This document shows, in pieces, positions 1 through 64,000 of a DNA stretch of 64,000 nt. A program made the position numbers and the translations under genes. Each line of letters starts with the position of its first letter. The stretch's first letter is position 1. The notes under the pieces are model-generated. The model made no database searches. It saw only the letters and a list, made by a program, of their open reading frames with translations, and was not told the origin of the DNA. This DNA comes from Opitutus terrae PB90-1 (lineage in GTDB: Bacteria > Verrucomicrobiota > Verrucomicrobiia > Opitutales > Opitutaceae), in the NCBI RefSeq assembly GCF_000019965.1, contig NC_010571.1:3543001-3607000 (forward strand), read 5' to 3'.

Positions 1-433
1 TTTCTTCCGGGAAGGGCCGCCATTTGTCTCCGCTGCGCAACCCGGCTTCGACGTGTCCGAAGGGAATCCGCCGGTAGTGACAGAGTAAGGATGTTACGAG
101 TACCGTCGTCGTGTCGCCCTGAGCCAGCACCCAGTCCGGACTGAATTCGTCCAGCACGCGATCCAGCGATTCGAAGAGTCTGGCGGTGAGTTGGGCGAGG
201 GACTGATCGGCACGCATCAACTGCAAATCCTGGTCTGGGGTGATCCCGAAGAGCTGCAGCGCTTGATCCAGCATCTCGCGGTGCTGTCCGGTCGATACGA
301 CCACGCTCTGAAAAGCGTCCGACTGATGCCGCAGCCGGCTGATGACTGGCGCCATTTTGATGGCTTCCGGCCGAGTTCCCACCACGGACAACACCACAGG
401 TCGCCGCTGAACGGAAGATGGCGATGAACCCAT
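1..433 (-). CDS. wecB: UDP-N-acetylglucosamine 2-epimerase, N-terminal part
   Basis: The reverse-strand translation from ATG at 433 gives 144 residues before the window ends, so the C-terminal ~60% is missing. It has the family signatures GTRPE (residues 19-23), GQHREML (49-55), QGDTTTV (105-111) and GHVEAGLRS (127-135). The enzyme interconverts UDP-GlcNAc and UDP-ManNAc in the cytoplasm, feeding ManNAc or ManNAcA into surface polysaccharide. It is the last visible gene of the minus-strand polysaccharide cluster and starts 76 nt after the methyltransferase gene stops. No strong ribosome binding site precedes the ATG. Confidence 0.93.
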   Translation of the reverse strand, partial: MGSSPSSVQRRPVVLSVVGTRPEAIKMAPVISRLRHQSDAFQSVVVSTGQHREMLDQALQLFGITPDQDLQLMRADQSLAQLTARLFESLDRVLDEFSPDWVLAQGDTTTVLVTSLLCHYRRIPFGHVEAGLRSGDKWRPFPEE

Positions 434-509
434 ACCTAAGTCCTATTCGTTAGGATGAACCGGCGCCGGCGGGCCGCGCGTGCAGACAGAACCAAGGCGG
501 GCGCAGGCA

Positions 510-1337
510 TTACGGTCCGGGCTCTCCTATCGTGGCGAGGAGATAACCTTGTGTGCGACGCAGCGGATCGTCCGCCGGCACGGCGTGCCACCAGCGGTGA
601 ACCTCAGGTGCGAGCTCCGGGTCGACCATGTGCATAAAATTGAGAGCGGCGTCGGGCCATAACGTGTATTCAACAATCCGTTGCAAACCGGCGCGCTCGA
701 ACACGCTGCACAAGCTTTGCCGCGGAAGCTCGCGGCCGTACGGCCAAGAGCCGTTCTGCTCGGAAACCCATTTCCCCCAACGATAGAACACGGAACCGGC
801 GAACGGCACAAACGAGACCACGCGTTTCCGACTGACCCGCGCCATTTCGCGGAGAATGGGCACCAGTTCATCGTCTTGCCAGTGCTCGAGCACGCCGCTA
901 CTCCAGGTGATGTCCACGGATTTGTCGGCCCAGGGGAGCGGCTGGGTGAGGTCGGCCAGCCGGTTTAGTGGTGCGGACAGCCCCGACGCGGCAAACAGTC
1001 TTTGCGCCCTTTCCAGGATTGCGGGGCTAAAGTCAGCGAGCTGGACAATGCGGTCGGCGACCCCGAGTTCAGCCGAAATACTCGCACTGCCGCAGCCGGT
1101 TTCGAGCATCACATCGCCGGGAACGCTGAGCTGCACCAAGGCCTGTGCAACCGGTGACTCCACCTTGACCACCGGTGTGACCGGCGCGGCGTAGAGTACC
1201 TGCCATTCGTCAGGGCTATTTGGCCGATCGAGTTGACGCCGCCGCGCCTCGGCCTGCAAGCGTTGCCGGAGGAGCCGAGCCCACCGCTCACCGCGAGCGA
1301 GTAATCGAATGATGATATGCCGGAGGGATGTGCTCAT
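510..1337 (-). CDS. SAM-dependent methyltransferase of the polysaccharide cluster
   Basis: 275-residue class I methyltransferase. The glycine-rich SAM motif LETGCGSAS is at residues 78-86, followed by an acidic strand (QLADFS) and a WSSGVLEHW motif typical of the Methyltransf_11/25 group. The N-terminus is a basic amphipathic stretch, with no signal peptide or membrane segment. It lies 34 nt downstream of wzt in the same orientation. By family it transfers a methyl group from SAM to a small molecule or sugar. By context it may methylate the exported glycan or a nucleotide sugar (inference). The acceptor cannot be read from the sequence. Confidence 0.82.
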   Translation of the reverse strand: MSTSLRHIIIRLLARGERWARLLRQRLQAEARRRQLDRPNSPDEWQVLYAAPVTPVVKVESPVAQALVQLSVPGDVMLETGCGSASISAELGVADRIVQLADFSPAILERAQRLFAASGLSAPLNRLADLTQPLPWADKSVDITWSSGVLEHWQDDELVPILREMARVSRKRVVSFVPFAGSVFYRWGKWVSEQNGSWPYGRELPRQSLCSVFERAGLQRIVEYTLWPDAALNFMHMVDPELAPEVHRWWHAVPADDPLRRTQGYLLATIGEPGP

Positions 1338-1371
1338 CTGCAGAAGTTGTGAACTTTAAGCACGGCCACCT

Positions 1372-2628
1372 TCAGGCGGGCGACGCATCGCTCCATTGCA
1401 GGCCAATCCGTACCGCGCCGGGCCAGTAGCCGTGATAGAGACCCCGGACAGCCTGAGGTGAGTCTGAATCGATGGCTTCGAATGCGAGTGCGTCCGGCAA
1501 AATGACGCTTAGCACCATCGGATCGTGAAAGACCAGTTGCACCAGAACCACAATCTTGCCCTCGGCAAAAAGCTGGGCGGGCAATTCGATCTGTTTCCGA
1601 TACCGGCCAGGGGGCAGGACGTTTGGTCGCCAATCACAATGAGCAAACAGGCAGGTCCCCGTCGCATCGTAGAAATTGCACCCGGTAATTAGATTCCGAC
1701 ACTCGCGCAGCGTTTCGAAGGTCAGCTCGATCTGCGACGGTTGATTGATGTCCACCACTTCAACCGAGGAACCGCCTTGGTGCACGCGTGCAGCGCGCAA
1801 CCGCACCCGATCGTCGCCGGGGGCCGCTTCCGCCTCCCAGTGGCGTTCGGCCGTGGCGATGACGCCCGATTGCACGTACTGGCTGACGACGGAGGACACT
1901 GGCCCGGTCTGCGCAATCCGGCCGGCGCTGAGCCAGATCGCGCGCTGACAGAGTGACTGGACTGCGGCCATATTGTGGCTGACGAACAACACCGCTCGCT
2001 GCTCGCGCGTAGATACGTCCCTCATCTTGCCGAGGCACTTTTTCTGGAACGCGGCGTCGCCGACCGCCAGCACCTCGTCGACGATCAGGATCTCTGGTTC
2101 CAGATGCGCCGCCACGGCGAACGCGAGGCGCACATACATCCCGCTGCTGTAGCGCTTCACCGGGGTGTCGAGAAATTTTTCCACCTCAGCGAAGGCGACG
2201 ATCTCGTCGAACTTGCGCCGGATTTCCGCCCGGCTCATGCCCAAAATCGCTCCGTTGAGGAAAATGTTTTCGCGCCCCGTCAGGTCCGGATGAAAGCCGG
2301 TGCCGACCTCCAGGAGCGAAGCCACGCGACCGCGGAGCGTCACCCGGCCGGTGGTCGCCTCGGTGATCCGCGAGAGGATCTTGAGCAGGGTGCTCTTGCC
2401 CGCGCCGTTGCGGCCGATGATCCCGACGACCTCGCCGGGCTGCACGGAAAACGACACATCGCGTAAGGCCCAGAACTCCTCGCGCGCGAACCCCGTGCCC
2501 CAACGAAACCGCCGCCAGAGCTTCCGCGCGATGTGATGGAGCGTGTCGCGCAGGTTATCGTGCCGCGATTCGTGCTCGATCACGTAGCGCTTGCTCAGCC
2601 CTGAGACTTCGATGGCGGGGCCGCTCAT
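1372..2628 (-). CDS. wzt: Polysaccharide ABC transporter ATP-binding protein with Wzt C-terminal domain
   Basis: 418 residues. The ABC ATPase domain has Walker A GRNGAGKST (72-80), signature SSGMYVRLAF (161-170) and Walker B ILIVDEVLAVGD (180-191), the pattern of TagH/Wzt/RfbB exporters. Residues after about 245 form an extra beta-rich domain, as in Wzt proteins whose C-terminus recognises the finished non-reducing end of an O-polysaccharide. It energises export of a lipid-linked polysaccharide across the inner membrane together with the adjacent permease; the two genes are separated by a single nucleotide. Confidence 0.93.
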   Translation of the reverse strand: MSGPAIEVSGLSKRYVIEHESRHDNLRDTLHHIARKLWRRFRWGTGFAREEFWALRDVSFSVQPGEVVGIIGRNGAGKSTLLKILSRITEATTGRVTLRGRVASLLEVGTGFHPDLTGRENIFLNGAILGMSRAEIRRKFDEIVAFAEVEKFLDTPVKRYSSGMYVRLAFAVAAHLEPEILIVDEVLAVGDAAFQKKCLGKMRDVSTREQRAVLFVSHNMAAVQSLCQRAIWLSAGRIAQTGPVSSVVSQYVQSGVIATAERHWEAEAAPGDDRVRLRAARVHQGGSSVEVVDINQPSQIELTFETLRECRNLITGCNFYDATGTCLFAHCDWRPNVLPPGRYRKQIELPAQLFAEGKIVVLVQLVFHDPMVLSVILPDALAFEAIDSDSPQAVRGLYHGYWPGAVRIGLQWSDASPA

Positions 2629-2629
2629 G

Positions 2630-3463
2630 TCAGATGATGTCGGCGAATTGGCGCTCCGTTCGCCGGAAGTACCACAATCCGGTGAGGACCAGGATCGCGG
2701 TGAGGATGACCGCGTACTCGAGCGCGAGCGGGTCGAGCGTTTGCCTGCCGCCGAGCAAACACCAGCGGTATCCGTCGATCACACCGGTCAGCGGATTCAA
2801 GGCCAGCACCGCACGCCAGTTCGCGAAGTGATCGGTGCGATATCCCACGGGCGATACAAACACGCCGACCTGCAGCAGAAAGGGGACGATGAACCGGAAG
2901 TCCCGGAACTTCACCGTAAGGCTGGTGAGCCAGAGGCCGGCGCCGAGCGCCAGGAGGAGGGTGAGCGCGATGAAGACCGGCAGCATCAGCCAGTGCCACG
3001 TCGGTACCACTCCAAACCAGAGCGACACCACCACGAAAAGTCCGAGCACGATGGCAAAATCCACGAGCGCGACACCGATAGCGGAAATTGGGATGACGAG
3101 CCGGGGAAAGTACACCTTGGAGATGAGGTGCGAGTTGCCCACGAGGCTGCCGCTGGCGCCACTAAGCGAGGCGGAGAAGAGCTGCCAGGGCAGGAGTCCG
3201 GCGAGCACGAGCACCGGGTAGGGCACGCCGCCGTCGGGCATTTTCGCGAGGCGGCCAAACACGAACGTGAAAATCACCATCGTGACGATCGGCTGGAAGA
3301 GCGCCCACGCCGCGCCCAGCGTGGCCTGCTTGTAGCGCACCTTGATGTCGCGCCACGCGAGAAAGCCGAGCAGTTCGCGATAGCGCCACAGATCACGCCA
3401 GTAGTGAGCCTCACCCTGGCCGGCTTCCAGTATCACTTCTCCGCGCATGACGGGAGGGTTCAT
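2630..3463 (-). CDS. wzm: Polysaccharide ABC-2 type transporter permease
   Basis: 277 residues with about six hydrophobic segments and the ABC-2 feature LAWRDIKVRYKQ near the N-terminus, typical of Wzm/TagG/KpsM permeases. It forms the membrane channel for the Wzt ATPase. The reading frame is open further upstream, but ATG at 3463 was chosen because it overlaps the stop of the preceding gene as ATGA, which fits translational coupling, and because residues upstream of it are not family-like. Confidence 0.92.
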   Translation of the reverse strand: MNPPVMRGEVILEAGQGEAHYWRDLWRYRELLGFLAWRDIKVRYKQATLGAAWALFQPIVTMVIFTFVFGRLAKMPDGGVPYPVLVLAGLLPWQLFSASLSGASGSLVGNSHLISKVYFPRLVIPISAIGVALVDFAIVLGLFVVVSLWFGVVPTWHWLMLPVFIALTLLLALGAGLWLTSLTVKFRDFRFIVPFLLQVGVFVSPVGYRTDHFANWRAVLALNPLTGVIDGYRWCLLGGRQTLDPLALEYAVILTAILVLTGLWYFRRTERQFADII

Positions 3464-3930
3464 CGAGCAGCGCGGCGCGTTGAGCGTGTGCCGGACTTCG
3501 CGGAACGACTCAATCGCTGAAACTCGCCATAGTCGCGGATGTAATCGCGTTCCGAGAAACGAGCGCTGGCTAGCACGAGGATCACGCAATCGTAGGAAAA
3601 TCCAGACATCGTGTGCCAAAGCATGGGCCCGAGCAGCACGCCCCGCGATGGGTCGTTGAGCAGCAGTCGCTGGCGAGTGCGACCGTCATCGAGGTGCAGC
3701 GTGAACGCGCCGTTGATGCAGAAGATCGCCTGCTGCAGTTTGCGGTGCGCGTGTTTGCCGCGGACCGCCGCGCGGTTGGCCAGATTGTTGATGAAATAAA
3801 CGCGCCGGATCGGGAACGGCACGTGCCACTTCGCTTCGGCGATGAAGAGGTTTCCGTCCGGTGGATCGTGGAAAAACGAAAGGTCCACCAGTCCGGAGTG
3901 GCGCACGCGAAGCTTGAGCCGAGGGTTCAT
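3460..3930 (-). CDS. FdtA/QdtA-type dTDP-sugar 3,4-ketoisomerase (WxcM-like cupin)
   Basis: 156-residue single-domain cupin. The motif RGKHAHRKLQQ (about residues 57-67) and the C-terminal DYIRDYGEF match the FdtA/QdtA family, which isomerises dTDP-4-keto-6-deoxyglucose to the 3-keto sugar before amination. It overlaps the upstream glycosyltransferase stop and the downstream wzm start by 4 nt each, so it is in the middle of a tightly coupled operon. The aminotransferase and acetyltransferase that normally follow (FdtB, FdtC) are not in the window and may lie beyond its left edge. The last ~15 residues are Arg-rich and may not be conserved. Confidence 0.82.
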   Translation of the reverse strand: MNPRLKLRVRHSGLVDLSFFHDPPDGNLFIAEAKWHVPFPIRRVYFINNLANRAAVRGKHAHRKLQQAIFCINGAFTLHLDDGRTRQRLLLNDPSRGVLLGPMLWHTMSGFSYDCVILVLASARFSERDYIRDYGEFQRLSRSAKSGTRSTRRAAR

Positions 3931-5084
3931 GCGGTCGCAGCGCCCACGCGGCCCTCCAGCAGACTGGCGAGTTTGGCACGAAATACCGGATACGAAAACT
4001 CCCCGGCGCGGGCGAGGATCGCGGATTCATCCCACGCCCGCTCGAGTCCGCTGACGCAGGCGGCCGCGAGGCCGGGCACGTCGCCGTAATCGACGAGCAG
4101 GCCGGTTTCAGGCGTGATGATTTCCGGAATCCCTCCCGCGCGGGCCCCCACGCACGGCCGCCCATGCGCCATGGCCTCTACGAACACCAGGCCGAATCCT
4201 TCCTTGCGACTCGGCAGCGCGAAAAGCGAACACGCGCGCAGCTCGCTGACGAGCCGGCAATCGCTGACGTAGCCCAGGAACTCCACGGCGTCCGCCACTC
4301 CGATCTGGCGGCTCAGATCGACGAGCCGGCCGAGGTCGTCGCCGCGTCCGATGACACGGAGAACAGCGCCGGGGTGTGCCGCACGGATCGCCGGCAGCGC
4401 CTGCACGAGATGGTCCACGCCCTTCTCCCGGTCGGCGCGGGTGATTCGCGTGACGGCGAGGATCACGGGCGCGCCGCTGGGGGGCAGGCCCGGCCCGATT
4501 TCGAACGAAGGGTAGAGCGCGTTATGCAGCACCGCCGTGCGACCTTCGGGGATTCCGCTCAAACGCACGAGTTCTCGGCGGCTGTAATCGCTCACGCACA
4601 GAATACGCGCGGCCCGGCGCAGCGCCAGCCGCTTGAGCCACGGTAGCCGCGCCCAGACGTCGATCCCATGGGCCACGACGTAATAGCGAAGCCGCGGATT
4701 GAATGTTTTGGCGAGCAGGGCGACGGGCGCCTGCCCCACATGTCCGCAGACCAGCCGATCGGAGATGCGCGCGCGAGCAAGTGTCGCGCGCACAAAACGC
4801 CAACGGTCGCCGCCGCATACGTGCCATTCCACGAGCCGTTCGTTCGAGGAGCGCCGCAATTCGATGGAGTCCATGACCCCATCGTTCAGCACCACCGATC
4901 GCACCTTGCCGGCCTGTCCCGCCAGGTCACACAAGGCTTTCAAATACAGTTGGAGGATCCGCTGCACTCCTCCCTCCCGTTCAAACAACTCTGGCGCGAG
5001 AAACAGGGCGCTACTGCCTTCCAAAACACATGGGCAGTTCTGGCTGGGCCCCGATCTCGCCTGTCCCAAGGTGCTTGTGGACAT
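3927..5084 (-). CDS. Glycosyltransferase family 4
   Basis: 385 residues with GT-B fold features: an N-terminal acceptor half and a C-terminal donor-binding half. The latter shows a LAVTRI strand, a VIGRGDD turn and the EGFGLVFVEAMAHG stretch, whose two glutamates form the EX7E motif of GT4 retaining glycosyltransferases, then GIPEII near the end. It is first in the minus-strand polysaccharide operon and probably adds a sugar to the lipid-linked repeat on the cytoplasmic side. Donor and linkage cannot be inferred. A CTAGGG-N6-CCCTAG palindrome lies 91-108 nt upstream of the start codon. Confidence 0.9.
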   Translation of the reverse strand: MSTSTLGQARSGPSQNCPCVLEGSSALFLAPELFEREGGVQRILQLYLKALCDLAGQAGKVRSVVLNDGVMDSIELRRSSNERLVEWHVCGGDRWRFVRATLARARISDRLVCGHVGQAPVALLAKTFNPRLRYYVVAHGIDVWARLPWLKRLALRRAARILCVSDYSRRELVRLSGIPEGRTAVLHNALYPSFEIGPGLPPSGAPVILAVTRITRADREKGVDHLVQALPAIRAAHPGAVLRVIGRGDDLGRLVDLSRQIGVADAVEFLGYVSDCRLVSELRACSLFALPSRKEGFGLVFVEAMAHGRPCVGARAGGIPEIITPETGLLVDYGDVPGLAAACVSGLERAWDESAILARAGEFSYPVFRAKLASLLEGRVGAATA

Positions 5085-5174
5085 GTCTGCTGATTAAGCC
5101 GAGCTTCGCCCCGTCGATTCCGGGCGGAAACGACCCTGCGCGCACGCACAAGCGAGGCTGATCATCGGGGTTTA

Positions 5175-5192
5175 CTAGGGAGTGACCCCTAG
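5175..5192. promoter_or_regulatory. Perfect palindrome CTAGGG-N6-CCCTAG upstream of the polysaccharide operon
   Basis: Six-base inverted arms with a 6-nt spacer (AGTGAC) lie 91-108 nt upstream of the glycosyltransferase start, in the 167-nt gap between it and the DJ-1 gene. On the minus strand a TTGACG box lies about 20 nt further upstream. The size and position fit an operator or activator site for the operon. No regulator is known from the sequence. Confidence 0.4.
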
Positions 5193-5251
5193 GCAAAAGA
5201 CCGTCAACTTAACTCTAATCGCCCCAAAAAAGGGCAAGTTGACCGCGGTTT

Positions 5252-5791
5252 TCAGAAGCAAATCGCCGCACTGATTTCGCGTGCCTTCTCCTCGCCGAAA
5301 AGTTTGCTAACCAACGCCAAGCCGAAATCCACCGCCGTCCCCGCGCCACGGGAGGTGATGAGGTTGCCGTCAACCACCACGCGCTCGTGAGCCAGCAGCG
5401 CCGGCAGCTCGGCGGCGACCGAAAAATGCGCGGTGTAGCGGCGACCGTTGAGCAGCCCAGCGTCGTGCAACACGGTGGGGGCGGCGCAGATCGCGGCCAG
5501 CCACGCGCCGCGAGCATTTTGCCGCACGACCCATGTGCGCACGCGTGGGTCGCCGCGCAAAACCTTCGTACCTGGGCCGCCGGGCAGAACCACGCAATCG
5601 AAGGCCTGCTCGGGCAGGGCCGCCAGGGTGGTGTCTGCGTGCACCGTCACGCCGGTGCGACCGGTGACATGGAGGGTGTCGCCGAGCGCGGCGACCGTCA
5701 CACTGGCGCCTGCACGGCGCAGCAGGTCGATGGGGGCGATTGCTTCGATCTCCTCAAATCCTTCCGCCAAGAACACGAGAACCGTAGCCAT
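5252..5791 (-). CDS. DJ-1/PfpI family protein (ThiJ/YajL-like)
   Basis: 179 residues matching the DJ-1/YajL group. An acidic N-terminal FEEIE motif (12-16) supplies the conserved Glu. The nucleophile elbow AAICAAP places the reactive Cys at 102, and LPGGPG (69-74) precedes it. Family members act as chaperones or glyoxalase/deglycase-like stress proteins; the exact activity is debated. ATG at 5791 was chosen because the residues encoded upstream in the open frame show no similarity to the family. It is divergent from the epimerase gene at 5873. No terminator is obvious. Confidence 0.87.
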   Translation of the reverse strand: MATVLVFLAEGFEEIEAIAPIDLLRRAGASVTVAALGDTLHVTGRTGVTVHADTTLAALPEQAFDCVVLPGGPGTKVLRGDPRVRTWVVRQNARGAWLAAICAAPTVLHDAGLLNGRRYTAHFSVAAELPALLAHERVVVDGNLITSRGAGTAVDFGLALVSKLFGEEKAREISAAICF

Positions 5792-5872
5792 GCGCAAAAG
5801 AAACCACGCCGCGTCGTGGATGCACACATTTTTTTGCTCCCAGTGCTGTGCCTGTGCCATAGTCGCGGGGAA

Positions 5873-6805
5873 ATGATTCCGGCACGCGATGAACGACTCG
5901 TGATCTTCGGCTGCGGTTACGTTGGCTCGGCCATCGCGCGACAAGCTATCGCTCGCGGACTCCGCGTAACCGCGTTGACCCGCAATCCCGCAACCGCGGA
6001 GAGTCTGCAGGCCGGCGGAGTAGAGCCGGTGGTCGCGGATCTCGCGGGCTCGGCCTGGCACCCGCAGATCGCCGGCGGCGCCCGGTACGTGCTGAACGCC
6101 GTCAGTGCCGGCGGAGGCGGGATCGACGGCTATCGTCACAGCTACGTCGACGGAATGCGATCGATCCTCGCCTGGGCGCGCGCGCGCGGCGGAATCGGTA
6201 CCTTGGTCTACACGAGTAGCACGTCGGTCTACCCGCAAGGCGACGGAGTTGTGGTCGACGAAAGTGCGTCTTCGGAGGGTGTCGGCGAACGCGGTGAGCT
6301 TCTATTGGAATCCGAGAGGCTGTTGTCGCCGGACACGGGCGGCACGCCCACGCCACCTGGTCCGGTCGTTCCGCCAAGGGAATATATGCGCTGTTTCGTC
6401 CTTCGGCTCGCCGGAATCTACGGACCGGGCCGGCACCAACTCCTCGATCAGGTGCGCACGGGAATCGTCGCCGGTCGCGGTGGGCACCGGCTGAATCTGA
6501 TTCACCTCGAGGACATTTGCGCGGCGATTTGGTCGGCGTTCGATGCGCCGCCAGAGATTGGTTCCGACGTGTTCAACGTCGCCGATGATCGCCCGGCGAC
6601 GAAATCCGACGTTGCCGGTTGGCTGGCGCAACGCCTGGGCGTCGGCGCGCCGACGTTCACGGGGCTACCGGCAGGCACGCGCCGGAGCGTGACGCCGGAC
6701 CGCGTGATTTCGAACGCGAAGATCAAGCGCGTGCTCGGCTGGCAGCCGCGGTTTCCGGATTATCGCGCGGGCTACGAAAATATCTTGTCGCAGCGACGCG
6801 AATAG
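5873..6805 (+). CDS. NAD-dependent epimerase/dehydratase family protein (extended-SDR, YeeZ-like)
   Basis: 310 residues. The Rossmann motif GCGYVG (13-18) lies at the N-terminus, with TSSTSVYPQGDG in the active-site region (Ser and Tyr of the SDR triad; the usual YxxxK Lys is not obvious). A C-terminal FNVADDRPATKSDV stretch is typical of SDR_a8/YeeZ proteins. It probably binds NAD(P), but the substrate is unknown and it is not tied to the polysaccharide cluster, which runs the other way. Start ATG at 5873 follows a GGGG run; the longer open frame upstream is antisense to the DJ-1 gene and was rejected. Confidence 0.83.
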   Translation: MIPARDERLVIFGCGYVGSAIARQAIARGLRVTALTRNPATAESLQAGGVEPVVADLAGSAWHPQIAGGARYVLNAVSAGGGGIDGYRHSYVDGMRSILAWARARGGIGTLVYTSSTSVYPQGDGVVVDESASSEGVGERGELLLESERLLSPDTGGTPTPPGPVVPPREYMRCFVLRLAGIYGPGRHQLLDQVRTGIVAGRGGHRLNLIHLEDICAAIWSAFDAPPEIGSDVFNVADDRPATKSDVAGWLAQRLGVGAPTFTGLPAGTRRSVTPDRVISNAKIKRVLGWQPRFPDYRAGYENILSQRRE

Positions 6806-6861
6806 CCGTTAACCCGGACTGGCTTGGGCAACTTTAACTCTAAACCTCAACTTCCACTTTC

Positions 6862-7170
6862 ATGGCCGGCGTAGGCAAACTTCTCAAACAAGCGCAGAAA
6901 ATGCAGCGCGGGATCGAAGCGCTTCAAGCCCAACTCGAGGCGAAGGAGATCGACGTGACGGCCGGAGGCGGCGCGGTGAAGATCAAGGTCAGCGGCTCGG
7001 GCAAGTTTCTCGCGCTGTCGCTCGATTCGGAATTCCTGAAGGAAGACGCGAAGCTGGTGTCCGATACGTTGCTGGCGGCGATCCAGGACGCGGCCAAGCA
7101 GGCCAAGGACTACAACGACGCCGAAATGCAGAAGGTCACGTCGGCCTTCCAGGTGCCGGGGTTCATGTGA
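6862..7170 (+). CDS. ybaB: YbaB/EbfC family nucleoid-associated protein
   Basis: 102 residues, the usual family length. It has the N-terminal MAGVGKLLKQAQKMQ helix and the central VKIKVSGSGKF strand of YbaB/EbfC dimers, which bind DNA non-specifically. It lies 86 nt upstream of recR, the classic ybaB-recR pairing. The gap between them is entirely filled by an AT-rich imperfect palindrome. No Shine-Dalgarno sequence precedes the ATG. Confidence 0.93.
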   Translation: MAGVGKLLKQAQKMQRGIEALQAQLEAKEIDVTAGGGAVKIKVSGSGKFLALSLDSEFLKEDAKLVSDTLLAAIQDAAKQAKDYNDAEMQKVTSAFQVPGFM

Positions 7171-7256
7171 TTTTCGATTTTGGAATTTCGATTTTCGATT
7201 GAGGCGGGTGGCTGCGTTCTGAAATCGCAAATCAAAAATCGAGATCCAGAAATTCC
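7171..7256. repeat. AT-rich imperfect inverted repeat, family D copy 1
   Basis: The sequence starts right after the ybaB stop with TTTTCGATTTTGGA and ends right before the recR start. The right half (GAAATCGCAAATCAAAAATCGAGATCC) is a degenerate inverted copy of the left half, so the RNA would fold into a long hairpin. A second copy fills the infB-rbfA junction at 52667-52750. Its AT-richness stands out in this GC-rich window. Confidence 0.75.
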
Positions 7257-7853
7257 GTGCCTTCCGCCTTTGAGAAACTCCAGCAGCAGCTGAAGCAGCT
7301 GCCGGGATTGGGCTATCGCTCCTCGGAACGCATCGCCTTGCATCTGCTCGTGGAGAAACCGCAGCGGCTGCCCGCGCTCGTGGCGGCGCTGGAAGAGGCC
7401 GCGCGCACGGTGCGTCGGTGTACGCGTTGCGGCAATCTGGCCGAAGCCGAGCTGTGCCCGATCTGCGCCGACGAACGCCGCGACCCCTCGCTGGTGTGCG
7501 TCGTCGAGGAAGTGCCCGACCTCGTGGCGCTGGAGCGCAGCGGCGCGTATCGGGGTGTCTATCACGTGCTCCACGGCAAACTTTCGCCGATGCACGGAGT
7601 GGGTCCGGATGACCTGAATGTCGCCTCACTGTTGGCGCGGGTGGAGTCGGGCGCCGTGGGCGAGTTGATCCTCGCGCTCTCGAACGACGTCGAAGGTGAG
7701 GCGACGTGTCACTATCTGACTGAGCAGTTGAAAAAGGGAAAAGCGCCGCAGATCACGCGGATCGGGTTCGGACTGCCGAGCGGTGGTGGCGTGCTCTACG
7801 CCGATTCAGTGACGCTCAAAAGCGCGCTGGATGCGCGACGGAGCTACTCATAA
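7257..7853 (+). CDS. recR: Recombination mediator protein RecR
   Basis: 198 residues, full length. An N-terminal helix-hairpin-helix (LKQLPGLGYRSSERIALHLL) is followed by a zinc finger with Cys 55, 58, 67 and 70, then a Toprim domain (VCVVEEVPDL and LSNDVEGEAT). With RecO/RecF it loads RecA on SSB-coated gaps. The start is GTG at 7257, directly after the family D repeat and without a Shine-Dalgarno sequence. The 3' end overlaps the convergent glycosyltransferase gene by 38 nt. Confidence 0.96.
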   Translation: MPSAFEKLQQQLKQLPGLGYRSSERIALHLLVEKPQRLPALVAALEEAARTVRRCTRCGNLAEAELCPICADERRDPSLVCVVEEVPDLVALERSGAYRGVYHVLHGKLSPMHGVGPDDLNVASLLARVESGAVGELILALSNDVEGEATCHYLTEQLKKGKAPQITRIGFGLPSGGGVLYADSVTLKSALDARRSYS

Positions 7854-9357
7854 CGTCATTGGCAAATGACGAATTACTCAGCTGGGCTGACATCGTGTAT
7901 CGTTCGATAAAGTAGTAGTCTTTGTCCCACAGAATAGCAGAGTCGGATGCGCTCTGCTGGAGAGTGTTTCGCACGGCGCGCAGGAGGGTGGGATGCGCCT
8001 GCTGATAGGCGTCCCAACGGTAGACCAGAAGCACATTGCTGGGGTGTCCACGGGTTGTATACGCTTCTGTCAACTGGTTTCCTGGTGCGGCGTGTAGGTC
8101 GAGAATCAGCGGATTCACGGCGTTGTATCCGGGCCAGTAGAGCTTCACTCCAAAATCTAATCCAGCACTCAGTACGACCATCGTGTTTGGGCCGCAGGAG
8201 TGTTCGAGTTTGGCGGCCAGACCGCGCAGGTCCTCACGGGGTCTCCAAGCGGTTTGCCACGACCACTGCACGGCTGCACACACCGCAAGTAGAACTGCCA
8301 AGATTGCGGCAGTATTGATCCTCGCAAACTGCTGCGGTTTTGCGCAGGTGAGCCCTATGGCCCAAAGCAATGGGATCATCCCAGGCAAGAGGAGTCTGGG
8401 AAGCACCAGATTGACGGCGACCATTGAGTAGCCGATTACTAATGCCCAATACGCAACCGCCACTGATAGCAATGCCCAGGTTTCGCGACCACCTTGCCGG
8501 GTGAGCCTCCAAAACAGGTAAACGCTCGCGCTCACAAAGAAGAAGAGGAGCACTGGCTCGGCTCCAGAAATGTGCCGGCCCACCGCTGCGGCCAGCCAGC
8601 GGAGCGACGACCAGCCCGTGATCGAGCTAAACGCGGTCGAGATATGCGACCACGAGAGGCTGCCCACCCACCACTCTGAGGGGGCCTTGTCCGTCTGCTG
8701 CAAAAAGACAGACTTAAGTAGCCAAGCAACGCCTGCAGCTGGGACATAGGGCAACAAGATGCCGAGCCGGCGGTACCACGAGTCTCGGCAACGGACGAAC
8801 TGCACCGTGGCCATGGCCGCGATAAAAAACGCACCGATCAAATGCGTAGCCACCACTGCTACGGACGCGACCCCCACGGCCAATAAACGCAGCTTTGAGG
8901 CGACCGTGTTCGCCATACTGAGTCGCAGCGTAACAGCGATGCATGCACTTAACAGCGCGTATTGACGCAACTCCTGGCTGTTGCCCGCGAACTCTGGCGA
9001 AAGCGCTACCAATAATCCGGCAAACAGACCGACACCAGACGGACGTAAGGTACTGCTTACCGCCACGAGCGCGAGCCCACTTGCGACCGAGAGGAGACGC
9101 AGTAGCGGGATGGAATCAGTAAACCAAGTGCCGGCCCTTAGAAGGGCGAAATACAGAGGCGGGTGGTCATAGGCGCGCGCGGTTTCCGTAAATGAAGGTG
9201 CGGTCGCTTGCGCAAGCGAGCCGGCTTCGTCGATCCAGACGCTTTTGTCGAGGTCCGGAACGCGCAGCAGGAGAGCCAGAGCGTAAAGCGCGACGACGGC
9301 GAACCAGCGTTGGAACGGCGCGCTGAAGCGAAGCTCGGACCGATCTCTCACGCGCAT
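7816..9357 (-). CDS. GT39-like integral membrane glycosyltransferase
   Basis: 513 residues with about ten hydrophobic segments. Near the N-terminus it has the acidic motif DKSVWIDEAGSL and, shortly after, YDHPPLYF, the arrangement seen in ArnT/PMT-like GT-C enzymes that use polyprenyl-phosphate sugars. It probably glycosylates an envelope acceptor on the periplasmic side. Start ATG at 9357 was chosen because residues upstream are not hydrophobic and the open frame runs through the tRNA gene. The last 12 codons overlap the end of recR on the other strand. Codon use seems less GC-biased than in the neighbours. Confidence 0.8.
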   Translation of the reverse strand: MRVRDRSELRFSAPFQRWFAVVALYALALLLRVPDLDKSVWIDEAGSLAQATAPSFTETARAYDHPPLYFALLRAGTWFTDSIPLLRLLSVASGLALVAVSSTLRPSGVGLFAGLLVALSPEFAGNSQELRQYALLSACIAVTLRLSMANTVASKLRLLAVGVASVAVVATHLIGAFFIAAMATVQFVRCRDSWYRRLGILLPYVPAAGVAWLLKSVFLQQTDKAPSEWWVGSLSWSHISTAFSSITGWSSLRWLAAAVGRHISGAEPVLLFFFVSASVYLFWRLTRQGGRETWALLSVAVAYWALVIGYSMVAVNLVLPRLLLPGMIPLLWAIGLTCAKPQQFARINTAAILAVLLAVCAAVQWSWQTAWRPREDLRGLAAKLEHSCGPNTMVVLSAGLDFGVKLYWPGYNAVNPLILDLHAAPGNQLTEAYTTRGHPSNVLLVYRWDAYQQAHPTLLRAVRNTLQQSASDSAILWDKDYYFIERYTMSAQLSNSSFANDVMSSSVAHPARF

Positions 9358-9412
9358 CGCGGGCGTTGAATGGCGTTGGTCATTCGGGGTTCCTACGATC
9401 CATCCCGGAGGT

Positions 9413-9486
9413 TGGTGCGGGTGGAGGGAATCGAACCCTCCTCTCATGCTTGGGAAGCACACGTTCTACCGATGAACTACACCCGC
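9413..9486 (-). tRNA. tRNA-Gly (anticodon CCC)
   Basis: A complete cloverleaf on the minus strand: acceptor GCGGGTG/CACCCGC, D arm GTTC...GAAC, anticodon stem TGTGC/GCATG with loop TTCCCAA (anticodon CCC), T arm GAGGG-TTCGATT-CCCTC and discriminator A. The 3' CCA is encoded (9413-9415). It reads GGG codons. Confidence 0.95.
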
Positions 9487-9656
9487 AGCAATCGGCCGGA
9501 GAGAAATACAACTCTCGCGCCGACGGCAATCCCGAATCCACGATTCTTGCGGTGTTCGCAGGCGTCGCTCGGCGAACGCGGCTCGTGTCATAGGAGAGCC
9601 ACCTCCTTGCGGTGTCGGCCGCCAATCATACGGTGCGAGTGAACCCATACCCTAAA

Positions 9657-9887
9657 ATGAAATCTGCCCGGATTCTGCCCTCATTGCTTGTCGCGGCCTC
9701 GCTGTTCGCGGGAGTCGCTTTTGCCGGTGATGCCAAGCCCGCGAATGCCGAGTCAAAAGAGGCCAAGTGCTGCATGAAGGCCGCGAAGGACGGCAAAACC
9801 TGCGACCACTCGTGTTGCACCGAAGCGGCTGCTGCCGGCAAGAACTGCGAGAAGTGCGGTGGTTCGGGCACGATAGCTAAGAAGTAG
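9657..9887 (+). CDS. Small secreted Cys-rich protein with tandem CC...GK.C motif
   Basis: 76 residues. A signal peptide (positive KSAR start, hydrophobic core, cleavage near VAFA|G) is followed by a Lys/Ala-rich linker. Two tandem modules follow, CCMKAAKDGKTC and CCTEAAAAGKNC, then EKCGG: nine cysteines within about 35 residues. This suggests metal binding or a redox role outside the cytoplasm (inference); no function is known to me. ATG at 9657 was chosen for the signal peptide. An intrinsic terminator follows 28 nt after the stop, so it is probably a single-gene transcript. Confidence 0.75.
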   Translation: MKSARILPSLLVAASLFAGVAFAGDAKPANAESKEAKCCMKAAKDGKTCDHSCCTEAAAAGKNCEKCGGSGTIAKK

Positions 9888-9914
9888 GTCCGCCCGATTT
9901 CTCTTTTCTCTTGG

Positions 9915-9944
9915 GCCGCGCATCCACCGATGCGCGGCTTTTTT
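9915..9944 (+). terminator. Intrinsic terminator after the Cys-rich gene
   Basis: Perfect 10-bp stem GCCGCGCATC / GATGCGCGGC with a 4-nt loop (CACC), followed by six T. Confidence 0.9.
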
Positions 9945-10035
9945 GGCGCCGCGCGCGGTGGTGTCAGCGATTGTCCCGGGACAATTGCGGCGCGGAGCGG
10001 AATCCGCGCCCTACCATCCGCGCGGTGGATTCGCG

Positions 10036-11976
10036 TCACGCGTCGGCCGCGACGGTTTCGGCGCGCAGGTGACGCCACCGGTCGAGCACGCGGCGATAGA
10101 TCGCATCGGCGCCCAGCCCGTGTGCTTCGCGCAACACCGTGACGTTCGATCCGTGCTCGATAAATTTATCCGGCCAGCCGATGCGCTCGACGGCGGTCGT
10201 GCAGTTCGCTTCCTGCAGAGTTTCGAGCACGGCGCTGCCGAACCCACCGGTCACCGCGTGATCCTCCATCGTCACGAGCAAGGGAATGCAGGCGGCCTGG
10301 CTGAGCAGGAGCGTGCGGTCGAGCGGCTTCACGAATCGCGCGTTTACCACGCCGACCGAAAGATTCTCTTCGGTCTCGAGCCGCTGGGCGAGAGCGAGCG
10401 CCTCCTGCACCATCGGTCCGAGCGCCCACAGCATGATGTTCGAGCCCTGCCGCAGCACCTCGGCCTGACCGATCGGGAGCTTGACGGGTTGGGACTTGAG
10501 CTTGACGCCGACACCCGCGCCGCGCGGATACCGGAGAAACGCCGGGCTGCCCAGCTGCAGGCTGGTGTGCAGCATGTCGACGAGTTCGTCCTCGTCCTTG
10601 GGCTGCATGACCGTCGCGTTCGGCACGCAGCGTAAATACGCGAGATCGAAGAGCCCGTGGTGCGTCGGCCCGTCGTTCGGCGACAATCCGGCGCGGTCCA
10701 GGCAAAAGGTCACGGGCAAATTCTGCAGCGCGACGTCGTGAATGATCTGGTCGTAGGCGCGCTGCAGGAACGTCGAATAGATGGCGCACACGGGCTTGAT
10801 GCCCTTCGTCGCCATGCCGGCGGCGAACAGCACCGCATGCTCCTCGGCGATGCCCACGTCGAAGAACTGCTGCGGCGCCGCTTTCGCGAGGTGCGAGAGC
10901 CCGGTGCCACTCGGCATCGCCGCCGTCACGCCGACAATCTTGGTGTCGGCCAGCGCAAATCGCGCGAGCGCCTGCCCCAGCACGTCCTGGTAATTGGGCA
11001 CCACGCTGACCGACGTACTCTTGGTGCTTTCGCCGGTGAGCGGATTAAACGGACTGGCGCCATGAAATTTCTCCGGGTGAATCAGCGCGGCATCGAGGCC
11101 TTTGCCTTTTTTCGTCAGCACGTGCACGAGCACGGGCACGTCGCAATGCTTCGCGAACTCGAGATTTTTCGCCAGCGCCTCGAAGTTGTGGCCGTCCACC
11201 GGGCCGAGATAACGCAACCCGAACTTCTCGAACAGCGACGACTCGACGAAGAAGTCCTTCGTTTCACGCTTCCACTTCTGATAGAACCGGTTCATCTCCA
11301 CGCCGGCCGGGAAGCTGGTAAAGAACGCTTCCACGTCGTGGTGGAGCTTGTTGTACGTCGGGTTCGTGCTGAGCCGGTTCAGATAGTTGGCCATGGCGCC
11401 GACGTTCTTGGCGATCGACCACTCGTTGTCGTTGAGGATCACGATCAGCCGCTTCGTCGAGGACACGACGTTGTTCAGCGCTTCCAGCGTGATGCCGCAG
11501 GTGAACGCGGCGTCGCCGCAGATGGCGATCACGTGTTCGGCGGTGCCGCGCAGGTCGCGCGCCGTAGCCATGCCGAGCGCGGCCGACAGGGCGGTACCCG
11601 CGTGGCCCGCGCCGAACGCGTCGTGGAGGCTTTCCCCCCGCGCGAGAAAGCCGCTCGCTCCGCCGGTCTGGCGCAGGTTTTGGAAAAAGTCGCCGCCGCG
11701 GCCGGTGAGCAGCTTGTGCACGTAGCCCTGGTGCGCCACATCGAACACCAGTTGATCTTCGGGCGTGTTGAAAATGCGGTGAAGCGCGATCGTCAGTTCG
11801 ACGACGCCAAGATTGGGCCCGATGTGCCCGCCGTTGCGGGACGTGACGGCGATCAGCTCGCGCCGGATTTCCTCCGCCAACAGGGGCAGTTGCGCAGCGG
11901 AGAGGGCTTTGACGTCGGCCGGGCTCTGGAGGGTCGGGAGCAGACGCGCGGGGGTGGCGGCGGAAGAATCGTTCAT
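10036..11976 (-). CDS. dxs: 1-deoxy-D-xylulose-5-phosphate synthase
   Basis: 646 residues, full length. It has the N-terminal NGGHIGPNLGVVELTIALH stretch, the thiamine-diphosphate region with GDAAFTCGI and NDNEWSIAKN, a central pyrimidine-binding DVGIAEEHAV with the catalytic Glu, and the C-terminal transketolase domain. It condenses pyruvate and glyceraldehyde-3-phosphate, the first step of the MEP isoprenoid pathway, and also feeds thiamine and pyridoxal synthesis. The ATG at 11976 is 21 nt after the xseB stop, so the two form an operon. Confidence 0.97.
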   Translation of the reverse strand: MNDSSAATPARLLPTLQSPADVKALSAAQLPLLAEEIRRELIAVTSRNGGHIGPNLGVVELTIALHRIFNTPEDQLVFDVAHQGYVHKLLTGRGGDFFQNLRQTGGASGFLARGESLHDAFGAGHAGTALSAALGMATARDLRGTAEHVIAICGDAAFTCGITLEALNNVVSSTKRLIVILNDNEWSIAKNVGAMANYLNRLSTNPTYNKLHHDVEAFFTSFPAGVEMNRFYQKWKRETKDFFVESSLFEKFGLRYLGPVDGHNFEALAKNLEFAKHCDVPVLVHVLTKKGKGLDAALIHPEKFHGASPFNPLTGESTKSTSVSVVPNYQDVLGQALARFALADTKIVGVTAAMPSGTGLSHLAKAAPQQFFDVGIAEEHAVLFAAGMATKGIKPVCAIYSTFLQRAYDQIIHDVALQNLPVTFCLDRAGLSPNDGPTHHGLFDLAYLRCVPNATVMQPKDEDELVDMLHTSLQLGSPAFLRYPRGAGVGVKLKSQPVKLPIGQAEVLRQGSNIMLWALGPMVQEALALAQRLETEENLSVGVVNARFVKPLDRTLLLSQAACIPLLVTMEDHAVTGGFGSAVLETLQEANCTTAVERIGWPDKFIEHGSNVTVLREAHGLGADAIYRRVLDRWRHLRAETVAADA

Positions 11977-11997
11977 CAGCGGGCGGGCGGACGTCGT

Positions 11998-12240
11998 TCA
12001 GACCTCGCTGGTGGTCTCGAACTTGGCGAATGCGACGCCGTCCTTCTGCTTTTTCAGCAGCTCGATCTTCAACTCGGCGTCCTTCAGGCGGGCTTCGCAG
12101 AGCTTGAGCAGCTTGTTGCCCTCTTCGAATTTGGCCAACAATTCGGCCAGCGGCACCTCGCCGGATTCCATCGATTCCACGATGGATTCGAGCTGCGTGA
12201 GAGCCGCTTCGAAAGAGAGTTTGGCGTCAGGAGCATCCAC
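11998..12240 (-). CDS. xseB: Exodeoxyribonuclease VII small subunit
   Basis: 80 residues from a GTG at 12240, the usual XseB length. The family core LSFEAALTQLESIVESMESG and LAELLAKFEEGNKLLKLCE is present. It forms the small regulatory subunit of exonuclease VII with XseA, which is not in the window. It lies upstream of dxs, as in many bacteria. The frame is open further 5', but those residues come from repeat DNA and are not family-like; the exact start is less certain than the gene. Confidence 0.9.
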   Translation of the reverse strand: MDAPDAKLSFEAALTQLESIVESMESGEVPLAELLAKFEEGNKLLKLCEARLKDAELKIELLKKQKDGVAFAKFETTSEV

Positions 12241-12310
12241 AGCGCGAACGATGCGATGCGCAGAGTGGTTTTCAATCAAAACGTGGGTCGACGGCCGGGC
12301 GGCGCTGCTG

Positions 12311-12382
12311 GTGGCACGGGCGTCCCGCCCGTGATGCCGCCGGCCAGGGATCCGAACATGGGCGGGACGCTCATGCCACGCA
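12311..12382. repeat. Family A palindromic repeat, copy 1
   Basis: GTGGCACGGGCGTCCCGCCCGTG, then 24 nt later the inverted half CATGGGCGGGACGCTCATGCCACG. It lies in the 223-nt gap between the divergent xseB and M48 protease genes. Similar elements are at 17001, 22286, 26994, 38742 and 40539. Confidence 0.8.
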
Positions 12383-12463
12383 CCCTGCACGCGGCCGCTC
12401 AGACTGCCACGCGGCGCGCTTTTCTGTTTGGCGCGCGGCGAAAACTCGCCTGCATTCCGGACA

Positions 12464-13708
12464 ATGCTTTCCGTGCTTTTGCTTACGGCGGTGCTGCTGG
12501 CACTTCGCTTGGTGGGAGATCTGGTTTTGTCGGCCTTGAATCGCGCGGAGGTGCAGCGGCACGCGCACCCGCCCCCAGCCGCGGTCGCCGCCATCATGGA
12601 CGCGCCGACCTACGCCAAATCGGTGGCCTACACGCTCGAACGCTCGCGCTTCGGCGTGCTGACCAGCGTCTTCGACACGCTGGTGCTGGCGCTCTTCGTG
12701 TTCGGCGGCGTGCTGCCCGTGATGTTCGATCTGGTCGTGAGTTGGGGGGCGGCGGATGCCGTGTGGACGCGCGCCCTCTTCATCCTGCTGGCGGGATTGC
12801 TCGTCTCGATTCCGTCGCTGCCGTTCGAGTGGTGGGAGCAGTTCCGACTCGAGGCGAAGTTCGGCTTCAACCAAAGCACGCCGCGGCTGTGGCTCACGGA
12901 TAAACTCAAAGGGCTCGTGCTCGTGTTCCTCCTTGGCTTTCCGCTGCTTTGGGCGCTGCTTTCGCTGGTCGCGTGGGCGGGCACGCTCTGGTGGGTGTGG
13001 GGGTTCGCTTTGGTGTTCGCGTTCCAGCTGGCGATGCTGGTGCTCTACCCGAAATTGATCCTCCCGCTCTTCAATAAACTCACGCCGCTGCCCGAGGGCG
13101 ACCTGCGCGCCCGGTTGCTCACGCTCGGAGATCGCACGGGGTTTCGCGCGAAGACGATCGAGGTGATGGACGGCAGCAAACGCTCCGCGCACTCCAACGC
13201 GTTTTTCACGGGTTTCGGTCGGTTTCGCCGGATCGTGCTATTCGACACGTTGATCAACCAACTCACGCCGGAGGAACTGGAAGCCGTGCTCGCGCACGAG
13301 ATTGGTCACTATCGCTGTGGGCACATTCCCAAGATGATCGCGGTCTCGGCCGTCACGCTGTTCGCCGGGTTCGGCGTGATTGCGTGGCTCGCGCGCGAGC
13401 CGTGGTTCAACCAGTCGTTCGGGTTTCCGCCCGGCGAGCTGGCGCCGGCGTTTCTGCTGTTCGGATTGCTGAGCGGCGTGGTGAGCTTCTGGCTTTCGCC
13501 CCTGATGAACCTGCTTTCGCGCAAGCACGAGTATGAGGCCGACGCCTTCGCGCGTCACGCGGTCGGCGGGGCCGGACCGATGGTCGCGGCACTGCGCAAG
13601 CTCGCGCAGAAGAACCTCAGCAACCTCACCCCGCACCCGTGGTATAGCGCGTTTTTTTATTCGCATCCGACGCTCGTCGAGCGCGAACGGGCGCTGTTGC
13701 GATCCTGA
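12464..13708 (+). CDS. M48 family membrane metallopeptidase (Ste24/CAAX protease-like)
   Basis: 414 residues with several membrane segments and the zinc site HEIGH at 278-282; the third ligand is expected at Glu356 in RKHEYEADAF, the Ste24 signature RxxExxAD. The N-terminal half (WWEQFRLEAKFGFNQ) also matches Ste24/YhfN proteases rather than HtpX. In bacteria these inner-membrane proteases probably process or degrade membrane proteins. ATG at 12464 is preferred to an in-frame TTG at 12428, because the hydrophobic segment begins there. Confidence 0.9.
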   Translation: MLSVLLLTAVLLALRLVGDLVLSALNRAEVQRHAHPPPAAVAAIMDAPTYAKSVAYTLERSRFGVLTSVFDTLVLALFVFGGVLPVMFDLVVSWGAADAVWTRALFILLAGLLVSIPSLPFEWWEQFRLEAKFGFNQSTPRLWLTDKLKGLVLVFLLGFPLLWALLSLVAWAGTLWWVWGFALVFAFQLAMLVLYPKLILPLFNKLTPLPEGDLRARLLTLGDRTGFRAKTIEVMDGSKRSAHSNAFFTGFGRFRRIVLFDTLINQLTPEELEAVLAHEIGHYRCGHIPKMIAVSAVTLFAGFGVIAWLAREPWFNQSFGFPPGELAPAFLLFGLLSGVVSFWLSPLMNLLSRKHEYEADAFARHAVGGAGPMVAALRKLAQKNLSNLTPHPWYSAFFYSHPTLVERERALLRS

Positions 13709-13730
13709 ACTTAAACCACGGGTCACGCGG

Positions 13731-14672
13731 ATGGGCTCGGATGCGGAACGGCTTCATCGGTGTCGATCGCTGAACGTCGCGGCGTTCTGGCTCGCGTGCG
13801 TCGTGGGTGTGGCGAGCGTGTTGCGCGCTGACTCGCTCACGCTCGCGACCTACAACGTCGAGAACTACGTCGCCACGAATCGGATGACCGAGGACGGCTT
13901 CCGTCGCGACTACCCGAAACCCGAAGCGCAGAAACGCGCGCTCCGCCGCGTGTTGCTGGCGATCGACGCCGACATCGTCGTGCTGCAGGAAATCGGCGAC
14001 GAACCGTATCTGCACGAACTGCGGCGCGACTTGGCGAAAAGCGGGCTCGATTATCCGCATGCGACGCTGTTGGCCGCGGCCGATCCGGATCGGCACCAAG
14101 CGCTGCTGTCGAAACGACCGTTGCTCGCGGTCACGCCCCATGCGCGGCTCGAGTTTCCCTATCTCGGCGCGACCGAAGCCGTGAAACGCGGGCTGTTGGA
14201 AGTGCGGGTGGCGACGAGCGCAGGCGAGCTGACGATTTTTGCGGTGCACTTGAAGAGCCGGTTCACGGAGCGGGCCGACGATTCACAATCGGAGCTGCGC
14301 CGAGTGGGGGAGGCGACGGCAATCCGGGATGTGGTCTTGGCGCGCATGGGCGATCCTGGAAACGCGCGGTTTGTGATTCTCGGCGACTTCAACGACGACA
14401 AGGCGAGCAAACCCGTGCAGCGGCTCCTACAGCGCGGTTCCGTCCGCATCGCCTCGCTGCTGCCGGTGTCGGATTCGCGGGGCGATACGTGGACGTATCA
14501 CTATCGTCGGCGAGACAGCTACACGCGGGTTGATCACATTCTTGTCTCGCCGGCCCTCGCGCCCGCGGTGGCGCAACACCGCGCATGGATCGCGGATCTC
14601 GACGGCGTGAACGAGGCCAGCGACCACCGGCCGGTGGTGGTGAAACTGGATTTCGCAGAGTCTAGCCCCTGA
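13731..14672 (+). CDS. Secreted endonuclease/exonuclease/phosphatase family protein
   Basis: 313 residues. An N-terminal hydrophobic segment (about residues 15-32, ending VLRAD) suggests export. The EEP fold follows with LATYNVENYV, the metal-binding LQEIGD, GDFNDD and the C-terminal catalytic SDHRPVV. Such enzymes hydrolyse phosphodiester or phosphomonoester bonds in nucleic acids, inositol phosphates or lipids; the substrate is not clear. It starts 22 nt after the M48 protease gene and may be cotranscribed. Confidence 0.85.
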   Translation: MGSDAERLHRCRSLNVAAFWLACVVGVASVLRADSLTLATYNVENYVATNRMTEDGFRRDYPKPEAQKRALRRVLLAIDADIVVLQEIGDEPYLHELRRDLAKSGLDYPHATLLAAADPDRHQALLSKRPLLAVTPHARLEFPYLGATEAVKRGLLEVRVATSAGELTIFAVHLKSRFTERADDSQSELRRVGEATAIRDVVLARMGDPGNARFVILGDFNDDKASKPVQRLLQRGSVRIASLLPVSDSRGDTWTYHYRRRDSYTRVDHILVSPALAPAVAQHRAWIADLDGVNEASDHRPVVVKLDFAESSP

Positions 14673-14674
14673 TT

Positions 14675-14720
14675 GTAGGGCCGCCGCTCGTCGGCGGCCG
14701 GCGACCAGCGCCGGCCCTAC
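14675..14720. repeat. Family B palindromic repeat, copy 1
   Basis: GTAGGGCCGCCGCTCGTCGGCGGC, then GCCGGCCCTAC: outer arms GTAGGGCC/GGCCCTAC enclosing GC-rich hairpins. It lies just after the EEP gene stop. Related copies are at 24738, 36940 and 58865. Confidence 0.8.
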
Positions 14721-14754
14721 ATATCGAACCTCGGCATCGGTGGTGCGCTGCACC

Positions 14755-14784
14755 AATAAAAAGGGCCGGTCGACGACCGGCCCT
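14755..14784 (-). terminator. Intrinsic terminator of the lipoprotein gene
   Basis: Read on the minus strand, an 11-bp palindromic stem AGGGCCGGTCG/CGACCGGCCCT is followed by TTTTTATT. It lies 24 nt past the stop of the minus-strand lipoprotein gene. Confidence 0.88.
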
Positions 14785-14807
14785 CGCGAGAAGAGGAGGC
14801 TTGCGGC

Positions 14808-15731
14808 TTAGTTCGCCGACACGGTCACAGGCACGGAGACCTCGCCAGAGCCGTAGCCGCGCAGGAAGAGGCTGCCGCTGCCGGGCCGCCCGCCTTCGAC
14901 CGTCACCGTCACGCTGCTCTGGCCCTGCGGCACGATCACCTCGGGCATGATCACGCTGTCAGGAACATCGGTCGTGACGTCGAGCAGCAAGCCGCCGGCC
15001 GGCGCCGGATTCGCAATGGTGAAGGTGAGCGCTTGCCGCTCGCGCGTACGGAGCGTGAGCGAACTCGGCATCACGGTGATGGTGCTCGAATCGATCCGGA
15101 AGGTGCCGACCGGCGAGTTGCCGGCCGCGCTGCCGAGCATCACACGATAGTTCTGGCCGGCAGGCAGCGCCGGCACGAAGAAGCTGAGGGCGTTGGGCGA
15201 TTCAAAGACGGTGCGGGCCGGGTTGTTGTCCAGGTAAATGACGTCCTGCGGTGTGAAGCCACGGCCGAGCACGCTGATGCGCGCACCGACCGGTCCGCGG
15301 TTGACCTCGAGCGAGAGCACGTAACGGCGCACGACGCGTGCGCTGGTGAGCTCGCTATAGGTTTCACCCGGCGTGCGCGTGCCGTTGCCCTCGATCTGGT
15401 ATTTGACGATGAAATAGTAGCGGATCTCGTCGCGACCGGCCGGCAGCTGATATTCGTATTCGTAGAGATTCTCACCCAGTGCGCTTTTGGTCATCTGATG
15501 GTTCTGGCCGTCGATGACGATGTAGGGCTGCAGCGTGCCGGGCGCGATCGTCTGGATCTTCGGCGTGACGCGCAGCGTGATGGTGTAGATCTGCGACGGA
15601 TTTTCCGGCAGCGAACCGGGAGTAAGATTCGTCAGGACAATCCCCTGGCAGCCGGCGAGGAAGAGCAAGCCCACCGCAGCGGCGAGCGAGAGAAGGAATT
15701 TTCTCGCGGGGAAAATTGGGTTGGTATGCAT
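14808..15731 (-). CDS. Putative lipoprotein with IPT/TIG-like region
   Basis: 307 residues. A type II signal peptide ends in the lipobox LAGC with Cys28, so it is probably an envelope lipoprotein. The mature part is beta-rich. A middle segment (GARISVLGRGFTPQDVIYL) resembles IPT/TIG immunoglobulin-like domains, and the C-terminus (VTVTVEGGRPGSGSLFLRG) is another beta-sandwich-like stretch. No catalytic motif is seen. ATG at 15731 gives the signal peptide; upstream codons of the open frame do not. It is monocistronic with its own terminator, divergent from hemW with 44 nt between start codons. Confidence 0.78.
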   Translation of the reverse strand: MHTNPIFPARKFLLSLAAAVGLLFLAGCQGIVLTNLTPGSLPENPSQIYTITLRVTPKIQTIAPGTLQPYIVIDGQNHQMTKSALGENLYEYEYQLPAGRDEIRYYFIVKYQIEGNGTRTPGETYSELTSARVVRRYVLSLEVNRGPVGARISVLGRGFTPQDVIYLDNNPARTVFESPNALSFFVPALPAGQNYRVMLGSAAGNSPVGTFRIDSSTITVMPSSLTLRTRERQALTFTIANPAPAGGLLLDVTTDVPDSVIMPEVIVPQGQSSVTVTVEGGRPGSGSLFLRGYGSGEVSVPVTVSAN

Positions 15732-15775
15732 TGAATTTTGAGCGTGAAAACCAGGCGGACCAAGGCGCGTTAGTA

Positions 15776-16963
15776 ATGAGTCACCTCGCATCAGAGCAAG
15801 CCAAAGCTGAGCGGGCGGCAGCGCTGGGCCTGTATGTGCATGTGCCGTTTTGCGCGTCGACTTGCGACTTCTGCGCGTTCTATCAGACCAAGCCGACCGC
15901 GCAAGCGGTGAAAAGTTTCGTCGAGGGCGTCGCGCGCGAGCTGGGTTTGGTCACGTGGTCGCGCCCGGTGAACACCGTCTTCTGGGGCGGCGGCACGCCG
16001 GGGCTGCTGGCGGCGCGCGACCTGCGCCGGCTGGGACTGCTGGTGCGGGAGCGGTGCGGCGGGACGCCGGTCGAGTGGAGCGTGGAAATGGCCCCCGGCT
16101 CGGTCACCGTCGAGCGGCTGGCGGCGCTGCGCGAAGTCGGCGTGACCCGGATCTCGATGGGCGTGCAGAGTTTTCAGCCGGCGTTGCTTGACGCGCTGGG
16201 CCGGCAGCACAGCCGCGAGCAAATTTATCGCGCCTACGACCGCGTGCGCGCGGCGGGTTTCGCCAGCGTGAACATCGACATGATGTTTGCGCTGCCCGGC
16301 CAGACGGAGGCCGAGTGGCAGAACGATTTGCGCGCGGCGCTGGCGCTGGAGCCGGATCATATTTCGACCTACTGCCTGACGTTCGAGGAGGACACGGCGC
16401 TGTGGGTGAAGCTCTCGCAGGGCCGCGTGAAGCTCGACCTCGAGCACGAGGCGCGGCTCTACGAAAGCACGTGGGCGCAACTCGCGGCGGCCGGCTTCGC
16501 GCAGTATGAGGTTTCGAATTTCGCCCGCCCGGGCCACGCCTGCCTCCACAACCTGAACACGTGGCGCATGCAGGAGTGGGCGGGAGTCGGTCCGTCGGCG
16601 GCGTCGCAGCAGGACGGCTGGCGCGGGGCCAACATCGCCGATCTCACGCGCTGGCGCGAGAACGTCGACCAGAGCCTGCGCGTGACGGAAGACCGCACCG
16701 CGCTCACGCCGGCGTCGCTGGCGGAAGACGCGTTGATCTTCGGGCTGCGGATGAACGAAGGCGTGAATCTCGAGGTCTGGCGCACGCGAAGCCCGGACGC
16801 GCCCTGGAACGTCGTCATGGCGCTCGTGGACCGACTCGTGGCCGATGGACTTGCACAGTGCGAAGGCCCGCAGCTGCGGCTGACGAACCGCGGCCGGTTG
16901 CTGGCTGATGCCGTGGGTGCGGACGTGATGGAAGCTTTCTCGGCCGAGCCGGCGCACGCATGA
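15776..16963 (+). CDS. hemW: HemW-type radical SAM protein (coproporphyrinogen III oxidase-like)
   Basis: 395 residues. The N-terminal YVHVPFCASTCDFCAF carries the radical SAM Cx3Cx2C cluster motif, followed by GGGTPG, SMGVQSF and NIDMMFALPGQTE, all typical of HemW/HemN. The short length and the CDFCAF form favour HemW, a heme-binding chaperone, over true oxygen-independent HemN. The GNxYEVSNFARPG-like region (QYEVSNFARPGHAC) is conserved. ATG at 15776 matches the expected N-terminus. It begins a coupled set: its stop overlaps the next start. Confidence 0.92.
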   Translation: MSHLASEQAKAERAAALGLYVHVPFCASTCDFCAFYQTKPTAQAVKSFVEGVARELGLVTWSRPVNTVFWGGGTPGLLAARDLRRLGLLVRERCGGTPVEWSVEMAPGSVTVERLAALREVGVTRISMGVQSFQPALLDALGRQHSREQIYRAYDRVRAAGFASVNIDMMFALPGQTEAEWQNDLRAALALEPDHISTYCLTFEEDTALWVKLSQGRVKLDLEHEARLYESTWAQLAAAGFAQYEVSNFARPGHACLHNLNTWRMQEWAGVGPSAASQQDGWRGANIADLTRWRENVDQSLRVTEDRTALTPASLAEDALIFGLRMNEGVNLEVWRTRSPDAPWNVVMALVDRLVADGLAQCEGPQLRLTNRGRLLADAVGADVMEAFSAEPAHA

Positions 16964-17604
16964 GCACGCTTGCTACTGGGGAGCGCGGCGGCTCGCGGAG
17001 GTGGCACGAGCGTCTTGCCCGTGTTGGATCATGGTTCTCGGTCTCAAACGGGAGCCGCGGTTGGGAGGCGGTTGCAACCAACGTAAAGCCGCTCGCGCGG
17101 ACCACCGGCGCGACGCCCGTGCTACGTTGGGCGCTCGCAGGTTTGGGGGTGGCACTGTTGCTCGCGGCCGGCTGCCGCACCGTCTCGGACGAGCATCGGC
17201 CGGCAGCCATCGCGCGCTTTTATCTCGAAACCGATGCACCGCACGGCGTGCCCGTGGTGCTGCCGAGGAGCGGCGTGCAGATCGTGATCGGAGCGAAGCC
17301 GGTGTTTACCGAGTACGACCTGACGCACGTGGAAGTCGCGGAAGTCGAGCTGGGCCGCTGCCTGCGTTTTCAACTCACCGGCGAAGCGGCGCGCGATTTG
17401 CGCCGGATGATGCACGTATATCCCGGACGGCGGCTCGTGCTGCTGCTGAACGGGGATCCGTTGGGGGCGCGGCGGATCGACGCAGCGCTGAGCGACAGAG
17501 CGATTCTCGTGTTCGTGGAGTTGCCCGATGAGGAACTGCCGCGGTGGACGGAGCAGCTGCAGCGAACCACCGCCCAACTGCGCCGGAGCGCGAAGCCATT
17601 GTGA
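16960..17604 (+). CDS. Putative lipoprotein with SecD-P1-head-like domain; 5' end contains a repeat
   Basis: 214 residues from the ATG overlapping the hemW stop, but the first ~53 codons are largely family A repeat sequence. A GTG at 17119 (161 residues) would give a clean lipoprotein signal with LAAGC and Cys19, so this internal start may be the real one or the original one. The mature domain (LTGEAARDLRRMMHVYPGRRLVLLLNG and later IDAALSDRAILV) resembles the SecDF P1 head fold in layout; this is a weak, by-eye similarity. Its stop overlaps the GTG start of the M23 peptidase gene, suggesting coupled expression. Confidence 0.65.
   Translation: MSTLATGERGGSRRWHERLARVGSWFSVSNGSRGWEAVATNVKPLARTTGATPVLRWALAGLGVALLLAAGCRTVSDEHRPAAIARFYLETDAPHGVPVVLPRSGVQIVIGAKPVFTEYDLTHVEVAEVELGRCLRFQLTGEAARDLRRMMHVYPGRRLVLLLNGDPLGARRIDAALSDRAILVFVELPDEELPRWTEQLQRTTAQLRRSAKPL
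17001..17126. repeat. Family A repeat halves within a coding 5' end, copy 2
   Basis: GTGGCACGAGCGTCTTGCCCGTG (17001-17023) and the inverted CGACGCCCGTGCTACG (17111-17126) are degenerate family A halves separated by unrelated sequence, inside the open 5' region of the gene at 16960. Confidence 0.6.
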
Positions 17605-18653
17605 GTTCCACCGATCGTCCCTTTGTCTCTCGAATTCTTTGGCGCAGCGCCGCCGCGGTGTGGCTCGCGCTTTTCGCGGGCGCGTCGGCATTCGCGGGCA
17701 TGCGCATCGAGATCAGCTGGCCGACGCCCAGCACCGCGTGGGCCGAAGGTCGGCCCGCCCGGGAGATTTTGCAGCACGCGGGTTCAGGCGAACCGGAGTC
17801 GGGCGGATTCGGCGGCGTGCGGAGCAACGGCACGCAGTTTCACGAGGGGATCGACATCAAGCCGCTGAAACGCGATCGGCGCGGCGAGCCGCTGGATGCG
17901 GTGTTCGCGGCGATGAACGGCGTCGTGCGGCACATCAGCACCGTCGCTGGCAACAGCAGCTACGGCCGCTACCTCGTGCTGGAACATCCGGAGAACGACG
18001 TCTCTGTTTACACGCTCTACGCGCATCTCGCGCGGATCGCTCCCGGGCTGAAGGTGGGCGATCGAGTCGAGCGTGGGCAAACCCTCGGCACGATGGGGCA
18101 CACGGCGGGGGGCTACGTGATCCCACGCGAGCGCGCGCACCTGCACTTCGAGATCGGGCTGATGGTGACGCGGGATTTTCAAGCCTGGTATAACGCGCGA
18201 AAATTCGGGAGCCGAAACGAGCACGGGCTGTGGAACGGCATGAACCTGATGGGCATTGATCCATTGGAGTTCATGAACCAGTGGAAGGCCGGGAAGGTGG
18301 ACTCGTTTGCCGGATATTTCGCGCGGATGACACCGGCGGTGCGCGTGAGGATTGCGACGCCGCGCGTGCCGGATTTCATCACGCGTTATCCGGCGCTGCT
18401 CGCAGGTCCGATGCCGCTCGCGATCGCCGGCTGGGAGATCAAGTTCAACGAGACCGGGCTGCCGTTTTCGTGGCGACCGCTGGTTGCTGCCGACATCGCC
18501 GGGCTCACGCCGAACCGGCCGCTGATCGAGGAAGTCGATCGCGCGGTGGAGCGACGCGACCGGAGCAAGGATCTCGCCGTGCAGCGCCGCGGCGCGTGGG
18601 TGATCGGCGCCGACCTGAACTCCGTCCTGCAGCAACTCTTCGGCCTGCGCTGA
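17601..18653 (+). CDS. Secreted M23 family metallopeptidase
   Basis: 350 residues from a GTG overlapping the previous stop (GTGA). A signal peptide (hydrophobic residues 16-30, cleavage near AFA|G) precedes a lysostaphin-type M23 domain. Zinc ligands are His81 and Asp85 in FHEGIDIK and His182 in HLHFEI, with His180 also part of the site. M23 enzymes cut peptidoglycan cross-links or act as cell-wall remodelling factors. The 130-residue C-terminal extension (after ~220) is unrecognised. Translational coupling with the lipoprotein gene suggests a joint envelope role. Confidence 0.88.
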   Translation: MSSTDRPFVSRILWRSAAAVWLALFAGASAFAGMRIEISWPTPSTAWAEGRPAREILQHAGSGEPESGGFGGVRSNGTQFHEGIDIKPLKRDRRGEPLDAVFAAMNGVVRHISTVAGNSSYGRYLVLEHPENDVSVYTLYAHLARIAPGLKVGDRVERGQTLGTMGHTAGGYVIPRERAHLHFEIGLMVTRDFQAWYNARKFGSRNEHGLWNGMNLMGIDPLEFMNQWKAGKVDSFAGYFARMTPAVRVRIATPRVPDFITRYPALLAGPMPLAIAGWEIKFNETGLPFSWRPLVAADIAGLTPNRPLIEEVDRAVERRDRSKDLAVQRRGAWVIGADLNSVLQQLFGLR

Positions 18654-18740
18654 ACGCCAGCGAGCAGGCGAGAGCGACGAGGAGCGAACGGAGAATTTTG
18701 TGCGGTTTTGAGGTCGGCTCCTGTATAGAGGTGAATCGCC

Positions 18741-20279
18741 ATGATCGAGGATCTGGAATTGCTTCGCCGCTACGCCGAGACCGGCTCCGAAGCAGCCTTC
18801 GCGGAATTGGTGCGGCGGCGAATCGGGCTGGTCTACTCCGTCGCGCTGCGGCACACGCGGGACCCACACCTTGCGCAGGATGCCACCCAGACTGTGTTCG
18901 CGGACCTAGCACGCAAGGCGGCCACCCTGTCGAAGCAGACGGTGCTCATTGGCTGGTTCCATCGCAGTGCGCATTACGCGGCGATGAACATCATGCGCGC
19001 CGAGTGGAGCCGCTCGGCGCGCGAACGGGAGGTGCAGCACATGCACAGAGTCTTCGCGGGCGAGCAACCGCCTGAAGCTTGGGAGAATGCCCGGCCTCTC
19101 TTGGACGAGGTGTTGAGCGAATTGGAAGCGAAAGATCGCGATGCAATCCTGCTCCGGTATCTCGATGGGTGTGGTTTTGCGGAAGTGGGAGCTAGGCTTG
19201 GGCTCAGCGAGAATGCGGCGCGGATGCGCGTGGACCGTGCGCTCGACAAGCTGCAGGCGGGATTCGCCCGCCGGCGTCTGACTTCGTCCGCCGCGGTGCT
19301 GGGAACGGTGCTGGCGCAGCAGGCGCTCGCGGATGTGCCCGCCGGTTTGGCCTCCGTGGTGGCGCACGCGGCGCTCTCCTCGGCCGCAGCCGGCACCGCG
19401 CCCGCGCTCACGTTCGTTCAAATTATGACCACAACCAAGATGATCGCGAGTGTCGGTGGCTTGGCCCTGACCATGGCGATAGTTGGCGCGGGTTACCAGA
19501 TGCACGTCCGCCGTGCCGCCGAGACGGAACTCAACCGCGTTACGCAGGAGCATGGCGCATTGAACACGAAACGGGAAACGCTCGAACGAGCCGCCGCGGA
19601 CGCGGAGAGGCATGTGGCAGAACTAAAGCAAGCGGCGGCAGAGGCCGAGACCAAGCGCATCGCGCAAGCCACCGCCGCTCAGCAGCTGGCCGCACGACAT
19701 GCCAACTGGAATCCAACCGCGGAAGGCAAGGCGCTGCTCGAACGCTATCCTGAGCTGAAGAGTTGGGTGCAGACGGTTGCAGACGCCGGATTCGAGTCGA
19801 GGTTTGGCGGGTTTTGTCGATCGCTGGGACTGAATCCGGAGCAGGTCGCACAGCTCCGGATGATTTACCGGGAGTTCTCGTCGATGGGCGCGACATTCAG
19901 GGGTGAGATGGTGTCGCTACCGGCCGGCAGGGGCATATCGTGGCAGGAAAGCGACCGGGCCTTGCGCGCACTGCTTGGCGACGAGAACGCCACGAAGTTC
20001 CGCGAATACGGTCGAGGGAATCTCGACCGCAGGCTCGCGACGCAGCTCGCTAAGGCACTCTGCTTTAGCGATGCACCGCTGACTCCTGCGCAATCGGCCT
20101 ACGTGGTTCAGCTCATCGGTGAAAGCCGCGGCCGTGACGCCAAAGGCGCTCCGGGTCCTGTCGACTGGGATCGTGTGGTGGCCGAAGCGAAAGACCGGCT
20201 GTCGACCGACCAGCTTGCGGCGCTGCAAGCGATGCGGCCGGATGCGGCGGTGGATGCGTTGTTTTTCCAACCGGACTGA
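18741..20279 (+). CDS. ECF-type sigma factor fused to a membrane anchor and extracytoplasmic domain
   Basis: 512 residues. Sigma-70 region 2 spans about 8-95 (AQDATQTVFADLARKA, GWFHRSAHYAAMN) and region 4 about 118-178 (RDAILLRYLDGCGFAEVGARLGLSENAARMRV, a helix-turn-helix). An Ala-rich linker leads to a single transmembrane helix (234-253), a Glu/Lys/Ala coiled coil (255-318) and a helical C-terminal domain with LGLNPEQVAQL (362-372). If the topology holds, DNA-binding parts face the cytoplasm and the C-terminus the periplasm, so sensor and sigma factor are one chain. AGAGGTGA before the ATG is a good Shine-Dalgarno site, unusual here. The partner gene follows after 10 nt. Confidence 0.9.
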   Translation: MIEDLELLRRYAETGSEAAFAELVRRRIGLVYSVALRHTRDPHLAQDATQTVFADLARKAATLSKQTVLIGWFHRSAHYAAMNIMRAEWSRSAREREVQHMHRVFAGEQPPEAWENARPLLDEVLSELEAKDRDAILLRYLDGCGFAEVGARLGLSENAARMRVDRALDKLQAGFARRRLTSSAAVLGTVLAQQALADVPAGLASVVAHAALSSAAAGTAPALTFVQIMTTTKMIASVGGLALTMAIVGAGYQMHVRRAAETELNRVTQEHGALNTKRETLERAAADAERHVAELKQAAAEAETKRIAQATAAQQLAARHANWNPTAEGKALLERYPELKSWVQTVADAGFESRFGGFCRSLGLNPEQVAQLRMIYREFSSMGATFRGEMVSLPAGRGISWQESDRALRALLGDENATKFREYGRGNLDRRLATQLAKALCFSDAPLTPAQSAYVVQLIGESRGRDAKGAPGPVDWDRVVAEAKDRLSTDQLAALQAMRPDAAVDALFFQPD

Positions 20280-20289
20280 TCCACCCACC

Positions 20290-21264
20290 ATGAAAGCCTT
20301 TGTTATTGGATCTGTGCTCGTCCTAGTCTTCGCGGTCGTCGGTGTGGGCTGGCGCGAATCGAGTCGGGCGCGTGAAACGCGGGCTGCTGTGACTGCCCGC
20401 CAACGCGACAACCTTCGGATCTCAGCGGCCATCGCTGCAGCCGAGCAGAGGCGGGCGGCCGCCGAAAGCGAAGCGGCTGCACAGCAGAACCGGCGGGAGG
20501 CGCTCGAACACGCGAATGCTCCGAAACCGCCGACTGAGCCAAAGCCCGGAAGCTTCGATCCGGTGGTCCACTATCGAAAGATGCGGGAGCGTGAACGGGA
20601 TCCGAAGGTGCAAGCGGTGCGCTTGGCCGCGCTTCAGGCTGGCGATAGGGTGAACTACGGGACGCTGTTTCGCCGGCTCGGATTGAGTCCGGAACAGATC
20701 GATAAGTTCAGCCGGATCATGCTGCGGCGGCGCGAACAGGTGTGGGACCTCCATGATGTGCTCGACGAGGCCGCGGCTCAGGGGCCGGTCGCGAAGGAAA
20801 CCCAAGCGGCGGTCGCGAAGCTGCGAGCTGAGGCCAAAGCGGAGTGTGAGTCCGCGCAACGGGAATTACTGGGCGAATTGGGCTATCGGGAACTGCGCGA
20901 ATACGAACGCTCGCTGCCGGCGCGGACGACCGTCAGCGATATCGCCGGCGCTGCGGTGCTTGCGGGGAGTCCATTCTCCGTGCAGCAGGCCGAGCAACTG
21001 ACCGCGATCGTCGCCAACGCGAGCAGCGACTATCGCGAGGGCCGAGTGGCCAGTGACCGAACGATTGACTGGACGGCGGCCGATGCGCAGGCGAGAGGCG
21101 TGCTGTCGGCTGAGCAATGGGAGTTCTTTCGGGCGGTCGATCCGCCGACGTCGCCTGGCGGTCGGTTTCGCGGCGGTCACGCGCAGCAGTTGATGGAGCG
21201 GATTGCCCGTGCGGAGGAAGAACGCGAGAAGAGCGGGACCACCGTGGTCGCACCAGGCGGATGA
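20290..21264 (+). CDS. Membrane-anchored protein paired with the ECF sigma factor
   Basis: 324 residues. An N-terminal membrane helix (3-20) is followed by a coiled coil rich in Ala, Arg and Glu (about 28-78), a Pro-rich hinge and a helical domain with LGLSPEQIDKFSRI. This copies the post-sigma architecture of the upstream protein (TM, coiled coil, LGLNPEQ), so the two probably arose by duplication and may interact outside the membrane. The LxLxPEQ motif also recalls the LTxxQ motif of Spy/CpxP/CnrX sensors, a fold-level guess. It starts 10 nt after the sigma gene and has no recognised family. Confidence 0.75.
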   Translation: MKAFVIGSVLVLVFAVVGVGWRESSRARETRAAVTARQRDNLRISAAIAAAEQRRAAAESEAAAQQNRREALEHANAPKPPTEPKPGSFDPVVHYRKMRERERDPKVQAVRLAALQAGDRVNYGTLFRRLGLSPEQIDKFSRIMLRRREQVWDLHDVLDEAAAQGPVAKETQAAVAKLRAEAKAECESAQRELLGELGYRELREYERSLPARTTVSDIAGAAVLAGSPFSVQQAEQLTAIVANASSDYREGRVASDRTIDWTAADAQARGVLSAEQWEFFRAVDPPTSPGGRFRGGHAQQLMERIARAEEEREKSGTTVVAPGG

Positions 21265-21289
21265 GGTTCCCAACCGCGCCGCTGAAATG

Positions 21290-21305
21290 TGTAACACCTG
21301 TTACA
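21290..21305. promoter_or_regulatory. Inverted repeat TGTAACA-CC-TGTTACA
   Basis: Seven-base arms around CC in the 74-nt gap between the convergent sigma-companion and TPR genes. It looks like a dimeric repressor site, but the location between two 3' ends argues against classic promoter control. Confidence 0.3.
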
Positions 21306-21338
21306 GATTTTCGGCTGGGGGTGGGGCGCGGAGGGTGG

Positions 21339-21698
21339 CTACGCCAGTTTGGCCAGAAGCGCTTTGAACGCGGGGGAGTTCTTGAGCGAATCGAGATCCG
21401 GATCCTGCTGCATCCAATCGCCGTCGCTGTAGCCGAGCTCGATCGCCTTCTCGAGTGCGCGCAGCGCCTCAGCCTTCCGTTTCACGAGCGCGAGACTGCA
21501 TGCCAGATTGTAGTGCGCGGTGGCGTTGTCCGGCATCAGCCGCACGAGCTTGCGATCCATCTTCAACCCATCGGCGATCCGGCCGTGCTTGGTGTAGAGG
21601 CCGCCGAGCAGCTCGACGACATCCGTATACGTCGGATTCCGCCGCAGAACGGATTCGAAGAAACCGATCTCGAATTCGTGATCGTTCGGCCTGCTCAT
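21339..21698 (-). CDS. Small TPR-repeat protein
   Basis: 119 residues made of two to three tetratricopeptide-like helices. The second unit NATAHYNLACSLALVKRKAEALRALEKAIELG fits the TPR consensus well, and a degenerate unit precedes it (YTDVVELLGGLYTKHGRIADGL). There is no signal peptide, so it is likely a cytoplasmic adaptor. It lies on the minus strand after the Fur-like gene, with 68 nt between. Confidence 0.8.
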   Translation of the reverse strand: MSRPNDHEFEIGFFESVLRRNPTYTDVVELLGGLYTKHGRIADGLKMDRKLVRLMPDNATAHYNLACSLALVKRKAEALRALEKAIELGYSDGDWMQQDPDLDSLKNSPAFKALLAKLA

Positions 21699-21766
21699 GC
21701 GACGCGGTGAAGCGGAAATTGCCGGTTCGCGAGCGGCAATGTTCGTAATACGAACATGGGCGGGCG

Positions 21767-22231
21767 TCAGTTGCGGCGCGGGCAGCTGCCCGTCAGCCGC
21801 AGGGTGTCGCAGCGCGCGCTCACCTGCAGCCGCTGCGAGACGGGCGTGAGGCCGAGTTTCGACGAGACGGTGTTGCCATACCAGCCCATGAACGGGGCGC
21901 TAATCTCGAAAATCTTGTCGCAGTCGAGGCAGACCACCTGGGCCACCTGCGTCGTGCTGCCCTCCTCGTTCGGGTGGTAGTATTTTTCTCCCGTGCCGAT
22001 ATCGACCTCCCGCAGCAACGCGCTCTCCACCATGATCGGGAGCGTGCGGTAGACCGTCGCGCGCGACACGGAATCGTCAATCGCGCGCGCAAAGTCCAGG
22101 AGTCGCTCGGCTGTGAAATGCTCGGTCTGCGCGAGCGCGGCATCGAAGATCGCCAGCCGCTGATTGGTCACGCGCAGCCCTTTCTGGGTGAGGAACCGTC
22201 GAAATTTGTCGCGCGCCACCGGGATGTTCAC
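21767..22231 (-). CDS. Fur-family transcriptional regulator lacking the usual HHH metal motif
   Basis: 154 residues from GTG at 22231. The winged-helix half is Fur-like: [13 protein letters not shown] and [14 protein letters not shown]. In the dimerisation half the HHHxxxC region is changed to KYYHPNEEG, then CLDC (Cys101, 104) and a second pair Cys141/150 that could hold structural zinc. The typical iron-sensing His cluster is missing, so the metal or signal may differ from Fe-Fur. No Met codon exists upstream in frame before repeat DNA, hence the GTG start. It is divergent from priA across a repeat-filled 250-nt gap. Confidence 0.82.
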
Positions 22232-22285
22232 GCGGTGACTGTCCGAGCGGCGCGCGCGGCTGTCAATGCGATCATCGGAAGGCGC

Positions 22286-22430
22286 CGTGGCAGCGCGGGC
22301 GTTTCGCCCGCTGGCCCGGCTGCGGCCGGGACGGCCGCGCTCCCACGCACGCGTGCTCGTGCATCGCAGGTTGGACGCGACGAGGGCGTCGCGTCTCCAG
22401 AAGATCACGGGCGGGACGCCCGCGCCATGG
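22286..22430. repeat. Composite palindromic repeat (families A and E), copy 3
   Basis: GTGGCAGCGCGGGCGTTTCGCCCGC at the left and CACGGGCGGGACGCCCGCGCCATGG at the right are the family A halves. Between them, CGGCCGGGACGGCCGCGCTCCC is related to the element at 29931. It fills most of the divergent fur-like/priA gap and could separate the two promoters. Confidence 0.7.
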
Positions 22431-22481
22431 GCACACCACATCTGCCTTGCTCCGGTGCGGACGGAGCGGCGTGATGCCGGC

Positions 22482-24719
22482 ATGATTGTCGGCGTCCATC
22501 CGCTCGCGGGGTTCGACAAGCTCCTGCACTACAAAGTCCCCGACCCGATGCGGGACGCCGTGCAGGTGGGCTCGCTCGTGCGCGTGCCGGTGCTGCGAAC
22601 GATGCGACTCGGAATCGTGGGCGAGATCGGCGTGCCGAAAGATTTTCCCGTCGAGAAACTCAAGGCCGTCGTCGAGGTGCTGCATCCGTTTCCCGCGCTC
22701 ACCCCAGAGCTGCTGCAACTCGCGCGCTGGATGGCCGGCTACTACGCGTGCGGCGTGGACAGCGTGATCGAGACGATGCTGCCGGCGGCGGTGCGCCGCG
22801 GCGCGACCGTCAAACACGAGAAATCGCTCGCGCTGGTGCGGCGGCTTACGCCGGACGAGCTCACCGTGCTGGAGAAGAAAGCGCCGCAACAGGCGCGACT
22901 CTATCGGCTGCTCGCGCAGCAGTTCAGGCCGCAGCTGAAATCGCTCGTGCTGTCGCGGCTCGGCGTCACCGCGGCGGTGGCGACGGCACTGATCAAGCGC
23001 GGGTTCGTGCGCGAGGAGCTGCGGCGCGTTGAACGCGTGGCGTATGCGGACGATTTCGCGCACGGCGAACTCGTCGCCGCGCAGCCGCACACGCTGAATC
23101 CCGAGCAGGCGGCGGTCGTGGCGGATCTCGAGTCACGGCTCGGCGAACAGAAGTTCGGCGTGGCGCTGCTGCACGGGGTGACCGGATCGGGGAAGACGGA
23201 GGTTTACCTGCGGGGGATCGACACGACGCTGAAAGCCGGCGGCGGCGTGCTGTTTCTCGTGCCGGAGGTGGCACTCACGCCGCAGACCGTCGCGCGGCTG
23301 CGCTCACGGCTCGAGGCGATCGCGCCCGGGCATCGTTGCGTCGTGTGGCACAGTCACCTGAGCGACGGTGAACGGTTCGACGGCTGGCTCGCGCTCGCGA
23401 CCGGCGAGGCGCGAATCGTGGTGGGCGCGCGGTCCGCGGTGTTCGCGCCGGTCGCGAACTTGCGGCTGATCATCGTCGATGAGGAGCACGAGCCGGCCTA
23501 TAAACAGGACGAAACGCCGCGGTATCACGGCCGCGACGTGGCGGTGATGCGGGCGAAGCTGACCGGCGCGTTCTGCGTGCTCGGCTCGGCCACGCCCTCG
23601 CTCGAAAGCTTCGCCAACGCACTCGCCGGCAAATATCGATTGCTCACGCTGACGCAGCGCGTCGACAACCGGCAGCTGCCTAACATCGACGTGGTCGATC
23701 TCCGGATCGAGGCGATGAAGCACCGCAGCCTGACGGCGCTTTCGGACAAGTTGGTGAACGCGATGCAGGCCCGCTTCGAGCGGCGCGAGCAGACGATCCT
23801 GTTCATCAATCGCCGTGGCTATTCCTCGTCGATGCTGTGCACGAAATGCGGGCACGTGGAGGAGTGTCCGCATTGTAGCATCGCGATGACGTATCACCGC
23901 GCCGACGAGATGCTACGCTGCCATTTGTGTGGCGAACAGAAGGCGGCGCCGGCGCGGTGTCCGCAATGCGGGGCGCCGGACATCCGCTGGCGTGGACTCG
24001 GCACGCAGCGGGTGGAGGAGGCGGTGCGACGGGTGCTGCCGCGGGCGCGCATCGAGCGGATGGACACGGATGCGATGGCGAAGAAGAACCGGTTCCGCGA
24101 GGTGCTGAGCCAGTTTCGCGCCGGCAAAATCGACGTGCTGGTGGGCACGCAGATGATCGGCAAGGGGCTCGATTTCCCGAACGTGACGCTGGTCGGCTTG
24201 ATCGATGCGGACATGTCGATGCACATTCCGGATTTTCGGGCGAACGAACGGACCTTCCAGCTGCTGGTGCAGGTTGCGGGGCGCGCGGGCCGCGGCGATC
24301 GCGCGGGCGACGTGGTGGTGCAGACGTTCACGCCGCAGGCGGAGGCGATCCAGTTTTCACGGCGGGCGGATTTCGCGGGATTCGCCGAATCGGAGCTGAA
24401 GCTGCGGAAGGAATTTCACTATCCGCCTTACCGGCATCTGATCCATCACCTGTTTCGCGGGCCGAACCCGGAGAAACTGAAATTTTTTGCGGAGCAGTGG
24501 GCACGGCTCGTGGAAAAGGAACTCGGGCAGATCGTGGAGTTGCGTGGGCCGTCAGCCTCGCCGATCGAAAAGATCAAGGATGAGTACCGCTGGCAGCTGT
24601 GGTATTTCACGCACGCGGTGATCAAGGTGGTGCCGGCGCTGGCGAAGCTGCGCGCGGGCTTCGCGTGGCCCGACGACATCACGCAGGTGCTCGATGTCGA
24701 TCCGGTGAACTTGATGTAG
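22482..24719 (+). CDS. priA: Primosomal protein N' (replication restart helicase)
   Basis: 745 residues, full length. The N-terminal 3'-DNA-binding domain begins [15 protein letters not shown]. The helicase has Walker A GVTGSGKT (232-239), DEEH (333-336) and, in lobe 2, [16 protein letters not shown] and [13 protein letters not shown]. Two zinc-binding clusters ([13 protein letters not shown] and CHLCG...CPQCG) lie between the lobes, as in PriA. It reloads the replisome at stalled forks. ATG at 22482 starts the conserved domain; the open frame upstream is repeat DNA. Confidence 0.96.
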
Positions 24720-24737
24720 CGGAGCGCGGGCGGCGCA

Positions 24738-24765
24738 GGCGGCCGCCGACGAGCGGCGGCCCTAC
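24738..24765. repeat. Family B half-repeat, copy 2
   Basis: GGCGGCCGCCGACGAGCGGCGGCCCTAC matches the right half of family B. It follows the priA stop by 18 nt, in the convergent priA/argA gap. Confidence 0.65.
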
Positions 24766-24832
24766 GATGAGCACCGCGGACGCGATGCGGACGGCCGGGC
24801 TCAGCGAGCCCGGCTACCACGGGAGCGCGCGA

Positions 24833-26176
24833 TCAGCCGAGTTGCTTGACGAGTACCTTGGCGTTGCGGCCGCTCTCGCCGTAGCTCTTCTGCCGCGCCT
24901 CGGGGAGGAGGCCCTTGTCGGCTTCCTCGAAGCCGCAGACATTGGTGAAGAACCCGAAGCTCTGGGTCGAAAGCGCGATCAGCGTCTTCACCCCGCGCTC
25001 CTGCGCCATCATGGCGGCGTATTCGACCATCTTTTTGCCGATGCCGCGATTGTGGTAGAACGGCATCACGTAGAGCGAGCCGACCTCGGCAAGGTCCGGC
25101 TTGTCGGGGTAGAAGTACAGCGTGACGCACGCGATGATGTTCTCGTCGACCTCGAAGACGTAGAACTGGTCGATGTTCTTTTCGATCGCCTGCTGCGTGC
25201 GGTGGATCAGCTCCTCGCGGCGGACGGCGTTGCGCGTGAGATTGTAGATCAAGCGCACGTCGCTCTTCCGCGCCTGCCGGATCTGCTGGTAGTCGTTGCC
25301 GTAGACGAGCGAGCCGATGCCCTCGCTGGAGAAGATCTCGTTGAGCAGGCCATCGAACACGCGACCGTCGACGATGTGGACGCGCGGCGTGCCGTTCTCA
25401 ATCGCCTTGACCGCATGCAGCGCCTTGCTGCGGGCGGCATCCTCGAACTGCTCCGGGTGCTCGTCGAGCAGCTTGCGCACGGCGCCGACCGAGATCTCGC
25501 GGCGCACGGCGTTGTTGATGATGAGCCCGGGCTGCGGGGTCAGATAAATGATCTTCGTGGCGTGCAGCGCTTCCGCGATCTCGGCGGCGAGCGCGTCGGA
25601 ATTGATCCGGAGCGATTTGCCGTCGGGGCCGAAGCCGATCGGCGAAACGATCGGCACGACGTCGCGATCGATCAGCGCCATGAGAAAGTCCTTGTCGACG
25701 CGCTCGACCTTGGCGGTGAACTGTTGGTCGACGCCCTTGATGATGCCGATCGGCAGCGCGCGCACGGCGTTCGTGATCGCGCACTTCAGGCTGTTCTGCG
25801 TCAACCCCTCGACAATGGCGTGGGAGACGCGCGAGGAAGCGCGGATCGCCAGATCGAGCGTGGCGGCGTCGGTGACGCCCATGCCGTCGGCATTCGTGAT
25901 CGGGATGTTCCGCGCCGCGGCGAGATCCTGAATCTGCTGGCCGATGCCGTGGACGATCACGAGCTTGATCCCGAGCGAGCGGAGCACCGCGAGATCGATG
26001 AGCAGGTTGCCGAGGTTTTCGTCGGCCACGATCGATCCGTCGATGGCGACGACGAAGATCTGATCCTGGAAACGCGGCACGTATTGGAGAATGCCGCGGA
26101 GATCCGTCGGCTTGATCGTCGGAACAGGTGCGCTGGACGGAACGTTGGCAGATGAAGGGCCGGGGCCGTTGCTCAT
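24833..26176 (-). CDS. argA: Amino-acid N-acetyltransferase (N-acetylglutamate synthase, kinase-like plus GNAT)
   Basis: 447 residues. An amino-acid-kinase fold (about 25-290) shows VVAIDGSIVADENLGNLLID, VIVHGIGQQI and LRINSDALAAEIA. A C-terminal GNAT acetyltransferase (about 305-447) shows LYVMPFYHNRGIGKKMV, where RGIGKK is the acetyl-CoA loop. This is the ArgA architecture: acetyl-CoA + glutamate to N-acetylglutamate, the first step of arginine synthesis, normally feedback-inhibited by arginine through the kinase-like domain. The first ~20 residues are a Ser/Pro-rich tail. It follows the hypothetical gene at 26301 by 124 nt on the same strand. Confidence 0.92.
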   Translation of the reverse strand: MSNGPGPSSANVPSSAPVPTIKPTDLRGILQYVPRFQDQIFVVAIDGSIVADENLGNLLIDLAVLRSLGIKLVIVHGIGQQIQDLAAARNIPITNADGMGVTDAATLDLAIRASSRVSHAIVEGLTQNSLKCAITNAVRALPIGIIKGVDQQFTAKVERVDKDFLMALIDRDVVPIVSPIGFGPDGKSLRINSDALAAEIAEALHATKIIYLTPQPGLIINNAVRREISVGAVRKLLDEHPEQFEDAARSKALHAVKAIENGTPRVHIVDGRVFDGLLNEIFSSEGIGSLVYGNDYQQIRQARKSDVRLIYNLTRNAVRREELIHRTQQAIEKNIDQFYVFEVDENIIACVTLYFYPDKPDLAEVGSLYVMPFYHNRGIGKKMVEYAAMMAQERGVKTLIALSTQSFGFFTNVCGFEEADKGLLPEARQKSYGESGRNAKVLVKQLG

Positions 26177-26300
26177 GGAGAGTGGCGGTGGTTTTCGGTG
26201 ATGAAGGGCGGCGCGTCAATAGTCGCGCGCGATACCAACGCGCAGCAACTGACACCGTTGGCGCGAAGCTGTATGGCCGGGCGCGCCGGCGAGCTCGGCG

Positions 26301-26912
26301 TCAGCGGACCTCGAGCCTCCACGCGCGGGAGGACTGCGAACCGACCAGCGTCACGCGATAGTGGCCGGGCTTGAGCGTGCCGGCCGGAACGATGAGCCGG
26401 ACCAGGTTGTCGCGGTTGCGGGAAAGCAGGCTTCCGTCGAGCTGCTCAAGCAGCGGCAGGATGTAGACCTCCTCGCCGCGTACGTAGAGGTGTGCGCCGG
26501 CTGGTTGCTCCTTCAGGTCCGGCAGGAGGCAGCGCACGTCGATCGGATAGGAGAACATCGTGTTCGCGGTCGGCGCTGCGACGACCGAAACGATGTCCGA
26601 GGGAAGGATCGGCTTGTCGACCAGCGTCGCGTCGAGCGCGGTCGGCAGCCCCCCGGGCGCCGCCGTGATGGTTGCGCTCGCGGCCGCCCGGAGCGGATCG
26701 GCGGGACGGTCGGCCTCCACGGTGATCCGCTGAAACCCGGCGGCGAGCAGCCGCATCGTGTTCGCGCGGTCCTTGATGTCATGGTAGGGCTCGAATGCCG
26801 GGCCGGGCTTGCGATAGTGCCACCGGAGATAGGTGTAGGGCACGATCACCACCAGGATCGCGACGAGGATCCATTTGAGCGGCCAAGGCCGGTGAGAACG
26901 TTGGGCGGACAT
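26301..26912 (-). CDS. Hypothetical single-pass membrane protein
   Basis: 203 residues from ATG at 26912. One N-terminal membrane helix (about 13-30, WILVAILVVIVPYTYL) is followed by a soluble domain with mixed alpha/beta character that I do not recognise. It ends GHYRVTLVGSQSSRAWRLEVR, beta-strand-like and similar in feel to small Ig-like domains. The longer frame upstream crosses a family A repeat and was not used. It may share a transcript with argA, but no function is implied. Confidence 0.65.
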   Translation of the reverse strand: MSAQRSHRPWPLKWILVAILVVIVPYTYLRWHYRKPGPAFEPYHDIKDRANTMRLLAAGFQRITVEADRPADPLRAAASATITAAPGGLPTALDATLVDKPILPSDIVSVVAAPTANTMFSYPIDVRCLLPDLKEQPAGAHLYVRGEEVYILPLLEQLDGSLLSRNRDNLVRLIVPAGTLKPGHYRVTLVGSQSSRAWRLEVR

Positions 26913-26993
26913 GAGCTGAGCAGCAGGATAGAGGGAGCAACCGGTGCGGTGCAAGGGGCGCGGTGCGAGTGGGCGCATCTCATTTTCCTGCAA

Positions 26994-27050
26994 ACCCACG
27001 GGCGAGACGCCCGTGCCACGTGGCATGGGCGTCCCGCCCATGTCAGAAAA
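26994..27050. repeat. Family A palindromic repeat, copy 4
   Basis: CACGGGCGAGACGCCCGTGCCACGTGGCATGGGCGTCCCGCCCATGTCAGAAAA: two back-to-back hairpins. It is nearly identical to the copy at 38742, including the flanking GCAAACC and TCAGAAAA. Confidence 0.85.
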
Positions 27051-27190
27051 GTGCGATGTGCCCGATCGGGGCCGGTGGCGCTGGTGACGAGAGGGCGGAT
27101 AATGGCCAGCCGAATCATCGGTCGCGTCGAGTGGCCGCATCCGGAATAAAATTGCTCCGGGCTGGGGGCACTGTTTCGGTGGCGAACTTC

Positions 27191-28963
27191 ATGAAACTCT
27201 GGTCGCAGTATTTCGTTCCCACGCTGAAAGAAAGTCCGGCGGACGCGGAAATCGCCTCGCACAAGCTGCTGATTCGCGCGGGGCTGGTCCGCAAGCTCGG
27301 TGGCGGGCTCTACACCTATCTGCCGCTCGGATTGCGCGTGATGCAGAAGCTGACGCAGCTCTGCCGGGAAGAGTTGGAGCGCGCCGGAGCGATCGAGTTG
27401 TGGATGCCGCACGTGCATCCGGTCGAACTCTGGCAGCAGGGACCGCGCTGGGCCGCGGCGCGCGAGATCATGTTCCGCGCCGACAGCGCCGGCGACGGCA
27501 AGCACGGACCGCGCGAGCCGGAGTTCGTGCTAGGGCCGACGCACGAGGAAATCGTCACGCCGCTCGTGAAGGCGGAGATCACGAGCTATCGCGACCTGCC
27601 GAAAAACTTCTTCCAGATCGCCACGAAGTTCCGGAACGAGATCCGTCCGCGGTTCGGGCTGATGCGCGCGCGCGAGTTCGTGATGATGGATGCGTATTCG
27701 TTCGACGTGGATGACGACCGCGCGATCAAGAGCTACCAGGCGATGAAGGCGGCCTACGAGGCGTTCTTCCGTCGGATTGGCGTGCAGGCGATCGCCGTTG
27801 AGGCGGACACCGGGGTGATGGGCGGCAGCTTCTCGCACGAGTTCATGGTGCCGGCGGAGGTCGGCGACGACGATGTGATCTACAACGAGGCCAGCGGCTA
27901 CGCGGCGAATCGTGAGAAGGCAAGGAGCGCGCTCGTGCCGGCCGACCTGAGCGACGCGGCGCCGGTGGGAGCAGTCGAGGAATTCGCCACGCCCGGCGTG
28001 GTGACGATCGCGGCGCTCGAAGCGGCGCCTTATTCCGTGCCGGCGGATCGGCAGTTCAAGACGCTGGTCTACGTCGGCGACGGCAAGCCGTTTGTCGTGA
28101 TCCTGCGCGGCTCGGACGAGTTGGAGGAAGCCAAGTTGGGTGCGCTCGGGTTTGGATTGTTCCGGCCGGCAGCGCCGGAGGAAATCGAGCCCGTGCTGGG
28201 CGCAAAACCCGGCAGCCTCGGCGCGGTGAAGGGCACGATCAAAAACCCGACGGCGCTTGCCGGCGTGTTTGCGGATCATGCGATCCGGCTGATCGGCAAT
28301 GGCACGACCGGAGCGAACAAGGACGGCTTCCACCTGCGCAACGTCAACGTCACGCGCGATCTCGCGATCACGCGGTTCGGCGATTTCCGGCGCGTGCGCG
28401 CCGGCGAGCCCGACGTGAAATCGGGCCAGCCGCTGCAGGTGCGGCGCGGCATCGAGGTCGGCCACATCTTCAAGCTCGGCACCAAATACTCCGAGAAATC
28501 CGGCGCGGTTTACACGGACGACCAGAAGCAGAGTCACCTGATGGTGATGGGCAGCTATGGCATCGGCATCAGCCGCACGCTGCAGGCGATCATCGAACAG
28601 AGCCACGACGCGGACGGCATCGTGTGGCCGTGGAACTCGGCTCCGTTCCACGTGCTGATCTGCGTGCTCGATCCGCAGCTCGCCGAGGCCGTGGATCTCG
28701 CGCGCAAGCTGGCCGCGGCTGCGGAAAAAGCCGGCGCGGAGGTGCTGGTGGACGACCGTGCGGAACGTCCGGGCGTGAAGTTCAAGGACGCCGATCTCGT
28801 CGGTATTCCGCTGCGCCTCACCATCGGCGGCAAGGGCCTGAAGGAGGGCGTCGTCGAGCTGAAATGGCGCCATCAGAAGGACGTCGCGAAGGTCCCGCTC
28901 GCCGAGGCCGAGGCGAAACTCGCCGCCGCGGTGGCGGAGGCGCAGGCCAAGGCGAATGCCTGA
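27191..28963 (+). CDS. proS: Proline--tRNA ligase (bacterial type with editing domain)
   Basis: 590 residues, the bacterial ProS size. Class II motif 2 FRNEIRPRFGLMRAREFVMMD and motif 3 GSYGIGISRTLQAI flank an inserted INS editing domain (about 225-410, including RQFKTLVYVGDGKPFVVILRG) that hydrolyses Ala-tRNA-Pro. The anticodon-binding domain is at the end (VLVDDRAERPGVKFKDADL). ATG at 27191 matches the usual start; a GTG 12 nt upstream in frame is possible. Confidence 0.96.
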   Translation: MKLWSQYFVPTLKESPADAEIASHKLLIRAGLVRKLGGGLYTYLPLGLRVMQKLTQLCREELERAGAIELWMPHVHPVELWQQGPRWAAAREIMFRADSAGDGKHGPREPEFVLGPTHEEIVTPLVKAEITSYRDLPKNFFQIATKFRNEIRPRFGLMRAREFVMMDAYSFDVDDDRAIKSYQAMKAAYEAFFRRIGVQAIAVEADTGVMGGSFSHEFMVPAEVGDDDVIYNEASGYAANREKARSALVPADLSDAAPVGAVEEFATPGVVTIAALEAAPYSVPADRQFKTLVYVGDGKPFVVILRGSDELEEAKLGALGFGLFRPAAPEEIEPVLGAKPGSLGAVKGTIKNPTALAGVFADHAIRLIGNGTTGANKDGFHLRNVNVTRDLAITRFGDFRRVRAGEPDVKSGQPLQVRRGIEVGHIFKLGTKYSEKSGAVYTDDQKQSHLMVMGSYGIGISRTLQAIIEQSHDADGIVWPWNSAPFHVLICVLDPQLAEAVDLARKLAAAAEKAGAEVLVDDRAERPGVKFKDADLVGIPLRLTIGGKGLKEGVVELKWRHQKDVAKVPLAEAEAKLAAAVAEAQAKANA

Positions 28964-29099
28964 CGCACCACGCGCTGCCATCCGGCGGCGCCCGTGGTGC
29001 TTTTCAGCACGGCGACCCCATCTGGATACTTGCGAATCCGGGACGCCGCGGCTGTCCTGTAGCCAAAGGCCGCTCCCGCGGCGATTTCGCCCGCACCGC

Positions 29100-29423
29100 A
29101 TGATGAACCCTCTCCGGAGTCCACGCCTGGAATCCAACCCGCACTCCTCGCCGGAATCGCAAGGGGCGACGGCGCTGGCGTTGGAGGGGATTTGGCGCGT
29201 CGTGGTGCTCAATGACCCGGTCAACCTGATGTCCTACGTCGTGATGGTGTTTAAAAAGGTTTTCGGTTTCGACGACGCGACCGCCCGGCGGCACATGCTG
29301 GAGGTGCATGAGCAGGGCCGATCGATCGTATGGAGCGGGTTGCGGGAAAAGGCGGAGGCGTATGCTTTCACACTGCAACAATGGCATCTGACGGCCGTGC
29401 TTGAACCGGATGAAACGCATTGA
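29100..29423 (+). CDS. clpS: ATP-dependent Clp protease adaptor ClpS
   Basis: 107 residues. After a ~30-residue flexible N-terminus comes the ClpS core: VVLNDPVNLMSYVV (the NDP of the ClpA-interacting and N-degron site), a VFKKVFGFDDATARRHMLEVHEQG helix, and the WSGLREKAEAYAFTLQQ helix. It delivers N-degron substrates to ClpAP. Two adjacent ATG codons (29100, 29103) are possible starts. Its last 14 nt overlap the next gene. Confidence 0.92.
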   Translation: MMNPLRSPRLESNPHSSPESQGATALALEGIWRVVVLNDPVNLMSYVVMVFKKVFGFDDATARRHMLEVHEQGRSIVWSGLREKAEAYAFTLQQWHLTAVLEPDETH

Positions 29424-29871
29424 GGTCAAACTGAGTCTCGACGTGGTGGCGCCGCTGCTCGACATCATCAAGCAGGCGGCCGAGAGCCTTGGGCGTACGC
29501 TGGCCGCGCCGCTGGCGATGACCGATCTCGAGCCGGAATTTCGCGACGCCTGGATGGGCGAACTGAAAAACGGGCAGGCATCGGACCTGACGGTGATGCT
29601 GGCATTGTTCGACGGCGATTTTTTCGCGGAAGGCGTGATCACGCTGGATGAGGTAAACGCCGAGCCGGTCGTGCGGGCGTGCGCCGCAGTGCGGTTGCGG
29701 CTGCGTGAACTGTACCTGAAAACGTTTGGTGACGAGACGCTGGAGACCAGCGACGTCAACATGATGGATCTGGAGGAACCCACGCGGAAGGCGTTCATGG
29801 CCTATCTGTTCCTCGCGACGCTGCAGGAGCTGATCATCCAGCATCTCGACGAGAGCATCATCGAGTCGTGA
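29410..29871 (+). CDS. Unknown protein overlapping clpS
   Basis: 153 residues from ATG at 29410, overlapping the clpS 3' end by 14 nt in another frame. It is mostly helical and acidic, with no signal peptide, membrane helix or catalytic motif. The last ~50 residues (VNMMDLEEPTRKAFMAYLFLATLQE) form a regular amphipathic helix pair. In Actinobacteria a DUF2017 gene commonly follows clpS; position and helical tail are similar, but sequence relatedness cannot be judged by eye. The coupling suggests it works with ClpS or Clp. Confidence 0.75.
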   Translation: MKRIEVKLSLDVVAPLLDIIKQAAESLGRTLAAPLAMTDLEPEFRDAWMGELKNGQASDLTVMLALFDGDFFAEGVITLDEVNAEPVVRACAAVRLRLRELYLKTFGDETLETSDVNMMDLEEPTRKAFMAYLFLATLQELIIQHLDESIIES

Positions 29872-29930
29872 GTTGCTGTAGGGCGGGATCTCCCTGATCT
29901 TGCCGTGGTTCGCGCTGGCGCTGCCAGAGG

Positions 29931-29991
29931 GGAGCCCGCCGTCCCGGCGGGTTCACAAGGATCCACGCGCCCCCCCGGGACGGCGCGCTCC
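29931..29991. repeat. GC-rich inverted repeat (family E)
   Basis: Arms GGAGCCCGCCGTCCC and GGGACGGCGCGCTCC pair at 14 of 15 positions. It is related to the core of the repeat at 22286. It lies between the clpS-linked gene and the 6S RNA. The rest of 29872-30055 holds nothing recognisable. Confidence 0.6.
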
Positions 29992-30055
29992 ATCTCGCGG
30001 CTACGCGGAGTGGAAACTGCGTCGACGGCTCCACCGGAAAAAGGGGCGAAGGCGT

Positions 30056-30083
30056 TTGACGGATCGGAGGCGGGTTCTACCTT
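30056..30083 (+). promoter_or_regulatory. Sigma-70-type promoter of the 6S RNA
   Basis: TTGACG (30056-30061), 16-nt spacer, TACCTT (30078-30083). The predicted start 7 nt later is A30091, exactly where the RNA's closing stem begins. Confidence 0.6.
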
Positions 30084-30090
30084 CAGCCCG

Positions 30091-30270
30091 ACACCCTGCA
30101 GTGTTCGAGGTGCTTTCCAAAAACAGCTCTTTGCCTTGAAACTATTACGGGAGCCGAACCCGCCGCGGAAGATGCTAGGCCGTAAATCGGAAAGCAGACG
30201 CTGCGGAGGAGGCGCCCACCTAAACGTAAAAAGGTCTCGAGCCTTTGGGCATACGGCACAGGCGGGGTGT
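30091..30270 (+). ncRNA. ssrS: Candidate 6S RNA
   Basis: The 180-nt segment is closed by a 9-bp terminal stem, ACACCCTGC (30091-30099) with GCGGGGTGT (30262-30270). The 5' part CCCTGCAGTGTTCG, then CCTTGAAAC about 40 nt later, matches the 6S RNA consensus; the 3' part CGGCACAGGCGGGG is the partner strand. Length and long-rod layout also fit. 6S RNA binds the housekeeping RNA polymerase holoenzyme and mimics an open promoter in stationary phase. A promoter lies at the correct distance upstream, and T-rich DNA follows. No good ORF exists here. Confidence 0.78.
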
Positions 30271-30430
30271 TACCTTTCCTTTTTCTCATAGTCGTTCTCT
30301 TTCTCTCCTTTCATCGCCCGATTCGATCTTTCGGTGGGCCTCGATCCAAGAGGTCGCAGAGGAAAGAGAAAGATTACCCAGCACGAACACATCGTCCGGT
30401 ATTTGACGCTCAGTTTCCCGCTTCACACTC

Positions 30431-30781
30431 ATGAATCCCTACGAAAACAACGCGCTGCATCTGATCCACGTGCTTGGCGTGCTGGTGATGGCCGCCTACA
30501 CGTTTTACGCCTTCGCGGCGTCGCTCGAATCGCGCAAACGCGTGATGATGATCACCGGCATCGCCACGCTGCTCGTCGTGCTGACCGGCATCCGGATGTG
30601 GCAGGGGCTGTTCAGCTTCGAGATGCTCGGCTGGATCTGGGTGAAGATCGTCTGCTGGCTCGGACTCTCTGCCCTCACCGGGATGGCTTACCGCAAGCGC
30701 GAGAAGGCGGGCGTGCTGATGGCGACGACGCTGGTGCTGACGACCGTCGCCGTGGCGATGGTTTACCTGAAGCCGTTCTGA
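30431..30781 (+). CDS. Small four-helix integral membrane protein
   Basis: 116 residues with four predicted membrane helices (about 9-30, 38-58, 66-84, 93-113) joined by short basic loops (ESRKR, YRKREK). A His in the first helix (LHLIHVLG) and a small size recall SirB/CopD-like or cytochrome-b-like membrane proteins, but no family is certain. It stands alone after the 6S RNA. Confidence 0.75.
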   Translation: MNPYENNALHLIHVLGVLVMAAYTFYAFAASLESRKRVMMITGIATLLVVLTGIRMWQGLFSFEMLGWIWVKIVCWLGLSALTGMAYRKREKAGVLMATTLVLTTVAVAMVYLKPF

Positions 30782-30806
30782 GCTGGGCAGGGCTCGTCGA
30801 ACTGGA

Positions 30807-30826
30807 GCGCGTTGGCCCCAACGCGC
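30807..30826. repeat. Short palindrome GCGCGTTGG/CCAACGCGC
   Basis: A 9-bp perfect inverted repeat with a 2-nt centre, 25 nt after the membrane-protein stop, without a T run. It could be an element of a further repeat family; the rest of the gap up to 31000 has no other feature. Confidence 0.4.
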
Positions 30827-30999
30827 TTCGCGCGAGCCGCCAAACTGAACGCGTTGAGGGCAGCGCGGTGCACCTCCGCCAGGCCCCAGACCAGGCCCGG
30901 TGGAAACAAGTTGAGCAGTCGAGGGGCCGGCCATTCTGCTCTGGCCAGAGCGCGGCGACCACCACAACCTTACTCAGCGCACTCTGAGCGCGACGTGTC

Positions 31000-33207
31000 A
31001 TGACGAAGCCCGAACAGCCCGCCGGTTCGCTTTGTGGGGTTTGGGTGGATGATGCCGGCAAGGTGCATACGACGGTGGCGTTGCCGGACGGCGGCCGCGA
31101 AACGCGGATGGACACGCTGCGACCCTTCGCGTGGCTGAACGACACGCCGCCCGAGATCAGCCTCAACGTGGTTCAGCTCGAAAAACTGGAAGGCGAGGGG
31201 CCGTTCAACCGACTGATCCACGCGGAGGATTTTGCGGGCTACGACGCATTCCTGCGCCAAGCGCGCGAGACGGTGGGCGTCGATTCGATTCGGCCGCTCG
31301 AGAGCCAGTATCTGCTGCAGTATCGGCAGCGGCTGTATCGCGACCTGATGTTCCACGACCTTCGGCGCTGTCAGCTCGACATCGAGACGCGCTCGTCGGA
31401 CGACGGGTTCTGCGATCCGGCGCGGCCGGATGACCGGGTGCTCGCGATCGGGCTGCGCTGCGGCGGACACAATCGGCTGCTGATCCTCGAGGAGATGACC
31501 GATGCGGCAGAGAAGAAGCTGATGGAGCAGCTCAATCACGCGCTGGCGCATCTCGACCCGGACGTGATCGAGGGGCACAACATCTTCAAATTCGACCTCG
31601 ATTACCTGCGGCAGCGCTGCCGCCGTTTCAAAGTGCCGTGCGCCTGGGGCCGCTACGGACAGAAAGCGACCTTTCGCAACAGCCGGCTCAAGGTCGCGGA
31701 ACGCTGGATCGATTTCCTGCGCTGCGATCTGCCGGGGCGTGCGGTGGTGGACACCTACTTGCTCGTCCAGCTGTTCGACATCACTACCCGCGAGCTGACT
31801 TCGTATGGCTTGAAGGAGGTGGCGGTCTATTTCGGGATCACCGAAGAGGACAGCCTCACGCGGACCTACATCGAAGGGCACCGGATCAAGGACGTCTTCG
31901 CGAGCGACCGGGCGCGGTTTCGTGCTTACCTCGAGGACGACCTGCGCGAGACCGAGGGACTGGCGGCGCAACTGCTGCCGACGTATTTCGAACAGGTGCG
32001 GACCTTCCCGGCGCTGCTGCAGGAAGCGACGCTGCGCGGTGCCACGTCGAAGATCGACCTGCTCTTCCTGGAAGAGTACTACCACGCGCGGCAGGCGTGT
32101 CCGCTGCCGCCTGAGGTGCGACCGTTCGAGGGCGGCTACACGCGGAGCTTTCACGAAGGCGTGTTCCGGCACGTGCTGCACTTCGACGTTGCGTCACTTT
32201 ACCCGAGCCTGCTGCTCCACATTGGCCGGAACCCGAAGAACGACACGCTGGGGGTCTTCATTCCCTTGCTACGGCGGCTGCGCGAATACCGGCTGCAATT
32301 CAAACAGATCGCGCGCACCAGCCCGAACGAGCTGGAGCGTGCCGAGGCGCAGGCGCGGCAGACGAACTTCAAGATCCTCATCAACTCCTTCTATGGCTAC
32401 CTCGGATTTTCGGGCGCGCGGTTCGGCGACGGCGAACTGGCTGCCGAGGTCACGCGCCGCGGCCGCGAGTTGCTGCAGACCTTGATCGACGAGTTTGCGA
32501 AGCACGGCTGCAAGATCCTCGAGGCGGACACGGACGGTATCTATCTTTCCTCCGAGCACTATTACGAAAAGCCGGAGGAGTTGCTCGCGCTGGTCGCGAC
32601 AATCCTGCCGCCGGGCATCGAGCTCGAACACGATGGCAGCTACCGCGCGATGTGGTGCTACAAGGCGAAGAACTACGCGCTCTTCGACGGGCAGCGGGTG
32701 ATTCTTCGGGGCAGCGCGCTGCGCTCGCGCGGCATCGAGCCGTATCTGAAAAAGCTGAGCGATCAGCTGATCAACTATCTCGTCGGCGCGTCGGAACAGT
32801 CGCCGCTGGACACCTTGGAGGATTACCGGAAACGGCTCGCGCTGCGAGCGGTGCCGGTGGAGGAACTCGCGAAGAGCGAAACGCTGGGGCAGAACCCCGA
32901 CGCGTATGCGCGTTTCATCGAGCAGGGTGGCAAGCCGCGTCGCGCCGCCGCGGAGGCGGCGCTGCAGATGACGCCGCGGCCGCGGATGGGCGACCGCGTC
33001 AGCTACTACGTGACCGCGCGGACGAAGACGCGGACGAACGACTGGCAACGCGCCCGGCCGCTGGCACTCTACGAGCCGGAATCCGCGCCCTACGATCCGA
33101 GCTACTACATTGAAAAGCTCGACGATTGGCTGACGCGCTATGGCGCGTTTCTCGGCGTGAACCCCGCGGCGGCCGAACCGACGGCAGTGCAAGGCGAGCT
33201 GTTTTGA
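31000..33207 (+). CDS. Family B DNA polymerase with 3'-5' exonuclease
   Basis: 735 residues. Exonuclease motifs: DIET (Asp127, Glu129), NIFKFDLDYL and YLEDDLRET. Polymerase motifs: A DVASLYPSLL (396-405), B KILINSFYGYLG, C EADTDGIY with Asp510 and Asp512, and KAKNYAL (KxY type). All catalytic residues are present, so it should be an active proofreading polymerase. It is shorter than E. coli Pol II (about 783) and resembles archaeal-type PolB enzymes found in some Verrucomicrobia and Acidobacteria. It probably acts in repair or translesion synthesis. It stands alone, with no phage genes nearby. Confidence 0.9.
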   Translation: MTKPEQPAGSLCGVWVDDAGKVHTTVALPDGGRETRMDTLRPFAWLNDTPPEISLNVVQLEKLEGEGPFNRLIHAEDFAGYDAFLRQARETVGVDSIRPLESQYLLQYRQRLYRDLMFHDLRRCQLDIETRSSDDGFCDPARPDDRVLAIGLRCGGHNRLLILEEMTDAAEKKLMEQLNHALAHLDPDVIEGHNIFKFDLDYLRQRCRRFKVPCAWGRYGQKATFRNSRLKVAERWIDFLRCDLPGRAVVDTYLLVQLFDITTRELTSYGLKEVAVYFGITEEDSLTRTYIEGHRIKDVFASDRARFRAYLEDDLRETEGLAAQLLPTYFEQVRTFPALLQEATLRGATSKIDLLFLEEYYHARQACPLPPEVRPFEGGYTRSFHEGVFRHVLHFDVASLYPSLLLHIGRNPKNDTLGVFIPLLRRLREYRLQFKQIARTSPNELERAEAQARQTNFKILINSFYGYLGFSGARFGDGELAAEVTRRGRELLQTLIDEFAKHGCKILEADTDGIYLSSEHYYEKPEELLALVATILPPGIELEHDGSYRAMWCYKAKNYALFDGQRVILRGSALRSRGIEPYLKKLSDQLINYLVGASEQSPLDTLEDYRKRLALRAVPVEELAKSETLGQNPDAYARFIEQGGKPRRAAAEAALQMTPRPRMGDRVSYYVTARTKTRTNDWQRARPLALYEPESAPYDPSYYIEKLDDWLTRYGAFLGVNPAAAEPTAVQGELF

Positions 33208-33316
33208 GCGAAGGATGACGTCGCGTCGCCTGTATCGCGGGAGGTCTATGTCGGTGTCGCACGCGGTCGAGGGCGAGCCAAGGTGCGCCCCTACGATCGT
33301 GCAACCGCGAGAGAAT

Positions 33317-33461
33317 CTAGCCCGGATATTTCACGAGCTTCGTGAAATATCCGCCCTGCGGGCCGACTTTGTCGGGGCTAGCCGCGACAAGGTCGCTCCG
33401 CCGCAGGCGGACGGAAATTTCGCACGGAGCTTCAGTCCTGTTCATGAAATTTCCGGGCTAG
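33317..33461. repeat. MITE-like element with 20-bp terminal inverted repeats (family C)
   Basis: Left end CTAGCCCGGATATTTCACGA and right end TCATGAAATTTCCGGGCTAG are inverted copies with 18 of 20 matches. Inside are smaller hairpins, including TTTCACGAGCTTCGTGAAA and a GCGGGCCGACTTTGTCGGGGC-type stem. There is no ORF. The right end supplies the stop codon (TAG on the minus strand) of the next gene. No second copy was found in the window. Confidence 0.75.
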
Positions 33462-33943
33462 GGCTTGGCTTTCGCGGGTGCGCCTGCGGCCGCGAGCAGC
33501 GCGGCCGTGTCGTCGTCGAGGATCAGGTCGCCGAGCGCGTTGAGCAGTTCGGTGATACTCGGCGCGTAGGTGGGCCAGTCGTCGGCGGGAAGCTGGAGGT
33601 GAGCCTTTAGCGCCAGCCGGAGTGCGCTGAGAAACGCCTGCTGTGCGAGCTTCGGCTGATTGAGCTGCTGATAGCACCGGCCAGCTTCGGCCGTGAGCGC
33701 GGCATACATCAGAACCTTGTCGCGGGCTTCTTCGGGCGACCCGGCTTCCGTGAGCATCAGGAAATGCTGATCAGGCGTGAACTGAAAGAGCTGCACGGCC
33801 TCCATGCCGAACAGCCGCTCGCAGGCGGCCATCACGGACTGCAGCGCCTCCTGCGGGGAGTTGCGTTCGCGCTGCTCGATCACCCGTCGCAGCAGCAGGC
33901 CCACTTGCTCGATGAGCCGCAGGATGTAATCGCGTGAGGGCAT
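33458..33943 (-). CDS. Hypothetical helical protein (possibly DUF6483)
   Basis: 161 residues, largely alpha-helical. The N-terminus (YILRLIEQVGLLLRRVIEQRE) and the middle (EAGRCYQQLNQPKLAQQAFLSALRLAL) resemble a TPR-like repeat. No signal peptide or catalytic motif is present. The pattern fits DUF6483-type proteins as I remember them, which is uncertain. The stop codon lies inside the terminal repeat of the element at 33317, so the last residues (APAKAKP) may be repeat-derived. Confidence 0.7.
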   Translation of the reverse strand: MPSRDYILRLIEQVGLLLRRVIEQRERNSPQEALQSVMAACERLFGMEAVQLFQFTPDQHFLMLTEAGSPEEARDKVLMYAALTAEAGRCYQQLNQPKLAQQAFLSALRLALKAHLQLPADDWPTYAPSITELLNALGDLILDDDTAALLAAAGAPAKAKP

Positions 33944-34044
33944 GCGGGGCGTAGGGTGTCCTAAAGCATGCGCGGGTCAAACTGGGCCATCTCACCGCCG
34001 AGGAGGCCTACAGAGGTTGTAGCCCGGCCTGGCGCCGAACGGCC

Positions 34045-36291
34045 CTAGCTCCAGCTCAAATCGGTTTTGTTCAGCGGGAACTCGCGGATGCGCTTGCCGG
34101 TGGCGGCGAAGATCGCATTGCACACCGCCGGAGCGAGCGGCGGCAGCGCCGGCTCGCCGAGACCTGTCGTCGGATAATCCGTCCGCAGGAAGTGACACTC
34201 GATCTTCGTCGGCGTGTCGGGCATCCGGATCATCGGGTAATCGGCAAAGTTGCTCTGCACGATCCGGCCGCGTTCGAAGTCGAGTTCCTGGAACATGGCC
34301 GCGCCGAGTCCATCCACGATCGAGCCTTCGACTTGGTTTTCTGCGCCGCTGAGGTTCACGATCTGCGCGCCGACGTCGCACACGCATACGACCTTGTCGA
34401 CCTTCAGCGTGCCGTCCTGCGAGACCGTGACGTCCGCGACCTGCGCGACGTAGCCGCGGTGGCTGAAGTGAAACGCGATGCCCTGGCCCTGTCCGCGCGG
34501 GAGCTTCTTACCCCAGCCGGCTTTTTCCGCGACCAGCTTCACGACCGCCTTCATCCGCGCCGCGTTGTAGGGCTGGCCGCGCTCGCCGGTGCCCGGAACC
34601 ACGTCTTTGTCGCCGAGCAACGCGAGCCGAAACTCGACCGGATCGCGACCCGCGGCATGCGCAAGCTCATCGATGAAGCTGTGCATCACCCACGCGAACA
34701 CGCAGCTCCCGGGGGCGCGCCAAGGTCCCATCGGCAGCCCGGTCTCGAAGACGGTCTGCTCGGAGTGGAAGTTCGGTACCCAGCGGCCGGGAAACTCGTC
34801 GCCGTTCAACGAACCGCCGCTGCCCGGACGATCCTTGGTGTTGCCGAACGTCACGAAGTGATTGTGCCACGCGACCACGTTGCCGGCGCCATCGACGCCC
34901 GCTTTGAGGAAGTGGTAACCGCCCGGCCGGAACGCGTCGTGCCGCAGATCGTCCTCGCGCGTCCACTGAAGTTTCACCGGTGCGTTCACGCGTTGCGCAA
35001 TCGCAGCCGCCTCGACCATGAAATCGCTGGTCAACCGCCGGCCGAATCCGCCACCGATTCGCGTGACGTGCACGAGGATTTTCTCCTCCGGCACACCGAG
35101 CGTTTTGCTGATGAGCTGCTGACCCGAGCCCGGGTTTTGCGTCGGCGACCAGAGTTCAAAGCCGCCGTCCTTGAACCACGCGACGCAGTTCTGCGGTTCG
35201 AGATTGGCGTGGGAGATGAACGGATAGCGATAGGAGGCCGCGACCACGTGCGCGGCGGATTTCAGCGCGGCGGCGACGTCGCCGTCCTTGCGCAGCTGCA
35301 TCGTGCCGGGCTGCTTCGCCGCCTCCTCGGCTTTTGCGGTCCAGTCCGCCCAGCTTTCGGTGGCGGTTTTGCCCTCGTTCCAGGTCACGCGCAGTTTCTG
35401 CCGGGCGGAGAACGCGGCCCACGTCGACGTTGCGACGATGGCAACGCCGGGCATCAGCCCGTTCACGTTGTCCGTGCCCTCGATGATGAAGGCGTCGCGC
35501 ACGCCCGGCAGCGACTTGATCCGATCGAGATTGGCGTTCGCCGGTTTGCCGCCGAAGACGGGGCACTTCTCGTAAACGGCGTAAAGCATTCCGGGGAGCT
35601 TCGTGTCGATGCCGAACAGCGGCTGCCCCGTGACGATCTTGTGATTGTCGACGCCGGTGATCCGTTTGCCGAGTAGTCGGAAGTCGGCGGGATTCTTCAA
35701 CGGCACGGACTTTTCGTCCGGCACGGGCAACAGCGCCGCCTTCGCGACGAGTTCGCCGTAGGTCAGTTTGCGGCTGGTGGCGCGGTGATGCACCGCGCTC
35801 TGCTGCGCGTAGCATTCGGATTCCGGCACGCTCCACGTCTGCGCGGCCGCGGTGATGAGCATCGCGCGTGCGGTGGCCCCGGCGCGGCGGAAGAGATCGT
35901 AGTGATTCGGCGTCGAGGTGCTGCCGCCTGCGCCATACCACGGCTTGGCGTAGGCGGGGGTGAGGTCCGCCTGCTCGATGGAGACGTCCTTCCAGTCCAC
36001 CTCGAGTTCCTCGGCGACGACCATCGGGAGGGAGGTCTTGATGCCCTGGCCGCACTCGGGGTTTTTCGAGATGAGTGTGACAGCACCTGTCGGGGAAATC
36101 CGGATGTAGGCGCCGGGAATGAAATCGCCGGCGGGAATGTCTTTCGAGGCGTTGACGATCGGATCGGCGGCGAGCAGGTCCGTGACGCCGCGAAAATAGA
36201 ACGCGAGCATCAGTCCTCCGCCGGCGAGCGAGGACATTTTCAGGAAGCTGCGGCGGTCGATCGGCCGACTGAGGGTAGCAGGTGCGTTCAT
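34045..36291 (-). CDS. iorB: Isoquinoline 1-oxidoreductase-type molybdenum hydroxylase, large subunit
   Basis: 748 residues. A twin-arginine signal ([13 protein letters not shown], residues 13-25) suggests export with bound cofactor. The molybdopterin-binding region has GGGFGRR and ends with [18 protein letters not shown], where the Glu is the catalytic base of xanthine-dehydrogenase-family enzymes. The TAT signal and the order small-large without a FAD subunit are typical of IorAB-type aldehyde or N-heterocycle hydroxylases. Its start overlaps the iorA stop by 4 nt. The real substrate is unknown. No cytochrome c subunit follows. Confidence 0.88.
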
Positions 36292-36779
36292 GCGACGGCC
36301 TCCTGCTTGGCGCCGTCGCTCATGCCGGCGGCGTGCTTGATTGCCTGGCGAATCCGGTAGTAGGTGGCGCAGCGGCAGAGGTTTCCCGCCATGGCGTCAT
36401 CGATGTCGGTGTCGGTCGGCTGCGGATTGCGCTTCAACAGCGCCGCGGCAGTCATGATCTGGCCGGCCTGGCAGTAGCCGCATTGGGCGACGTCGAGATC
36501 GATCCACGCCTGCTGCACCGGATGCAGGTGCGCGGCGTCGGCGGCGAGGCCTTCGATCGTGGTGATCTGCATGCTCGTCGCGGTCGAAACCGGGGTCAGG
36601 CACGAACGCGTGGGCACGCCGTCGAGGTGCACGGTGCAGGCGCCACACTGGCCGATCCCGCAGCCATATTTGGTTCCAACCAGTTCGAGGTGATCGCGAA
36701 GCACCCACAGCAGCGGGGTGTCGGCGGCCACGTCCACCGTGCGGGACTGGCCATTTACGTGCAGCGTGTATTTCGGCAT
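36288..36779 (-). CDS. iorA: 2Fe-2S subunit of the molybdenum hydroxylase
   Basis: 163 residues. An N-terminal plant-type ferredoxin cluster has Cys40, 45, 48 and 60 (CGIGQCGAC...C). The second, all-helical 2Fe-2S domain has Cys100, 103, 135 and 137 (CGYC...CRC). It passes electrons from the molybdenum centre. ATG at 36779 gives the normal start; the longer open frame upstream is unrelated. Coupled to iorB by a 4-nt overlap. Confidence 0.93.
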
Positions 36780-36939
36780 GACGGAAGGGAGGAAGGTGTG
36801 ACGGTCGCGCGAGGCCGGGGGACCTGAAGCGCGCGAACGTGACTCCGGCAAAACCGGAGTCAACCGAGTGACGCTGCGAGTGCGGAAAAGATGCGCGGGG
36901 AAACTCACGCTGCGGGCTGGAAACGAAGTCTCACCGGCT

Positions 36940-37018
36940 GTAGGGCTGCCGCTTGCCGGCAGCCGTGAAACAAAACAGCACCAACGCATTCCCAGCCGGC
37001 GGCGAGCGCCGGCCCTAC
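36940..37018. repeat. Family B palindromic repeat, copy 3
   Basis: GTAGGGCTGCCGCTTGCCGGCAGCC at the left and GCCGGCGGCGAGCGCCGGCCCTAC at the right, separated by an AT-rich centre. It lies in the gap between purA (3' end) and iorA. Confidence 0.8.
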
Positions 37019-37057
37019 GAGCGAATCGCCCGCTTGAGCGAGGCTTCTGGAGAAGCT

Positions 37058-38602
37058 TCAGCCCAACTTCACCAACTGGGCGGTCGCGGGCACGTCCTTG
37101 ATGATCTGCGAGGGCTCGGGGCCGACGCCCAGGTAGCGGAGGTTCGGCAACTTGTCGGCGGCCGGCCACGCGGCGCCCTCGTAGGCGACGTCGAGCAGGC
37201 TCTTCATCATCGCGGCGACGTAGCGTTGGGCGTTGCGCGGCAGCTTCGCGAAATGCCGGACGTGCGAGATGTCCTCGGCCCAACCGGGATGCTTCGTGTA
37301 GACGGGGCGCAGAGTTTTGCGCACCGCCTCGTTGCGGGGCACGTGCGCGTAGCGCTTGCCGGAAGCGTCCTCGTAGGCGACGCAGATCTGCAGGTCACCG
37401 CGCCATTCGCCGGAATATGTGAGCGCGTCGGACTTGTTGATCATGACATCCTGAAAACCGCCGTAGCGCAGGACGTCACCTTTCTCCACGGCGTCGAACC
37501 AGCCGACCATGCGCTGCCGGCCGGTGCTGGTGCCGAACTCGAGCTGCTTGAGTTTCTGCGCGAGCGGGTGCGCGTCGTCCATCTGTGTCAGGAACGTGTG
37601 CGTGCCGACCTTCGTGTCGTAAGCTTTAGCGACGCCGAAAGTGTGGATCCGCTGGACCGGCACGCCGGCGCTCTGGAAAAACTCGGGCGTGTAGGTGTGC
37701 GAGGCGGTGACGTTGGGCGAAAAGCCGTGGCGCTTGTCGAGCCAGTAGGCCTGGCCGAATTCGCCGATGATCGTGTGGCCGGCGTGCAGTTCGCGCAAAA
37801 CCAGCTCGCGGACCTCGCCGATGTTCTTCGCGAGCGCGGTGCCGGCGTTCCAGTAAACCGACGTCAACCGCTCGAGATCGAAGCTGAACGGCGCGGCGCC
37901 GCGGAAGCGCGTGAAGTCGAACTCCTCGCGCGGAAACACGCCCATCTCGATCGCTTCGGCGTTGGCGCGCAGCTCGGCGGCGGTGAGCTTGTCGAAAAAT
38001 TCCGCGAAGGTTTCCGGTGCGACGCGGCACACGTGCTGGATCGTGCGCAGCGCGCGGTCCGCGCGTTGCGCGAGTTTGCGGGCAAAGTAGTTCGGTCCGC
38101 CGAGAAAATCGGCGTAGGTGATCTGCCATTGGCCGACCTCGTCGAGGTAGGCGGGCGTGATGCCTCGGCCGGTCGAGCCGCGCGGCTCCTCGGCGAGCAC
38201 CTTGGTGCGGTAATCCTCCCACGCGAGATCGAGCAGTCGGTGCGTGAGATCCGACACGAGCGTGCGTTCGTCGATCAGCAGCCGCGCCAGCACCGGGTGG
38301 CCTTTGGCCTCGAGCGGACGGGTTTCCCACCAGATCTTGCGCGGATCGGCGACGACCCCGCTGCCGACGCACAGGTGCGGTGCGTCGCGCACGACGACGC
38401 CGGCGGGGAGCAGGTTGAGCTTGATGCCCCCGGCCGTGTGGCCGGAGTTGGCGCCTCCGTTCACCTTCAACACGACGCTCACCGCTGCGGGCGTGGAGCG
38501 AAGCTCGTCGGCGACCTCGGGAATCAGGCGGCCCTTGCCCTCGTCGCCGAGAGAAATGCCCACATCCGCGATGATCTGGCTGGAGAAGGGGAGGAGAGAC
38601 AT
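37058..38602 (-). CDS. purA: Adenylosuccinate synthetase (long, divergent form)
   Basis: 514 residues, about 80 longer than the usual ~430. Signature motifs are kept: GDEGKG near the N-terminus with the catalytic Asp, NGGANSGHT with the catalytic His, [10 protein letters not shown] and C-terminal VGPEPSQII. The enzyme joins IMP and aspartate using GTP, the first committed step to AMP. The extra length is spread over insertions in the middle (about 130-330). ATG at 38602 is preceded directly by a GGTTGC-N8-GCAACC hairpin. guaB, the other IMP branch enzyme, lies 199 nt upstream on the same strand. Confidence 0.88.
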
Positions 38603-38622
38603 GGTTGCGAGAAGTGGCAACC
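38603..38622 (-). promoter_or_regulatory. Hairpin directly upstream of the purA start codon
   Basis: On the minus strand GGTTGC-CACTTCTC-GCAACC abuts the ATG. The stem would cover the ribosome entry region. It shares the 9-mer GGTTGCCAC with the region of the guaB start. Confidence 0.4.
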
Positions 38623-38741
38623 GAAGCTCACCGGATACGGGCGAAAAGACCCCTGTTGCCGGGCAGGAAAGAGCCGAGCGGGCGGGCAAGGGCAAACAAA
38701 AACCAGTCGAGTGAGGGCGTCGGTGTGCCCTCAGTTTCCGG

Positions 38742-38800
38742 CAAACCCACGGGCGGGACGCCCGTGCCAGGTGGCATGAGCGTCCCGCCCGTGTCAGAAA
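38742..38800. repeat. Family A palindromic repeat, copy 5
   Basis: CACGGGCGGGACGCCCGTGCCAGGTGGCATGAGCGTCCCGCCCGTGTCAGAAAA, nearly identical to the copy at 26994. It ends 2 nt after the guaB 3' end and lies between guaB and purA. Confidence 0.85.
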
Positions 38801-38801
38801 A

Positions 38802-40379
38802 TCAGTTCTTCCGCGTGGAGACTTCGATCACGTCGTGCGGTTCGGCTTCCTTGCGGCCGGCGGAGGTCACGCGCACATAGCGGGCGTTCGCGCGCAGCGC
38901 GGGGAGATTTTTCGCCCCCAGGTAGCCCATGCCGCTTTGCACGCCGCCGATGAGATTGCCGAGCACGTCGTCGACGGAGCCGGAAACTTCCTTCAACGCC
39001 TCGATGCCCTCGGCCGCGACCTTGCGGGTGTTGTCATTCCGGTCGTGACCATAGCGCGCGGCGCTGCCGGCCTTCATCGCGGAGAGCGAACCCATGCCGC
39101 GATACTGTTTATAGACCTTGCCGCTGATCTCCATGATTTCGCCTGGAGCCTCGCGGCAGCCGGCGAGCAGTCCGCCGCAGATCACCGCGTCGGCGAGCGT
39201 GAGCGCCTTGACGATGTCACCCGATTTCACGATGCCGCCGTCGGCGATGAGTTTCACGCCTGCGGTCTTCGCGGCGAGGCTGGCGACGTAAAGTGCGGTC
39301 AGCTGCGGAATGCCGACACCGGCGACCATCCGCGTGGTGCAGATCGACCCGGGGCCCTGACCGATCTTGATGGCGTGGGCGCCGCACTCGGCGAGATAAG
39401 TCACGCCATTGCCGCTCGTGACGTTGCCGGCGATCAGGGTCACCTGCGGGAACGCGCCGTGGACCAGTTTCACCACGTCGCCGACACCGGCAGTGTGGCC
39501 GTGCGCAGTGGAAACGGCAATGGCGTCCACGTGCTCGTCGACGAGATGACCGACGTGGTTGAGAATCTTCTCGCGGTCGAGCGAACCATCGGACTTGCGG
39601 ACCGGCGACAGCGCGGCGCCGACAACGAGTCGGAAGCTGGCGTCGCGCGCGGGCTTCCGGCGCGACTTGGTCTCGCTCGTGATCTTCTCGACGTCGGAGA
39701 TGGTGACAAGGCCGCGCAGCCGGTCCGCGCCATCGACGACGAGCATTTTGTTCACGCCGACGTGCGTGGAGAAGAAGCTGTCGGCCGCCTTGATCGGATC
39801 CTTGGCGACAGCGGCTTCGTTTTCCGTAATCAACTGGGCGCGCGGCGTCATCACGTCGGTGACGGGTTTCGCCTTGTAGCGCTCCTTGACCACGTTTCCC
39901 GAGAGCAGTCCGACGAGGTGCCCCTCGGCATCGAGCACGGGGAAGGTCGAGAATGCGAAGCGTTTCGACTCGATCATCGCCAGCACGTCGCCGATCAGCT
40001 GATCGGGCGTGACGGTGATCGGATCCTGGATCAGTCCATGGATGTGGCGTTTCACGCGCGCCACTTCCTTGATCTGCTCCTTCGGCGGCATGTTGTAGTG
40101 GATCAGTCCGAGTCCACCGTTGAGCGCCATCGCGATCGCCATGCGCGACTCCGTGACGGTGTCCATGTCCGACGAGATGATCGGAATCTGCAGCCGGAGC
40201 GCGTCGCTCAGCGCGGTGGACGTTTCGGCATCTTTCGGCAGAATCTCCGAGTAGAGCGTGGCCAGTGACACATCGTCGAAGGTCAGGCCGACCGGCAGAT
40301 TCGCCCGGAAGAACGCATCGGCCGGAAGGTAGAATTCGGCATCCGCGCCGGTGAGGGAAGACGTGGCAACCTTAGTCAT
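38802..40379 (-). CDS. guaB: IMP dehydrogenase
   Basis: 525 residues. A TIM barrel is interrupted by two CBS domains (about 117-235). The catalytic loop [13 protein letters not shown] puts the nucleophile at Cys347. [10 protein letters not shown] and the flap Arg-Tyr (SAARYG) are kept. It oxidises IMP to XMP with NAD, the first step to GMP. Two changes stand out: the usual D(S/T)(S/A)HGH is STAHGH, so the conserved Asp is Ser290, and the usual SA(A)MDTVTE reads [12 protein letters not shown] at 40379 lies in the loop of a strong hairpin. Confidence 0.9.
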
Positions 40380-40390
40380 AAGTTGCCATG
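40362..40390 (-). promoter_or_regulatory. Hairpin presenting the guaB start codon in its loop
   Basis: On the minus strand CATGGCAAC pairs with GTTGCCACG over 9 bp (one G-T), leaving an 11-nt loop TTATGACTAAG that contains the guaB ATG. The upstream ATG in the stem opens a 5-codon frame (MATYD, stop) overlapping the guaB start. Confidence 0.45.
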
Positions 40391-40538
40391 AACGAAGTAG
40401 GGTGGGCCGGGAAAAGGGCAACCCGTTTTTTTGCGCGGCCCACGTCTGAACGCATGCGGGTCGCGAGGCCGCACGTTTGGGGGCTTTCGTGGCCCCTCGG
40501 TCTGCCTCAACGGTTCCCGACGGGCACGGAGCGCCGAT

Positions 40539-40590
40539 CACGGCAAGACGCCCGTGCCACGCTGCGCGCGGGCGGGATGCCTGTGCGACC
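40539..40590. repeat. Degenerate family A repeat, copy 6
   Basis: CACGGCAAGACGCCCGTGCCACGCTGCGCGCGGGCGGGATGCCTGTG in the divergent guaB/menC gap (259 nt). The rest of the gap has no clear promoter. Confidence 0.6.
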
Positions 40591-40638
40591 GTGCTTTGCG
40601 CTTTGCGTTGCGCGGGCGGCGCGCTTGTGTGGACGCGC

Positions 40639-41730
40639 ATGAGACTTGGCTTCGCGTATCGGCGTTATCGGCTGCGGTTTCGCGCTCCGGTTCGCACCGC
40701 GCACGGCGTGTGGACGGAACGCGAAGGCGTGTGGGTGCGCTTGTGCGATGAGGCAGGCCATGCGGGCTACGGCGAGGCGGCGCCGATTCCATGGTTCGGA
40801 ACGGAGACGATCGGGCAAACCGAAGCGGTGGCGCGGGCGATCGGTCCGAAGCTCGATGCCAACGACGAGGAGTCCCTCGCGGATGCTGCAGTCGAAGCGC
40901 CTTGTCTCGTGAACGCGCTGCGCAGCGCGTGGCACGGCTTGCAGGAGGAATCGCGCCGAACGACCGGCCACGCATCGGCGGCGACTCAGGCGGACGACCC
41001 GACGGAGTTTCGTTCGGTCGCGGCGTTGCTCCCGGCCGGACGCGCGGCGCTGGGCGTAATCACGGAGAAGGCGGAAGCCGGGTTCCGTGTTTTCAAATGG
41101 AAAGTCGGCGTGGCCAACGTGGGCGACGAGCTTGTCCTGTTGGACGACGTTTGTGCAGCGCTGCCGGATGGCGCGAAACTGCGGCTCGACGCGAATGGCG
41201 CGTGGGACCGTCGGCAGGCGGAACGGTGGCTCGAGCGGTGTGCCGAGCGGCCGATCGAGTTTGTCGAACAACCCTGTCTGGCTGCGGCGGCCGAGGCTCC
41301 GGCGCAAAGACGGAAGATCGAGGACACGTTGCGCGGGCTGGCGGAGGATTATCCGACACCGATTGCGCTGGACGAGTCGTTGGTGGTCGACGGCGATGTT
41401 GCGCGCTGGCTGGCGGAGGGTTGGCGAGGCGTGTTCGTGTTGAAACCTGCGCTGCTGGCGGCCCCGTGGACGGCAGTCGCCAAACTGGCGGCGGCGAAGG
41501 CCTCAGTGGTGTTCTCGTCGGCCTTGGAGACAATCGTCGGCGCGCGCGCCGCGTTGCACCTTGCGTTCACGTGGCCGGGCGAGCGGAAAGCGCTGGGCTT
41601 CGGCGTCTGGCCGCTGTTCGCCGAATCGCGCTGCGACGGACCGACCGCCGCGCCGTTCCTGCGCTGGAGTGACGTGAAGCGACTCGATCCGGCACGAGCC
41701 TGGGCAGCGCTGGAGGAGAAGGCGTCATGA
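40639..41730 (+). CDS. menC: o-Succinylbenzoate synthase
   Basis: 363 residues, enolase superfamily. The barrel carries the Lys pair in FKWKVG, metal ligands Asp ([10 protein letters not shown]), Glu (IEFVEQP) and Asp (IALDES), and the second-half Lys (VLKPAL). This order is the MenC/MLE pattern; the following menE gene makes OSB synthase the best call. It dehydrates SHCHC to o-succinylbenzoate in menaquinone synthesis. Its stop overlaps the menE start as ATGA. Confidence 0.87.
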
Positions 41731-42887
41731 CACGGGCGGACGTGTTGTCGTTGTTGCGCGCGACAGGTTGTGCGCAGGAAACCGGCGGAACGGTTTTTTT
41801 GAGTGATCCGCGGTGGAGCAAAGCGGAACGCGCACAGGTTGAAGCAGCGCGATCGAATGCGGCGGGCCGGATGAGCGAGAACGAGCCCGACGGATGGATC
41901 TGCCTTCCGACGGGCGGAACGAGCGGCGCGATTCGGTTCGCGCGGCACGATGAGCAGACGTTGCTCGCGGCAGTCGATGGATTCGTGCGGCATTTTCAGC
42001 TGACGCGAGTCAACGCGGTCGACGTGCTGCCGCCGTTTCACGTCAGCGGACTGATGGCGCGGCTCCGCAGCGCGGCGACGGGTGGCACGCACGTGGCGTG
42101 GGACTGGAAACGGCTCGAAGGCGGCGAGCGGCCCGAACTCTCCGCGAGCGCCGGGGAATGGGTGCTCTCACTCGTGCCAACGCAACTGCAGCGGTTGCTC
42201 GGAAACGCCGCGGCTGTGGAGTGGCTGCGCGCTTTTGCCATCGTCTTTCTCGGTGGCGGGCCGGTGTGGCCGGCGTTGGCGGATCAGGCGGCACGCGCAG
42301 GCATTCGGGTTTCGCTGAGCTATGGAATGACCGAGACGGCGGCCATGGTCACGGCGCTTTTGCCGGATGAGTTTCTCGCGGGCGGACGCAGCGTCGGGCG
42401 CGCCTTGCCGCACGCGCGGCTGGAGTTGTCCGCGGCGGGCGTGATCCGGATTGCGGGTGCGTCGGTGTTTCGCGGCTACTATCCGGCCCATCTGGCGAGC
42501 CGCGAATTCGAGACGTCGGATCTCGGCGAGATCGCGGCCGATGGCCGGCTGACTGTCTTAGGGCGCCACGATGCGGTCATCATCAGCGGCGGCGAAAAGG
42601 TGAACCCGGTGGAAGTGGAGGCGGTGTTGCGCGCGACCGGAGCGTTCGAGGATGTGGCGGTGCTGGGCGTGCCGGACGAGGAGTGGGGCGAACGAATCGT
42701 CGCGTGCTATCCAGCCGTGACCGTACCGGATCTCGGATACGTGGGGCGGAAAGTAGCGGAACAGTTGGCGGGATTCAGGCGGCCGAAGGCTTACGTGGCG
42801 GTGGCCGATTGGCCGCGGAATGCCCAGGGCAAGCTCAACCGAGTACTCCTGCAAAAGGCCGTCGTGGCGCAGCGTTCCACCGACTAG
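41727..42887 (+). CDS. menE: o-Succinylbenzoate--CoA ligase (short form)
   Basis: 386 residues, shorter than the usual 450-490. The adenylate-forming signatures are LPTGGTSGAIRFARH (P-loop), LSYGMTETAAMV (A5) and the C-terminal VIISGGEKVNPVEVEAVL (A8) with the catalytic Lys near the end (NAQGKLNR). The N-terminal subdomain is reduced. It makes OSB-CoA from o-succinylbenzoate, ATP and CoA. It overlaps menC by 4 nt, and its stop shares a CTAG palindrome with the convergent thioesterase gene. Confidence 0.87.
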   Translation: MTRADVLSLLRATGCAQETGGTVFLSDPRWSKAERAQVEAARSNAAGRMSENEPDGWICLPTGGTSGAIRFARHDEQTLLAAVDGFVRHFQLTRVNAVDVLPPFHVSGLMARLRSAATGGTHVAWDWKRLEGGERPELSASAGEWVLSLVPTQLQRLLGNAAAVEWLRAFAIVFLGGGPVWPALADQAARAGIRVSLSYGMTETAAMVTALLPDEFLAGGRSVGRALPHARLELSAAGVIRIAGASVFRGYYPAHLASREFETSDLGEIAADGRLTVLGRHDAVIISGGEKVNPVEVEAVLRATGAFEDVAVLGVPDEEWGERIVACYPAVTVPDLGYVGRKVAEQLAGFRRPKAYVAVADWPRNAQGKLNRVLLQKAVVAQRSTD

Positions 42888-43291
42888 CCCGCGTCGACCC
42901 ACCGGGCCAACGCCGGCGGGAGCGGCACGCGCGTGCGCTTTTCGGGCGAGGTGGAGACGTGCTCGGTTCGGACCCGGGCGGCCAGCTTCTCGGGCGGGCC
43001 GGCGCGGAAAACTTCGTAGCGGATGGCGAAGGAATTCTCGCCGAGCCGCTCGGGCGACAGTGTCACGCGCACGCGTTCGCCGGGCCGGAGTGGTCGCAGA
43101 TATTCGGCTTCGCTCTTGGCGATGGGCACGATGGTGCCGGTGTCCGCGAAAAAGCGGGCGAGATCGATCCCGCCCGCGGCCAGCGCCTCTTCGTAGGCTT
43201 CGTGACAGAGTGCAAAGAAGTTCGCGAAGAACACCACGCCTGCGGCATCGGTGTCAGCGAACCGAATCGTCCGATGGTAGGTGAAAGCCAT
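42884..43291 (-). CDS. 1,4-dihydroxy-2-naphthoyl-CoA hydrolase-type thioesterase
   Basis: 135-residue hotdog-fold thioesterase. The motif FADTDAAGVVFFANFF near the N-terminus carries the catalytic Asp of the 4-hydroxybenzoyl-CoA thioesterase group, and its DxDAAGVVFF form is typical of DHNA-CoA hydrolases. Next to menC-menE it most likely releases 1,4-dihydroxy-2-naphthoate in menaquinone synthesis. It is convergent with menE, and each gene's TAG stop lies on one strand of the same CTAG. Confidence 0.85.
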   Translation of the reverse strand: MAFTYHRTIRFADTDAAGVVFFANFFALCHEAYEEALAAGGIDLARFFADTGTIVPIAKSEAEYLRPLRPGERVRVTLSPERLGENSFAIRYEVFRAGPPEKLAARVRTEHVSTSPEKRTRVPLPPALARWVDAG

Positions 43292-43413
43292 CGGGCACCA
43301 CGAAACACACGGCGGGCGCGAAAGGGAGGAAAAAATGACCGGCGCTCCGCAGCCCGCGGCGTTGGACGCGGCGGCTGCTTTACCCGTTGCGGATATTGCT
43401 TACAGCTTGTCGC

Positions 43414-45279
43414 ATGACGAAACACGAGATCGCCGACGTGCTGAACGAGATCGCGCTGTTGCTCGAGTTGAAGGGCGAAAACCCGTTCAAGATCCGTGCA
43501 TATCAGTCGGGCGCACGCGTCATCGAATCGCTCGAACAGCCGGAACTCGAACGGCTGTTGGCCGCGAATGAGCTCCTCACGGTGAAAGGAATCGGCGAGG
43601 CGCTGGCCAAAAAGATCGCCGAGCTGCACACGACGGGAAAACTGGAATTTCTGGAGAAGCTGCGCGCCACGATCGCGCCTGGACTGGTCGAGCTGCTGCA
43701 GATCCCCGGGGTCGGCCCGAAGAAAATCAAGGTGCTGCACGAGCAACTCGGCGTCGTCGACATCGCCAGCCTCGCGGCGGCGTGTGCCGACGGTCGCGTC
43801 GCTGCGCTCGCCGGGTTCGGCGCCAAGACGCAGGAGAAGATCGTCGCCGGCATCAAAAACCGCGAAGCGTACGGCCGGCGCCATCTCTGGTGGGAAGCGT
43901 GGCAAGTGGCGCAGCCGATCGTCGCCGGACTGCGGGCGTTGCCCCAGGTGAAACGCGCCGAGGCGGCGGGCAGCCTGCGACGCGGGCTGGAGACCGTGGG
44001 GGATCTCGACTTCATCGTTTCTGCCACCGAAATCGAGCCGGTGGTGAGCTGGTTCGTAGGCCTGTCGGACGTGCAGGAGGTCACCGCGCGCGGCGAGACG
44101 AAGACCAGCGTGCGTTTCGTGACCGGGCTGCAGGCGGACCTTCGGCTGGTGCCGGACGAGCAGTTCATCTTCGCGCTGCATCACTTCACCGGATCCAAGG
44201 ACCACAACGTACAGATGCGGCAGCGGGCGCTGGCGCGCGGGCTGACGTTGAGCGAGTGGGGGCTCGAGCCGGTGACGGCCGCGACATCCGAGAGCTCAGC
44301 CAGCCCATCGAGTTCGCTGACGGCGGCAGCGGGAGCTGGCGAGGCCGCGGCGCCGCGAGCCCGCCGGCCAAAGCGGGCGGGCGCACCTGCCGACGCGGCC
44401 TCAGGCGATCCGGCGCGCGGAAGCGTTGCGACGGAGGCGGACCTGTTCGCCCGTCTCGGACTTCATTTTATCCCCCCCGAGTTGCGCGAAGGTATGGGCG
44501 AAATCGAAGCGGCGGAGCACGGCGAGTTGCCAACGTTGGTGGATTTGCCGGACCTCCGCGGGACGTTTCATTGCCACACGACGGCCTCGGATGGACGCAA
44601 CACCCTCGCCGAAATGGCGACGGCCGCCGCCAGCGCGGGCTGGGAGTATCTCGGAATTGCCGACCATTCGAAATCCAGCTTTCAGGCAAACGGGTTGACC
44701 GAGCAGCGGCTCCTGGAACAGGTCGAGGCGATCCGGGTGTTCAACGCGTCCGGCCGCTGTCGCACGCATGTGTTTGCGGGCACCGAGTGCGACATCCTGC
44801 CGGACGGCCGGCTCGACTTTGACGAAGCGCTGCTGAGGAAGCTCGACTACGTCGTGGCCTCCGTGCACAGCACCTTTGCGCTCGACGAGGCGGCGATGAC
44901 TGCGCGGATCATCCGGGCGATCGAACATCCGTGCACGACGATGCTGGGGCATCTGACGGGCCGGCTGCTGTTGCGCCGCGACGGCTACCGCGTGGACGCG
45001 GGCAAAATCATCGACGCGGCGATTGCGCACGGCGTGATCATCGAGATCAATGCCGCGCCCAAGCGGCTCGACATGGATTGGCGGCACTGGCGCAAGGCCA
45101 CGGCCCGAGGACTGCTGACGTCGATCAACCCCGACGCCCATGAAACGGCGGAGCTGGCCTACGTGCGGGCGGGCATCAATACGGCCCGCAAGGGCTGGCT
45201 GACGAAAGCTCAGGTCTTCAACACGCGTTCGCTGGCGGAAGTGAAAGCGGCATTTCTGGCTCGGCGACGGGCTGGCTGA
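43414..45279 (+). CDS. polX: DNA polymerase/3'-5' exonuclease PolX
   Basis: 621 residues. Helix-hairpin-helix modules come first ([28 protein letters not shown]). The nucleotidyltransferase core has GSLRRG (186-191) and the metal Asp pair D197 and D199 (TVGDLDF). The C-terminal PHP domain has [10 protein letters not shown] (His386, His388), GIADHSKS and later [11 protein letters not shown]. It fills short gaps in base excision repair and has exonuclease activity. A low-complexity Ala/Ser/Arg-rich linker (about 288-340) between the core and PHP domains is longer than usual. ATG at 43414 begins the conserved part. Confidence 0.93.
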
Positions 45280-45536
45280 TCGGCACACTCAGGCTGCGGA
45301 CGAATTGGGACCGCCGCTGGGAGCCCGGACGGAAGCGCGCCCGGGAGCGGAGGGGATGGCTGCGGTTTTTTGGTCGCAGCCGGCGAATCGATCCGGCGGG
45401 TACAACGTGCCGTGCCCAGTTATTGAATATCTGATTGAACTCGGCGCGGACTTTTCGTACTTCGGTACCGCCGTACGCGCGCGCCGCGCCAAGGCTCGCT
45501 TCGTCCAATCCAATTTCCGCCGCCCGCGTCTGTCTC

Positions 45537-46322
45537 ATGCGCTCTCAACCGAACCGCGACTACATCAGCGACGATGTCGTGCAGACGCCACCTGCGCTCG
45601 CGCGCCGGCTGGTCGAGCATTTCCGCCCGCGTGGCCGGGTGCTGGAGCCGTGCAAGGGCAAGGGCAATTTTCTACGCGCGCTGCGCACCTATGCGCAGCA
45701 GAAGGCCAGCGACGGAGGCGCCCGGCGCCGTCGGAGGGATCCGGCCGAGATCGCCTGGTGCGAAATTAAATGTGGCCGTGATTTCTATCACTGGACCGAA
45801 CGGGTCGACTGGATCATGACGAACCCGCCCTGGAGCCAGGTGCGCCGGTTTTTGCAGCAGGCGATGCTCGTGTCGGATCACGTGGTGTTCGTGATCACGA
45901 TCAACCACGTGTGGACCCGCGCCCGCGTGAGCGACATTCGCGAGGCGGGTTTTGGGCTGCGTGAAATCGTCCTCCTCGATATGCCGGTGACTTTCCCGCA
46001 GAGCGGATTCCAACTGGGTGCCGTGTACTTTGCGCGCGGCTGGAAAGGTGCCACCCGCGTCACGGACTGGACGCGCGGCTCGCTTCGCGCGTTGAAGCAC
46101 GTCGGCACGAAGCTGCGCCACACCGTCGCCACGTTCGCCGGACCGCCGCGGGAGTCTCCGCGCGCTCAAGCGGATGCTTCACTGCGCCGCTTGCGTACCG
46201 CGCGGCGACACAAGCTCGTCGAAGCGTTGCGCGCCGGCTGTGCCATCGCGGTGGTCATCGGCCGGCCGCGGTCCCGCTCGGACCGTTCGCCGGAGACCCG
46301 CCGATCGAAGGTTCGAGGTTAG
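45537..46322 (+). CDS. Putative orphan adenine-type DNA methyltransferase (NPPW)
   Basis: 261 residues. The SAM motif region GRVLEPCKGKGNFLRAL and, about 70 residues later, DWIMTNPPW match the NPPW signature of N6-adenine/N4-cytosine methyltransferases; a following FVITINHVW helix is also typical. The opening DYISDDVVQTPPALA resembles small DNA methyltransferases of this class. No restriction endonuclease gene is nearby. The last ~60 residues are very basic, which could help nucleic acid binding. The 257-nt gap upstream has a 7-bp hairpin (45358-45381) and an AT-rich patch near 45420 but no clear promoter. Confidence 0.75.
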   Translation: MRSQPNRDYISDDVVQTPPALARRLVEHFRPRGRVLEPCKGKGNFLRALRTYAQQKASDGGARRRRRDPAEIAWCEIKCGRDFYHWTERVDWIMTNPPWSQVRRFLQQAMLVSDHVVFVITINHVWTRARVSDIREAGFGLREIVLLDMPVTFPQSGFQLGAVYFARGWKGATRVTDWTRGSLRALKHVGTKLRHTVATFAGPPRESPRAQADASLRRLRTARRHKLVEALRAGCAIAVVIGRPRSRSDRSPETRRSKVRG

Positions 46323-46443
46323 GGACGCTTCTCCCGAGGCGTTCGCTGCGAGGCCAGACCGTGGAGAGCAGGGGAGTCATCGCGACCGATAACTCCGCCT
46401 GCGAACCCGGTGTTCGGATGGTGCGCTGATCCGCGGGTGCTCG

Positions 46444-47274
46444 TCAGCGCCGGGCGGGAGCCGAGGGCGTCGCGGGCAGCCCGAGCGGCAGGAGAATGTT
46501 GGCGCTGTTGCCGCCCTCGGCGGATCCACCGCCGATGACGAGCGGCGCTTTGCCGTCCCATTTCTCGACGATCTGCAGCTGAATCAAACCGGGGTTGTCG
46601 CGGATCGCTTCGGCGCGCACGCGGATCGCCTCGGCCTCGCCCTTGGCGCGAATGATGGCGGTGTCGGCTTCGATCTGCGCTTTCTGCTGGGTGAAGCGGG
46701 CCTTCGCGGCTTCCTGTTCCTGTACCATCTTGGATTCGATGGCGGCCTCGAGCTCCTTCGAGAGGGTGATGTTTTCCAGGACGATGTCCTCCACGTTCAA
46801 CAAGGACCCGATCTTTTCCCGCGTGGTGGCCAGCGTCTTCACCTTGATCTCTTCGCGTTTCTTCACGATTTGCTCGGCACTCTGCAAGGCGGTGACCTCC
46901 TTCAGCGCCTCGTGCACGCGCGGGGCAATGAGGGCCTCGAAGGGGTCGCCGGCATATTCCTTGAAGATTCGCACCACCGAACCCTCCGGAATCCGGTAGA
47001 GGATGCGCATGGAAACGTCCACCTGCTGCAGGTCCGAGGAATAGCTCTCCGCGTCGAGCTGGCGCGTGATCTGGCGGACCGGCACGGGCACGACGCTGGT
47101 GACGAACGGCGCCTTGGTGCCGAAGCCCTCGGGCTTGAACTGTTCGCTGACTTTTCCGAGCGTCACTTCCACGCCGCGGAAACCGGGTTGGACCACATAC
47201 GTGGCCTGTGCCGCCGCGAGGACGAGCACGACAATAACAACACCGATACCAATGAGTCTTCCGGAGGTTCCCAT
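46444..47274 (-). CDS. SPFH/prohibitin-like membrane protein (HflC/YbbK type)
   Basis: 276 residues. One N-terminal membrane helix (6-24, IGVVIVVLVLAAAQA) precedes the SPFH domain (TYVVQPGFRGVEVTLGKV, then RQLDAESYSSDLQQVDVSM). A long coiled coil (QEQEAAKARFTQQKAQIEADTAI) and a short tail follow. Prohibitin-like proteins scaffold membrane proteases and microdomains. ATG at 47274 gives the membrane helix. It stands alone, divergent from the DUF2851 gene; no HflK partner is present here. Confidence 0.87.
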   Translation of the reverse strand: MGTSGRLIGIGVVIVVLVLAAAQATYVVQPGFRGVEVTLGKVSEQFKPEGFGTKAPFVTSVVPVPVRQITRQLDAESYSSDLQQVDVSMRILYRIPEGSVVRIFKEYAGDPFEALIAPRVHEALKEVTALQSAEQIVKKREEIKVKTLATTREKIGSLLNVEDIVLENITLSKELEAAIESKMVQEQEAAKARFTQQKAQIEADTAIIRAKGEAEAIRVRAEAIRDNPGLIQLQIVEKWDGKAPLVIGGGSAEGGNSANILLPLGLPATPSAPARR

Positions 47275-47471
47275 GGCCGCATGCGAACGCACGGATACGG
47301 CGGCCGCAAGCGGCGAATCAGCCGCTGGAAAGAATTGAGCGCGTTCCACGGCACCGGGCGGGAATCCGATCGAAAGGATTGAGTCCGACCTGAAATCCGC
47401 CAAGCTCCGGCCGTGAGCGCTGCCCGGCATCGGCACCTCGGCGCGATCAACGCGCACGAGTCCCGCGGAAC

Positions 47472-48752
47472 ATGAACGGTTCCGCAACAGCTCCGGTGGG
47501 GAATGAACGGCACGAGGCCGTCGCCGAGTTGCAGGGCCTCTATGGGCCGTTCGCGTTTCCGGAGAAGCTGCTCCAGAAAATCTGGCTCCGGGGCGATTTC
47601 GACCGCGCCCGAGCGGCGCTGAGCAACGGCCAGCGGCTCACGATCGTTCAGACGGGGCGATGGAATCTGCTCGGCGGCCCCGATTTTCGGCAGGCGCGAA
47701 TCCGGATCGGCGACGGGGCGGAGACCACGGGCGACGTTGAACTCCATCTGCACGCGTCCGACTGGATCGCGCACCGGCACGCGGAGGATCCGGCCTACGA
47801 TGACGTGATGCTGCACGTCGTCCTTTTCCCGCCGCCCGCCGGCCATCTGACGCAGGGCAAGCGCGGCGAGATTCCCGTGCTCGCGTTGTTGCCCTTGCTC
47901 TATCACGACCTCGAAGAGTACGCGGCGGAGGAGGCGCTCGAGACCCTGGCGAACCGCCCGGTTTCGCAGATCATCGAGCTGCTGGGCGCGTTGCCGCTCG
48001 GCGATCGCACGACGTTGCTGGCGCGGCACGCCGACGAACGCTGGCGCCAGAAAGTGCATTTCGCGCGGCTCCGGATCCAGCGACTGGGGTGGGACGATGC
48101 CTGTCACCACCTCGCGCTCGAGATCCTCGGCTACCGGTTCAATCGTGCGCCCATGTTGCGCGTGGCCACGGCGCACCCGCTCGAGGAATGGGCGAAACCG
48201 GAACTTGCGGCGGAGACGGTGTATGCCGCCGAACGCGCGGGTTGGAGCCTGCAAGGCCTGCGGCCGGCCAATCATCCGCGCCGCCGGCTGGCGCAGTATG
48301 CGGGCTGGGTACAGGCGCGGCCGGACTGGCCCACACGATTGGCGAGCCTGGCCCAAAGCCTCCCCGCCGTGGTGCCGGGGACGCCCACGGCGGAGGTGCG
48401 CTGGGCTTTCCGGCTTACGGGCTTGCGCGCGGCATGGCAGGAGACGGTTTGTGCGAATGGGGTTGGCGGCACCCGCTTCGACAACTTGGTGTGCGACGGA
48501 TTCCTGCCGATGCTGGCGGCGGGGTCGGAGTTGCGGAGCGAGCCATCTGGGGCGGTGGCGCTCCGAGCGCGGCAGCTTTGGCAGCACTGGTTTGTGGGCG
48601 ATTTGCCGCCGTTTCTGCTCCGCGCTTTGCGGCAGATCGAGGTCTTCTCCGGGCGCAATCAGCCGGCATGTCACGGCTTGGCGCAAGGCCTGTTGGGCTG
48701 GCTGATCGAACGCGAGCGGGCCGAGGCAAATTCGGCCGGGCGTGGGGCTTGA
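47472..48752 (+). CDS. DUF2851 family protein
   Basis: 426 residues. The N-terminal half matches the DUF2851 pattern: [18 protein letters not shown], then [17 protein letters not shown] and [10 protein letters not shown], regularly spaced charged residues that suggest an enzyme or binding site of unknown type. The C-terminal half is helical with KW-rich repeats. Function is not known in the family. It ends at the -35 box of the nusA promoter, so its 3' end and the nusA promoter share bases. Confidence 0.85.
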
Positions 48753-48778
48753 CAACGTTTCCGTCCGACGAGTAAGTT
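48749..48778 (+). promoter_or_regulatory. Promoter of the nusA operon
   Basis: TTGACA (48749-48754), 18-nt spacer, TAAGTT (48773-48778). The -35 box overlaps the end of the DUF2851 gene. It is the best sigma-70-type match in the window. Confidence 0.7.
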
Positions 48779-48808
48779 TGCCGGCTCAACAACACTCACT
48801 TTGCAAAA

Positions 48809-48835
48809 GTGGGCCCTGCGGCCCGCTTTTTTTTT
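48809..48835 (+). terminator. Intrinsic terminator in the nusA leader
   Basis: Stem GTGGGCC/GGCCCGC (7 bp with one G-T), 4-nt loop CTGC, followed by nine T. It is about 30 nt after the promoter's -10 box and 30 nt before the nusA start, so transcripts from that promoter must read through it. It could also end the DUF2851 transcript. Confidence 0.75.
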
Positions 48836-48864
48836 CCCATTATTTTTCGGTCAATTCTACCTCT

Positions 48865-50091
48865 ATGAGCAGCGAAATTCTTTCCGTCCTGGAATACATG
48901 GAAAAGGAGAAAGGGATCCCGCGCGCGGACATGATCGCGACCATCGCGAATGCCCTGAAGACCGCGGCGCAAAAGGGTGTGAATTCCGGTCAGGAACTGA
49001 AGATCGAAATCAACGCGAAAAACGGCCAGCTGCATGCCTGGTGCCTGCTCAAGGTGGTGGACTCAGTGAGCAACCCGAAGACGGAAATCCATGTCGAACG
49101 TGCGCAGGCGCTGAAGCCCGGAGCGATTATCGGCGAAATCATCGAAAAGGAAATCGATCCTTCGACGCTCGGCCGGATTGCGGCGCAGACCGCGCGGCAG
49201 GCGGTCATGCAGCGGCTGCGTCAGTTCGAGAAGGATCGGATCTTCGATGACTTCAAGGATCAGGTCGGGAACATCGTCACGGGTACGGTGCGCCGGCGCG
49301 AGCGGAACGATCTCTACATCGATTTGGGCAAGGCCGAGGCCGTGATGCCGGCCAAGGAGCAGGTCCCCGGTGAGGAGTACCAACCGGGCGAACGCATTCG
49401 CTGCTTGTTGCTCAACATCGAGAGTACGCCGCGCGGTCCGGAGATCATCCTTACGCGGGGCAGCCCGAAGTTCGTGCGGCGGCTGTTCGAGCTGGAGGTC
49501 ACCGAGATCGCCGACGGCACCGTGAAGATCGAGGCGTTCGCCCGCGAACCGGGCTACCGCACGAAGATCGCCGTCATCAGCACGGACCCGAAGGTCGATC
49601 CCGTCGGCGCTTGCGTCGGCGCCCGTGGTGCGCGCGTGAAGACGATCGTGCGCGAACTGAACGGCGAGAAGATCGACATCATCCGCTACTTTGCCAGCCC
49701 GCGCGAAATGATCATCGAGGCGATGAAGCCGGCGGTGCCGCGCGAGATCACGCTCGATGAGAAGAACCACCGCATTTTGCTGAAGGTGGCGACCGACGAT
49801 CTGGCGATCGCGATCGGCCGCAAGGGCCAGAACGCGCGGCTGACATCGCGGCTCATCGGCTGGCGGCTTGACATCGAGGAGTTCCGTGCCGTTGGTGACG
49901 ATCCGCGCGGCAATGCCATTGCCTCGCTGGTGAAAGCCTTTGCGCTCGATGCAACGGTGGCCGGCCGGTTGGTCGACATGGGCATCAACTCACCGGCGGC
50001 GTTCGAAGGTGTCGAAGCCAACGATCTCGTGGATGCGGGATTCACCGAGGCGGAAGCCACCGACATCATTGGGCGCGTGACGACGCATTGA
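48865..50091 (+). CDS. nusA: Transcription termination/antitermination factor NusA
   Basis: 408 residues. An N-terminal RNA-polymerase-binding domain is followed by an S1 domain (about 135-200, [20 protein letters not shown]), two KH domains ([18 protein letters not shown] and [15 protein letters not shown]) and one C-terminal helix-hairpin-helix. It controls pausing and termination. It heads the nusA-infB-rbfA-nrnA-truB-ribF operon and has a terminator in its own leader. No Shine-Dalgarno sequence precedes the ATG. Confidence 0.97.
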
Positions 50092-50128
50092 TTTTTCGCT
50101 AGCCAACCTGATTTTCTAACACCACCTG

Positions 50129-52666
50129 ATGAGCCTCCGCATTCACGAACTCGCCAAACGACACAACATGGAGGGCAAGGACATGCTGGCCTTGCTGAAG
50201 GAGCGAGGCTACGTCTCTGCGGAAACCAAATCGGTCTCGAGCACCGTCGCGAACATCTACGTGGAGGAGATCGAAAAGGAATTTGCGACGAAAGTCGCGG
50301 CGGCTGCGACTGCTGCACCGGCTGAGCCCGCGGTGGTGAAAGAGCCCGAGGACGAGACGCCGCACGTGCGCTCGCCGCATGGCGCCTTCGTGAAGACGAA
50401 GGATGACGTCGATCGCGAGAAAGCCGCCGCCGCGGCCGCGAAAGCCGCCGCGCTCAAACCGGCCGTTGCGCCCGCTCCGGTGGCCACGCCGCCGCCGTTG
50501 CCGCCGCGCCATGTGGCGCCGGCGTCCGCGCCCTCGGCGCCCCGGCCCGTCACCATTCCAACCGCGCCCCCGCGCGTGGCTCCGCCGCCGCCGCCAGCAG
50601 CGAAGGCTCCGCCCGCTCCGCCGCCGCTGCCGCCGCCACGGGTGGTCGCTGCGGCGCCCGTATCCACTCCGCCGCCGGTGGGCGTGCCGGCTCCCGTTTC
50701 CGCGCCGCCGGTGATTCACCCGGTCATGAAAGCGCCGGCCCCGGTTGCACCGCCGCCAGTGGCGCCGATTGCCCCCCGCCATTTTGGGGCCCCGCCGGTC
50801 CTGCCGCCGTTGCCTGGAGTTTCTCCCGCACCGATCGCTCCCCCGACGCCGACTGCTGCGGCTCCGGCCGCGGTTCCTCCGGGTGAGTTCAAGACCATCC
50901 ATCTCAAACCGCCGATCGTGGTGCGCGATTTCGCGACCGCGCTGGGGCTGAAGCCGTTCCGGCTGATTTCCGAGCTCAATCAGGCCGGCGGTTTCGCGTC
51001 GATGAATTCCAACATCGACGAGGCGATCGCGACGAAGGTGGCCGAAAAACACGGCTTCCTGCTTGAGATCAAGCACCGCGGCGAACCCGGCGTTCAGCAG
51101 CAGGCGCAGAAGAAGGAGAAGCAGGTCGAGGAGGATGAATCCAAATTCCTCGTCTCGCGGCCGCCGGTCGTGTGCATCCTCGGCCACGTCGACCACGGCA
51201 AGACTTCGCTGCTGGACGCGATCCGCAAGGCGAACGTCGCCGCCGGGGAGGCGGGCGGTATCACGCAACACATCGGCGCGTATCAGATCGAATACCAAGG
51301 GCGCAAAATCACTTTTCTGGACACCCCCGGTCACGCCGCCTTCTCGAAGATGCGGGCGCGCGGAGCGAACGTCACCGATATCGCCGTGCTCGTCGTGGCG
51401 GCGGACGATGGCTTCATGCCGCAGACTGACGAGGCGCTGAAGCATGCGCAGAACGCGAAGGTCGCGCTGGTCGTCGCCGTCAACAAGATGGACGTGAAGG
51501 GCGCGAACCTCGACCAGGTGAAGGCACAGATGCAGCAGCGCAATATCGCGCCGGAAGACTGGGGTGGTGAAACCATCACCGTGCCGGTCGCTGCGACCAA
51601 GGGCCAGGGCATCGACAGCCTGATTGAGATGATCCTGCTCCAGGCGGACGTGCTCGAACTCAAGGCCAACCCGAAGGCTGAAGCCAGCGGCGTGGTGATC
51701 GAGTCGCAGGTCGACGTGGGCCGCGGGCCGTTGGCCACGGTGATCGTCCAGCGCGGCACGCTGCGCGTCGGTGATGCGCTGGTGTGCGGCGCGTGTTACG
51801 CGCGCGTGCGCGCCATGTTCAACGACCAGGGCGAAAACGTGAAGGAAGCGACTCCCGCCGCGCCGGTGCGCGTGATCGGTTGGTCCGGCACGCCCGAAAG
51901 CGGCGCGATCTTCAAGGCGGTGAAGAACGCCCGCGAGGCGGAGAAGCTCGCCGAGGAAGAGCAGCTGCGGCTGCGCAAGGCCGCGACGGCCAGCGACGCC
52001 ACGCCCAAGGAAGTCTCGGTCGAGCAGCTGTTCGCCAACATCGCGGCGACGCAGGCCAAGGTGCTCAAGCTCATCATCAAGACCGACGTGTTCGGGTCAG
52101 CCGAAGCGGTGCGCACCGTGCTGGAAGGCATCAAGAGCACGAAGGTCTCGCTGGAGCTGGTCTCGGCCGAAGTCGGCTTGGTGACCAAGAACGACGTCCT
52201 GATGGCGAGCGCGGCGGGCGCGACGGTCATCGGCTTCAACACGAAGCTCGAGAACGGCGTCACCCCGCTGGCCAAGCACCATAGCGTGCGCGTCGAGACG
52301 TTCTCGATCATTTACGAACTCGCCGATCGGGTGAAGGAGATGATGGCCGACCTGCTCGAGCCGGACATCAAGGAGATCAAGACAGGCGCGGCGGAAGTGC
52401 GGCAGGTGTTCCCGCTGGCCAAGGGCTTCGTCGCCGGCTGCCTGGTCACCGAAGGCAAGATCACGCGCAATGCATCCGCCCGGCTGCGGCGCGGGCGCGA
52501 GCTGGTCCACGAGGGCAAGATCGCGACGCTCAAGCGCTTCAAGGACGACGCGAACGAAGTGCGCGCCGGGTTGGAGTGCGGCATCAAGCTCGACGATTTC
52601 AACGGCTACCAGGCGGGCGACGTCATCGAGGTCTTCGAGATCCAGAAGGTCCGCGCCTCGCTGTAA
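50129..52666 (+). CDS. infB: Translation initiation factor IF-2
   Basis: 845 residues. An IF2_N region ([20 protein letters not shown]) leads to a Pro/Ala-rich linker (about 90-255), then the G domain with GHVDHGKT (352-359), DTPGHAAF and NKMD, and the C-terminal C1/C2 domains. It places fMet-tRNA on the 30S subunit and drives subunit joining. The extended Pro/Ala linker is common in Verrucomicrobia and Myxobacteria. It starts 37 nt after nusA without a clear Shine-Dalgarno sequence. Confidence 0.97.
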
Positions 52667-52750
52667 TTTTCGATTTTGGATTTTAGATTTTTGGATTGGC
52701 CGTCGGTCGGTCCGAAATCGAAATTCGAGATTCGCCAATCGAAAATCGTC
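52667..52750. repeat. AT-rich imperfect inverted repeat, family D copy 2
   Basis: It begins right after the infB stop (TTTTCGATTTTGGATTTTAGA) and ends right before the rbfA ATG (CCAATCGAAAATCGTC). The halves are inverted copies; GATTGGC/GCCAATC and the poly-A/T arms pair. It is clearly related to the element at 7171-7256. Confidence 0.78.
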
Positions 52751-53119
52751 ATGTCGAACCGCACTCTCCGCGTCAACGAGCTGATTCAGCGCGAGCTGAG
52801 CGAGATCCTGCGCAAGCGTTACCAAAGCGAGGCGACGGCGATTACGATCACCGAACTGCGGGTCGCGCCCGATCTGCGGGACGCGCGCGTTTTCGTTTCG
52901 ATCGTGGGCAGCGCCGAGGAGCAGGACGAGAAACTGCGCTGGCTGCGGGCGCATGCGGGTGAGCTGCGTTACGAGGTCGGCCGCCGGATCGTGCTGAAAT
53001 ACCTGCCCAAGTTCGAGTACGTGCTTGATCACTCGCCCGAGAAAAGCGCCCGCATCCTGCAGGTGCTCGACGAGATCGACCGGCAGACGCCACCGCGGCC
53101 GGAGGCCGAGAACGACTGA
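52751..53119 (+). CDS. rbfA: Ribosome-binding factor A
   Basis: 122 residues, type-II KH fold. The conserved helix RVNELIQRELSEILRK is at the N-terminus, the strand RDARVFVSIVG in the middle and a helix RYEVGRRIVLKYLPKFEYVLD near the end. It helps 30S maturation. It follows infB, from which it is separated only by the family D repeat. Confidence 0.95.
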   Translation: MSNRTLRVNELIQRELSEILRKRYQSEATAITITELRVAPDLRDARVFVSIVGSAEEQDEKLRWLRAHAGELRYEVGRRIVLKYLPKFEYVLDHSPEKSARILQVLDEIDRQTPPRPEAEND

Positions 53120-53130
53120 CGCCTACCATC

Positions 53131-54147
53131 GTGGAAAAGTTTTATCCCGAGTTCTCCGCGCGGTTCGCGCAATTTCTTGAGCACATCCGCGGCCGGCGGA
53201 TCGCGATTGTCGGGCATGCCCGGCCGGACGGCGACTGCATCGGTTCGCAGGTGGCACTGGCGCGGGTGCTGGGGACGCTCGGCCACGAGGTGCTCTGCGT
53301 GAATCCCGATCTCGTGCCGCGTCGGCTGCAGTTTCTTGTGCCGGGGATGCGGTTCGCACGCACCGACGAGATGCTGGCGGATCGCACCGACTACACCGCG
53401 ATCTTTGTCGACTGCGCGGATCACGCGCGGGCGGGGGAGCGTTTGAAGGGACGGTTTCCGGTGGTGACCGGCAACATCGATCATCATCTCTCCAGCGCCG
53501 GGTTTGCCGAGTGGAATTTCGTGGATGTTCACTCGGCGGCGACGGCGGAGGTGTTGGCGGGGATGTTTTTCGACAATGGACTGACCGTCGACGCCCAGAC
53601 CGCGCAGGGGCTCTACACGGGTATTCTGACCGACACCGGCCAGTTCCGGTTCACCTCAACCACGCGCCGCACGTTTCTGCTCGCGGCGGAATTGATGGCA
53701 CGCGGTGCGAAGCCGACCGAAGCCGGGTTCGAACTCTACGAGCGTGAGACCACGGGCAAGCTGCAACTGCTCGAGCGGTTTCTCGCCTCGTTGCGCATGG
53801 AATGTGGCGGCCGGGTCTGCGTCGGCACGTTGCCCAACGGCATCTTTGAGGCGACCGGCTCGACCGCCGAGGACACCGAAGGGCTCGTCGACTATGCGCG
53901 CTGCATCGACGGCGTGGACGTGGGCGTATTGATCGAAGAGCGGCCGGATGGCGCGATGAAAGCCAGCCTGCGGGCGAAGAACCCCGCGTTCCGGCTCGAC
54001 CGGGTGGCGGCGCAATTTGGCGGCGGCGGCCATGCGTGCGCGGCCGGACTAAACTACAAGGGGGGTGCGGCCGGATTCCGCGAAAAACTCGTGGCGGCGA
54101 TCGCCGCGCAGATCGCGGCCGTGGACACACCGGAGGAGAAGAAATGA
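53131..54147 (+). CDS. nrnA: Bifunctional oligoribonuclease / pAp phosphatase NrnA
   Basis: 338 residues, DHH superfamily. Motif I is [17 protein letters not shown], motif [11 protein letters not shown] (the DHH site), and the C-terminal DHHA1 domain contains [10 protein letters not shown]. It degrades nanoRNAs and 3'-phosphoadenosine 5'-phosphate. The start is GTG at 53131, 11 nt after rbfA. Its stop overlaps the truB start as ATGA. Confidence 0.93.
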
Positions 54148-54869
54148 TCCAGCCGCGGAAGGAACTCGATGGCGTCCTGCTCGTTGACAAGCCGACGGCA
54201 CACACCTCGCACGACGTCGTGGCGCGACTGCGGCGCAAGCTGAACATGAAGCGGATCGGCCACGCCGGCACGCTCGACCCCATGGCCACGGGGCTGATGA
54301 TCCTGCTCATCGGCAAGGCGACCACGATTTCCCAGTACCTCACCAGCCTCGACAAGGAATACGAAGGCACGATCGAGCTCGGCAAGGTGACGGACTCGCA
54401 GGACGCGGACGGCGAGGTATTGTCAACGCTGCCGGTGCCGCCGTTCACCGAGGCGGAGATTCGCGCCGCGATGGCGGGTTTTATGGGCGACCAGTATCAG
54501 ACGCCGCCGATGTATTCGGCGATCAAGGTCGACGGCGTGCCGCTCTACAAGACGGCGCGCAAAGGCGGCGAGGTGGAGCGCGAACCGCGGTTCATTCGCG
54601 TGAGCAGCTTCGAACTGACGCGCTTCGCGCTGCCGCAGTTTGATTTTCGGCTGCGCTGCACCAAGGGCACCTACGTGCGCACGATCGCCCATGACCTCGG
54701 CCAGCGGCTCGGTTGCGGGGCCCACCTCGCGGCGTTGCGTCGTACGGCCACCGACAAGTTCAAGCTGGCGGACGCGCTGACGCTGGACGCGATCGAGGCG
54801 TTGCCGTTGCCCGAAATCGAAAAGCGGCTGATCCCCGTTTACCAGGCGGCGCCGAGCATCGTCGGTTGA
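54144..54869 (+). CDS. truB: tRNA pseudouridine(55) synthase
   Basis: 241 residues. Motif [12 protein letters not shown] and the catalytic loop [13 protein letters not shown] carry the essential Asp. The [13 protein letters not shown] motif near residue 180 is also conserved. It makes pseudouridine 55 in tRNA. GGAGGA just upstream of ATG 54144 is a strong Shine-Dalgarno site inside the nrnA 3' end. Coupled to nrnA and followed by ribF after 7 nt. Confidence 0.96.
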
Positions 54870-54876
54870 CGCAGCG

Positions 54877-55818
54877 ATGAACGCGCCGAGGCAGTTCGAT
54901 GCACTGGAGCACGCGCAGCTCGCGTCCCGGCCGGTGCATCTCGCGATCGGAATTTTCGACGGCGTGCATCTGGGGCACGCGGCGGTGATCGAAGCCGCCG
55001 TGCAGTCGGCACGCCGCAGCAACGGGCAGTCCGCCGTGTTGACGTTCGACCCGCACCCGAGCGTGATTCTTCGTCCGGCGGAGCCGACGCGGCTGTTGAT
55101 GAACCGGTCGGCGAAAGCCCGCGTGCTGGGCCGGCTCGGCATCGAGGCGGTCATTAACCAACCGTTCACGGTCGAGTTGGCCGCGATGGAGGCGGTGCAG
55201 TTCGTCCCCTGGCTGAAGCAGCACGTGCCCCAGCTGGCCGGCATCTACGTGGGCGAAAACTGGCGGTTCGGGCGCGGCCGGCGGGGCGACATCGCGTTGC
55301 TGGTAAACGAAGGCCGGAAGGTCGGCGTGAGTGTGTTCAGCGCGCCGCGGGTGAGCCTGGACGGGGAACCAATCAGCAGCTCGCGGATCCGCGCCGCGGT
55401 GACGGCCGGCGAGATTGCGGCGGCGAATGCGATGTTGGGCTATGTTTATTTCGCCGAAGGCCGGGTGGTGCCGGGCAACAAGCTCGGGCGGACGATGGGC
55501 TTTCCAACGTTGAACCTGGCCTGGGCGCCGGACCTGCAACCGCGGTTTGGAGTGTACGTGGTTCGAGTCACCGGAACCAAAAGCACCGCTCCGTTGCGCG
55601 CGGTGGCGAATTACGGCGCGCGACCGACCGTGGAAAAAGCCGCCGAGCCGCGCTTGGAAGTGCACCTGCTCGACGAGTGCCCGTATGATGCGGGTGACGA
55701 GATCACGGTGGAGTGGCTGCACTTCCTGCGACCGGAAATGAAGTTCGGCGGGCTCGGCACGCTGCGCGCGCAGATCGCGGCCGACCGGGAGGCGGCGCTG
55801 GCATTTTTCGCCAAATAG
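54877..55818 (+). CDS. ribF: Bifunctional riboflavin kinase / FAD synthetase
   Basis: 313 residues. The N-terminal adenylyltransferase domain has IGIFDGVHLGHAAVI and SSSRIRAAV; the C-terminal kinase domain has GRTMGFPTLNL and VANYGARPTV. It converts riboflavin to FMN and FAD. It is the last gene of the nusA operon, 7 nt after truB and 62 nt before the tRNA-Val gene. Confidence 0.96.
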   Translation: MNAPRQFDALEHAQLASRPVHLAIGIFDGVHLGHAAVIEAAVQSARRSNGQSAVLTFDPHPSVILRPAEPTRLLMNRSAKARVLGRLGIEAVINQPFTVELAAMEAVQFVPWLKQHVPQLAGIYVGENWRFGRGRRGDIALLVNEGRKVGVSVFSAPRVSLDGEPISSSRIRAAVTAGEIAAANAMLGYVYFAEGRVVPGNKLGRTMGFPTLNLAWAPDLQPRFGVYVVRVTGTKSTAPLRAVANYGARPTVEKAAEPRLEVHLLDECPYDAGDEITVEWLHFLRPEMKFGGLGTLRAQIAADREAALAFFAK

Positions 55819-55834
55819 CGGCCGAGATTTTTCC

Positions 55835-55864
55835 TTGCGCTGAACGCGCGTGCTGGCGTTACTC
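55835..55864 (+). promoter_or_regulatory. Possible promoter of tRNA-Val
   Basis: TTGCGC (55835-55840), 18-nt spacer, TTACTC (55859-55864). A weak match, but at a usable distance from the tRNA 5' end at 55881. Confidence 0.35.
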
Positions 55865-55880
55865 GCCGGCTCAGGTTTTC

Positions 55881-55957
55881 GGACCCTTAGCTCAGTTGGT
55901 TAGAGCGTTTCCTTGACATGGAAAAGGTCACTGGTTCGAGTCCAGTAGGGTCCACCA
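55881..55957 (+). tRNA. tRNA-Val (anticodon GAC)
   Basis: Acceptor GGACCCT/AGGGTCC, D arm GCTC...GAGC, anticodon stem TTTCC/GGAAA with loop TTGACAT (anticodon GAC), T arm CTGG-TTCGAGT-CCAG, discriminator A, encoded CCA (55955-55957). Confidence 0.95.
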
Positions 55958-55969
55958 TCTGAACAACTT

Positions 55970-55994
55970 CCGCCGCAGACTCGGCGGTTTTTTT
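55970..55994 (+). terminator. Intrinsic terminator after tRNA-Val
   Basis: Stem CCGCCG/CGGCGG with a 6-nt loop (CAGACT), followed by seven T. Confidence 0.9.
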
Positions 55995-56129
55995 GTGCCT
56001 GAAAATCACCCCATGGACGACGGTTGCTCGTTCCACGCGACGTCACGCCAACCAGGTCGGACTCGACGAAGAGCGCGGCCGCTGCGGGCTTGAATCGCGG
56101 GAATGGAGCGCACTCACTGTCGCGAACGC

Positions 56130-57791
56130 ATGCTCCAGTCGCTTCGGATCCGTAATCTGGCTCTGCTCGAGGAAGTCGCGCTCGATTTCGAAGCGGGTTT
56201 CACCGCGGTCACGGGCGAAACCGGAGCGGGGAAAAGCATCCTGCTCGGCGCGCTGAGCCTGCTCGCGGGTGAACGCGTGGAGAAGACGATCATCCGGCAG
56301 GGCGCGGCAGCGTGCGAGGTCGAGGCGGCGCTGTATTTTGAAAGTTCGAAGCGGATCGATGCGGTGCTCGCAGAGCTGGAACTGCCGGCTTGCGAGGACG
56401 GGCTGCTGATCCTGAAGCGGAGCGTGCCACGCGAGAAGGCGCCGAAGATCACTGTCAACGGCAGCCTTGCCACCCTCGCAGCGCTGCAGCGGCTCGGCGA
56501 GCACTGGATCGATTTTCACGGCCCGAGCGAACCGCGCCGGTTGCTGAAGGAAGCGTGGCAACTCGAGCTGCTCGATCTCTTCGGTCGCGCGACCGAGGCG
56601 CGGGCGAACTACCAGGAAGCATATCGGGCGTGGCGCGGCGCGGTGGCCGAGCGCGAGCGGATCGCGAGCGAGACGAAGCTCTCGCCGGATCAGATCGAAT
56701 TCCTGCAGGCGCAGCTGGCGCGGATCGAGGCGCTCGAGTTGACCGACGAGGCGATCGAGACGTTGGAACGCGATTTCGCGCGGATGAGCAGCGCGCAAGA
56801 ATTGATCGGGCTCACGCAGACGCTCGAGAACGGGCTCACCGGCGAGGCCAGCGTCCAGACCACGCTCGCGGCGCTGTTGCGTGAGGCGCGGCAAGTCGAG
56901 GCGCTCGACGAGGCGAGCAAGTCGCTGGCGGACCGGCTCGCGGCCGTCGCAGTCGAAGTGAACGATCTCGCCGCCGAGTTCGGCGCCTTGAGCCAGCAGT
57001 TGCAGTTCGATCCCGAGCAGGCGCAAGCGCTCACGGAGCGAATGAACACCTGGCTCGAACTGAAGCGGAAACATGGCAGCGACGTGGCTGCCGTGCTTAC
57101 TGCACGCGACGATATGCGCCGGCGGCTCGAGGTGCAGGGCGATATCGAGGGCGCGTTGGTGCGGCTGGACAAACAGATCGCGGACGCGGAGCGCACGGCG
57201 AAGAAGCAGGCCCAGACGCTGCGCGCGCTGCGGGAGAAAGCCGCAAGAGAGCTGGCGAAGATCGCAGCGAAGAGCATTGCCCAGCTCGGGTTCAAGCGGG
57301 CCGATTTCAGCGTCCGGATCGTGCCGCTGGCCGAGCTTGGGGCGACTGGCGATTGCGGCGCGGAGTTTCTGTTCTCTCCGAATGCCGGTGAGCCGCCGCT
57401 GCCGCTGAATCGCGTGGCCTCCAGCGGCGAACTCGCGCGCGTCATGCTGGCACTGAAAACCGTGCTCGCGGATCTCGACGCGGTGCCGCTGCTGGTGTTC
57501 GACGAAGTCGACGCCAACGTGGGTGGTGAAATTGGCCGCGTCGTCGGCGAGAAGATGGCGGCGATCGCGCGCAGTCACCAGGTGCTGTGCGTCACGCACC
57601 TGCCGCAGGTGGCGGCGCAGGCGACGTGTCATTTAGTGGTGCGGAAGGATCAGGCGAAGGATCGCACGGTGGTGTCGATCGAGCCGATCCAGGCGAGCCG
57701 CGGTGCGCGCGTGAGCGAGCTCGCGCGGATGCTCGGCGACAGCAAGGCGAAGAGCGCGCTGGCCCACGCCGAGGAATTGCTTGGGCGGTGA
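56130..57791 (+). CDS. recN: DNA repair protein RecN
   Basis: 553 residues, SMC-like. Walker A GETGAGKS is at residues 29-36. A long coiled coil (about 150-365) separates it from the C-terminal half with the signature VASSGELARVMLALK and Walker B VFDEVDANVGG. It acts in double-strand break repair. ATG at 56130 gives the canonical MLQSLRIRNLALLEEV start; an in-frame ATG 27 nt earlier (56103) is possible but adds residues not typical of RecN. Confidence 0.95.
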   Translation: MLQSLRIRNLALLEEVALDFEAGFTAVTGETGAGKSILLGALSLLAGERVEKTIIRQGAAACEVEAALYFESSKRIDAVLAELELPACEDGLLILKRSVPREKAPKITVNGSLATLAALQRLGEHWIDFHGPSEPRRLLKEAWQLELLDLFGRATEARANYQEAYRAWRGAVAERERIASETKLSPDQIEFLQAQLARIEALELTDEAIETLERDFARMSSAQELIGLTQTLENGLTGEASVQTTLAALLREARQVEALDEASKSLADRLAAVAVEVNDLAAEFGALSQQLQFDPEQAQALTERMNTWLELKRKHGSDVAAVLTARDDMRRRLEVQGDIEGALVRLDKQIADAERTAKKQAQTLRALREKAARELAKIAAKSIAQLGFKRADFSVRIVPLAELGATGDCGAEFLFSPNAGEPPLPLNRVASSGELARVMLALKTVLADLDAVPLLVFDEVDANVGGEIGRVVGEKMAAIARSHQVLCVTHLPQVAAQATCHLVVRKDQAKDRTVVSIEPIQASRGARVSELARMLGDSKAKSALAHAEELLGR

Positions 57792-57888
57792 GGGTTCGCT
57801 GACGACGACCATCGGCGGATCGGGGAGCCCGGGCTCGCGGACAAATCGCAGGTTGCGCCGCGGGGCGACCGAGCCAGATTCGGGCTCC

Positions 57889-58809
57889 ATGAGCTTTCTT
57901 CCCAAAACACTTCTGGCCGTGGTGACGCTGGGGCTGAGCCTCGCGGGCGCACACGCGGCGCCGTTGCGCGTGCTTTATTTCACCAAGTCCTCCGGGTTCG
58001 AACACAGCGTGATCAAGCACGTGGATGGGCAGCCGAGCTATTCGGAAAAAATCTTCAGCCGAATCGGGGCGGCCAACGGGCTCGAGTTCACCTTCAGCAA
58101 GGACGGCAGCAAGTTCTCGCCGGAGTACCTCGCGCAGTTCGACGTCGTGCTGTTCTACACGAGCGGTGATCTGTTATCCGTCGGCACGGATGGACACCCG
58201 GCGATCACGCCGGAAGGCAAACAGGCGCTCTTCGATTGGGTCGCGGCGGGCCACGGGTTCGTCGGCGTACACAGCTGCAGCGATTCGTGCCACACCGGCG
58301 AACGCGGCGGTGGCAACAACCCGCAGCGCAAGCAGCGCTACAAGAACTACGGCACGGAAGCGGATCCGTTCGTGAAATTCCTCGGCGGCGAGTTTATCCG
58401 GCACGGCAAGCAGCAGGTGGCGACCGCGCGGGTCGTCTCGCCGAAGTTTCCGGGTTTCGAAAAGCTCGGCGCGGAGCTCACCGTTATGGAGGAGTGGTAC
58501 ACGCTCAAGGAATTCGCGTCCAACCTGCACGTGCAGCTTGTGCTGGAGACGAAGGGAATGGAAGGAGGCGATTATCAGCGTCCGCCGTTCCCCATCGCGT
58601 GGGCACGGCAGCATGGGAAGGGGCGCGTCGCGTACAACGCGATGGGTCACCGTGAAGACGTCTGGGACAGTGTAGCGTTCCAATCGATGGTGCTCGGCGC
58701 GCTGAGGTGGGCCGGCGGTGTGGTCGAGGGGGACGCGACGCCGAATCTGCAGACGGTTGCGCCCGATGCGATGACGCTGCAGCCGGTGCCGGAAGACGTG
58801 AAGCAGTAG
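57889..58809 (+). CDS. Secreted ThuA domain protein
   Basis: 306 residues. A signal peptide (hydrophobic residues 6-20, cleavage near AHA|A) is followed by a ThuA/trehalose-utilisation domain: RVLYFTKSSGFEHSVIKH, DVVLFYTSGDLL, GFVGVHSCSDSCH and VAYNAMGHREDVW. ThuA-like domains have a glutamine-amidotransferase-like fold and are frequent in Verrucomicrobia and Planctomycetes, often with sugar metabolism genes, but the reaction is not settled. It follows recN by 97 nt and may be separately transcribed. Confidence 0.88.
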   Translation: MSFLPKTLLAVVTLGLSLAGAHAAPLRVLYFTKSSGFEHSVIKHVDGQPSYSEKIFSRIGAANGLEFTFSKDGSKFSPEYLAQFDVVLFYTSGDLLSVGTDGHPAITPEGKQALFDWVAAGHGFVGVHSCSDSCHTGERGGGNNPQRKQRYKNYGTEADPFVKFLGGEFIRHGKQQVATARVVSPKFPGFEKLGAELTVMEEWYTLKEFASNLHVQLVLETKGMEGGDYQRPPFPIAWARQHGKGRVAYNAMGHREDVWDSVAFQSMVLGALRWAGGVVEGDATPNLQTVAPDAMTLQPVPEDVKQ

Positions 58810-58864
58810 GACGGAATCCGAAGTCACGGAATGCCGGCTGGCATTCTGGAGCTTCGAGCCGCGC

Positions 58865-58927
58865 GTAGGGCCGGCGCTTGTCGCCGGCCGAGAGGAAAAA
58901 ACGGCCGCCGGCAAGCGGCGGCCCTAC
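58865..58927. repeat. Family B palindromic repeat, copy 4
   Basis: GTAGGGCCGGCGCTTGTCGCCGGCC at the left and GGCCGCCGGCAAGCGGCGGCCCTAC at the right, with an A-rich centre. It lies between the convergent thuA-like and ccsA genes. Confidence 0.85.
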
Positions 58928-58953
58928 AAAAACGCGGCGGAGGAGCGGTCGAC

Positions 58954-60909
58954 TTACGGCAGCACCTCGACGTGCTCGGGTTCGCGCGGCGCCGCAGCGG
59001 GAACGGCGCGGAAACTGCGCCATTTCTCCAGCGGCAGGCTGGCGAGGCCGATCAATGCCAGCTGGCTGAGCACGAACAACGAGAGTGCCACGAACGCGGC
59101 ATCCGTGAACCCGTAGCTATGCAGCCCGACGCCGAGCATATTGGTGCCGAACCAACTCCAGCTGGTGACGATGTTGCCGAAGATTGCCAGGTTCATGAGC
59201 CCGCGCTGCCGGATCATCCCGCCCCAGCGGGCGTGCAGGATAACCGCGTTCCAGATCACGATGATCAACGCGCCGTTTTCCTTCGGGTCCCAACCCCAAA
59301 ACCGACCCCAGGACTGATCGGCCCAGATGCCACCGAGCACCGTGCCCGCGAAGCTGAACAGCGTGGCGAAACAGACGATGCCGTAGACCATGCGGGCGAG
59401 CGAGTCGGCCGTGGCGCGATCGAGCGAGCGCGTGAACACGCCGCGCAACACGTAGATGATCGCGAGGAAACCGGCCAGGAACGTCGCCGAGTAGCCGGCG
59501 GTGACGACCACGACGTGCGTCGCCAACCAGAAATTCGAATCGAGCACCGCGCGCATCATTTCCAGCGTGTCGCCACCGAGTGAGAGGTGGTGCGCGATCA
59601 ACAGCGTGGCGAAACCGATCACGCCGGCGGCGACGCTGCCCACCGCGTTGCGATAAACCGCCTCGAGAATCAGGCACAATCCGACCGCGCCCCAGCCGAC
59701 GAAGAGCGCCGAGGAATAGAGGTTCGTCACGGGAGGCCGTCCCTCGAGCCACATCCGCGTGCCGATGCCGACCGTGGCGACGATCCACGCCACCAGCACG
59801 AGCCAGAAGGCGCTGCGGCCGAGGACGTCGGGCCATTTCAGCCAGGAGATGATGGCGGCGATGAACGCGAACGCATAAAGCTGCATGCTCGTGTAGAACG
59901 GCTGCGCGAAGTTGAAGCGCGTCTCGGCGTCCGTCTTGCGCAGCGTTTCCGGCTGCGTCTTCTCCAGCTGGGCGCGATAGAGTCGGACGATCTCGTTGAA
60001 CTCCTTCGCCTGGCCGGTGCGCCACGTGCGGGCGAGGCCGGCATAGGTGAGGACAAACGGGTCCACACGGCCGGATTGGAACGTGTTGAGCAGCGCGGTG
60101 CCCGGGGTCTTCCAATTCCCCGCCTCGTCTTGGTGCGACGCGGGCGGCACGGCGAGCAGCATGCCCATTTCACTCATGGCCTGGAAGCGCAGCCCGAGCT
60201 CGATGGTGCGCTGCGCGGCGGCCGCGTCGTGCGGCTGGCCCGCCTCGCGGGCGCGCACGGCGGCGACGCCGGCTTCCAAGCCGGACTGGAACTGCGCGAG
60301 GTCCTGCAGAAAGTCAGGATTCTCCGGCGGCACGAGGCTGTATTTCAGCCGCTGGTAGTGGATCAGGTTGCCGTGCAGCTGGAGCACCGCTTTCTGAAAC
60401 GCGGAGCGATGAGCGGGCTCCACCGGCTGGGCCAGCTTGGCCTGGTCGTCGATGGTTTTCAGATGTGGCTGCAGATCGACGTAGGCGAAGCGCCGCTGGC
60501 GGCTGGGCAGGAATCCGAGCACGGCGAGCGTCTGCCGCACCTTCGAGTCGTAGTTGATGCGGAGGTCGTCCTCGGTCTTGCCGACGAGCGCGAGCAGCTC
60601 GGTGTTGTCGATCGCGAAAGTCGGATACGTGTCGGCTTTCTCCGGATGGAAGACGGCGTCGAGCAACCACTCGGTCGGCGAGGAAACGAACTCGCCGGCG
60701 GTGGGCGTGCTGACGCGTTGCCGGCCTTGCAGCAGGAGCAGCGAGGTGCGCGCGACGGTGTCGAACGGCTTCACGCGGCCGTTGCTGACGACGGGCAGCC
60801 GGCCGAAGCCGGCGACGTCGAAGTCGCCGGAGTTGCGCGGCGGTCGGAGCGTCGAGAGGAGCCAGACCGCCGCGAGTGCGAGAACGAGGAAGGGGAGGAA
60901 GCGTTTCAT
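58954..60909 (-). CDS. ccsA: Cytochrome c biogenesis protein CcsA/ResC with large N-terminal domain
   Basis: 651 residues. An N-terminal membrane anchor and a ~330-residue, mostly soluble domain precede a CcsA core of about eight membrane helices (from ~350). The core has the tryptophan-rich WADQSWGRFWGWDPKENGAL (WWD domain) and flanking His residues (AHHLSLGGDTL, FWLATHVVVV) that handle heme. This is System II heme export and ligation to apocytochromes. The core alone is typical of CcsA/ResC (300-400 residues), so the extra domain is notable. It follows resB by 37 nt. Confidence 0.92.
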   Translation of the reverse strand: MKRFLPFLVLALAAVWLLSTLRPPRNSGDFDVAGFGRLPVVSNGRVKPFDTVARTSLLLLQGRQRVSTPTAGEFVSSPTEWLLDAVFHPEKADTYPTFAIDNTELLALVGKTEDDLRINYDSKVRQTLAVLGFLPSRQRRFAYVDLQPHLKTIDDQAKLAQPVEPAHRSAFQKAVLQLHGNLIHYQRLKYSLVPPENPDFLQDLAQFQSGLEAGVAAVRAREAGQPHDAAAAQRTIELGLRFQAMSEMGMLLAVPPASHQDEAGNWKTPGTALLNTFQSGRVDPFVLTYAGLARTWRTGQAKEFNEIVRLYRAQLEKTQPETLRKTDAETRFNFAQPFYTSMQLYAFAFIAAIISWLKWPDVLGRSAFWLVLVAWIVATVGIGTRMWLEGRPPVTNLYSSALFVGWGAVGLCLILEAVYRNAVGSVAAGVIGFATLLIAHHLSLGGDTLEMMRAVLDSNFWLATHVVVVTAGYSATFLAGFLAIIYVLRGVFTRSLDRATADSLARMVYGIVCFATLFSFAGTVLGGIWADQSWGRFWGWDPKENGALIIVIWNAVILHARWGGMIRQRGLMNLAIFGNIVTSWSWFGTNMLGVGLHSYGFTDAAFVALSLFVLSQLALIGLASLPLEKWRSFRAVPAAAPREPEHVEVLP

Positions 60910-60946
60910 CTATTTAGCCGCGAGAATGCAGAGAACATCGTGACGA

Positions 60947-62128
60947 CTAGGCGGTGGCACCGGGGGTGACGGAAACACGGCGTTCCCGTCGGCGGGTGAT
61001 GAAGCCGGTGAGGTGGAGGAGGAACTGCGCCACGAGGCCGACGGCCATCATGGTGCACGCGATGTAGGGAATCAGCCAGCTGGGGTTGCGCACGACCTGC
61101 AGCACGCTGGTCGCGTTGGCGCTGTCCATCTGGTATTGGTAGAACGTGAGCCCGCCGAAGCGCAGGGGGTTGTTCATGTAGATGAGCACCTCGCGATTCT
61201 CCTGGCCGTCCGGCGTGGTGAGCTGAATCCGGCTGGAGAAGTTTTTCGGGATGTCGGTGCCGAGATACACATCGTGGCGGACCTCCTTGAGCGTGAGCGC
61301 GAACGGCTTGTAAGCGCGCTTCGAGCGCAAACCCAGCCGCCAGGTCCGACCGCCGAGTTCGAAGGTCTGTGACGTCGGCAGCTGGGTCGACACGAGGAAG
61401 GTGCCGAGCGAACCGTTGGCGCCGATGAACTCGATGAACGCGGCGGGCGAGTTGACCTCGTCCTGCTTGTAGGTGACCGGCACCGGTGTGGCGATCACGC
61501 GCGGACCGACGCCGAGCGTCGCCGGCGAGGGCGAACTGCCGCCCGCGGGACCGCGGACGTGCAACACGGCGTTGGGATAATACGTCCGTGGGACGACGCG
61601 GAAGGGCAGCTTGGGGTGCTGGATCTCCCGGCCGGCGGCGACGAGCGACTCAGGAATCGCGACGACGTCATCGATTTTTGGATCCGTGGTTTCGATTAGC
61701 ACGAGTTCGTTCTCACGAAAGCTTTCGGAGTAGCTCTTCGTTTCTCCCTCAGCGAGCCGCATCGTGTAGTCCTCCTGCCACAGTCCCGTGAGCAGTTCGC
61801 CGACGAGCAGGAGGATCAAGCCGAGGTGGGTGAGAAAGATCCCGGATTTGCGCCAGGTGAACTTGAACCGGTAGACGTGCGCGGCGATCAGGTTGATCAG
61901 GAGCAAGCCGCCAACCAGATAGCCTCCCGGGAAGACCGGCACCGGAATATCACCCACGCGCCACAGCACGAAAAAGGAGCGAAAGTATTTTTCCTGCACG
62001 GCCCAGATGCCGAGATTCACCTGATCGAGTGTCGCGGCGAACACGAGCACGAGCGACAGGATCAGCAGCACGACCGTGAGCCGGAGCGAGACGAAGAAGT
62101 CGCGGAACTGGCGGGTGGTGTCGTTCAT
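60947..62128 (-). CDS. resB: Cytochrome c biogenesis protein ResB
   Basis: 393 residues. Three N-terminal membrane helices (LTVVLLILSLVLVFAATLDQ, YLVGGLLLINLIAAHVYRF, GIFLTHLGLILLLVGEL) and one at the C-terminus (MMAVGLVAQFLLHL) flank a large periplasmic domain, the ResB/Ccs1 layout. With CcsA it forms the System II cytochrome c synthase. It overlaps the upstream lipoprotein stop by 4 nt. Confidence 0.92.
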   Translation of the reverse strand: MNDTTRQFRDFFVSLRLTVVLLILSLVLVFAATLDQVNLGIWAVQEKYFRSFFVLWRVGDIPVPVFPGGYLVGGLLLINLIAAHVYRFKFTWRKSGIFLTHLGLILLLVGELLTGLWQEDYTMRLAEGETKSYSESFRENELVLIETTDPKIDDVVAIPESLVAAGREIQHPKLPFRVVPRTYYPNAVLHVRGPAGGSSPSPATLGVGPRVIATPVPVTYKQDEVNSPAAFIEFIGANGSLGTFLVSTQLPTSQTFELGGRTWRLGLRSKRAYKPFALTLKEVRHDVYLGTDIPKNFSSRIQLTTPDGQENREVLIYMNNPLRFGGLTFYQYQMDSANATSVLQVVRNPSWLIPYIACTMMAVGLVAQFLLHLTGFITRRRERRVSVTPGATA

Positions 62129-62778
62129 GGCTGGGCGGGGGCGGAAACTTTGACCGAGCGAAGCAGATCGAGCAGCGCGGGCTTTTCCTTGGCGACAAGT
62201 GCGTCGGGGCCGGCGAGTTTGAAAAACCAGGTGGCTTGGCCGACCGGCACGATCGCGCCGATCATCCGCTGCGCGGGTTGGGAATCGGGGTTGGCGAATT
62301 CGACGACCGCGAACCGCAGTCCGTCATGCTCGAAGCGCGTCACGGCATTCTCGTAATCGGACGCCGGCAGCGGCGACAGTCCAATCTGGCCGCGCCAACG
62401 GTTGAAGTTGGCCACCTCGCCGCCGACGTCGCCCGGGAAAGCGGTGACCGAGAAATCGGCTGGCGCGCCGCCTTCGCCGGGTACGGCGTAGCTGCCCTTG
62501 CGCATGGCGGAAGCGGGCTTCGCCTGCCAGTGCTCCGGAGCCGTCCACGTCAGCGCAGGGCCGGTGTTGGCGGTGGACACGGCCGTATTGGCCATCGCGC
62601 CTCCGCTCATCGGATTCGGCGCGCCAGCCGCGGGCGGAGTATCCAGTCCGCCCGTGAGGATCGGTGGGAGCGGTTCGGGCTTCTCGCTCGCGACACGGTA
62701 GGTTTCGATCTTGGCGTCGCGGCAGGCTGCTAGTCCGAGCAGGGCCAGGACCAGCGTAGGGACGAGGGAAACGCGCAT
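62125..62778 (-). CDS. Putative lipoprotein of the cytochrome c maturation operon
   Basis: 217 residues. The lipobox GLAAC places the lipid-modified Cys at 19. The mature part begins with a Pro/Ala/Gly-rich stretch (about 35-75), then a beta-rich domain (WTAPEHWQAKPASAMRKGSY, later GQATWFFKLAGPDAL). I do not recognise a family by name. It is the first gene of the ResB-CcsA operon, with a 4-nt overlap to resB, so it probably assists cytochrome c maturation or is a substrate-handling factor. Confidence 0.75.
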   Translation of the reverse strand: MRVSLVPTLVLALLGLAACRDAKIETYRVASEKPEPLPPILTGGLDTPPAAGAPNPMSGGAMANTAVSTANTGPALTWTAPEHWQAKPASAMRKGSYAVPGEGGAPADFSVTAFPGDVGGEVANFNRWRGQIGLSPLPASDYENAVTRFEHDGLRFAVVEFANPDSQPAQRMIGAIVPVGQATWFFKLAGPDALVAKEKPALLDLLRSVKVSAPAQP

Positions 62779-63009
62779 AAACGCCCCGAATCAGGCTCGG
62801 TTCGACGAAACTGCAACCCAATCTGCACGCCTCGAAAGAAGTCGGCGCCGGACTCCCGGAGCGGGGCGGATGTTTCTGTCCAACTTGTTACCGTAAGCGT
62901 TTCGCGCTCCGGGCGGCGTGAATGTTGGGTGGATGGCGCCGGACGCGCGTGGCCGAGACCGTCGCGAATTCCTCGCTTCGCCCCCGCCACGCTGTCGGCG
63001 AACCCATCC

Positions 63010-64000
63010 ATGAACAACACACGGTTTCTCGGCTTCCGCTTGCTGGGCGCACTCGGCGCCTTGTCTCTGGTTCCGGTGTCGGCGCAGATCGTAGAACTGC
63101 GCGCGACGATCAACGCACAACAGGAAACGACCGCGAGTGCATCCCCCGCCACGGGCACGGCGGTGATGCTCTACGACGTCGCGACAAACAAATTCGATCT
63201 CACGGTGACGATCGAGAATTTCGCCAACCCGATCACCAATTCGCACATCCACGAAGGAGCCGTCGGAGTGGCGGGCGGGGTGGTGACCGGGCTGGGCGCC
63301 GAGGCGGTCTACCAACGCAGCGGTAACACGGTGACGGCGACCTTCGCCGGGGTGACCCACGGCGGCTCGCCGGCGACGCTGCTCAGCGGTGGCGCGTACT
63401 ACAACGTGCATTCGGCCACGTATCCGGGCGGCGAGGTCCGCGGGCAGTTGCTGCCGCAGCCGGTGAAACTGGTGGCCGTGCTCGACGGCGCTCACGAGAG
63501 CACGCCGAACACCTCGACCGCCGTCGGCGCGGCGCTCATTACCTTTCAACCGGACACGAAAAAGATCACCACGCGGATCAACGTCTATCGTTTCACCAAC
63601 CCGCTCACTAACTCCCATTACCATGAAGCCGACCCTGGCACGGCCGGCGGAGTCGTGCACGGGCTCGGCGGCGCGAGCGTCTACACGCGGACCGGCGATT
63701 CTTACGGCGCGGTGTTTGCGGACCAAACCTATGGCGGCGATACGGTGAAACTGCTCGCCGGCGGTGCGTATCTCAACGTGCACAGCGACGTCTATCCCGG
63801 GGGCGAGATCCGCGGCCAGGTGCAGGTGAGCAATCGGACGACGGAGTCGCGGCTGGTGAATGTCTCAAACCGCGGCTGGGTCGGCACCGGCGACCAGGTG
63901 CTGATCACGGGTTTCGTGATCGAGGGCGGGGAACCGCTGCGAGTGCTGGTGACCGCGCGCGGGCAGTCGCTCGCGGCCGCCGGCGTGACCGGCGTGCTCG
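63010..64000 (+). CDS. Secreted protein with two CHRD domains, C-terminus cut by window end
   Basis: 330 residues are visible; the gene continues past 64000. A signal peptide (hydrophobic residues 8-24, cleavage near VSA|Q) is followed by two CHRD domains. Each has the NSHIHEG or NSHYHEA core and an ending AYYNVHSATYPGGEVRGQ or AYLNVHSDVYPGGEIRGQ. A third module starts RLVNVSNRGWVGTGDQVLITGFVI, a domain frequent at the C-terminus of large Opitutus exported proteins. It is likely secreted or surface-bound; the ligand is unknown. Confidence 0.88.
   Translation, partial: MNNTRFLGFRLLGALGALSLVPVSAQIVELRATINAQQETTASASPATGTAVMLYDVATNKFDLTVTIENFANPITNSHIHEGAVGVAGGVVTGLGAEAVYQRSGNTVTATFAGVTHGGSPATLLSGGAYYNVHSATYPGGEVRGQLLPQPVKLVAVLDGAHESTPNTSTAVGAALITFQPDTKKITTRINVYRFTNPLTNSHYHEADPGTAGGVVHGLGGASVYTRTGDSYGAVFADQTYGGDTVKLLAGGAYLNVHSDVYPGGEIRGQVQVSNRTTESRLVNVSNRGWVGTGDQVLITGFVIEGGEPLRVLVTARGQSLAAAGVTGVL

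Follow-up and report, generated by a model that had tools for sequence, protein, structure and literature searches.

The analyzed window, a stretch of 64,000 nucleotides from the Opitutus terrae PB90-1 genome (NC_010571.1), contains two plus-strand genes separated by 10 nt from stop to start. The first (18741..20279) encodes P0001, a protein of 512 amino acids in which ORF, Pfam, NCBIfam, AlphaFold and VIA results delineate an ECF sigma factor followed by a linker, a transmembrane (TM) segment, a long helix and an LTXXQ-like helical domain. The second (20290..21264) encodes P0002, a partner of 324 amino acids that carries an N-terminal signal anchor, a long helix and the same domain, without a sigma part (ORF, C-domain HMM and AlphaFold). 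The initial annotation had described a sensor built into the sigma factor chain and a neighbor 10 nt further on that repeats TM, helix and domain without the sigma part. Both descriptions hold: sigma part and sensor-type domain share one chain in P0001, and LGLNPEQ and LGLSPEQ are both present. The genes next to P0001 are P0002 and a minus-strand ORF, and inspection of the neighboring ORFs found no separate anti-sigma gene adjacent to the pair. Upstream, on the same strand, lies a promoter-like bipartite motif, TTTGTGCGGTTT-N15-TATAG (18697..18729), with 12 nt from the end of TATAG to the P0001 ATG.

P0001 is an ECF sigma factor in having regions 2 and 4 without region 3, as the earlier reading of a full ECF sigma factor had it. 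Specifically, region 2 (residues 1-95, 18741..19025) and region 4 (residues 110-182, 19068..19286, with recognition-helix residues N158 and M162) both pass their Pfam cut-offs (Sigma70_r2 at residues 23-89, E 5.7e-7; Sigma70_r4_2 at 121-171, E 2.6e-11), the NCBIfam sigma70-ECF model matches over its cut-off (6.5e-17), and neither Pfam nor NCBIfam lists a region 3 match. The predicted fold agrees, with VIA Z scores of 13.0 to SigW, 12.8 to SigE and 11.6 to CnrH; region 2 superimposes on that of SigW and SigE with an rmsd of 1.5-1.7, and region 4 reaches Z 9.4 with 3hug. Against TIGR02989, the Rhodopirellula/Verrucomicrobium ECF subfamily, P0001 scores 48.5 bits, below the curated 124.55 bits.

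The sigma part is followed by a conserved linker (19287..19439) with P200 in VPAGLASVV and K233 in TTTK; both residues are invariant in 24/24 rows of alignment A1, and K233 is nearly invariant in alignment A3. A likeness of the linker motif to Y-like proteins was first noticed by eye. In hhalign, the linker matched seven Y-like proteins, picked because they bear the motif, with a probability of 9% and E 0.0035 over 23 columns (14 controls, E at least 0.28), and gave nothing against the full set of 27 Y-like proteins (E 0.18) or against the remaining 20 alone (E 0.12). Pfam matches up to E 1 include no anti-sigma domain, the zinc-finger type included, and the linker as a built-in anti-sigma peptide is a lead only.

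A single TM segment is predicted directly after the linker by a hydrophobicity scan (residues 234-252, 19440..19496). It is the one hydrophobic segment seen, matching the TM helix that the initial annotation placed after the sigma part, and it is weak, with a Kyte-Doolittle mean of 1.66; the best segment of P0002 (residues 3-21, 20296..20352) reaches 2.52. Then follows a long helix, a probable coiled coil (residues 253-321, 19497..19703). AlphaFold predicts continuous helices at residues 249-321 of P0001 (pLDDT mostly 78-90 past residue 260) and 2-75 of P0002, which is consistent with the coiled coils proposed earlier.

If the hydrophobic stretch were not a TM anchor, or if the C-terminus were cytoplasmic, the tail would be a cytosolic regulatory extension like those of ECF41 and ECF42, a reading that we consider improbable. 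The weak TM segment of P0001 is in its favor, as is the distribution of lysine and arginine around it: across 36 family members, the flanks carry a mean of 2.11 K/R on the C side versus 1.06 on the N side, so that simple counting speaks against a C-out orientation, while by net charge the N side is slightly ahead (0.89 versus 0.33), and the flanking charges leave the topology unsettled. The linker is also rich in alanine and could form a second hydrophobic helix, but even its best window falls clearly short of the TM segment in hydrophobicity (family medians 4.8 versus 1.6 on a summed scale, lower being more hydrophobic). Moreover, among the tails of 62 other family members, TonB_C occurs in ten, SecDF_P1_head in one, Poly_export/SLBB in one and Big_1 in one or two (all at E <= 0.01), a set of matches that speaks for an extracytoplasmic C-terminus. 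P0002, too, combines an N-terminal signal-anchor-like segment with a homologous domain, and P0001 has no Pfam match up to E 1 to a SnoaL_2 or TPR extension of the ECF41/ECF42 type. From these observations we infer that the C-terminal domain of P0001 is periplasmic. On the question of a cytoplasmic C-terminus, on which the initial annotation had made its reading depend, the sister tails thus point outside, whereas the flank charges do not decide.

The helical domains of P0001 (residues 332-504, 19734..20252; C-domain HMM and hhalign) and P0002 (residues 98-287, 20581..21150; C-domain HMM, AlphaFold and VIA) are homologous: a search with P0001 finds the P0002 region at 25% identity (E 4.7e-8), and profiles of partner and fused domains align with a probability of 100% (E 8.5e-45). 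The initial annotation could not name a family for this combination. That statement no longer stands, as membrane-fused ECF factors were already known and the domain appears to be a remote relative of LTXXQ/Metal_resist sensors such as CnrX and Spy, CnrX itself being of the LTXXQ/Metal_resist type. The relationship emerges from hhalign against 30 Metal_resist matches, of which seven lie over the Pfam cut-off and 23 below it (probability 87.6%, E 3.5e-6 over 107 columns; no reversed control above 0.2%), and is lower in global mode (51.0% for all domains, 32.0% for partners, 22.3% for fused). Pfam up to E 1 finds neither LTXXQ nor Metal_resist in P0001 or P0002, and among 29 aligned members weak matches below cut-off occur to LTXXQ in four (best 0.014) and to Metal_resist in one (0.0072). 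The P0002 domain is modeled with pLDDT mostly above 90. Its residues 115-215 compare with CnrX, Spy and NE0167 at VIA Z 5.4-5.7, below the trusted level for helical folds, and the CnrX and Spy values are lower than those of unrelated helical rows. A search of PDB sequences with the C-domain profile gave no match below E 0.02, most hits being to coiled coils and cytochrome-b562 fusions, and Foldseek with the P0002 model gave no match at E <= 0.001.

Several minor observations concern the same domain. The top Foldseek/VIA rows for P0002 are 3g6i and 3kdw (VIA Z 7.5 and 7.3, residues 104-310), Bacteroides outer-membrane or sugar-binding proteins whose matches span a larger part of the model than that of CnrX; given an rmsd of 9-9.5, they were not adopted as relatives, although a relationship is conceivable. 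Several designed helical bundles also score VIA Z 5-7, and Pfam SAM_SMF matches 7/29 members (best 3.1e-4).

The remote Metal_resist relationship, together with the presence of cnrYXH-like triads in the same genome, would suit a cobalt/nickel-type metal sensor, in essence a fused CnrX-CnrH. This is very unlikely, since the alignment of the 77 domains has no column in which His, Cys or Met is conserved (highest values 30% for His, 4% for Cys and 17% for Met), even if one His column near the domain start reaches 51% in the fused subset.

The pairing of the two genes recurs in other Opitutaceae, where the initial annotation had suggested looking for it. In the fetched Opitutaceae loci, a partner lies directly downstream of 24/43 sigma-domain ORFs, a set that includes three regions (L091, L097, L098) not selected by a full-length P0001 match, without which 22/40 are paired. 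Of the 24 pairs, 12 have a candidate ATG in a 4-nt overlap with the stop, and one has a GTG in this arrangement. An unpaired neighbor in close relatives had been named as counting against the reading, and here the outcome is mixed: 15/43 sigma-domain genes have no partner gene despite room (14 when L089 is set aside), and a search of one genome from the same genus found no pair, only a C-domain gene standing alone, with the best P0001 match at 3.9e-8. L089, from a single-contig genome, encodes sigma, TM and two successive domains in one chain with no TM segment between the domains; in a quick tree its first domain groups with the fused lineage (97) and its second with the partners (86). In the domain tree, which left out two of the 24 paired fused domains as too short, 18 of the remaining 22 fall into one clade (96/91) and four (L081, L082, L086, L097) outside it. 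Most partners lie outside the fused clade in mirrored subclades, the main partner grouping being weakly supported. The clade also holds one partner-labeled row, L111_7476; a sigma ORF shares part of its stretch in a different frame, and the row may represent the end of a sigma gene disrupted by a frameshift.

These data bear on what P0002 does, which had been left earlier as either decoy or co-sensor. As a negative partner or decoy, P0002 would tie up P0001 or its ligand and damp the response without sharing in sensing. Such a role is conceivable for a protein that has the same domain without the sigma part, is translated together with P0001 and could compete with P0001 homodimers, the more so as the 14 unpaired genes manage without a partner domain. 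It is nevertheless unlikely: L089 fuses both domains in one chain, and most partners form their own lineages with mirrored subclades, which is easier to reconcile with an obligate subunit than with a decoy copied recently. Largely separate, co-diversifying lineages and the one-chain form of L089 therefore favor P0002 as a co-sensor, and the decoy role is left without support, while an inhibitory subunit may be compatible with both the fusion and the separate lineages.

The upstream motif connects the locus to its relatives. With a position weight matrix (PWM) built from 36 sites of other genomes, the site at 18697-18729 scores 26.6, compared with 10.5 for the next best site in the window and 16.6 for the best in ten shuffled windows. 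Scores of at least 15 occur upstream of 79/94 family genes versus 4/600 random stretches, which bears out the shared -35/-10 motif that the initial annotation had suggested looking for; some genomes in this count also supplied training sites, and its division into 50/52 'Opitutaceae' and 29/42 'other' rests on rough labels, a few of them inconsistent, so that the total is preferred. Among 102 genes with a PWM score of at least 15 and an N-terminus fitting a text pattern, motif bases covary with sigma residues. This set draws on two overlapping genome collections, from which identical protein segments were removed and close ones only in a 70% identity filter; the dropped genes include the own paralogues L014 and L015, both of which by eye carry N/M and G. 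At the -35 element, N and M at residues 158 and 162 occur with G in 32/33 cases, D and M with T in 32/32, and D/E and K with C in 25/25. Leaving out one genome at a time, this code predicts 92/98 bases correctly, versus a mean of 72.7 and a maximum of 83 when promoters are shuffled within genomes, and it also holds among paralogues of one genome. A pair was counted as consistent when it joined motif positions 0-12 to residues >= 110 or positions >= 19 to residues <= 100. Of the 20 pairs that covary most, 18 thus connect the -35 element with region 4 or the -10 element with region 2, compared with 38% of all pairs and at most 12/20 in 20 shuffles; after the 70% identity filter, 17/20 do so. The covariation reaches a z of 14.3, versus up to 6.8 in shuffles.

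This covariation indicates that the sigma factors of the family probably fall into distinct classes, each factor recognizing the promoter of its own gene, and P0001 would accordingly be expected to recognize 18697-18729. The window gene fits the -35 rule, with G at motif base 5 as N158/M162 predict, but not the -10 rule: in genes with N83, motif position 24 is mostly T (14/23), and the window has C (3/23). Its spacer is also 15 instead of the usual 16, and the overall model set out below is held slightly less firmly for this. Another sigma factor or a DNA-binding regulator might read the motif instead, with common ancestry explaining why it is shared, and both the -10 mismatch and the occurrence of the motif in paralogues with different tails would fit. 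Only a small probability attaches to such a reader, as the bases of each element covary with the matching sigma region well beyond the shuffles, and the -35 code holds within a single genome.

In pattern scans of 120 Opitutaceae genomes, a sigma gene follows closely in 14/14 exact matches. The 28 matches with one mismatch comprise 20 that show the same placement directly, four more that do on checking (L193, L195, L196, L200), and four that do not (L194, L197, L198, L199). Many two-mismatch matches are due to chance, as judged by a reversed-pattern control. In the own genome, all four matches precede sigma-TM genes, L136 follows as the pattern locus with the next highest PWM score (17.0), L012 has only a weak site (8.5), and the scans found no clear promoter of the same type outside the family.

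P0001 is one of seven sigma-TM paralogues in its genome and, judging from sequence, is a member of a Verrucomicrobiota-wide sigma-TM family with interchangeable tails. To our knowledge, few membrane-fused ECF factors have been studied so far. ECF01-Gob of Planctomycetes comprises ECF sigma factors with C-terminal extensions. Searches of the ECF sigma factor literature on Verrucomicrobia, Planctomycetes and transmembrane forms listed no publication naming the P0001 family. The class as such is known, and the promoter-like motif is a new observation. No known form of ECF control is more widespread than membrane-anchored anti-sigma factors (PMC8103513), and PMC8999054 documents membrane-fused ECF factors. 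Among these, IutY of Pseudomonas putida (ECF243) resembles P0001 in being fused to a membrane part, in its case an anti-sigma part from which Prc and RseP proteolysis releases it (PMC8999054); IutY serves iron-starvation surface signaling with a fused anti-sigma factor, whereas P0001 matches no known anti-sigma domain. ECF48, ECF52 and ECF53 of Actinobacteria likewise have a C-terminal part with one or two TM helices, described there with a zinc-finger anti-sigma domain that has no match in P0001 (PMC8999054), and ECF57 also has C-terminal extensions, commonly WD40-like (PMC8999054). A close parallel in logic is CnrYXH of Cupriavidus metallidurans, in which the sensor CnrX, the anti-sigma factor CnrY and the ECF sigma factor CnrH place a sigma factor under a membrane-anchored periplasmic helical sensor (PMC7689651, PMC4598750). 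There, three proteins share the task that P0001 combines as sigma factor and sensor-type domain in one chain; unlike CnrYXH, the P0001/P0002 locus has two sensor-type chains and no anti-sigma gene beside them, and unlike in CnrX, the domain is longer and metal ligands are not conserved.

Architecture, conserved pairing, the remote LTXXQ relationship, the promoter motif and the family-wide sigma-promoter covariation were computed directly; to these, the proposed mechanism adds a heterodimer, an off-state, a release step and self-recognition by P0001 that we infer. Taken as a whole, an autoregulated membrane-anchored signaling unit is a reasonably probable account of the pair. In this model, the conserved linker and a single TM helix would connect the ECF sigma factor of P0001 with an LTXXQ/CnrX-like domain in the periplasm, and P0002, a second CnrX-like protein anchored next to it, would join it in a mixed dimer or oligomer through helices and domains. 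Without a signal, the sigma part would be held inactive at the membrane, where the conserved PxGLA linker may act in place of an anti-sigma peptide. An envelope signal would then alter the domain pair and set the sigma part free. Cleavage within the TM segment or close to it, similar to that of IutY, would be the most likely route, and a conformational change of the kind proposed for CnrX the alternative. The released sigma factor would transcribe from 18697-18729, yielding more P0001 and P0002, plus other targets.

For the wider family, the chances are about even that Verrucomicrobiota hold a large set of proteins built from one sigma-linker-TM module and interchangeable periplasmic sensors, often with a co-encoded subunit, in which a DNA code (residues 158 and 162 setting one -35 base, residue 83 helping to set one -10 base) insulates members from many of their paralogues. 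If so, the family would consist of one-chain switches from outside to gene that need no separate anti-sigma factor. The promoter code makes both the mechanism and the insulation of paralogues directly testable in laboratory E. coli and could supply orthogonal regulators, and the locus offers a way into the many sigma genes of Verrucomicrobiota that are still unexplained. Unfused triads of small protein, sensor and sigma factor are kept alongside the one-chain sensor-sigma design in the same bacteria, so that a side-by-side comparison is possible; an ECF-like ORF lies within about 1.5 kb in 27/30 Opitutaceae Metal_resist loci.

The pair of genes proposed by the initial annotation is present in the window, with P0001 at 18741-20279 (+, 512 aa) and its partner P0002 at 20290-21264 (+, 324 aa), separated by 10 nt. 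Specifically, P0001 begins with a full ECF sigma factor, as had been read from the sequence, whose regions 2 and 4 pass curated cut-offs and whose predicted fold is as expected; this is followed by a conserved linker, one weakly hydrophobic segment (residues 234-252), then a long helix and, last, a helical domain (C-domain). The segment, helix and domain recur in P0002. With moderate confidence, lowered slightly by the window gene's departure from the -10 rule, we favor a model in which a membrane sigma factor built as one chain drives its own gene and is coupled to a mixed pair of CnrX-like sensors. Here, P0001 and P0002 would together form the sensor pair, and a signal from the envelope would release or switch the sigma part of P0001; our confidence in the release step is lower than in the model as a whole. 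ECFs that are membrane-fused and carry anti-sigma parts (IutY, ECF48, ECF52 and ECF53) are already described in PMC8999054, as is TM-anchored CnrX in PMC4598750 and PMC7689651. Our literature search found no paper naming the family of sigma-linker-TM proteins, whose members may be contained as sequence groups in the 2021 ECF classification. The gene upstream of the pair (17544-18653, +) has, by eye, the look of an M23-type peptidase.

The AlphaFold model of P0002 is confident and nearly all helical (mean pLDDT 86.9), and that of P0001 is good in the C-domain and below 50 pLDDT in the linker and TM (195-253). Pfam gives weak matches to LTXXQ in 4 of 29 members and to Metal_resist in one of the 29. 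Profile comparison of the domain with 30 Opitutaceae Metal_resist matches, 7 of them above Pfam's cut-off, yields 87.6% (E 3.5e-6) over 107 columns that enclose both LTxxQ motifs, with 74.7% for the partners alone, 73.0% for the fused domains alone and at most 0.2% for reversed controls; in global mode the values are 51.0% for all, 32.0% for partners and 22.3% for fused domains. Structural matches include CnrX and Spy at Z 5.4-5.7, too low to stand alone, and two Bacteroides proteins score higher (Z 7.3-7.5) but at an rmsd of 9-9.5. No conserved metal ligands were found in the alignment columns of the domain. We conclude that it is a remote relative of the CnrX/Spy/CpxP superfamily lacking conserved metal ligands.

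Unfused sensor-sigma loci provide a comparison. At 27 of the 30 loci the Metal_resist gene has an ECF-like ORF no more than about 1.5 kb away, and at 27 of 30 an ORF of 70-260 aa with a hydrophobic stretch, chosen on position, size and codon score, ends just upstream; the sigma gene follows the sensor (L310, L283) or precedes the small protein (L287, L299). In the source genome (a single contig of 5,957,605 bases), L310 (near 2206879) encodes a small one-TM protein, a Metal_resist-type sensor and an ECF sigma factor, the first two genes sharing a four-base overlap, and L282 (near 5695200) repeats this order, which is that of cnrYXH; at L301, the third Metal_resist match there, the small protein is present and its stretch contains no ECF match. 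In contrast to these triads, P0001 unites a sensor-type domain and the sigma factor in one chain, and P0002 adds a second sensor-type protein. The small proteins at L286, L287, L295, L297, L299, L300 and L304 share a P-x-G-F/L-A/G-T-R motif that resembles, with weak statistical support, the PxGLA motif in the linker of the fused sigmas.

The expectation that the pair recurs in relatives stands in part: among 43 sigma-domain ORFs in the loci covered, 24 (that of the window included) have a partner directly downstream, 15 have none despite room, and the other 4 sit where a contig or stretch ends. In 12 of the 24 pairs the stop is overlapped by four bases by a candidate ATG, and in one by a GTG, a sign of probable coupled translation. 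In a domain tree with unsettled bootstrap values, 18 of 22 paired fused domains share one clade (four fall outside) and most of the 27 partners lie elsewhere, with matching subclades; support for the main grouping of partners is weak. A 733 aa frame in the single-contig genome G004 (L089:4468-6666, -), counted among the 15 without a partner gene, reads sigma-TM-domain-domain; its first domain clusters with the fused lineage and its second with the partners, and the two are joined without an intervening TM. This frame is our best evidence for joint action of the two domains and for their location on the same side of the membrane. A comparable arrangement is seen with other tails: among 78 such sigma-TM genes (42 with a close same-strand neighbor), 12 precede a protein of 130-520 aa with an N-terminal TM, 11 of these with a coiled-coil-like start by eye, compared with 21 of 636 other genes (182 with such a neighbor).

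The charges flanking the TM do not decide sidedness, with more K/R on the C side and a slightly greater net charge on the N side. Family tails without the C-domain are more informative: they match TonB_C at E <= 0.01 in 10 of 62 cases and, among others, SecDF_P1_head, Poly_export/SLBB and Big_1 in one or two each (among the 25 of 49 families listed), all of them domains from outside the cytoplasm. The C-terminus of P0001-type chains should thus be periplasmic, since there is one TM and the sigma domain is obliged to meet RNA polymerase.

The suggested search for a shared -35/-10-like motif was productive: most sigma-TM genes are preceded by TTTGTNCGGTTT, 16 nt and TAtag, in most cases placed 6-20 nt ahead of the ATG, and the window copy (18697-18729) has a 15 nt spacer and lies 12 nt from the ATG. 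Because the ATG is so near the -10 part, the predicted transcript probably has little or no leader. A motif score of at least 15 is reached by 79 of 94 family genes, which are Verrucomicrobiota matches from genomes that in part supplied training sites, versus 4 of 600 random stretches. Mutual information across 102 genes couples the variable -35 base with recognition-helix residues 158 and 162, and the -10 bases with region 2 residues 38, 55, 59, 76, 79, 82, 83 and 90. Specifically, N158 with M162 accompanies G (32/33), D with M accompanies T (32/32) and D/E with K accompanies C (25/25), while D/Q/E at residue 83 accompanies C at motif position 24 (48/48), K/R accompanies G (26/26) and N mostly accompanies T (14/23). 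Predictions are correct in 92 of 98 cases versus a mean of 72.7 (maximum 83) for promoters shuffled within genomes, and the covariation persists after a 70% identity filter (68 rows). The window gene obeys the -35 rule (N158, M162, G) and breaks the -10 rule, pairing N83 with C as in 3 of the 23 N83 genes. Overall, the covariation is what one would expect of self-recognition in the family, and paralogues therefore fall into different specificity classes. Promoter pattern scans revealed no clear target outside the family; one-mismatch matches without a sigma gene downstream occur at L194, L197, L198 and L199. The match at L194 precedes a small ORF and could be the trace of a decayed family member or a further target.

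P0001 has matches in 118 of 120 Opitutaceae genomes, many to the sigma part only, and P0002 in 85; a match covering both sigma and domain occurs in at least 22 of them, source genome included. Relatives also appear in other Verrucomicrobiota records (best 80 matches), and the C-domain profile matches 35 of 240 genomes sampled from the phylum at E <= 1e-6. Six further source-genome genes share the sigma-linker-TM start; only L012 among them has the C-domain, without a partner gene, and the others carry different tails. Sigma-TM genes stand in rows of four or five at L246, L248 and L259; with G023:C102 (L109, L110) counted in, such rows comprise four to six genes whose tails differ. In the source genome, L013:4407-8886 (-) contains two adjoining sigma-TM genes, the downstream tail TonB_C-like by eye, then a different type of stand-alone TM-helix protein, and L016:5149-6372 (+) is a sigma-TM gene whose tail looks ExbD-like by eye. 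An orphan stand-alone C-domain protein is encoded at L017:4977-6035 (-), in a stretch without a sigma neighbor or promoter motif; other Opitutaceae genomes have orphans of this kind too.
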